Shown: one piece after another, positions 1-24,437 of the stretch | Position numbering within the stretch: position 1 is the first letter of the stretch | Layout of the letters: every line of letters begins with the position of its first letter | IMG/VR virus record: IMGVR_UViG_3300017763_000177 | Coordinates: 1-24,437 of that record | Strand: one strand, 5' to 3' | Length of the DNA: 24,437 bases | From: a virus | Program-made: the position numbers and the translations under genes | The notes under the pieces: model-generated | Told to the model about the DNA's origin: nothing | The model's input: the letters and a program-made list of their open reading frames with translations, nothing else | The model's database searches: none

Positions 1-185
1 ACCTCCAGTGGTTCTGCATAAACCAGAGCATCTTCTGGACAAGTGTTACGGATGACCTCAAGAACATCCATGAACTGATCCACAGTATCACAAACAATTT
101 CTTTTGTGTCTCCTTCACTGGAATAGATGTAGATTGTGCGTTTGGTAGGGTCTACAACACAACGTGTGAGAAACTCGTCTTGCAT
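1..185 (-). CDS. Small conserved-type phage protein, partial (3' end outside window)
   Basis: The first 61 codons are visible, starting MQDEFLTRCVVD and continuing to the window edge; the reading frame is open throughout. I do not recognise a domain. The visible part looks like a small soluble alpha/beta protein, with strands around RTIYIYSS and a helix around VDQFMDVLEVI. I chose the ATG at 185. An in-frame ATG at 221 would lie inside the promoter spacer, upstream of the likely transcription start, and has no ribosome binding site. The ATG at 185 has AAGG four bases upstream. The gene follows the oxygenase on the same strand but has its own sigma70-type promoter, so it probably belongs to an early or host-polymerase-dependent unit, not to the late structural operon. 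By eye its codons are richer in G and C than those of the fibre genes. Function unknown. Confidence 0.7.
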   Translation of the reverse strand, partial: MQDEFLTRCVVDPTKRTIYIYSSEGDTKEIVCDTVDQFMDVLEVIRNTCPEDALVYAEPLE

Positions 186-209
186 GGTGCCTTGGTTGCT
201 TACCTTCTT

Positions 210-238
210 ATTATAAGGCATTTGAGTGCCGGTGTCAA
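210..238 (-). promoter_or_regulatory. Consensus sigma70-type promoter (TTGACA-N17-TATAAT)
   Basis: Read on the minus strand, TTGACA (238 to 233) is followed by a 17-base spacer and TATAAT (215 to 210). Both hexamers match the bacterial sigma70 consensus perfectly and the spacing is optimal. Transcription would start near 203-204, about 18 bases before the ATG at 185. The -35 box contains the TGA stop of the upstream oxygenase gene. In T4-like phages, promoters of this kind serve early genes read by unmodified host RNA polymerase, so this site would start an early unit at the end of a late operon. Confidence 0.85.
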
Positions 239-831
239 CCGTTTCTGGTATCATTGACGTAGTACCAAGTAACTGCCACTCGCTTTTTACCAGACTTTAC
301 TGGTTCTGATTGATGGGGAAAACACCAATTTGATGGAAAAAATAATGCATGACCAGATTTTGGTTTGTATTTTTTATGCGAAAATACCGTATGTCCTCCC
401 TCAAAATCTTCAGAAAGATAAAGAACTATTGATATATCTCTGTGATAGCAATTATTGTTTGGATCTGTCGCAACATCAAAATGTTCTCGATATCTTTGAC
501 CTTCAATATAATCTAAGATTTGAATACCTTCTCTCCAACATGTTGTATCCATTCCGGCAGGGACTGGATAACTATCAATTACTTTTGCCTTTTCGATTAA
601 TCTTTGTTTATAAACCAATAAAGCATCATTTAATCTATCTGTCATAAGTTTGGCAACATCACAATTATCATCTAAAGATGTTCCCGTGCTTGTTCTAACT
701 CTTTCATCGACTTTTGGTGTTCCTGTAGAAAAAATTCTACATGCACCAAAATCTAAAGCATTAATATATTCATTTACTTGTTCTAATTCTTTTGGTGATA
801 ATACTTGAATTGTTTGAATAAAATTGTTCAT
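235..831 (-). CDS. 2OG-Fe(II) oxygenase, prolyl 4-hydroxylase type
   Basis: This 198-aa protein is a predicted 2-oxoglutarate- and Fe(II)-dependent dioxygenase. The iron ligands are visible as the HxD pair His117/Asp119 (REHFDV) and the distal His173. Lys183, ten residues after the distal His, is the expected 2-oxoglutarate carboxylate ligand. The C-terminal pattern H-x3-PV-x2-G-x-K-x5-W and the strand IVLYLS followed by EGGHTVF are those of the prolyl 4-hydroxylase branch and not of the AlkB or TauD branches. Length fits a single catalytic domain, and there is no signal peptide, so it acts in the infected cell. The gene ends the fibre cassette and has a late-type octamer upstream (850-857). 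Such oxygenases are common in cyanophages, with substrate unknown. Here the nearby collagen-like fibre (7213-7520) is an attractive candidate substrate, but that is inference. Confidence 0.88.
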   Translation of the reverse strand: MNNFIQTIQVLSPKELEQVNEYINALDFGACRIFSTGTPKVDERVRTSTGTSLDDNCDVAKLMTDRLNDALLVYKQRLIEKAKVIDSYPVPAGMDTTCWREGIQILDYIEGQRYREHFDVATDPNNNCYHRDISIVLYLSEDFEGGHTVFSHKKYKPKSGHALFFPSNWCFPHQSEPVKSGKKRVAVTWYYVNDTRNG

Positions 832-849
832 ATCAAATCATTTTAAATT

Positions 850-857
850 TATTTAGT
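850..857 (-). promoter_or_regulatory. Possible T4-type late promoter octamer (ACTAAATA)
   Basis: The minus strand reads ACTAAATA, matching 6 of 8 positions of the T4 late promoter TATAAATA. It lies 18 bases upstream of the oxygenase ATG and just after the stop of the small fibre gene. The match is modest and the region is very AT-rich, so the site could be chance. The position between genes, as at 1588 and 20696, is the main support. Confidence 0.4.
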
Positions 858-862
858 TTTGA

Positions 863-1573
863 TTACGCAGATATTTCCATAAGGGTCATCCAGGATTGTG
901 GAACTGGATTTGTGCTAGAATCCTGGTAATTCGAATATGCAACACCAGAACCATTATAGGCAGCAAGATCAGTTGAATATGTTATAGAACTAGTTGTGAA
1001 CGGACTATCCAAATATTCTACTCTAGACCTACCATAATATGTTGTGGCTTTACTGGTGTCGGTATCTATGAGACCAAAATCATATGATCCACCACTATTA
1101 CCTGGTGGATTATAAACTACTGTATTACCTCTCTTTATTCTTATGGCATGAAGAGATGATGTTTCAGTAACACCTGTAAGTGTATGATATATTGAATGTT
1201 CAAATGAAACTAATATTTTACTATTTGTTGAAGTTGGTGTAATAGATGCTTGAAGACCTGTGCTCACCCAAGCGTTTGAACCTGAAGTGGTATTTGCTTG
1301 TGAAGTGTGAACAACACGAATAAGTTGTAGAACTTTTCCAGTTCCTGGATTATTTTGCCACGTTGGGTCACTACCTGATCCATTTGATGTTAATACCTGT
1401 CCTGCAGATCCATAATTTGGTCCACCAAGACCAATTTTTCCACCAATGGTGATATCCGTGCTTACGGTAACATTAGATGCATTTAAATTTAAATTATTAG
1501 GACTTTCTATAGTTGGTGTTCCAGAAGCACCAATTAAATCAATTTCCTTTACACCAAATCCTTTATCTGCCAT
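863..1573 (-). CDS. Small tail-fibre-like protein
   Basis: This 236-aa protein has two parts. Residues about 1-75 hold a short beta-repeat segment containing IGLGGPNYGSAGQVLTSNG and then PTWQ, closely like two segments of the 1915-aa fibre encoded upstream. Residues about 80-236 form a beta-rich domain starting VLQLIRVVHTSQ and containing LQASITPTSTNSKILVSF. This Ser/Thr-rich pattern recurs in tips of marine phage fibres, so a receptor-binding or fibre-tip role is likely. No catalytic motif is seen. It follows the S8 protease gene with an 17-base gap and ends two dozen bases before the oxygenase gene. No good ribosome binding site precedes the ATG. It may have arisen by duplication or splitting of a fibre module. 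The fibre-family assignment is reasonably sure; the receptor role is inferred. Confidence 0.7.
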   Translation of the reverse strand: MADKGFGVKEIDLIGASGTPTIESPNNLNLNASNVTVSTDITIGGKIGLGGPNYGSAGQVLTSNGSGSDPTWQNNPGTGKVLQLIRVVHTSQANTTSGSNAWVSTGLQASITPTSTNSKILVSFEHSIYHTLTGVTETSSLHAIRIKRGNTVVYNPPGNSGGSYDFGLIDTDTSKATTYYGRSRVEYLDSPFTTSSITYSTDLAAYNGSGVAYSNYQDSSTNPVPQSWMTLMEISA

Positions 1574-1587
1574 TTCAGTTTTTTAGA

Positions 1588-1595
1588 TATTTAGG
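1588..1595 (-). promoter_or_regulatory. Possible late promoter octamer (CCTAAATA) overlapping a stop codon
   Basis: The minus strand reads CCTAAATA, with the TAA stop of the S8 protease gene inside it, 14 bases upstream of the next ATG (1573). It matches TATAAATA at 6 of 8 positions. The resulting leader would be very short, so the call is tentative. Confidence 0.35.
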
Positions 1596-3495
1596 ATTGA
1601 CTAAATGATACTCCGGCAATGTTTAAACCATTAATTTTTGGAATAGTATCATTTGCCGTTTCATCATAAAGTATTCTCTTTTCGGCACCTCTCATATTAA
1701 ACTGACCAGTCCAATAATTTGTTGTAGTATCATCAGTGTATTGATCTTGATAAGAACTAATAATTTTCGACCCTCTAACCTTCAACCATTCTTTAACTTG
1801 TCTTGATGTTGCTGTTGGATTCATCTCCATATAAAGAGCAATAACACCTGCTGCTACTGGAGATGCAGCAGAAGTGCCATTAAAATAACAATCATAAAAA
1901 CGATTATCATCATATCTTACATAATCTTCATATCTAGTGACACCATTTGTTCCTGGTGCCAATGTCTCATCAGCAGGTGCCCATACATCAATACCAGGCC
2001 CATTATTTGAATAAGTTGCTTTTCTCTCAGAACCATCAAGATTAATATACTCGTCCATGGCACCAACACAAATCACTGGATGAAAATCAGTAGCACTATC
2101 AAAACCAATACCCTGTGGATTCATCCAGTCTCTATGGTTGCATGGACATGCATTGCCGGGAAATTCTGATCTTGGATCTCCGACGTTAAAGTAATCATCA
2201 TCCATATAATTTAAACGATCTGGATCATCAGCACCAACACCCAATCTTTGATTATTGTTTCCTGCAGAAGCAACATAGATAACACCCTCCTCCATCATTT
2301 CATCAGCAGCAGTATTAGTTGAGTTAGATCTTGACGATGAAGACCATGATTTATATGCACCAGTAACCTGATTGTTTAGTCCATCTTTCCAAGCAGTCAC
2401 TTGATTAGTTACAGAGTCATTTCCTGTAAAGGTTCCTGTTGAACCCCTAAACTTATAGGTTACAGTATCAGTAGAACTAAATGCTGCTTGATATCCCCAA
2501 CTCCCATTGATGACAGTGGGATTTTTTCTGCCAGTTTCAGAATTGATTGGTTTGTTGCGATGCCAGATTTTCATATAATCATAATTTCTTTCAATATCAC
2601 CACCAGTATTATCACCAATACCAGGCATATTCCAAATATTTGCTTCAAAAGCAAGACCCATATATTTTCCGGCAGCAAGACCAGCACAAGCAGTTCCGTG
2701 TCCACTAATCAAATTGTTTGTTCCATCTAAATTCTCTCCCATGGCACGTTCAGCAGTATGAGTAAATACTGTATATACCGTACCTTCAGATTGAAAAGCA
2801 GAAGATCGTTGTGAGGCAAAGTTCCACCATCCATGAGCGGATGAAGTTGTTATTCCAATTCTTCCGTCTGCTTTTGTATATGTAAGATTATTTGATGTAA
2901 AATAATTAGGATCCATATAAAATGGTCCATCGAGAACAATATCTCTTACTCTTGATTGACCATTAGCATCCAAAAACTCTGGATGATATTGCAAAACACC
3001 CGAATCATGAATAACGAGATCGACATTTCTTCCAGTTAAACTATAACTAACATCATCACTAATAGCTGGTGGATTACCAACTACGTTTGGCCATGAATCA
3101 CTATTTGCTTCAACACCGACTCTTTTGACTGCCCAATTTGTTCTTTTATCTTCCGCAGAAGTTGGATTAGTTGCCGGTGGTCCATTACCAGCATTAAGAT
3201 CTCTATATATTTTTACATTTTCACGAAACCTTTTGGTTGCTGGTGAAGGTTTAGGATATGATTCTGGATTATCTGTAGGAGACAACTCAATCCACTTAAT
3301 GTGAGGATGTGTAGCAATTTCTGTCGCTTCCTCTTCTGTCAACTCATAAGTTCCTCTCGTAGGACTATGATCTTTGCTATCGGTACACGTTATTTGTCTA
3401 TCAGGAATACCATCCTGATTAGAATCAACGATAAGAGCATTATGAATCTCATTCCAGTATTCGGATCTTTCAACTGATAATGTATACCTTTTCAT
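1591..3495 (-). CDS. Subtilisin-like serine protease (peptidase S8 family)
   Basis: This 634-aa protein has the complete S8 triad in order: Asp164 in VIHDSGV, His266 in SGHGTACAG, and Ser542 in NGTSAASP. Asn413 in VASAGNNN is the expected oxyanion-hole residue. Residues about 1-80 resemble an inhibitory propeptide, with a strand-helix-strand pattern ending near HIKWIELSP, and they include a calcium-loop-like stretch DSNQDGIPD. No signal peptide is seen, so it works inside the infected cell or as part of the virion. The preferred ATG is at 3495. It shares one base with the stop of the fibre gene (TGATG) and has GAGG upstream; a GTG one codon earlier is less likely. Its place between two fibre genes suggests processing of fibres or digestion of host surface protein. 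Family assignment is firm; the target is unknown. Confidence 0.92.
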   Translation of the reverse strand: MKRYTLSVERSEYWNEIHNALIVDSNQDGIPDRQITCTDSKDHSPTRGTYELTEEEATEIATHPHIKWIELSPTDNPESYPKPSPATKRFRENVKIYRDLNAGNGPPATNPTSAEDKRTNWAVKRVGVEANSDSWPNVVGNPPAISDDVSYSLTGRNVDLVIHDSGVLQYHPEFLDANGQSRVRDIVLDGPFYMDPNYFTSNNLTYTKADGRIGITTSSAHGWWNFASQRSSAFQSEGTVYTVFTHTAERAMGENLDGTNNLISGHGTACAGLAAGKYMGLAFEANIWNMPGIGDNTGGDIERNYDYMKIWHRNKPINSETGRKNPTVINGSWGYQAAFSSTDTVTYKFRGSTGTFTGNDSVTNQVTAWKDGLNNQVTGAYKSWSSSSRSNSTNTAADEMMEEGVIYVASAGNNNQRLGVGADDPDRLNYMDDDYFNVGDPRSEFPGNACPCNHRDWMNPQGIGFDSATDFHPVICVGAMDEYINLDGSERKATYSNNGPGIDVWAPADETLAPGTNGVTRYEDYVRYDDNRFYDCYFNGTSAASPVAAGVIALYMEMNPTATSRQVKEWLKVRGSKIISSYQDQYTDDTTTNYWTGQFNMRGAEKRILYDETANDTIPKINGLNIAGVSFSQS

Positions 3496-6400
3496 CACAT
3501 TACCTCACGTTTAATACGATATGTTGTGGATCCATTTACACCTGTTTCCGGAGTTGCTCTTAAGTTAACATTTCCACCACTAATCGTGGCATCAAGTTGA
3601 ACTAAAAGACCATTACTATGCATAATCGCATATTGAGTTGAATCAACTGTTGTTCCATCTCTCATTACCAGTAACTTTTGAGTTTGATAATTTGATCCAT
3701 TCTTGACGAATACAGTGTATTCAAATACAAGTTCTGCTGAATCATAAGTGTAACTTTGCAATGTAGATGGAGATCCCGCAGTTGCGGTGAATGTTCCTGA
3801 AGAAACTGTTCCTCCACCACCGGATCCACCACCATTAATTGTAATGGTTTTAGTTGCTCCAGATCCTGATGCCGTCACTCCAGCACCAACAAAGTTTAAT
3901 GTAGTCGCAGATGTGGATAATGCACTACCTTCATCTTGAACAGTAATTCCACTAGAACCACTTGCTGCTAATGTAATTCTACCTTGAGCATCAACGGTTA
4001 TATTTGCATTAGTGTATGAACCGGCAGATACATTAGTGTTTGCCAATTTATCAGCAGTAACTGCATCATCGGCAATCATTTCCATTTGGACTTGAACTTC
4101 GGCAATAGTTCCAGCAGAAGTTCCACCTAAAACACGATTAGCAGTGGAAAGATCCTGCATTTTGTCATAAGTTACGACATCAGAGTCAATAGTCCAAGTG
4201 GCACCAGAATTTGATACTGTTATATCACCTTTATCTCCATCAGTAATTCCACCAGAAGCATCTGCCCAAGTAACACCTGCACCAGGACCACCAGAAGTTA
4301 ATACTTGACCAGAAGTTCCATAATTAGTACCAGCAATACCAATTTGTCCACCAGAAGTTATACGAAGTCTTTCATTTCTAGGATCGGATACTGAATACTC
4401 TCCACCTACTGTGAAAACTAAATCTCCAGGACCAGTGCCGCTATAGTTACCAGCAACAACTAAATTATCATCTTCATCACTATAAATGTAATGTCGAGTG
4501 TTATTACTTGTTCTCTTTAATTCAATTTGACCGCCACCAATGTTGGCAAGAGAAAGAGTTGAATAATCAACTGCTTCTGATGGAATAGTGGTTCCTATAC
4601 CAACATTACCACTGTGAGTTACACGAAGTTTTTCTGTGCCTTCTGTTAATACTTTAAAGTGTCCATTGGTTCCAGTATCTACTACTTCTGCTGATGTATT
4701 TCCTTCAGATATTTTATCTCCAGATGTTGCAGTGTGCTTGATGATGTAGCAAAGAGCATAATATGGTGGGAGGTTTGCATTGGTTCCAGTTTGTGTGATT
4801 GAGTTAGCACCAGCATTAGTTTGACCTGTTGCATCAGTGCGTGAACTTGCATCATAATGTGCATCATTAGGATTAGAAGTGTGAGAATCCCAATCAAAAC
4901 CTGCATCTACCCCTGCTCTCACAACATGTCTATATCCAGACTCAGATCCATATGTTCCATGAGAGTGACCTATAAGAACGGCATTAGCACTACCACCAGG
5001 TGTGGCATTAGGAGAAAGACCTGGATATGTATTATCTCCAGTACTATTAGATGCACCGACAATAAATCTATCTCTTAAATCAGGAACATTAGAACCGGTG
5101 ATTGCCTGAAGTGCTGATGTTGATGCTACACCACCATCACAAAGTTGGTACTCACTAGGAATAGTTGCTGCTAATCCTGCCCATGCGACAATAGTACCTA
5201 CAGGGTCTGATGATCCTCCACTGCCTCCTCCACCAGAAGATTGAGCAACCCAATCATAATCAGAACCATTCCAACTCAATACTTCACCAGTAGAAGCAGT
5301 TCCTTGATTTAAATGAGAGTCTACGTCAGAGTTCCCATAAGAACCACCGCCTCCTCCACCAGAAGCATTTTGCCAAGTAGGAGCACTTGAAGCACCATTA
5401 GAAGTTAATACTTGACCAGAAGTTCCATAGTTAGCACCACTAAGACCAATTTGTCCATTAGTTCCAATACGAAGTCTTTCTAATCTTGATCCATTATATG
5501 AACCATCATTTCCGGGAATACCATTATTTCCGACAAAGAATACTAAATTTGCGTCAGTTTGTATCTCCATACATCCATTACTGACACCTAAACCATATAT
5601 GTTGTTTATTGTATCTTTATTTGATGATGCAGTATTATCCTTCCAGAGGTGAAGTTTTACAGCACTCCAATGTCCACTACCTGCACCAAGATCATTACCA
5701 GTACCATCACTAGAATAAGAACTTCCCAGATTAATCACACCTGTTACATTATTACTAGTAGCAACACCACCTCCAGCATTTAAAGTTATATCATCACAAT
5801 CAGCATATGTATTGGTTGTTGGTTTGATGCGGAACCTTTCTGTTCCTTCTGTTAATACTTTAAAGTGTCCATCAGTACCAGTATCTACAACTTCTGCTGA
5901 TGTATTTCCTTCTTGAATTTTATCCGATGGACCTCCTATTGTTGATGCATCTATAAATTCCAATGCACTAGCACCAGAATTTACGGCAACAAGTTTACTA
6001 CCTTGATTAGTATAATTTGCAGGAGTATCTGTAAGACCCGTAAATTTATCGGTTCCACCAATACCAGCAAGACTTATTGTCGTGGTTAAATCTGTTAAGG
6101 AACCTGTTCTTGTTAAGGTAAGAGTGTCACTGCTAAATGAGACACCATCAACATAATTATCTGTTCCTATTCCAGAACCACCAGAACTCAAATCTTGAAT
6201 AACTACCTGAGTGTAAATTTCATCTCCGACACCCAAAGCAACACCAAAACCATTTGTGGATCTTGTATCTGTGCACCTGTGTTGAACTTTAAAATAAGTT
6301 GTTTCGGTGATGGTAACTATTGTTTCACCAAAAGATCTGGTTTGCACCAGGAGGTTATTTTCAAGTAAGGGATCTGTACATACTTCAGAAGTTCCAAATA

Positions 6401-9242
6401 TATCGGTAGAACTGGTAAAACTGGTATTATTTGCATAAAGCAATTTTGACTTATGTTTATCTACCGCATGTGCCGGAGCACTCCAACTTATCTTATAAGT
6501 TCCAGAATCTAGTGCAAAATAATTATTGCTAGAACTAAAAGTAACAAAAGATTCTGGATCAATTTCGATATTTAATGTTCTATCGACCCATGATCCACTA
6601 TTGAAAGCACCACCATTAGTTCCTGAAGATTGTTGTTCATATAAAATTGCTGCTTTAGTGGATCCGCCACTACCACCACTACCACCACTACCACCACTAC
6701 CTGCGGTGTGTCTAATGATAAAGCAAAGTGCATAATATGGTGGTCTATTCTCGTGGAAAGTATTTCCACCTCTAGCCAAATTACCTACAATATTATTAAA
6801 TGGTGGACCATCATCAGTAAGAACCCTATTAGCACTATTATTACCATCTACATCAAATCCCCACTGTGTTGGACCCGCTTGTCCACCTGTAGTAGTATCA
6901 AAGTGGTTGTGAGTTGGCATCTCACCAATAGTTAATTGATGAGCAACTTCACCACCCTCTTGATCTGGAGCAAAAAGTCCAGATGTTGCACCAGTAGCAG
7001 CATTAAATGTTTGTCCGGTTCCACTATCAGATCCGGCACCAACAATAAATCTATTTCTTAAATCAGGTACATTGGCACCAGTAATTGCTTGAAGTTCTGT
7101 TGTTTGTGCTGATCCCCCATCACAAAGTTGATATTCATTAGTAGGAATATCTGCGACTGAACCAGCCCATGCGACGATAGTACCTATCGAAGCTGTTGAA
7201 CTAGATGCAGATGGACCTGGTGGACCTGGTGGTCCTGAAGGTCCCGGTGGTCCTGGTGTCGTTGAAGTTGGACCTGGTGGACCTGGTGGTCCTGGTGTCG
7301 TCGAAGTTGGACCTGGTGGACCTGGTGGTCCTGGTGTCGTTGAAGTTGGTCCTGGTGGTCCTGGTGGACCTGGTGTCGTCGAAGTTGGACCTGGTGGTCC
7401 CGGTGGTCCATCACCACCTGAAGGTCCCGGTGGTCCATCACCACCTGAAGGTCCCGGTGGTCCTGGTGTTGTTGAAGCTGGACCTGGTGGTCCCGGTGGT
7501 CCTGAGGGTCCTGGGGGAAGACCTGCAGGATCCATCCACGCTGGTTTAGTATTGCCATTATCCCATTTTAAGAGATAACCATCACCAGATGATCCAGGAT
7601 CTGCCAAAAATGTTGTGGAATTTGGACCATCTTGATATACAAGATCTCCTGCGGTTCCACCAGCAAGATCATCTGCCACTATATTGGCATACAAATTGCC
7701 ACCAACATATAAATCTCCACCAGTAGTCGTAATACCACCAGCACCTGCAAGAGAAACATCAACACCAGATCCATCTCCGGTAAATGATACTGCACCACCT
7801 ACATTTAAATTTAGTCCAATATTTACACTTTTTTCTACACCAATACCACCCTCAGTAATAATAGAACCACTGTCTTTACCCGTAGATTCGGTGGTTCCAT
7901 TTACAAGCAATGGGTCATTAATTTGAACAGCACTATCCGAATCAAGAATTAAATTTCCTGTTCCTGATTTAGTGCTTATAGTGTTTGTATTTACTACAAC
8001 GTTAGCAAGAGTTGAAACTCCAGTAACTGTCAAATTATTGAGTTGAAGTAAATTGAGATCAAGTGTTCCTATAGTGGCAATACCAGAAATATTAACGTTA
8101 TCAAGTTCAGTGTGACCATCAACATCTAATCCACCATTAGCATCGATATTAGCAGAAAATGTAGCAGTTTCGGCAACATTCAATACATCTAAATCTGTTG
8201 TTCCATCTACATCTAAATCAAAATTAGCATCAATATTTGCGTTAAAGGTTGAAATTCCTGCAACGATGAGTTCATCTAAATCTGATAGACCATCTACTTC
8301 TAATTTTCCATCAACAGTTAAATTCTTTTTAAAAGTTGAATTTTCACTTGCAGTTACAGTATCAATAAAAACACCGCCATTAAATGTGGATATACCAAGA
8401 ACATCTAATAACTGTGTTGGTTGTGTGCTTCCAATACCAACTCTGTTATTATTAAAATCAAAGTAAAAATTATTTGCTCCGTCTACAAGTCCTGCATTAT
8501 TGTGAAACTGAATCTGTCCTATAGTTCCACCAGCACCTGCAGTAACAACATTTTGATTGACCCATGAAAGACCGCCGGTTGCATTTTTTACCAGTATATC
8601 ATTAGTATCTCCTGGTTGATTAGTAGAATCATAAATTGTTCCTGTGATTCTAAAATTACCATTTAAATGTAATTTTTGAGTTGGATTTATGGTCCCAATA
8701 CCAACCGAACCAATACCAGTTGTTGTAATAACCGTCCCACCGGTTCCTACAGTTATTCTATCACCGGCAGCAAACAATCCATTATCAAATGTAAATCTCG
8801 TATCTGTGGCAAAATCAGTTCCTCCTGTGCCTACAAATAAAACCTCATTCTGACTTCCTGGAGGTGCGACTGTTATTGTTACGGCAACACCAGGATTAGA
8901 TCCACCTACACCTTCTGCGGTAATTGATTCACCTACAAAATTTAGTTGTGTTGTACTACTAAGTCCACCTACAAGAGTTCCTTCCTCAAAAATACTAAGA
9001 CTTCCGGGAATAATTCCACCTTGATTGGGAATCCAAAATCTATTTCCTGTGGGTTGCCCTTCAATATTGACGAGAATATATTGTTGTCCGGATGGAAGTG
9101 TACTTGGATCGTAAATAGACGGTCCACTTAAAGGATCACCCAGATCTGGTTCAGAATCACTAGGTGACAAATATCTATATCTATCAGAAGATAATCCAGA
9201 CTGAGGAGTTTTTTTATAACGACCCGATATATACTTTGGCAT
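3495..9242 (-). CDS. Large collagen-like tail fibre protein with two collar domains and a C1q-like domain
   Basis: This 1915-aa protein is a multidomain adhesin. In order it shows: an N-terminal segment (about 1-130, including LNFVGESITAEG); VGIGT-type beta repeats and LDVDG repeats (about 150-480); a collagen-like Gly-Pro-Pro region (about 575-678); a tail-collar domain (about 684-847) starting GTIVAWAG with a PTHNH metal-binding-type motif; a GGS linker; a jelly-roll domain (about 865-1020) with SGTNGGAFNSGSW and VQHRCTDT, like C1q/TNF-type heads of phage fibres; repeat modules; a second collar domain (about 1344-1507) with GHSHG; more modules; and a C-terminal domain ending YRIKREVM. Length exceeds T4 gp34 and gp37. 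No S74 autoproteolytic chaperone domain is present. It follows the 223-aa gene by five bases and is translationally coupled to the S8 protease gene. The fibre role is firm; the exact position on the virion is unknown. Confidence 0.9.
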   Translation of the reverse strand: MPKYISGRYKKTPQSGLSSDRYRYLSPSDSEPDLGDPLSGPSIYDPSTLPSGQQYILVNIEGQPTGNRFWIPNQGGIIPGSLSIFEEGTLVGGLSSTTQLNFVGESITAEGVGGSNPGVAVTITVAPPGSQNEVLFVGTGGTDFATDTRFTFDNGLFAAGDRITVGTGGTVITTTGIGSVGIGTINPTQKLHLNGNFRITGTIYDSTNQPGDTNDILVKNATGGLSWVNQNVVTAGAGGTIGQIQFHNNAGLVDGANNFYFDFNNNRVGIGSTQPTQLLDVLGISTFNGGVFIDTVTASENSTFKKNLTVDGKLEVDGLSDLDELIVAGISTFNANIDANFDLDVDGTTDLDVLNVAETATFSANIDANGGLDVDGHTELDNVNISGIATIGTLDLNLLQLNNLTVTGVSTLANVVVNTNTISTKSGTGNLILDSDSAVQINDPLLVNGTTESTGKDSGSIITEGGIGVEKSVNIGLNLNVGGAVSFTGDGSGVDVSLAGAGGITTTGGDLYVGGNLYANIVADDLAGGTAGDLVYQDGPNSTTFLADPGSSGDGYLLKWDNGNTKPAWMDPAGLPPGPSGPPGPPGPASTTPGPPGPSGGDGPPGPSGGDGPPGPPGPTSTTPGPPGPPGPTSTTPGPPGPPGPTSTTPGPPGPPGPTSTTPGPPGPSGPPGPPGPSASSSTASIGTIVAWAGSVADIPTNEYQLCDGGSAQTTELQAITGANVPDLRNRFIVGAGSDSGTGQTFNAATGATSGLFAPDQEGGEVAHQLTIGEMPTHNHFDTTTGGQAGPTQWGFDVDGNNSANRVLTDDGPPFNNIVGNLARGGNTFHENRPPYYALCFIIRHTAGSGGSGGSGGSGGSTKAAILYEQQSSGTNGGAFNSGSWVDRTLNIEIDPESFVTFSSSNNYFALDSGTYKISWSAPAHAVDKHKSKLLYANNTSFTSSTDIFGTSEVCTDPLLENNLLVQTRSFGETIVTITETTYFKVQHRCTDTRSTNGFGVALGVGDEIYTQVVIQDLSSGGSGIGTDNYVDGVSFSSDTLTLTRTGSLTDLTTTISLAGIGGTDKFTGLTDTPANYTNQGSKLVAVNSGASALEFIDASTIGGPSDKIQEGNTSAEVVDTGTDGHFKVLTEGTERFRIKPTTNTYADCDDITLNAGGGVATSNNVTGVINLGSSYSSDGTGNDLGAGSGHWSAVKLHLWKDNTASSNKDTINNIYGLGVSNGCMEIQTDANLVFFVGNNGIPGNDGSYNGSRLERLRIGTNGQIGLSGANYGTSGQVLTSNGASSAPTWQNASGGGGGGSYGNSDVDSHLNQGTASTGEVLSWNGSDYDWVAQSSGGGGSGGSSDPVGTIVAWAGLAATIPSEYQLCDGGVASTSALQAITGSNVPDLRDRFIVGASNSTGDNTYPGLSPNATPGGSANAVLIGHSHGTYGSESGYRHVVRAGVDAGFDWDSHTSNPNDAHYDASSRTDATGQTNAGANSITQTGTNANLPPYYALCYIIKHTATSGDKISEGNTSAEVVDTGTNGHFKVLTEGTEKLRVTHSGNVGIGTTIPSEAVDYSTLSLANIGGGQIELKRTSNNTRHYIYSDEDDNLVVAGNYSGTGPGDLVFTVGGEYSVSDPRNERLRITSGGQIGIAGTNYGTSGQVLTSGGPGAGVTWADASGGITDGDKGDITVSNSGATWTIDSDVVTYDKMQDLSTANRVLGGTSAGTIAEVQVQMEMIADDAVTADKLANTNVSAGSYTNANITVDAQGRITLAASGSSGITVQDEGSALSTSATTLNFVGAGVTASGSGATKTITINGGGSGGGGTVSSGTFTATAGSPSTLQSYTYDSAELVFEYTVFVKNGSNYQTQKLLVMRDGTTVDSTQYAIMHSNGLLVQLDATISGGNVNLRATPETGVNGSTTYRIKREVM
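6664..6702 (-). repeat. 9-base tandem repeat coding for a Gly-Gly-Ser linker
   Basis: About four copies of a 9-base unit (accaccact on the plus strand) encode (SGG)n between the first collar domain and the C1q-like domain of the large fibre. The unit is a multiple of three, so copy-number changes would alter linker length without breaking the frame. Confidence 0.8.
7213..7520 (-). repeat. Collagen-like Gly-X-Y repeat region
   Basis: This stretch encodes roughly 100 residues of Gly-Pro-Pro and Gly-Pro-Ser triplets. Four near-identical 39-base units encode GPPGPPGP plus TSTTP, and there are two shorter GPSGGD units. The TSTTP and GGD inserts break the strict triplet register, as in other bacterial and phage collagens with interruptions. 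A trimeric triple-helical stalk is the expected structure. Long antisense and alternative-frame ORFs here are by-products of the repetition. Confidence 0.9.
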
Positions 9243-9247
9243 ATTTC

Positions 9248-9919
9248 TTATGTTGTGCTATTCTCCAGAATACTCATGATTAGTTCCATTTGTAACGGAG
9301 CAGCTTTACCACCACTAACATATGTATGTCCAATTCCAGAAACTACACCCGAATTTGTGGTAAATGTAAGTGAGGTTCCGACAGTACCAGTAATACCATC
9401 AACGACAAAAGATCTTTGAGGTTCTGGGAATATAGATGTTGTCAATCCTCCAGTATAAGAGGCACAACTAAAAGCAATTCCACTCATTGTTACTTCATCA
9501 TCTACCTCAAATCCATGAGGAGTAGATGTCTGTACTGTCGTAATACCTGTTGTATGATCATAGTCAACAAAATTTATATCAACTACTCCTGACTGCACTC
9601 CTTGAACTATTATAGAATCTCGTAATAGTGCTGATCTTTCCAAAACTAATCGACCATCAATAACCACCAAAGAATCTTGTGGTGGAACCTCTGCATTTTT
9701 TATAACTCTAGTATCTCTAGTATTTCCTGATGTCTTTGATGCTGTGCTTTTTCTTCTATGTGTAAAAGTAAATGTTGGATAAGTATTGACCCCAACATTA
9801 GCAATAGAAGCATATAAAATAATGGAAGAAACACCAGTCGGAGCTTCGTAAACGATTTGCTCCCCTGGTGCTATGGGCACTGCCTTTGTAATAAACTTAT
9901 TAAGTGGTGCTATTGCCAT
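9248..9919 (-). CDS. Beta-rich virion structural protein, unidentified
   Basis: This 223-aa protein is not recognised by name. It starts MAIAPLNKFITKAVPI and looks beta-rich throughout. The middle has the pattern TTVQTSTPHGFEVDDEVTMSG, a turn-rich segment of a kind that recurs in marine phage tail proteins. There is no signal peptide, membrane segment or catalytic motif. It is tightly packed between two fibre-type genes, with one base to the stop of the 959-aa gene upstream and five bases to the large fibre ATG downstream, so it is co-expressed with them. A role as connector or small fibre/baseplate component is likely from context alone. Confidence 0.6.
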   Translation of the reverse strand: MAIAPLNKFITKAVPIAPGEQIVYEAPTGVSSIILYASIANVGVNTYPTFTFTHRRKSTASKTSGNTRDTRVIKNAEVPPQDSLVVIDGRLVLERSALLRDSIIVQGVQSGVVDINFVDYDHTTGITTVQTSTPHGFEVDDEVTMSGIAFSCASYTGGLTTSIFPEPQRSFVVDGITGTVGTSLTFTTNSGVVSGIGHTYVSGGKAAPLQMELIMSILENSTT

Positions 9920-9920
9920 A

Positions 9921-12800
9921 TTATCTCAACGCAAGTATGAGTGGAGTTACTTCTGCCTGTATTGATTTACTAAAATCTCTTCCTCTAATTGTAGATGTTG
10001 TTTGATCAACTTGAATACCTTCACCAATATCAAAATTTCCTTTTTGGTCTGTAGAGGTGAATGGAATTTGAGCACCGTCTGTAGCGACAACCTCATTTTC
10101 CTTGATAGAAAGAGCACCTTCAAAAGGTAACGAAGTATTTATGCTGGTGCCGGAACCAACATATTCAAAAGAATGAGAACTAGTTAAGATACGACTAATT
10201 CTTTGTAGTGTAAATGGATCGTCCGGGAACAATTCATAAGGAACGAATTCATTGAATGTAATTGTTGTAATTCCTGCAGGATCTTGACGATTATCAGTTG
10301 CCTCCGAAATAGTAAAATAAATTGGAGACATTACGGCAGTTGCGAATCCCGATAAAGCAGGATTTCCATCAATATCTACAACTATATTTTGAGTTGATAG
10401 ATAATTTCTGCCAGAATTAATGACATCAATAGCAGTTATAGTTCCTGCCGCACTTACAGTTGCACTTCCTTCTGCTATAATTCCTTGTGGTCCTTTAGGT
10501 AAAACAGTTCCATCATTATCTCGTATTAAAATATCTGGTGGATTGGACTGACTGAATTGTCCTGAAACACCACCATTTAATATCCTAATACTGGAAAGTT
10601 CTTGTAATGGTGATGTAATTCTTCCTGTTGCTTGTTCTGCCCCAGGAACATCTGGATAATTAGATAAATCAATTTTAAAGTATAATGCTTGTCCATCAAA
10701 CGGTCTTCTAGAATCACCATCCGTATCAGTCACACCTTTACCAACGACTACATCAGAGTTATCTCCTGGTATGACAGAATCTCTTACTTTACCAGTAAAT
10801 TGTGTTGAACCAAGACCGGCAGCAACCAATCCAAAATTACCAAATGATGAGTTAGAGTTTGTGAGGTCACATTGTCCACCACTACCAGCAAAAATTGCAA
10901 TATCACAGTTAATTGTGAAGATGGAAACTAACTGAGCATAAGCATTATTAGTCAATGATACACCAATACCTGCCTCATTATACTGAGTGAATGAGTCGCA
11001 GACCATAGACTTCAAATTAGCACCATCCGGTGTTCCCGTAGCATCATTACCATCAATCCTCATACCAATACTTCCGGTCATAAAATTGGTACAGTTTCTG
11101 ATATATGGTGATCTCCACCTACCAGTGTCACCTTGATTTGCTGGTCCACTGGGAGTATATCCACTATTTGCAGTTTGCCCTGTTATTGGGAAAGCAACTG
11201 CACCACCAGTATGCGTTACACCAACTGTTGCACCAGAGAAGTTTAAATTTTCAATTAAACATCCTCTTCTAACCCAGAAAACATCCAAATTAGTATTTTG
11301 TGGTTCAATAGCAACTAGTCTTATATCCTCTCCTGTAATTGATATATCTCTTTGAAGACCGATTGGATTATTCTCGACATATCGTCCAGGACGAACCTTA
11401 ATTGTATCTCCAGGTTGAGCTATTGCTGCTGCTCCACCAATTGTTGCTTTTGCATCACCCTCCAACAATCCACTATTAGAATCATTACCGTTTTTTGAAA
11501 CCCAAATAGTATTGTGTGTTTCTACACCGGAAGGTCTCCAAGAGACACCAGTTCCAACAGATGCTAATCTATAATCTTTCCCGTTAACTCCAGTTTGATT
11601 ATTTACATCAATTAATGAACTTTCAAGTTCTAATGTACCTTCTATTTTAGTATCATCACCAACGAATAACTTTTTAACTATGCCAACACCACCATCAATT
11701 TGAACTGATGCATCAGTTTTGCTAGTAGCATCAGTAGTATCATTGAATGTTGCTTTACCATCAACATCTAAGGTGGCATTTAATGTAGTATCACCATCAA
11801 CATCTAAGGTGGCATTTAATGTAGTATCACCATCAACATCTAAGGTGGCATTTAATGTAGTATCACCATCAACATCTAGTGTATTATTAAGTGTGGTAGC
11901 ACCATCAACATCTAGTGTATTATTAAGTGTGGTAGCATCATTAACATTTAACGTTCCATTTACGTCTAAGTCAAATTGTGGATCATTGTTTTTAATTCCA
12001 ACCCTGGTCATCCTATAGATTGGAGCACTATTACCAGTTCCTACATATCCCCACAAGTCCTGTGTTTGTATTCTTACAATTTCTTGTGGGTTCCCTACAT
12101 CAGCGATTGGAATGGTTGTATCTGTTCCTAAACCAAGACTATTAATCTGCCTATAATTAAATACTGTAAATGACTGTGCTGCACCAACATAAGGATCTGT
12201 CGGATCAGTGGAGCTGGATATGTAACGACCCTCATCCTGAACAAAAACGCCCTCAGAGAATGCTGGTTCAAATGTTACCCAACGAACACCAAATTCATCA
12301 CGGTTTAAGAATGCACCATTTGCACCATGAGAACCAGCAGAATCATAAATGTTTCTTCTTACTGATAAGGTTTCTAAATCAAGACTTAATTTTCCCTGTG
12401 TAGACTCATTGAGAGCAGTAATTCCAAGTCCGGGATTTATGGTTCCTATACCAACGGTGCCTAGACCAGTAATTACGACTGTATTTTCTAGTTCAGAATT
12501 GAATTGAAACTTTTGTACAGGTGTTGCCGTGAATATACCAACTCTATCTGTTCTAGTATCGGCAGTAAATACAGTTCCACCTACTCCAACATCAAAAGAT
12601 ATTCTTGCGGTAAGAATATCAATATCCAAGTTACCTTCAATGATTACATCTTTCTTGAAGGTAACTTTTTCATAAAAAAGTGCTTCTCCTGTAATATCAA
12701 TTCCATTGAGACAAGTTTTTCCCCATATGGTTACATTTTCAAATACTGAATCACCAGACCTAGTAAATGTTATGTTTGATGGTACGGGACAATATGCCAT
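9921..12800 (-). CDS. Repeat-containing fibre/structural protein with parallel beta-helix domain
   Basis: This 959-aa protein starts MAYCPVPSNITFTRSG. Residues about 20-130 contain DxDILTARI and VGIGTINP-type segments shared in style with the large fibre. Residues about 270-375 carry TLDVDG repeats, including five 12-residue units encoded by exact or near-exact 36-base repeats. From about residue 430 the pattern TIWVSKNGNDSNSGL followed by IAQPGDTIKVRPGRYVENNPI is that of a pectin-lyase-type right-handed beta-helix, seen in adhesins and tailspikes. The C-terminal part has GTITAIDVINSGRNY, a beta-repeat also hinted at in the 488-aa hub-region protein. No active-site residues for a lyase could be assigned. 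It probably forms a fibre or spike attached to the baseplate. A weak GAGA sequence precedes the ATG. Confidence 0.75.
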   Translation of the reverse strand: MAYCPVPSNITFTRSGDSVFENVTIWGKTCLNGIDITGEALFYEKVTFKKDVIIEGNLDIDILTARISFDVGVGGTVFTADTRTDRVGIFTATPVQKFQFNSELENTVVITGLGTVGIGTINPGLGITALNESTQGKLSLDLETLSVRRNIYDSAGSHGANGAFLNRDEFGVRWVTFEPAFSEGVFVQDEGRYISSSTDPTDPYVGAAQSFTVFNYRQINSLGLGTDTTIPIADVGNPQEIVRIQTQDLWGYVGTGNSAPIYRMTRVGIKNNDPQFDLDVNGTLNVNDATTLNNTLDVDGATTLNNTLDVDGDTTLNATLDVDGDTTLNATLDVDGDTTLNATLDVDGKATFNDTTDATSKTDASVQIDGGVGIVKKLFVGDDTKIEGTLELESSLIDVNNQTGVNGKDYRLASVGTGVSWRPSGVETHNTIWVSKNGNDSNSGLLEGDAKATIGGAAAIAQPGDTIKVRPGRYVENNPIGLQRDISITGEDIRLVAIEPQNTNLDVFWVRRGCLIENLNFSGATVGVTHTGGAVAFPITGQTANSGYTPSGPANQGDTGRWRSPYIRNCTNFMTGSIGMRIDGNDATGTPDGANLKSMVCDSFTQYNEAGIGVSLTNNAYAQLVSIFTINCDIAIFAGSGGQCDLTNSNSSFGNFGLVAAGLGSTQFTGKVRDSVIPGDNSDVVVGKGVTDTDGDSRRPFDGQALYFKIDLSNYPDVPGAEQATGRITSPLQELSSIRILNGGVSGQFSQSNPPDILIRDNDGTVLPKGPQGIIAEGSATVSAAGTITAIDVINSGRNYLSTQNIVVDIDGNPALSGFATAVMSPIYFTISEATDNRQDPAGITTITFNEFVPYELFPDDPFTLQRISRILTSSHSFEYVGSGTSINTSLPFEGALSIKENEVVATDGAQIPFTSTDQKGNFDIGEGIQVDQTTSTIRGRDFSKSIQAEVTPLILALR
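11757..11936 (-). repeat. Five tandem 36-base repeats inside the 959-aa gene
   Basis: Five units of 36 bases begin at 11757, 11793, 11829, 11865 and 11901. The first three are identical and the last two differ slightly. Each encodes 12 residues with the core TLDVDG. The units are contiguous, in frame and without spacers, so this is a coding tandem repeat able to expand or contract, and not a CRISPR array. Confidence 0.9.
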
Positions 12801-12822
12801 TTGTTAATCTCTATTCTGTAGT

Positions 12823-13440
12823 TTATAAACTAGCGGAAATTCCACCAAAGGATATACCTAAAACATTGCTTTGACCACCAACAATACTACTAACTGCAGA
12901 AGCAACCGGTGATGCCGATCCAGCTATTGCCAAATCTGCGGCAAGTGTTCCTGTGAATGCTTTGATAATTGTGCTGGATAATAATGAATCAGCAAGAGGT
13001 CCTTTTTTTGTCTTAATATCGACCTCTTGTCCAATAATTTTTACATCTTTAGTTTTATTTTCTTCTTCATATCCAATTCTAATTTTAGGAGATTGGATTA
13101 TAATTTCACGACTTGCCTCAAGAACTATCTGTTTTCCACTTATTCTTACTGCTCCTTTTTCTGCATTAACTGTATAATCACCTTTATGTGCGATAAAGGC
13201 AAATGCGGTTCCACTCTTAGATGCTATATTAGGATGAGATCCTGCCTCAAACTGCATGAATCCTTCACTATAAAATTTTGTAAGACCACTCTCGGTATGT
13301 GCCTGAACAAATTTCACATTAGAATCAGTCGTTGACATTAAAGAGAACGCTGCTCTTCCAGGAGTTCCCATTACAGGATTTCCTGTTTCTATTTGAAGTT
13401 TTGGTCCATATCCATCAAAAACTCTAGTTTCTTGTGCCAT
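12823..13440 (-). CDS. Probable tail-tip/spike protein with beta-prism-like segment
   Basis: This 205-aa protein begins MAQETRVFDGYG. Residues about 90-140 run through short alternating strands (YTVNAEKG, AVRISGKQIVLEAS, EIIIQSPKIRIG), like the strand repeats of gp5-type or VgrG-type needle beta-prisms. The C-terminal third is Ala/Ser/Gly-rich and hydrophobic. I chose the ATG at 13440; a TTG two codons earlier overlaps the previous stop and is less likely. Two bases separate it from the preceding gene, so it shares the hub transcript. The spike idea rests on strand pattern and on the neighbouring gp5-like and gp27-like genes; it is not a firm identification. Confidence 0.6.
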   Translation of the reverse strand: MAQETRVFDGYGPKLQIETGNPVMGTPGRAAFSLMSTTDSNVKFVQAHTESGLTKFYSEGFMQFEAGSHPNIASKSGTAFAFIAHKGDYTVNAEKGAVRISGKQIVLEASREIIIQSPKIRIGYEEENKTKDVKIIGQEVDIKTKKGPLADSLLSSTIIKAFTGTLAADLAIAGSASPVASAVSSIVGGQSNVLGISFGGISASL

Positions 13441-13442
13441 AA

Positions 13443-14909
13443 TCAACTACTAATACAATCAATAACTTTAATGATCTCAGATGGTGGAGGAGTGGTTGTC
13501 ATTATTGGTCTCAATATTGCTCCACTAATATTTAGAGTGGGTAATCCATTATATGCAAATGGTTTTGGAGTTGCCCTAACAACTCTTCCATTTTTAATTT
13601 CAAGATCTACTCCTTCAATTTCTCCCTCAACATCATTACCCGGATCTTCAATAATAATTTCTTCAATAAAGAGTGGCAATTCATCAATTTCTGCAGGATA
13701 ATTTGCACCTTCACTTGTCACGACAACGGCAGTGATTTGACCAAAAGTCGGTGATGTTGGAACCTCATCGATAATTGCACGACCATATGCACCATAACCT
13801 TTATTACAACTATCCTGGAACGTTACAATGGGTGGATCAGTATATCCAAGTCCAGGATCAGTCATTTGTGCCCCAACAATACTTCCAAGTTTGAGAACGT
13901 CACCAACAGCATCTTCTGTGTCCACATTATCAACTATATTTCCAAGTAATACATTGCCTGCTCCACCAATACCATCACCACCAAAGAAACTTACGGTAGG
14001 AAGACCGCACTTAGTGACGTTTCCAAAATTACAAGGTTCTAATGATGATGATTCTCCAAGTGGTGATCCAAAAATATTCCACTTACCATATGCTTTCTCA
14101 AAATCATTTGATAAATTGGTAGCACCTTGTGATATTGCTGTTCCACTGAATACTGTGTTCCACATACTATCTTGATCTTCTTCACTTAAGTCCTTAAGTG
14201 GTCCCTGGTCAATCTTAAGTTTACTTGTAGCAGGACAAATTTTTTCATCATCACAACTGAATAAGTTTTGAACTTTTCTTGCTAAACTAATTCCTGTAAG
14301 GAGAAAATCTTTTACATTGAAATTGAAAATTCCACCAGTAAAAGCATTTAAGATGTTACTAATTGGTTCAATTAATGGTCCGGCAATTGAATCAACAATA
14401 TTGACTAAATTGTTAGTGAAGGAACCGACAATTTCTTGTGCGGCACATGCTGTTCCACTAAGAACATTTTTTGCGGCAGCAGTCATAATGTCCGCAAAAG
14501 CATCTTTCGCACCCTTCATTACCTTTGTTGCGGCACAAAATAAACCATCAAACATGGTCTTAATCAAAGGAATCATTGGTGCTTCAACCGCAATAATCTG
14601 AGGTATTTGGAAAAGAAATGGCGGTGCTTGTAAAATTGTCTCTAAAAGTTTTATTGCTTGTGGTATTAGTTCTGCTAATTTATCCTGAAGACCACCTAAC
14701 ATTGCATTAATAAATCCGTTGGCAGTATCACCAACTACATTCACAACATCTTTTATTTCATTTGAAAGATTTAATACTGCAGAGTCAATTCTTCCAATAC
14801 GATCAAAAAAGTTTTCTGTATATGCTTCTATTTTTGCAAGAGTATTATCCTTACAAGGATCTGCCATGAAGACTGTTGTTCCAGTCGTTAATGATGCACA
14901 AGTAGCCAT
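13443..14909 (-). CDS. Cys-rich tail/baseplate structural protein
   Basis: This 488-aa protein has an N-terminal half of amphipathic and hydrophobic helices (residues about 25-215) and a C-terminal beta-rich half. The C-terminal half contains DPGLGYTDPPIVTF and GYGAYGRAII, a Gly/Tyr beta-repeat common in marine phage structural proteins. There are ten cysteines, several in CxxxC-like or close pairs (SCDDEKIC, PCNFGNVTKC), which is unusual for a cytoplasmically assembled tail protein. The start is secure: AGGAGG at 14918-14923 lies eight bases before the ATG. A CATAAATA late-type octamer lies just upstream. It sits between the gp5-like and spike-like genes, so it probably belongs to the central hub or tail tip. 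I cannot match it to a named T4 gene. Confidence 0.7.
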   Translation of the reverse strand: MATCASLTTGTTVFMADPCKDNTLAKIEAYTENFFDRIGRIDSAVLNLSNEIKDVVNVVGDTANGFINAMLGGLQDKLAELIPQAIKLLETILQAPPFLFQIPQIIAVEAPMIPLIKTMFDGLFCAATKVMKGAKDAFADIMTAAAKNVLSGTACAAQEIVGSFTNNLVNIVDSIAGPLIEPISNILNAFTGGIFNFNVKDFLLTGISLARKVQNLFSCDDEKICPATSKLKIDQGPLKDLSEEDQDSMWNTVFSGTAISQGATNLSNDFEKAYGKWNIFGSPLGESSSLEPCNFGNVTKCGLPTVSFFGGDGIGGAGNVLLGNIVDNVDTEDAVGDVLKLGSIVGAQMTDPGLGYTDPPIVTFQDSCNKGYGAYGRAIIDEVPTSPTFGQITAVVVTSEGANYPAEIDELPLFIEEIIIEDPGNDVEGEIEGVDLEIKNGRVVRATPKPFAYNGLPTLNISGAILRPIMTTTPPPSEIIKVIDCISS

Positions 14910-14929
14910 TTATATTACCTCCTAGTTCG

Positions 14930-14937
14930 TATTTATG
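14930..14937 (-). promoter_or_regulatory. Late promoter octamer (CATAAATA) overlapping a stop codon
   Basis: The minus strand reads CATAAATA, matching 7 of 8 bases of the T4 late promoter. It contains the TAA stop of the gp5-like gene and is followed by the AGGAGG ribosome binding site and the ATG at 14909. A start about six bases downstream would leave a leader beginning near the Shine-Dalgarno sequence. Confidence 0.5.
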
Positions 14938-15640
14938 AGATATCCAGGGACTGTCTAGTTTCCTCACGTTCAGCAGGATCATTTGCACGTGCTCTCTCAA
15001 GTTCAGCATCAAGTGCCGCACTAAGTGCTGCATCCTCTCTAGCAAGAGTAGCCTCTAATGATTTATCATTACCTGGTGGTTTTTTAAGTTGACCTTTTGC
15101 ATTTTCGGCATCACCTAAACCGAGTTCTTTAAATTTTTCTTCATTCTTTTTAGCAGGAACGGTCTTATCTTTATTAGTGCATTTGGGTGTTGTTTCAGGA
15201 GTTTCATGTCCTGCATTTTCACTAAATTCTTGTTTAGGTCCAAACAAACCTTTTGCTTGAAGATCTCCAAAGTAACCAGATTTTGCATCAAATCTACCTG
15301 ATCCAAGCACCGTATCTTTAGATTTTGGAAGTATTCCAATAATCATTGATATCCCTCTTTTTCCTCCATACTTCTGTATCAATACAGTGTCTCCCTGAGA
15401 AATTCTCATGGACCTGCGACGATTTGCTCCACCGGAACCATCACTATTTGAAGCCATTGCAATCGCATATTCAATATCAGCATCATCAATGTCAGATTCT
15501 TTTGAAGAGTAAGTATCAAAAATTGCAACTTTATATCTCCATCCCCAACCACCACCTTTTACTTGATCTTTTTGCTTTTCATAACCCACCACTGTCCCCA
15601 TTAAGTGAATTGGTGGTTCGCTACTTAAGTTATTTTTCAT
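14933..15640 (-). CDS. gp5-like baseplate hub OB-fold protein without lysozyme domain
   Basis: This 235-aa protein starts MKNNLSSEPP. Residues about 12-105 (MGTVVGYE, RYKVAIFD, ISQGDTVLIQKYG, ISMIIGILP) have the strand order of the OB-fold found at the N terminus of T4 gp5 and related hub proteins. The rest is charged and low in complexity, ending in an Ala/Glu/Arg-rich helix (about 195-230). T4 gp5 is 575 residues and carries a lysozyme domain and a beta-prism; neither is present here. The start codon overlaps the stop of the gp27-like gene (TAATG) with AAAGG upstream, so translation is coupled. The adjacent gp27-like gene supports the hub assignment, but sequence similarity to gp5 is only suggestive. 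Confidence 0.55.
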   Translation of the reverse strand: MKNNLSSEPPIHLMGTVVGYEKQKDQVKGGGWGWRYKVAIFDTYSSKESDIDDADIEYAIAMASNSDGSGGANRRRSMRISQGDTVLIQKYGGKRGISMIIGILPKSKDTVLGSGRFDAKSGYFGDLQAKGLFGPKQEFSENAGHETPETTPKCTNKDKTVPAKKNEEKFKELGLGDAENAKGQLKKPPGNDKSLEATLAREDAALSAALDAELERARANDPAEREETRQSLDIS

Positions 15641-16896
15641 TATCCTTTATTTTTTTGAGTATACGCTCCGAATGAATCACGCACAAGAGTTAAAGAGGTA
15701 AAAGATCTCTTTGAATCAAAATGATGGCATAAATCCAAAATCAAATAGTTTCCACTTTGATTTATATCAAAAGGATTTGCTTCTTTTTTGTCCGTAAGTT
15801 TTTCAAATTCACATCGTATTATATCACCGGCAAGTAGATTTAAGTTACATGGCACTGTTATATCTATAATTTGACTCATCAATAAATTATATCTCATTGC
15901 TGCCTTAGCAATATATTCTCTTGGATCATTATTTACAGATGTATCGATACCAGGAGACAGTAGACCAACATCCAATATAAATTGATTTGTCTTAGAAAAA
16001 GAATTATTTGATTTTACTGGTTTGTAATCAATATCTCCACCCAAACTAGTTTGTAACTCTTCGTTCTCAATTCTGAATATGATTTCAGAGAATTCCGCAG
16101 TGCGTGGATTGAAGAATATATTTCTAGATTCATAAACACAAGACTTCATTGCATTCACAATGTTTTGATTTTTTCTGACTGAAAATGAAGCAATTTTGAA
16201 ATTATTATTATCGTTCTCAGTTCCAGATTTTAGTGCACCGGAATAACGATATGTCTCTTTTGGTTCTTGTTTGATTAGATTATCGATTGCCTTATATTTG
16301 AATCCCTCCCTTGTTTGATAAAAGAAAAATCCAGGATTTCCTCTAGGAAAAGTTGACTTTGATCCAAGTTCGATTATTAAGTCAAAAGGTGTATCATTTG
16401 CTCCAATAAAAGAATATGAATTTGCAGTTTTATCAAAATTTGATGACGTTTCGTCTATTGTTGTATTGAATGACTGCTGTAAAATCTTTTTTACATTATC
16501 CGTTATGTTACCATTATACTTTTTAGAGTCGGCAATATTATAATTTTCGAATCCTTCTTTAGAAATCAAACTCATCATTATAGATTCTCTCTGCGATTCT
16601 TGATTCGAATTGATAGCAGCATTATTCAGTAAAGTTCCTTCGAGTTCTCTTATCTTATACTTAATTTCTTCACCACCTGTAATTGGTAAGGTATTATAAA
16701 TTGAACCCTCCGCATTTCTTTTCTCATCCGTAAGAGAAAAACCACTATCAACGAAAGATAAAGTTGCAGTTATGTTTGGAGATAATAAACTCTCAAAGTA
16801 ATTAAATTCAACAGTTTTTCCTGCAAGATTGACTTCCTTGCCATTCTTTGTAATAGTTAGTTTTTCGTAAGTTGAACTACTTGCTTTATTTGCCAT
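15640..16896 (-). CDS. gp27-like baseplate hub protein
   Basis: This 418-aa protein begins MANKASSSTYEKLTITKNG. It resembles the hub family of T4 gp27, VgrG N-terminus and phage Mu gp44 in general form. An early strand-rich part (residues about 10-60) reads LSPNITATLSFVDSG. A middle part has a helix (VKKILQQSF), the segment PFDLIIELGS, and then FFFYQTREGFKYKAIDNLI, typical of the second barrel of this fold. A C-terminal barrel includes LLAGDIIRCEFE and ends in LVRDSFG. Length is close to T4 gp27 (391). Its ATG shares a base with the upstream stop (GGATAATG), and its own stop overlaps the gp5-like ATG, matching the physical gp27-gp5 partnership. Assignment rests on fold-like pattern and context. 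Confidence 0.6.
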   Translation of the reverse strand: MANKASSSTYEKLTITKNGKEVNLAGKTVEFNYFESLLSPNITATLSFVDSGFSLTDEKRNAEGSIYNTLPITGGEEIKYKIRELEGTLLNNAAINSNQESQRESIMMSLISKEGFENYNIADSKKYNGNITDNVKKILQQSFNTTIDETSSNFDKTANSYSFIGANDTPFDLIIELGSKSTFPRGNPGFFFYQTREGFKYKAIDNLIKQEPKETYRYSGALKSGTENDNNNFKIASFSVRKNQNIVNAMKSCVYESRNIFFNPRTAEFSEIIFRIENEELQTSLGGDIDYKPVKSNNSFSKTNQFILDVGLLSPGIDTSVNNDPREYIAKAAMRYNLLMSQIIDITVPCNLNLLAGDIIRCEFEKLTDKKEANPFDINQSGNYLILDLCHHFDSKRSFTSLTLVRDSFGAYTQKNKG

Positions 16897-18302
16897 TATC
16901 CTACAATTACTTTTTGTTTTGCTATAATAATAGTCTGTCCACCCTCTTCATCCGTTGATTGATTTATCGTAGATATCTGATTAGATTTTGTTCTATTTTC
17001 TGGATTTGATAGTGAAGCTCTGACATCTCCTGAACCCTGTGTATTTGTTGATAAATTCGCTTTAGTCATTTTACTCGCACCTCTTCCGGAACCCAATCTA
17101 ATTCCAGCAAACCATGATGTTCCACCAGAAGAATGCCAATGTCTACGATAATGAAAACCATTAGTTGTGTTATGATCAAATTGATGCTTCAAACCATCAT
17201 CAGCAGCAATGCCAACGTGAGTAATAGCACCTTTATTTAATACTCCACCAAGGTCTCTATCTGCTCTCCAGAGTATAATATCCCCTGCTTTAATATTAGA
17301 TTTAGTTTTTATAACCTGACCCATGTCAGTTCCACCAAATGAAGCCGCAAATGATGGTGCGTTATATGCAATACCCTGTGGTGTATCTAAGTCACCTAGT
17401 AGAGTTCTGACATTTGCCATCGGATGACCTGCTTTTCTCAATGCTGCCCTCGTAGTATTTGCACATTGATCTTCAGTTCCCTTTCCCATTCCAATTATTT
17501 GTCTCGCACCCTCTAATATTCCACCTGATAGAGGAACGGGAGCATCTTCTCTACCATCACCGATACCAGATATATCAGTTGCTCCACCTCCACTCCCACT
17601 AGAATCAGTGGATCCACTTTCATATTTTTTTCTCTCTGCACTAGTGAATTGTTTTTCTGTAAACTCACCAGTCTCTGTGTTTAGAACACCTTCCTTTCCA
17701 TCTTGCTTTGCAAGAACCTTTTTCTTTCCACCAGCTGCTCCTCTTACCAAATCAATAGCAGGTTTCAGTAACTTAATTATATTTTTCAATGGTCCTGTTT
17801 TTTCTGCTAATTGATCAATTAGTCCACCATCACCACTTATTTGACTTAAAGTATCATCTACTCTTTTTCTATCAACATCATATTTCTTCTTATCAAAGTC
17901 ACCTTGGATGAATCCTATTATTAGATTAAAGCCACTTTGAATGGGGGTAACAAAATTAACAATAGAATCTATAACACCTTTTACCGTTTTCAATATTTGT
18001 GGAAGAGAATTGACTAATACTCCGGTTAGTATGAATGAACCAAATCCAAGAATTTTATCAAAAATACTCCCACCAGTCGATGCTATTGTATTTCCTACAT
18101 CTCCTAAACCATAATCTTGTTTAGTTTCTCTTCTTTTTTCTACTTGCTTTTCTTCCATTTCCTGCTTTCTTCTCTTCTCTTGTCTTGAGATTAGAGCAGA
18201 ATTTTTTTTCTTCAATCCAATGTAAGTATTATTAGAGTTCTTGAGAAAACTGCTAATATTAGTTACATTTATTTTTAGTTGTTTTACTTGTGTTGCTTCC
18301 AT
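16896..18302 (-). CDS. Tape-measure-like tail protein with CHAP/NlpC-type hydrolase domain
   Basis: Residues about 30-62 of this 468-aa protein form a Lys/Arg/Glu-rich coiled coil. Residues 75-135 are hydrophobic helices (LGFGSFILTGVLVNSL), as in tape-measure or membrane-inserting tail proteins. Residues about 265-405 look like a CHAP or NlpC/P60-type cysteine peptidase: Cys280 in EDQCANTTRAALRKAG, AGDIILWR before the core strand, and His362 in ITHVGIAADDG. Asp376 or a nearby His may complete the triad. Such domains cut peptidoglycan peptides, so this would be the tail-borne cell-wall hydrolase. The ORF is coupled to the gp27-like gene (TAATG) and starts three bases after the second tape-measure gene. 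The catalytic-domain call is fairly strong; the third catalytic residue is uncertain. Confidence 0.7.
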   Translation of the reverse strand: MEATQVKQLKINVTNISSFLKNSNNTYIGLKKKNSALISRQEKRRKQEMEEKQVEKRRETKQDYGLGDVGNTIASTGGSIFDKILGFGSFILTGVLVNSLPQILKTVKGVIDSIVNFVTPIQSGFNLIIGFIQGDFDKKKYDVDRKRVDDTLSQISGDGGLIDQLAEKTGPLKNIIKLLKPAIDLVRGAAGGKKKVLAKQDGKEGVLNTETGEFTEKQFTSAERKKYESGSTDSSGSGGGATDISGIGDGREDAPVPLSGGILEGARQIIGMGKGTEDQCANTTRAALRKAGHPMANVRTLLGDLDTPQGIAYNAPSFAASFGGTDMGQVIKTKSNIKAGDIILWRADRDLGGVLNKGAITHVGIAADDGLKHQFDHNTTNGFHYRRHWHSSGGTSWFAGIRLGSGRGASKMTKANLSTNTQGSGDVRASLSNPENRTKSNQISTINQSTDEEGGQTIIIAKQKVIVG

Positions 18303-18305
18303 ATT

Positions 18306-19775
18306 TTACACAGATATTCCATACATTTCTGGTGTTTTACTTCTCCACATATCAGCAACATTTGTTGAAGGTATTTTTGGAATAGGTGGTTCTGCTGGTC
18401 TTGCCGGAGGTGATTTTTCACTATTTAGCATTTGAGGTGGCAAATCCATAGTTACAATATTAGTTTTTTTAGTCTTATTCGGGGTTATATTTCTAAGTAA
18501 ATTTTTTGTTTTTGGATTACTAATAATATTTCCACCTTTTTCAAATACCCTGAGTTCCGGTCCTTCTTCACCCACAAGATAAGGTGTTCCTGCACTTATA
18601 GGACCACCCATTTTTCTTGCTTCAACTGTAGTTGGAGTTAGAGTATTTGATATTTTTGCTTTGTAATCCTCCCTAACTTCCCTATCAACTTTCCTTCTTG
18701 CCAATTCATTAGGGTTGGCACCCATTTTTCTTCTTGCACTACCTGATGGTGTTGGTATAATTTCTAACTTACTTTGCTTATCTTTTATTTCTTCATTCAT
18801 TTGATTTTTGAGTGCATATAATGCTTCTCTTTTTTTCTTCACTTCTTGGAATATTTTTTCTTGATCTTCGTCTCTACCCGTAATTCCTTTTTTAGTTGCT
18901 GCTCTACCTCTTCCTCTCGCAGTTCTTCCATCCTTTCCCATTCCAGCGTCTGCTAACTGCTGGTCTAATTGACTATGAGCAATACTATAATCTTCACCAC
19001 CAGTCACTAAATTTCGCGCTTTTTTTATCAAAAATTCTCCACCCTTATAAATTAATATTCCCGCACCAATTGCCAATATAGCCTTTAAAAATAACGGATT
19101 TAACAATAATCCCTTGAGTAGAGGCAATCCTTTCAGAAGTAATCCGACTGCTCCACCAATAAGTTTAACTATCATGGAAATGGGACCAATCAATTTGAGA
19201 ACAACAACGGCACCCAAAGCACCAAGAACCCATTTATAATGTTCTTTTATAAAATCAAACCATCCCATTAATTTATTTTTATTCGCATCATCAGATAACC
19301 AATTAAATACAGTATTAGCAGCAATTCCTGCTCCGATTAATGCAATAAATTCTTTAATTTTATCAAATGCACTTTTTACAGGAGCAAGGACTTTATTAGC
19401 TCCAGATTTAACAATACTACCTATCTTCCTGACACTTTCTATTGAACCTTCTTTAAGAGCAAATTTTCTCTTAGATTTTTCTCTTTTTAATGCTTTATTT
19501 TTTTCATTCTCATCAGCAATTCTCATTGCAAAATCCAGAGCAAGTTGCTTTTGAATTTCTATAAGAATTGTATTTGTTTCTAATAATGTATTTTCTATTG
19601 ATGATTGTGCTTCTAATGCAGGAGAACTTGCTGATCCTGTACTTCTAATTTTTATTTTACTTACTTTTAATTTTGGAGTAGCCTTAGAAATTTTTGATGC
19701 ACCAGAAGACAAAGGAGAGGATATATTTCCCTTCCCTATCTTTGGTGCCGTAAAATTTTGACTACTAAATGCCAT
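18306..19775 (-). CDS. Tape measure protein (gp29-like role)
   Basis: This 489-aa protein has an N-terminal coiled coil (residues about 58-108, ending in KREKSKRK). It is followed by helices and a long hydrophobic stretch (about 182-250, including VLGALGAVVVLKLIG and AILAIGAGILIYKGG). A basic low-complexity segment and a second coiled coil (about 303-340) follow. Near the C terminus, residues 390-416 carry GGPISAGTPYLVGEEGPEL, a signature often found at the end of tape measures. Its position directly after the gp26-like gene and the 59-aa ORF is the usual place for a tape measure behind the tail-assembly chaperones. It is shorter than T4 gp29 (590). The ATG lies inside the end of the 59-aa ORF, so translation is coupled. 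Membrane insertion during DNA ejection is a plausible use of the hydrophobic region. Confidence 0.7.
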   Translation of the reverse strand: MAFSSQNFTAPKIGKGNISSPLSSGASKISKATPKLKVSKIKIRSTGSASSPALEAQSSIENTLLETNTILIEIQKQLALDFAMRIADENEKNKALKREKSKRKFALKEGSIESVRKIGSIVKSGANKVLAPVKSAFDKIKEFIALIGAGIAANTVFNWLSDDANKNKLMGWFDFIKEHYKWVLGALGAVVVLKLIGPISMIVKLIGGAVGLLLKGLPLLKGLLLNPLFLKAILAIGAGILIYKGGEFLIKKARNLVTGGEDYSIAHSQLDQQLADAGMGKDGRTARGRGRAATKKGITGRDEDQEKIFQEVKKKREALYALKNQMNEEIKDKQSKLEIIPTPSGSARRKMGANPNELARRKVDREVREDYKAKISNTLTPTTVEARKMGGPISAGTPYLVGEEGPELRVFEKGGNIISNPKTKNLLRNITPNKTKKTNIVTMDLPPQMLNSEKSPPARPAEPPIPKIPSTNVADMWRSKTPEMYGISV

Positions 19776-19944
19776 TCTGTTGCTGTGCCTTTAGGTTTTC
19801 TTCTTCAATGTATTGTTCAAGAAGAGCAAGATAAATCTCTTTCTCCCACGGAATCATATTTTCTATCTCTGTTAATGAGTATTTATGATGCTGAATCAAT
19901 GCAAAATTAATCTTATAGTATGACTCAAGATTCGTATGAGCCAT
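19765..19944 (-). CDS. 59-aa ORF, probable -1 frameshift extension of the gp26-like protein (tail-assembly chaperone)
   Basis: This short ORF encodes MAHTNLESYYKINF at its start and EIENMIPWEKEIYLALLEQY in its middle, then an acidic tail EEEN. The pattern of a short helix followed by a Pro-Trp-Glu-containing helix resembles the T part of G/GT tail-assembly chaperones. Its own ATG lacks a well-placed ribosome binding site; AGG lies only two bases before it. It lies in the -1 frame relative to the gp26-like gene, and that frame is open from the slippery heptamer onward, adding Gln-Leu-Gly before the Met. A frameshift product would be 301 aa (239 + 3 + 59). The TAG stop lies inside the tape-measure start region. 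The ORF itself is certain; expression as a fusion is inference. Confidence 0.7.
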   Translation of the reverse strand: MAHTNLESYYKINFALIQHHKYSLTEIENMIPWEKEIYLALLEQYIEEENLKAQQQNGI

Positions 19945-19946
19945 AC
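19922..19946 (-). promoter_or_regulatory. Candidate frameshift-stimulating hairpins downstream of the slippery site
   Basis: Starting six bases after the slippery heptamer, GTATG (19946-19942) can pair with CATAC (19938-19934) around a GCT loop. An alternative six-pair stem (one G-U) joins GGCTCA (19942-19937) and TGAGTC (19927-19922) around a nine-base loop. Both are small, but the spacing is what stimulators of -1 frameshifting usually have. Confidence 0.4.
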
Positions 19947-20669
19947 CTAACTGAAAAAACTTGCTAATCCTTCAAGAACAACTTCAGACTCGACACCAGT
20001 CTCTGGATTCTTTACAGAAATTGTATGAGACAATTTTGGCATTGTAACAAAGAAAGATTCAATCTGCTTAAATTGTTTACTATTCAGTTGATCTACAAAA
20101 TCAGTCAATTCCTTTTTAGAGCAATCAGAAGCATTCCAACTCTCTTCCTTATCATAGACCATATCAATACATGAAGTAATCATATTCAGTGATTGATTAA
20201 CATCACTGATTTCTCCACCTACCTCAAAATTACTATCAATGAATTGATCAAATGAAGGATACTTCAACTTCATTGAGTATGTATCATCTAACTTAATAAT
20301 ATTTTTGTGATCCTTATTCTTCTTAACTTTGATTGAATCAATTTCAATTTCCATTTCAACTGTTGTTTCATTATCATCAGGGCAGGTGATATTTACTTCT
20401 ACAGTTTCCCCGACAGATTTTGAACGAACATTTAAGAAAAGATACTCAATGTCAAAAGTTGCAAGGTTTTGAACCTTAACTCCTCTCGTTATAATACAAT
20501 CATTGAGAATCTGAACAATACCATTAGAAATTTGTTTTGAATCTTCAGATTCCAATGCCATCAATAGAATTTTTTCTTCCTTAACCAAGAAAGGACGATA
20601 CTTTATTTTCTTTCCAGTTGATGGTAATTCCAACTCATAAATTGGAGTATTTATTTTTGGTAAAGGCAT
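19947..20669 (-). CDS. 26: gp26-like baseplate hub / tail-assembly chaperone-type protein
   Basis: This 240-aa protein begins MPLPKINTPIYELELPSTGK and continues KYRPFLVKEEKILLMALES. That pattern, with NLATFDIEYLFLNVRSKSVGE and a single CPDDNE segment, is characteristic of the T4 gp26-type baseplate protein family (Pfam T4 bacteriophage base plate protein). In T4, gp26 is needed for hub assembly. The C terminus ends ASFFS just after a T TTT TTC heptamer, and the next ORF lies in the -1 frame, so the protein may be the G-like member of a G/GT chaperone pair. A late-type AATAAATA octamer precedes it by 26 bases. The family is fairly sure; I cannot exclude that it equates to gp51 and not gp26. 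Confidence 0.72.
   Translation of the reverse strand: MPLPKINTPIYELELPSTGKKIKYRPFLVKEEKILLMALESEDSKQISNGIVQILNDCIITRGVKVQNLATFDIEYLFLNVRSKSVGETVEVNITCPDDNETTVEMEIEIDSIKVKKNKDHKNIIKLDDTYSMKLKYPSFDQFIDSNFEVGGEISDVNQSLNMITSCIDMVYDKEESWNASDCSKKELTDFVDQLNSKQFKQIESFFVTMPKLSHTISVKNPETGVESEVVLEGLASFFS
19953..19959 (-). promoter_or_regulatory. Canonical -1 slippery heptamer T TTT TTC
   Basis: In the zero frame the codons are AGT TTT TTC AGT TAG, which gives the X XXY YYZ form T TTT TTC two codons before the stop. After a -1 slip the frame reads CAG TTA GGT ATG GCT and is open through the 59-aa ORF. This is the classic layout of programmed frameshifting in tail-assembly chaperone genes. Confidence 0.7.
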
Positions 20670-20695
20670 TTTAAAAAATACAATTCAGTTTAAGT

Positions 20696-20703
20696 TATTT
20701 ATT
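20696..20703 (-). promoter_or_regulatory. Late promoter octamer (AATAAATA)
   Basis: The minus strand reads AATAAATA, 7 of 8 bases of the T4 late consensus. It lies in the 41-base gap between the tail-tube-type gene and the gp26-like gene, 26 bases before the ATG. Similar octamers occur by chance in coding sequence (for example at 20648-20655), so support comes mainly from position. Confidence 0.5.
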
Positions 20704-20710
20704 GTGGAAT

Positions 20711-21328
20711 TCAGACTTTTACAACGTATCTATCATAGTTAAATGATACATTCACTTTTAACAAATCAGCAGCACCATATGAAACAGGTATTGATGTCAT
20801 CGATTTTGGAAAAGCATTATAAAACTGATAAGTTATTTTTCTGTTTGGATTTACTTCAATATCTTTTTCAAATTTTGTAATGTGCATCGTATCACACTTA
20901 TAAGTATCAGGATATTGAAATCTTCTATAGTAATTACGAGTATTTGGATTATCAGTACCAGCAGATGAAATGAAGTCCATCCATCCTTCAAACACTTTCA
21001 AATTATTATAATCATTATCAACATAAAAGGTAAAATCAATATCAGTATATAATCTCGTATGTGCAAATTCTTGGGGGATACCCATGAAGTCACCCTTTAC
21101 TTCGGCAGTTGCAAAAGAAGTTGTGGGAAGAGATGCTTCAGAACATAAAAGACCTGTTTTTCTACAAATAAAATTTGCTGCATCAGGAACGTTAAATTTT
21201 CTTATGTGTTTCAATACAGAATCATTTAAGGTCGAAAAACTTACTTCGTATTGATTTGATAATGCTATTCTACCGAATATTTCTTGAGCATTCCTCATAG
21301 GAATAGCTTTTGGTCTCGGACTTGCCAC
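20711..21328 (-). CDS. Tail-tube-fold protein (gp19/gp54-like)
   Basis: This 205-aa protein contains GLLCSEASLPTTSFATAEVKG, then EFAHTRLYTDIDFTFYVDND, a helix FEGWMDFISSAG, and FEKDIEVNPNRKITYQFYNAFP. It ends in a strand pair finishing NVSFNYDRYVV. This order of strands around one helix is that of T4 gp19 tail tube and its baseplate paralogues gp48 and gp54. Being next to the hub genes and opposite gp48/gp53, a tube-initiator role like gp54 is likely, but it could also be a tube subunit. The start is GTG at 21328, with TAGG about eight bases upstream; an ATG at codon 11 is the alternative. A TCTAAATA promoter lies 33 bases upstream. It leads the whole minus-strand tail cluster. Confidence 0.65.
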   Translation of the reverse strand: MASPRPKAIPMRNAQEIFGRIALSNQYEVSFSTLNDSVLKHIRKFNVPDAANFICRKTGLLCSEASLPTTSFATAEVKGDFMGIPQEFAHTRLYTDIDFTFYVDNDYNNLKVFEGWMDFISSAGTDNPNTRNYYRRFQYPDTYKCDTMHITKFEKDIEVNPNRKITYQFYNAFPKSMTSIPVSYGAADLLKVNVSFNYDRYVVKV

Positions 21329-21336
21329 TCTAAATA
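21329..21336 (+). promoter_or_regulatory. Late promoter octamer TCTAAATA for the gp4-gp53 block
   Basis: TCTAAATA matches 7 of 8 bases of the T4 late promoter TATAAATA and lies 32 bases before the gp4 ATG. It forms a mirror image with the minus-strand octamer at 21362-21369. Confidence 0.65.
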
Positions 21337-21361
21337 CCTATACGACTACTTTATTATTAGT

Positions 21362-21369
21362 TATTTAGA
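21362..21369 (-). promoter_or_regulatory. Late promoter octamer TCTAAATA for the minus-strand tail cluster
   Basis: Read on the minus strand this is TCTAAATA, 33 bases before the GTG start of the tail-tube-fold gene. Its first base pairs with the A of the gp4 ATG, so the element overlaps the neighbouring start codon. Confidence 0.65.
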
Positions 21370-21806
21370 TGTCATATAAGGGAAAATATCAACCATCATA
21401 TCCTAAAAAATATAAGGGTGACCCTACAAACATTGTATACCGTTCTCTCTGGGAACGCAAGTTCATGGTCTACTGCGACAAGAATGAAAATATTTTAGAA
21501 TGGGGTAGTGAAGAAGTTATCGTTCCATATCGTTCACCCATTGATAATAGATATCATAGATACTTCCCAGACTTTTATATTAAGGTCAAAGAATCGAATG
21601 GTAAGATCAAAAAGATGATTATTGAGATCAAACCATTTAAACAATGTATCGAACCTAAAGTCAAAACAAAAAAGACCAAAGGATATATCTACGAAGTTAT
21701 AGAATATGCCAAGAATCAGGCAAAATGGGGTGCTGCTAAGGAGTGGTGTTTGGATCGTGGTTATGAGTTCAAGGTTCTTACAGAAAATGAGTTAGGTATC
21801 AAATGA
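21369..21806 (+). CDS. 4: Head completion nuclease gp4-like
   Basis: This 145-aa protein begins MSYKGKYQPSYPKKYKGDP and continues IVYRSLWERKFMVYCDKNENI, a strong match to the T4 gp4 head-completion family. A PD-(D/E)xK-type nuclease core can be seen: Glu29 in SLWERKF, Asp68 in YFPDFYI, and Glu86/Lys88 in IIEIKP. In T4 this protein is needed to finish DNA-filled heads before tails join. Length is close to the T4 protein (about 150). It leads the plus-strand block, transcribed from the TCTAAATA octamer upstream, and its stop overlaps the next ATG (ATGA). Assignment is firm. Confidence 0.88.
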   Translation: MSYKGKYQPSYPKKYKGDPTNIVYRSLWERKFMVYCDKNENILEWGSEEVIVPYRSPIDNRYHRYFPDFYIKVKESNGKIKKMIIEIKPFKQCIEPKVKTKKTKGYIYEVIEYAKNQAKWGAAKEWCLDRGYEFKVLTENELGIK

Positions 21807-22177
21807 CATTCTCACGTCCGACAGATGATCAAGAGAATCGTGTGCGTGGTGTGATTAACGATCTTATCGGAGTAGAAACTCCTGATGATATTATGGAAAA
21901 TTTGATAGGAGTTTTATCTGAAGGTTCTAAGATTCCCACGGCAGGTAACTATTATACCTTCTTTTATAATGCCAAGACAACAGGAACACAATATGACGAA
22001 CATCCTCTCGTGGCAGTGACAGATGTATTCTCTTGGGGATTTCGTGGAATCAACTTTCACTGGGGTGACAGAAGACAATATGATTACAATCAAATCGTTG
22101 GTGGACTCTATAAAATCTACCCAGAAGAGATGAATGATGTCATAGAGCTCGGTTTTGCTAAAGTTCGTTCTAAATAG
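21803..22177 (+). CDS. Conserved-type unknown protein between gp4 and gp48
   Basis: This 124-aa protein starts MTFSRPTDDQENRVRGVIND. It contains YYTFFYNAKT, then HPLVAVTDVFSWGFRGINFHWGD and a C-terminal segment GGLYKIYPEE. The aromatic-rich core with GFRGINFHW looks like a compact beta domain. No named T4 protein is recognised. It overlaps the gp4 stop by four bases (ATGA), so the two are translated together, and it is followed by a late-type octamer overlapping its stop. A role in late morphogenesis is likely from position only. Confidence 0.75.
   Translation: MTFSRPTDDQENRVRGVINDLIGVETPDDIMENLIGVLSEGSKIPTAGNYYTFFYNAKTTGTQYDEHPLVAVTDVFSWGFRGINFHWGDRRQYDYNQIVGGLYKIYPEEMNDVIELGFAKVRSK
22169..22176 (+). 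promoter_or_regulatory. Late promoter octamer TCTAAATA overlapping a stop codon
   Basis: TCTAAATA is identical to the two divergent octamers at 21329 and 21362. It contains the first two bases of the TAG stop of the preceding gene and lies 16 bases before the gp48 ATG. The same octamer at three gene boundaries supports a real late promoter class. Confidence 0.6.
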
Positions 22178-22192
22178 TTAGAAAAAAGATAG

Positions 22193-23380
22193 ATGGGAAG
22201 AAGCAAACAAAAAGCAAAAGAAAGAGCATCTGCAGCAAAGAGAAGAGCAGGTGCTCAAAAACCTAAAATGGCTTCTTTTAGAGAAGATGCTGTAGAAAAT
22301 AGAGCATTACAGGTGCAGAATGGAGCTAGTGCTTCTGCTTTAGTTAAAAGTGGTGGTAAGACTCAAGTTAGTCCTCCATTACCTAGTTCGAGCCCAAATA
22401 ACACTAATGAACCAGTTCAGGAACAACCAGCCACTCTTCCATCAAGACCACCCACTCAAACAAAAAAATCTATTCCACCAAGAAGTTTAAGATATCCCGT
22501 TAATGAAGAGATACACAATACAACTGATTACTTGAAAATAGACATAGTTGAATATAAACCTGTTGGAAAAAAACTTGTTTCAAGTCCTGGATCAAGAAGA
22601 GCAAATGGAAAAAATATATTACATAGTATAATTTTACCTATTCCACCAAATATTCAGGATGGAAATGCGGTTAGTTATAGTGACTCAAGTATGAATGGTC
22701 TTACTGCGGCTCTTGCCGGTGGATCTACAGATTTAATGAAGGGTTTACCAGAAGTATTGTCAGGAAAGAAAACAATTGGAGAAGTGGGGGGTGATTTGGG
22801 TAAAAGATTGGAACAATCTGGTTTAGATTTAGGAACAACACAAGATTTAATTACAAAACAACTAGCAGCATCTGCAGCAAGTGTTTTTGGTGGTAATGTG
22901 TCATTATCTCAATTACAAGCTAGACAAGAGGGTAATATTTTCAATCCAAATATGGAACTTCTATTTAATGGTCCAACTCTGAGGTCCTTTAGATTTTCCT
23001 TCAAAATGACACCAAGAAGTCAAAATGAGTCAATAGCAGTAAGAGATATCATAAACACTTTCAAACGGTCTATGGCACCAAAAACCATGACAACAGGAAC
23101 AGGAAATAGTCAAAGTCTATATTTAAAAACACCTGATATTTTTGAAATCAGATACAAAAAAGGTGTTGATGATCATCCATTCCTTAATACATTTAAGCAG
23201 TGTTTTCTTGAGAATATGTCGGTAAATTACACTGGAGAGGGAACTTATGCTACTTATGGAGACGGAACACCCATCTCCTTAGTTATGAACCTAAGTTTCA
23301 AAGAACTCGAACCAATTTATGATATTGATTATGATGATGATACAAGTGGATCAAAAAGAAAAACAGGAGTTGGATTCTGA
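22193..23380 (+). CDS. 48: Baseplate tail-tube cap gp48-like
   Basis: This 395-aa protein has a very basic N-terminal tail (MGRSKQKAKERASAAKRR) and a Pro/Ser-rich linker. Its C-terminal region (about 250-375) contains NPNMELLFNGPTLRSFRFSF and KMTPRSQNESIAVRDIINTF, the pattern of T4 gp48/gp54 tail-tube-like baseplate proteins. It ends with strands around SLVMNLSFKELEPIYDIDYD. T4 gp48 is about 364 residues, so length agrees. In T4, gp48 caps the baseplate and starts the tail tube together with gp54. The stop is shared with the gp53 ATG (TGATG), giving coupled translation of two baseplate proteins. Confidence 0.8.
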   Translation: MGRSKQKAKERASAAKRRAGAQKPKMASFREDAVENRALQVQNGASASALVKSGGKTQVSPPLPSSSPNNTNEPVQEQPATLPSRPPTQTKKSIPPRSLRYPVNEEIHNTTDYLKIDIVEYKPVGKKLVSSPGSRRANGKNILHSIILPIPPNIQDGNAVSYSDSSMNGLTAALAGGSTDLMKGLPEVLSGKKTIGEVGGDLGKRLEQSGLDLGTTQDLITKQLAASAASVFGGNVSLSQLQARQEGNIFNPNMELLFNGPTLRSFRFSFKMTPRSQNESIAVRDIINTFKRSMAPKTMTTGTGNSQSLYLKTPDIFEIRYKKGVDDHPFLNTFKQCFLENMSVNYTGEGTYATYGDGTPISLVMNLSFKELEPIYDIDYDDDTSGSKRKTGVGF

Positions 23381-24042
23381 TGGGATACTTTAGAGAACTA
23401 CCGGAATTAGAATATCAGTCTTTTCTATCCGATGCAATTTCATCAAAAGAATATTTAACGGTCAAAAACTTATTCAGAAGAAATAAGTTACGTGATGATT
23501 TACAGAATGTTTTTACGATTTTTGACAAGTATGAGGTCGTAGAGGGTGCCAGACCTGACATGGTAGCAGAAGAATTTTATGGTGATGCCGAACTTGATTG
23601 GGTTGTTCTAATGACTGCCGGTATCATTAATGTTAGAGATGAATGGCCATTATCAAACTATCGATTATATCAGTATGTCGAACACAAATATGGTATTTTG
23701 GAATTAAATGAAGTTCGTTACTATGAAACAAAAGAGATTAAAGATTCAAATGGAAGATTAATTCTTCCTGCAGGAAAAATTGTCGATGAAAATTTTGTCT
23801 TGAATTATAGTGATAATGGAAATAAAGTTTCTGTATCAGGTCTTAATTTAAGAAGAGGAGTTTCAAATTGGGAATATGAAACTATTGAAAACAATAAAAA
23901 ATCCTCGATTTATTTACTAAAACAAGGATATTTACAACAATTTTTAAATGATATGAGAGAGATTATGATTTATGGTTTATCCTCAGAATATGTGAACGAA
24001 TCACTAATTAGAACTGAGAATACCAAAGTCACAATCAATTAA
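23380..24042 (+). CDS. 53: Baseplate wedge protein gp53-like
   Basis: This 220-aa protein starts MGYFRELPELEYQSFLSD. The segments DKYEVVEGARPDMVAEEFYGDAELDW and VVLMTAGIINVRDEWPLSN are typical of the T4 gp53 wedge family, in which the first part is a LysM-like fold. The C terminus (YLLKQGYLQQFLNDMREIMIY) is also as expected. Length is near T4 gp53 (196). gp53 joins neighbouring wedges around the hub in T4. It is translated after gp48 through an overlapping TGATG and is the last gene of the plus-strand block. Confidence 0.88.
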   Translation: MGYFRELPELEYQSFLSDAISSKEYLTVKNLFRRNKLRDDLQNVFTIFDKYEVVEGARPDMVAEEFYGDAELDWVVLMTAGIINVRDEWPLSNYRLYQYVEHKYGILELNEVRYYETKEIKDSNGRLILPAGKIVDENFVLNYSDNGNKVSVSGLNLRRGVSNWEYETIENNKKSSIYLLKQGYLQQFLNDMREIMIYGLSSEYVNESLIRTENTKVTIN

Positions 24043-24072
24043 ATATTAGACTATAGTAAGCTGCAATAACCA

Positions 24073-24093
24073 AGAGGGTCAGGCAGCCCCTCT
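24073..24093. terminator. Weak hairpin between convergent gp53 and gp32 genes
   Basis: AGAGGG (24073-24078) pairs perfectly with CCCTCT (24088-24093) around a nine-base loop in the 67-base gap between converging genes. There is no clear T-run on either side, so it may be a weak or factor-dependent bidirectional terminator or just a 3'-end-protecting hairpin. Confidence 0.4.
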
Positions 24094-24109
24094 CGTAGGT
24101 CCATCTCAT

Positions 24110-24437
24110 TTAGTCTGCTGCGAGTGCGGCAAAGTATGAGAGAGTATCATCATCGTCGTCAGACTTTGTAGGAGCAAGACTATCAAGTTCTTCCTTCATG
24201 GACTGAGGCACAGAATTGCTCTCACCACGATTCTGTTGACGGAACTCTTCTTCTTCCTGAACGGATTCTTGGTCTTGGAATTTAGGAGTGCCCTTGATAC
24301 CAAGAACATAGTCAAGACGCTTCTTCAGATCATCATAGGACTTGAATTGGTCTGCATTGGTGAACTCTTCTAGAGAGAATTCCCTCTTCCAGATTGCTTC
24401 CATAGCATCATCATCTTCAAGCAGTGCATCCTGACGT
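24110..24437 (-). CDS. 32: ssDNA-binding protein gp32-like, C-terminal part (5' end outside window)
   Basis: The last 109 codons are visible and the frame is open to the window edge, so the ATG at 24403 is internal, not the start. The segment EAIWKREFSLEEFTNADQFK followed by SYDDLKKRLDYVLG and the acidic end SDDDDDTLSYFAALAAD fits the C-terminal part of marine T4-like gp32. That acidic tail is the part used in T4 to contact replication and recombination proteins. gp32 coats single-stranded DNA during replication. The gene converges with gp53. The DNA-binding core is outside the window, so the call rests on the C-terminal pattern. Confidence 0.8.
   Translation of the reverse strand, partial: RQDALLEDDDAMEAIWKREFSLEEFTNADQFKSYDDLKKRLDYVLGIKGTPKFQDQESVQEEEEFRQQNRGESNSVPQSMKEELDSLAPTKSDDDDDTLSYFAALAAD

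Follow-up and report, generated by a model that had tools for sequence, protein, structure and literature searches.

Does a tailed phage hydroxylate the prolines of a fiber that its own genome encodes? Animals use an enzyme of the prolyl-4-hydroxylase (P4H) type to harden collagen, and the window studied here, i.e., the whole 24,437-nucleotide stretch of the viral record IMGVR_UViG_3300017763_000177, carries a P4H-type 2-oxoglutarate (2OG)-Fe(II) oxygenase (198 aa; 235..831, minus strand) and a tail fiber (1,915 aa; 3495..9242, minus strand) with two other genes (2.7 kb) between them, a separation that speaks against a tie between the two. A sequence-only reading had assigned both to one same-strand cassette, as their positions confirm, and had suggested that the phage stabilizes or tunes its fiber by hydroxylation. 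The genomic side of that suggestion is supported by association, linkage, and P4H residues, while the substrate, the residue, and the stabilizing purpose remain only inferred. We consider hydroxylation of prolines in this collagen-like fiber by the phage itself likely, no hydroxyproline having been measured. The hosts of these marine tailed phages are probably cyanobacteria.

The oxygenase matches PF13640 (E = 5.3e-17), and its matches among PDB sequences are P4Hs (E = 3e-8), the best being the Chlamydomonas (2jig, 3gze) and Bacillus (5hv0) enzymes, with which the RTS motif and the peptide-binding residues align; unlike the phage protein, these are cellular enzymes for Pro-rich or collagen-like peptides, with no link to a phage fiber. 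With the AlphaFold model (pLDDT 87, pTM 0.87), the nearest folds found by Foldseek are prolyl hydroxylases, first among them the viral collagen prolyl hydroxylase of PBCV-1 (vCPH, PDB 5c5t), which has the same fold but comes from an algal virus and is about 22-25% identical. The substrate of the PBCV-1 enzyme is said to be known from peptides, in work ascribed to Eriksson in 1999. The iron triad H117/D119/H173 and the 2OG-binding K183, already recognized from the letters of the gene, are invariant in 50 aligned orthologues, and the spacing H173-x3-PV-x2-G-x-K183-x5-W189 is exactly the one described earlier. Moreover, R46, S48, E101, H117, D119, and R131 align with Arg93, Ser95, Glu127, His143, Asp145, and Arg161 of the Chlamydomonas P4H (numbered by a constant offset of 29 derived in this analysis), and all six are, like H173 and K183, invariant in the 50 orthologues. 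We take Arg93 and Ser95 to be peptide-binding residues. For Glu127 and Arg161, the available part of PMC5684110 gives a role in positioning the substrate proline. By alignment and orthologue invariance, the oxygenase has this P4H peptide-binding set (Arg93/Ser95/Glu127/Arg161 equivalents).

The model fulfills the criterion of a P4H fold (AlphaFold, Foldseek, VIA-align). VIA-align does not separate the 2OG families: the Z scores are tied among EF-Tu P4H, HIF P4H, PKHD/PiuC, and collagen-type P4H and cannot tell P4H from PKHD/PiuC. A PKHD/PiuC-type dioxygenase, the database name of the P-SSM2 orthologue, was rejected; the PKHD-type model is the sole NCBIfam match, far under its cut-off (38.4 bits versus 143). 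Altogether, a P4H-type enzyme is backed by the predicted fold and the aligned peptide-binding residues, and peptidyl-proline 4-hydroxylation itself is inferred. Bacterial P4Hs modify, e.g., EF-Tu or a ribosomal protein, and the highest Z score (18.4, level with many others) belongs to the Pseudomonas P4H bound to EF-Tu, in line with an alternative in which the oxygenase modifies such a non-fiber host or phage protein and owes its place in the cassette to late-gene clustering.

The proposed substrate lies between the N-terminal tail region of the fiber and its tail-collar domain (residues 670-844; phrog_1800 tail collar fiber, E = 5e-41). On composition and tandem repeats, this Gly-Pro-Pro (GPP) stem covers residues 574-677 (7212..7523, minus strand), i.e., 104 residues with 47 Pro and 30 Gly, and it contains tandem repeats with a period of 39 bases and the unit GPPGPPGPTSTTP. 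The fiber contains 17 Pro-Pro-Gly (PPG) motifs, whereas 2,000 shuffles gave 0.85 on average and never more than 5. The region of about 100 residues initially described as Gly-Pro-Pro repeats is real, but the repeat is not uninterrupted: linkers such as TSTTP and GGD separate short blocks of GPP, no Gly-X-Y stretch of the fiber exceeds 9 triplets without a break, and there is no single continuous Gly-Pro-Pro helix. The fiber meets the collagen-like criterion of tandem Gly-X-Y triplets; the Pfam collagen repeat model was not reported for it at E 0.1, and composition filters can drop repeats.

All other genes of the cassette considered here also lie on the minus strand. An S8 (subtilisin-type) protease of 635 aa (1591..3498; PF00082, E = 1.9e-24; phrog_9158, E = 3e-87), its start codon overlapping the fiber-gene end, could possibly have a role in fiber processing. 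Between protease and oxygenase, a 236-aa protein (863..1573) without family match in Pfam and PHROG searches is probably a small tail or fiber protein. A CTAAATA motif, presumably late-promoter-like, lies just upstream of the oxygenase start (850..856, minus strand); CTAAATA is not enriched overall (7 found versus 5.9 expected). The oxygenase is followed by a small phrog_662 protein (3..254), and positions 1-238 share 92% DNA identity with phage S-SKS1, ending about at the oxygenase stop codon. Two further tail-fiber genes (phrog_1276, phrog_17885) occupy 9248..12800.

Co-occurrence across related phages was assessed in a sample anchored on a neutral neighboring tail gene, namely, the best 80 matches of each of three scans, with query alignments taken from oxygenase-bearing phages. 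Removal of exact duplicates reduced 229 loci to 186, and dropping the 73 with <3 kb upstream left 113 viral loci, near-duplicates being kept. Because a collagen detector of six unbroken triplets misses interrupted stems, PPG counts were used instead; four loci missed by the detector (L058, L093, L095, and L127) have 10 to 22 PPG. Among the matches listed, at least three PPG were found at 15/29 loci with the oxygenase subfamily versus 0/84 without it (P = 4e-11), Gly-X-Y runs at 27/29 versus 22/84, and proline at Y in 18.5% versus 2.3% of triplets. Hence, the lack of association across related phages that had been named beforehand as a refutation is not what we observed: the association is strong, one-way (PPG implies oxygenase), and subfamily-specific. 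PPGPPG-coding DNA is present in 25/50 oxygenase contigs versus 2/50 others, the latter two with single copies antisense to the cassette. The subfamily occurs in 3 of 24 complete cyanophages, and both motif-bearing genomes are among those 3. In homologues of the window fiber, the PPG stem is found only beside the oxygenase, and the stem changes with the enzyme; the fiber N terminus as a single-protein query gave two loci only, both useful controls. The idea that any 2OG oxygenase would suffice was rejected, since other 2OG genes showed no tie to PPG (5/18 and 26/100; P = 1).

The association survives a Pagel-type likelihood test, which favored dependent evolution of oxygenase and PPG (P = 9e-6, compared with P = 1 for other 2OG genes). 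This test used a script of our own, in which the dependent model was given a single start and some rates lay at their bounds. The stricter tree-based independent-pairs test was underpowered (P = 0.25; three pairs same, none opposite, and two without difference). Such a result leaves room for hitch-hiking, in which the enzyme and Pro-rich fibers would travel as one exchangeable tail cassette through shared ancestry, without functional tie; the pairs are too few for significance, and the cassette does look like a swap module, the S-SKS1 identity stopping at the oxygenase. We nevertheless judge it highly improbable, as at least 14 oxygenase changes and 6 PPG changes fall on the tree, with dependent evolution favored, and the best family without oxygenase members in a scan of 34 cassette gene families reached only P = 3.7e-4. 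In that scan, greedy clustering merged the oxygenase with other 2OG genes, and the top row (P = 3e-6) is not oxygenase-specific. Moreover, L003 and L463, which represent two further phage types, have non-orthologous oxygenases following collagen-like fibers.

The linkage bears on the non-fiber substrate evoked above. A collagen-like ORF lies upstream of the oxygenase at 76 of 86 oxygenase loci, within 1 kb in 57/76 and within 150 bases in 23/76, and the same holds for 3/3 relatives found in bacterial or archaeal genome contigs. This arrangement would be unexpected for an enzyme acting on EF-Tu or a ribosomal protein, as would the stem change among homologous fibers and the absence of PPG cassettes without oxygenase (0/84 among the matches listed). 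PPG is missing at some oxygenase loci, and a non-fiber substrate, albeit unlikely, would fit these. One locus, L090, remains an exception, with no PPG in about 10 kb upstream.

The simple picture of a PPG substrate does not cover every relative, because the oxygenase is also found beside nearly proline-free Gly-X-Y fibers. In the neutral sample, 14/29 oxygenase loci among the matches listed have <3 PPG. Repeats of the Ala/Gln/Thr and Lys/Glu types accompany the oxygenase at L070, L076, L077, L086, L179, and L181, the first four being of the Ala/Gln/Thr type with 0-1% proline at Y. An enzyme acting on Gly-X-Y fibers broadly, not only or mainly on proline, with the Pro-rich stem as one substrate type, would explain these neighbors and the likewise strong wider Gly-X-Y association. 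It appears quite unlikely to us, given that the P4H peptide-binding set is conserved, that Gln-/Lys-type fibers are common without oxygenase (22/84 among the matches listed) whereas PPG fibers are not, and that oxygenase loci lacking PPG are richer in GPxG than loci without oxygenase (3.66 versus 0.92 per 1,000). Outside the studied phage group, the rule that PPG anywhere implies the subfamily was rejected: of 48 viral contigs that are unrelated and carry real PPG repeats (drawn from 80 loci fetched), only 9 have it and 17 have any relative. Eight additional contigs hold more distant relatives, and the pair is adjacent on one strand only in L463; in G047, relative and PPG are on opposite strands with about 3 kb between them.

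We propose a model in which the oxygenase would be a phage prolyl hydroxylase made together with the structural genes. By inference, its substrate would be the tail fiber of the same cassette, and the modified residue a proline, most likely one preceding glycine, in the PPG stem. The timing is also inferred, chains being presumably still unfolded, prior to trimerization. A short stem, triple-helical or in polyproline II form, would then gain stability or stiffness from hydroxyproline, both the triple helix and the mechanical effect being inferences. A wider phage collagen-maturation system, with swappable stem chemistries, a PPG type needing the phage prolyl hydroxylase, and hydroxyproline in virions, maybe glycosylated in ACG-2014f/S-CAM7, seems to us an even call. 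Its interchangeable chemistries would be Pro-Pro-Gly, Gln-type, and Lys/Glu-type. A glycosyltransferase gene lies near the oxygenase in both phages, overlapping it in ACG-2014f. As a general partner, glycosyltransferase was rejected: relatives of the ACG-2014f, S-CAM7, and L003 enzymes are present in 2/34 oxygenase cassettes versus 0/84 others (P = 0.08) and within 5 kb at 4/83 oxygenase loci.

The known parallel is Mimivirus: according to the available part of PMC9546862, its genome supplies collagen-like proteins together with the hydroxylase for them, the viral enzymes being prolyl and lysyl hydroxylases. Mimivirus, however, is a giant virus of amoebae, whereas here a tailed bacteriophage has the enzyme inside a tail-fiber cassette, the stem is short and interrupted, and no lysyl hydroxylase was seen in the window. 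Gly-X-Y stems are shared with collagen-like tail fibers of E. coli prophages; the accessible portion of that account (PMC3368898) holds that the prolyl hydroxylases required are absent from bacteria and viruses and that proline is not favored at Y, while the phages described here carry both. In Baltic Sea phages, P4HA is an abundant auxiliary metabolic gene whose viral use was called cryptic; tail-fiber collagen is mentioned, with no linkage, substrate, or co-occurrence test in what is available of PMC9301287. Beyond one speculation, no phage P4H acting on its own fiber was found in the literature searched (preprints and most subscription papers were outside its scope). The cultured phage P-SSM2 has the oxygenase and many Pro-Pro-Gly fibers, and the question is therefore directly testable by mass spectrometry of virions.

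So far, bacteria and their viruses have been regarded as lacking collagen proline hydroxylation, as far as the available part of PMC3368898 indicates. If our reading is true, small single-gene enzymes would be on hand for producing hydroxylated collagen, and virion assembly in these phages would gain an oxygen-, iron-, and 2-oxoglutarate-dependent step.

We found that the P4H-type 2OG-Fe(II) oxygenase and Pro-Pro-Gly (PPG) repeats occur together in viral contigs sampled through the conserved downstream tail-fibre gene, so that the choice of loci rests on neither fibre nor oxygenase. Among the matches listed (113 loci), at least three PPG were present in 15 of 29 loci with the oxygenase versus 0 of 84 without it (p = 4e-11), an association unchanged at a threshold of five PPG, and Gly-X-Y (collagen-like) runs in 27 of 29 versus 22 of 84 (p = 1.3e-10). 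This supports the enzyme-fibre link proposed in the sequence-only reading, which named co-occurrence across phages as a check; the subfamily boundary is sharp (lowest member 217 bits, next sequence 77). Among the same matches, Gln (37%) and Lys (26%) dominated the Y position in loci without the oxygenase, Pro reaching 2.3%, while in loci with it proline accounted for 18.5% of Y and 28% of X positions. Phage collagen stems were of three types (L062, L091, L215, L271, and others): Gln (GTQ/GLQ/GAQ), Lys/Glu (GEK/GDK), and Pro, the first two often without the oxygenase. A whole-contig model search found no oxygenase elsewhere in 50 contigs lacking a cassette copy (49 from the 84 loci, and L064 in place of its duplicate L062); this search list had no positive control, and the same model detects members in another contig set. 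The PPGPPG motif was present in 25 of 50 oxygenase contigs versus 2 of 50 enzyme-less contigs, both of the latter matches lying on the strand opposite the cassette according to the stated contig orientations. Across 24 complete cyanophage genomes, 3 carry the oxygenase subfamily and 2 the motif, both among those 3; more distant 2OG genes occur in 17 of the 21 others.

A tree built from 118 tail-gene proteins implies at least 14 changes of the oxygenase and 6 of PPG. Independent pairs gave three same, none opposite, and two undecided (p = 0.25, the pairs being too few to reach 0.05). A likelihood model of dependent evolution was preferred (p = 9e-6 for PPG, 6e-8 for Gly-X-Y), using our own script with one start for the dependent model and some rates at bounds; other 2OG genes gave no association (p = 1). 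When 34 cassette gene families were scanned, the strongest among those lacking oxygenase members reached p = 3.7e-4.

The window, a fragment of 24,437 bases from IMG/VR, covers a T4-like, cyanophage-type tail region, largely on the minus strand, where the residues and coordinates first read for oxygenase and fibre were all correct on re-check. In transcription order, two fibre genes (12800-9248) come first in the cassette, followed by the gene of the 1915-aa fibre (9242-3495), one for an S8 protease (3498-1591), and one for a 236-aa protein (1573-863); next come the oxygenase gene (831-235) and then a phrog_662 gene (254-3), all on the minus strand. The phage collection held no near-identical genome, the first 12.8 kb being matched by four records, which covered at most 4% of that stretch. 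A CTAAATA motif lies directly ahead of the oxygenase start; its count in the window is not above chance, and all seven sites fall within about 120 bases upstream of a same-strand ORF start. Positions 1-238 share 92% DNA identity with phage S-SKS1 (L332), which carries small genes in lieu of the oxygenase and fibre cassette; the identity ends approximately at the oxygenase stop codon, a clean module boundary. The subtilisin-type protease (phrog_9158), whose start overlaps the stop of the 1915-aa fibre gene, contains IHDSG, GHGTACAG, and GTSAASP, which we take to be its D/H/S motifs. As a guess, it could trim this fibre; a fibre-processing protease, if that is its role, would be unusual.

P-SSM2, ACG-2014f, and S-CAM7 carry close oxygenase homologues (40-50%) at the end of a fibre cassette, immediately preceding a small gene and the large conserved tail-fibre gene (5.7-5.9 kb), and each cassette encodes Gly-X-Y proteins. 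Of 86 loci selected through the oxygenase itself (80 from viral contigs, the others from reference phages), 76 had a collagen-like ORF upstream; of the remaining 10, 8 have less than 4 kb upstream and 2 (L090 and L124) more. Three relatives come from contigs catalogued as bacterial or archaeal (L470, L471, and L472; assigned to a single cell of Pelagibacteraceae and to a Euryarchaeota MAG). Collagen-like ORFs accompany all three as well, L470 additionally having the conserved tail-fibre gene, and for this reason the contigs are probably phage DNA. The subfamily occurs twice in one cassette in L099, L137, and L153. In ACG-2014f (L008:13917-15594), the oxygenase gene and a glycosyltransferase gene share 8 bases, which hints at hydroxyproline glycosylation in that phage; this neighbourhood is not general among oxygenase loci. 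Among the tail genes of S-SRM01, one (L313:19630-21087) is annotated as a flavin-dependent halogenase.

The assignment of the enzyme as P4H-type held in sequence matches, peptide-binding residues, and fold. It matches 2OG-FeII_Oxy_3. Its matches to solved structures are led by the prolyl 4-hydroxylases of Bacillus and Chlamydomonas (E 3e-8 to 5e-6), with PKHD-type 3dkq reaching only E 0.008; the NCBIfam PKHD-type model scored far under its cut-off. Its RTSTGT motif aligns with Chlamydomonas P4H, and R46, S48, E101, and R131, unchanged across 50 orthologues (47-90% identity to the window enzyme), align on Arg93, Ser95, Glu127, and Arg161 (numbering through an offset derived here). Arg93 and Ser95 are presumably peptide-binding. 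Glu127 and Arg161 are described as such (PMC5684110). A search with the AlphaFold model (pLDDT 87) returned first PBCV-1 vCPH, the viral collagen prolyl hydroxylase, with HIF prolyl hydroxylase and a (Ser-Pro)5-bound algal P4H next. VIA-align gave tied Z scores of 17-18 for EF-Tu P4H, HIF P4H, PKHD, vCPH, and algal P4H, the last with the top identity (29%). Prolyl hydroxylase is the best family reading; the substrate is not fixed by fold alone. The P-SSM2 orthologue is annotated piuC or ferrochelatase.

Several observations argue against the simple picture. Fewer than three PPG were found in 14 of the 29 oxygenase loci of the neutral sample, among the matches listed (16 low-PPG loci once reference phages are added). 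Among these, L006, L008, L185, L186, L198, and L203 have moderate proline and at least six GxPG, and L070, L076, L077, and L086 nearly no proline at Y; in the latter, either a proline-bearing substrate lies outside the stretch examined or the enzyme has another task. PPG repeats without the subfamily exist in unrelated phages. In two further phage types, the gene after the Gly-X-Y fibres encodes another 2OG-FeII_Oxy_3 enzyme; by eye, these enzymes lack the Glu127 counterpart and resemble the PKHD type. One type (L003:4078-13948) has three such fibres, then two 2OG oxygenases and a glycosyltransferase with a fused DUF6445 region, with one more gene of glycosyltransferase appearance; in the other (L463:3-5467), three PPG-bearing collagen-like fibres precede a DUF6445 protein and a 2OG oxygenase from a different subfamily.

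Some fibres match most of the window fibre's N-terminal region at 40-59% identity. Those of L058, L091, L093, L095, L103, L118, and L135 contain 5-22 PPG, and the oxygenase is present in every one of these loci. In L035 and L062, which lack it, the count is 2 PPG, and L062 has a Gln-type Gly-X-Y stem where the window-type fibre has its stem. L006 is the exception, with the oxygenase and one PPG; the nearest homologues, L468 and L469 (58-59%), have neither the oxygenase nor PPG repeats nor Gly-X-Y. Because the linkers vary by phage (PSVT, SPSTVA, DPSSVA, TSTTP), sequence comparison suggests that the kept feature is repeat chemistry, not one inherited sequence.

In the portions of the literature accessible to us, P4HA use by phages is termed cryptic (PMC9301287) and viruses are stated to lack prolyl hydroxylase (PMC3368898); nothing further on phage P4H was found, preprints and most subscription papers lying outside the search. 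A viral collagen with its own viral prolyl hydroxylase is already known from mimivirus (PMC9546862), and the present pairing resembles it. We propose a model in which the oxygenase would be expressed late, together with the fibre, and would hydroxylate unfolded fibre chains at the proline preceding glycine; trimerisation afterwards may then yield a stiffer stem.

Follow-up and report, generated by a model that had tools for sequence, protein, structure and literature searches.

G-T frameshifting is a widely conserved feature of long-tailed phages, "except T4", and lambda makes its two products at a ratio of 30:1 (PMC5009743). For T4-like phages, poly-T slippery sequences are known in TAC-N genes (as given in PMC12846349, citing Vladimirov, Gautam and Davidson 2022, Virology 566:9-15), and some members are described as carrying separate short and fused chaperone genes (as given in PMC10885494, citing Vladimirov et al. 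2022). Since poly-T sites in T4-like chaperone genes have already been reported, according to these two articles, we do not present the frameshift mechanism itself as new. Here we analysed a 24,437-base stretch of viral DNA (hereafter the window), and we hold with high confidence that it encodes a TAC-N (240 aa, gp26) and a TAC-NC (301 aa, a gp26-51 fusion) by -1 frameshifting in a T4-like marine phage.

The gp26-like gene lies on the minus strand (20669..19947, 240 aa) and is followed by a 59-aa ORF in the -1 frame (19944..19765) and then by a 489-aa gene (19775..18306). The gp26-like protein matched 805 phage records; its counterparts in Marine virus AG-345-L05 and Prochlorococcus phage P-SSM2, both listed under Kyanoviridae, share 76% and 61% identity with it, respectively. 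The features of the locus are as follows.

20711..21328, minus strand: tail-tube-like protein, directly upstream of the gp26-like gene (Pfam Phage_TTP_2, E 7e-24; phrog_45 tail tube, E 1e-35).
19947..20669, minus strand: gp26-like gene, putative short tail-assembly chaperone form (TAC-N), zero frame (Pfam T4_baseplate PF12322, E 3e-74; PHROG phrog_150, E 1.5e-81).
19968..19973, minus strand: Shine-Dalgarno (SD)-like GAAGGA, with its core GAAGG 9 nt upstream of the heptamer; a proposed stimulator, not an initiation site.
19953..19959, minus strand: slippery heptamer T TTT TTC, invariant in 76/76 loci, with a poly-U run in phase in 119/119 loci.
19917..19947, minus strand: proposed stimulatory hairpin (5' arm 19947-19937, loop 19936-19928, 3' arm 19927-19917).
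19765..19952, minus strand: -1 frame extension, QLG plus the 59-aa ORF (TAC-C domain, gp51 C-terminal domain; phrog_634, E 1e-27; dN/dS about 0.09).
18306..19775, minus strand: 489-aa gene immediately downstream, probably encoding the tape measure (PHROG tape-measure C-terminal motif, E 1.9e-9 and 8.7e-4).

The gene order, from tube-like protein through TAC-N and TAC-C to the probable tape measure, is the placement between tube and tape measure that is expected of a G/GT-type pair. The initial annotation had named the 489-aa gene as the tape measure. The C-terminal motif makes this assignment probable, and the gene also has hydrophobic segments and homologues with varied length and conserved ends (genes at this position among the compared loci range from 228 to 865 aa). 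The assignment is nevertheless not proven, because a second gene beyond it (13443-14909) also matches tape-measure profiles. When the probable tape measure of the window was compared by BLASTP with P-SSM2, S-CAM9 and Cr30, there was no match, and homologues were found among closer loci only. The gene that follows (468 aa, 16896..18302) had no confident family match; by eye, its stretch GDIILW...THVGIA resembles an NlpC/P60 or CHAP amidase.

At its 3' end the gp26-like gene reads AGT TTT TTC AGT TAG, as the initial annotation had it, placing the heptamer TTTTTTC (19959..19953) in the X XXY YYZ phase 10 nt before the stop. The -1 frame past the heptamer continues through CAG TTA GGT (Q-L-G) into the 59-aa ORF and is open for 62 codons; translation confirmed the earlier prediction of a 301-aa fusion, joined after Phe239 (239 + 62 aa). 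The same reading had called the 59-aa ORF uncalled, which holds for the raw window only, since the ORF matches phrog_634 (gp51, "baseplate hub assembly catalyst") and is a separate gene in many cyanophage records. Across the 14 minus-strand genes that were screened, 43 heptamers of the slippery type lie in frame; the gp26 site alone was followed by at least 30 codons in the -1 frame, and the combination of a heptamer with an open -1 frame at the end of gp26 is far beyond chance.

We compared 80 IMG/VR loci near the window together with cyanophage records and distant T4-like loci. A poly-U heptamer in the same X XXY YYZ phase was present in every locus with a usable site (119/119), reaching very distant phages: 95 carried TTTTTTC, 20 TTTTTTT, 3 TTTTTTG and 1 TTTTTTA. 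This count leaves out eight loci, of which three are truncated (L062, L121, L122), two are duplicates (L094, L123), one is T4 with its two-gene arrangement (L005) and two are the exceptions described below (L089, L090). The -1 frame was open in 119/119 loci as well, with a length of 56-65 codons in the 115 complete loci, and the conservation proposed for the heptamer and frame is thereby borne out. Outside the T4 two-gene arrangement, phage IME-SM1 was the only gp26 homologue among those examined to have the small ORF in another frame.

Conservation at the site extends to synonymous positions. T TTT TTC was kept in 76/76 dereplicated cyanophage-like loci, with no third-position change in three successive codons, compared with a parsimony mean of 17.3 third-position changes per column over the same 76 loci. 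The codon before TTT TTC varied among Ser, Ala, Asn and Asp (by parsimony, 18 changes at position 1 and 16 at position 2) and always ended in T, while TTC was used in 76/76 loci at the heptamer against a background TTC use of 21%. The extension itself is under purifying selection, with a median pairwise dN/dS of about 0.09 and 5.3, 0.8 and 14.8 changes per codon at positions 1, 2 and 3. Further into the extension, the third positions of CAT AAA (codons +24 and +25 past the heptamer; window 19887-19882, minus strand) were unchanged in 76/76 loci while their neighbours varied; these codons may belong to another RNA signal or simply reflect codon bias.

Upstream of the heptamer we found an element that the initial annotation had not listed, a GAAGGA ending 8-9 nt before the window's heptamer. 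An SD-like core (GGAGG, GAGGG, GAAGG or AGAGG) was present 9-10 nt before the heptamer in 76/76 loci, and predicted pairing with the 16S 3' end peaked with its centre at -10 to -16 and nowhere else near the site. Codon choice followed the motif: its Glu codon was GAG in 61/76 loci against 27% elsewhere (p 7e-22), and the preceding Leu codon was TTG or CTG in 50/67 against 26% (NTG bias, p 1e-16). Because of the relatedness among loci, p values computed as if each locus were independent are overstated, and counts made on the tree are safer. The SD-like motif before the heptamer is under codon-level selection. The spacing between SD and heptamer in E. coli dnaX matches that in the window.

Downstream, the window forms an 11-bp hairpin (-14.7 kcal/mol, z = -3.96) that starts 5 nt after the heptamer and 11 nt from the P-site codon's first base; stems of this kind are reported to be active at 11-12 nt from that codon (PMC7282821). 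Hairpins beginning 6-10 bases downstream had been proposed, and this agrees with a start at 6 nt if the terminal G-U pair is left out but not with the 5 nt obtained when it is included. RNAalifold, run on the alignment of the 76 sequences, gave no consensus pair, because about one quarter of the loci carry different stems, and after this null result we used counts on the named structure and per-sequence codon-preserving tests. The named pairs were formed in 78.8% of cells, compared with 25-42% when the structure was slid, and changes on both sides of a pair occurred in 14 cells against 4.5 in shuffles. A weaker piece of evidence is the number of pairs with both sides changed (4), which 40/500 shuffles also reached. 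Relative to codon-preserving redesigns encoding an identical peptide, z averaged -3.97 over the 76 loci, with 83% of loci below -2, while gp26 control windows averaged -0.12. The hairpin is under selection, with compensatory changes. Some relatives (L030, L068, L126, L004) place a different stem at the same position, and 12-17% of the cyanophage set has only a weak hairpin.

Most of the distant clades have no clear hairpin, and several have longer U runs. Runs of 8 U in some distant relatives (among L099-L120) speak for the alternative that fusion mRNAs arise from transcriptional slippage at the U run rather than from ribosomal frameshifting. For the window we regard this explanation as very improbable: its clade keeps exactly six U followed by an invariant C in the ribosomal X XXY YYZ phase, flanked by an SD and a hairpin at spacings known for ribosomal frameshifting. 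Together, the upstream SD, the heptamer and the downstream hairpin make up a dnaX-type cassette.

The small ORF might instead be an independent gene (gp51, hub assembly catalyst) whose translation starts at the ATG at 19944, through reinitiation or coupling once gp26 has terminated, with the heptamer incidental. An ATG does lie soon after the stop in 62/76 relatives, and GenBank records annotate the small ORF separately. At that position, however, the other 14/76 dereplicated cyanophage loci have CTG, CTA, CTC or another non-start codon, as do several distant lineages. In the window the ATG sits in the 5' arm of the 11-bp hairpin, and the SD-like motif is 23 nt away, too far to serve as its initiation site. 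Nor does independent initiation account for heptamer third positions that never change, or for T4 gp51, in which the same domain is joined in frame to a gp26-like part. More broadly, 40 loci, some of them near-identical, lack any ATG, GTG or TTG within 30 nt of the heptamer start; in 22 of these, among them the close relatives L030, L033 and L042, the stretch without a start codon extends to 60 nt. With no usable start for the small ORF in so many relatives, only frameshifting can express it there. Independent initiation is implausible or impossible in many such relatives, and we give the independent-gene explanation very little credence. In S-SSM4 (L139, 3220-3408) an extension lacking an early start is entirely unannotated, and in RN05-S (L138, 3217-3396) it is annotated from a start that is too late.

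Two records depart from the pattern beyond the T4-type phages, which have two genes and no slippery site. IME-SM1 (L090, KR560069) was dropped as a counterexample: it reads five T's at 3217-3221, versus six read directly in Moby (L137), and the corresponding span is one base longer in all 14 of its close relatives. As given, the record shifts the site into an unusual +1 layout and misplaces the end of the gene, and its missing T is likely a record error or a rare variant. Vibrio phage D506 (L089) keeps the -1 frame with a weaker site, CTTTTC, in place of a poly-U heptamer, and has a TAATG overlap at the gp26 stop (3170-3172); the frameshift may have given way to reinitiation or another route in this lineage.

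At the level of sequence profiles, the predicted fusion aligned end to end with T4 gp51 (hhalign, 236 columns, 99.4%, E 3.8e-21), each half also aligning separately. The phrog_150 profile spans the fusion (1-286), T4 gp51 (3-248) and T4 gp26 (5-208), and both domains show profile homology to the T4-like gp26/gp51 family (phrog_150, phrog_634). By sequence, the short and extended forms with a common N-terminal domain are present. T4 gp26 is accordingly the counterpart of the short form, and the long form has its counterpart in T4 gp51, where it is encoded as one in-frame gene. Together with the conservation of heptamer and -1 frame, the gp51 match supports the earlier proposal that the gp26-like protein and its 301-aa fusion are a G/GT-type chaperone pair.

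The two forms could also be real and yet serve in baseplate hub assembly, in a role different from that of a G/GT-type chaperone. T4 genetics named gp26 and gp51 hub proteins, and the AF2 model of gp26 (pLDDT 86.5) had BFVD matches mainly to baseplate-hub/gp26-like proteins. No significant fold match to solved chaperones was obtained: against the PDB, the gp26 model gave its highest probabilities (0.38-0.57) with the HK97 chaperone 2ob9 and with 3fgx at E 1.7-3.9, and a Foldseek search of the PDB with T4 gp51 returned nothing usable. The gene order and the two-form design speak against a hub role, as does the published identification of T4-like chaperones, insofar as it is cited in PMC10885494 and PMC12846349. 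We therefore consider a purely hub-related function improbable and favour the chaperone pair.

That ribosomes shift here, how often they do so, and that the products act as chaperones are inferences. A ribosome on the gp26 mRNA would arrive at T TTT TTC with tRNA-Phe in both sites, paired with TTT in the P site and with TTC in the A site, and would be slowed there by pairing of the internal SD with 16S rRNA behind it and by the 11-bp hairpin at the mRNA entrance. A fraction of ribosomes would re-pair one base back, on TTT TTT, and continue in the -1 frame, and the remainder would stop one codon later. By analogy with lambda, the tape measure protein would be coated by the short form, and tail tube subunits would be brought in by the long form; both forms would depart before tail completion. 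Marine T4-like phages with the full dnaX-type cassette might make the long form at tens of percent, far above lambda, although we offer this only tentatively and think it somewhat doubtful. If so, chaperone stoichiometry would differ, and the difference would have been kept in T4 by the split into genes 26 and 51.

Annotating gp26-51 as a single frameshifted chaperone corrects the records of this cyanophage group, in which the C-terminal domain is given as a separate gene, from a late start or not at all, and explains T4 gp51 as the same fusion encoded in frame. The relatives also offer a natural series, from strong to weak stimulators, for how phages set the ratio of the two forms. Our literature search found no report of the SD-plus-hairpin cassette, the start-less relatives or tree-based counts for this site, and these are the additions of the present analysis.

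Among described systems, the T4-like tail-assembly chaperones of Vladimirov et al. (2022), as represented in the articles citing them, share the phage group, gene role and poly-T site with the window. The chaperone locus of Vandenendeviridae and Andersonviridae belongs to different phage families, and the account in PMC12846349 reports no SD or hairpin in the portion that describes it. T4 has two diverged genes, gp26 and gp51, in opposite orientation and without a frameshift site. Lambda gpG/gpGT is alike in design, with two forms made by a -1 frameshift near the end of the short gene and adjoining the tape measure gene; its heptamer differs from the window's, and homology is not demonstrable from sequence. 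E. coli dnaX resembles the window in its upstream SD, slippery heptamer and downstream stem of about 10-11 bp, but it is another gene, with an A-run where the window has a U-run, and in the window the shifted product is the longer form. Set beside these systems, the gp26 site appears as a clear case of a known phage mechanism in which the slip-promoting signals are unusually complete.
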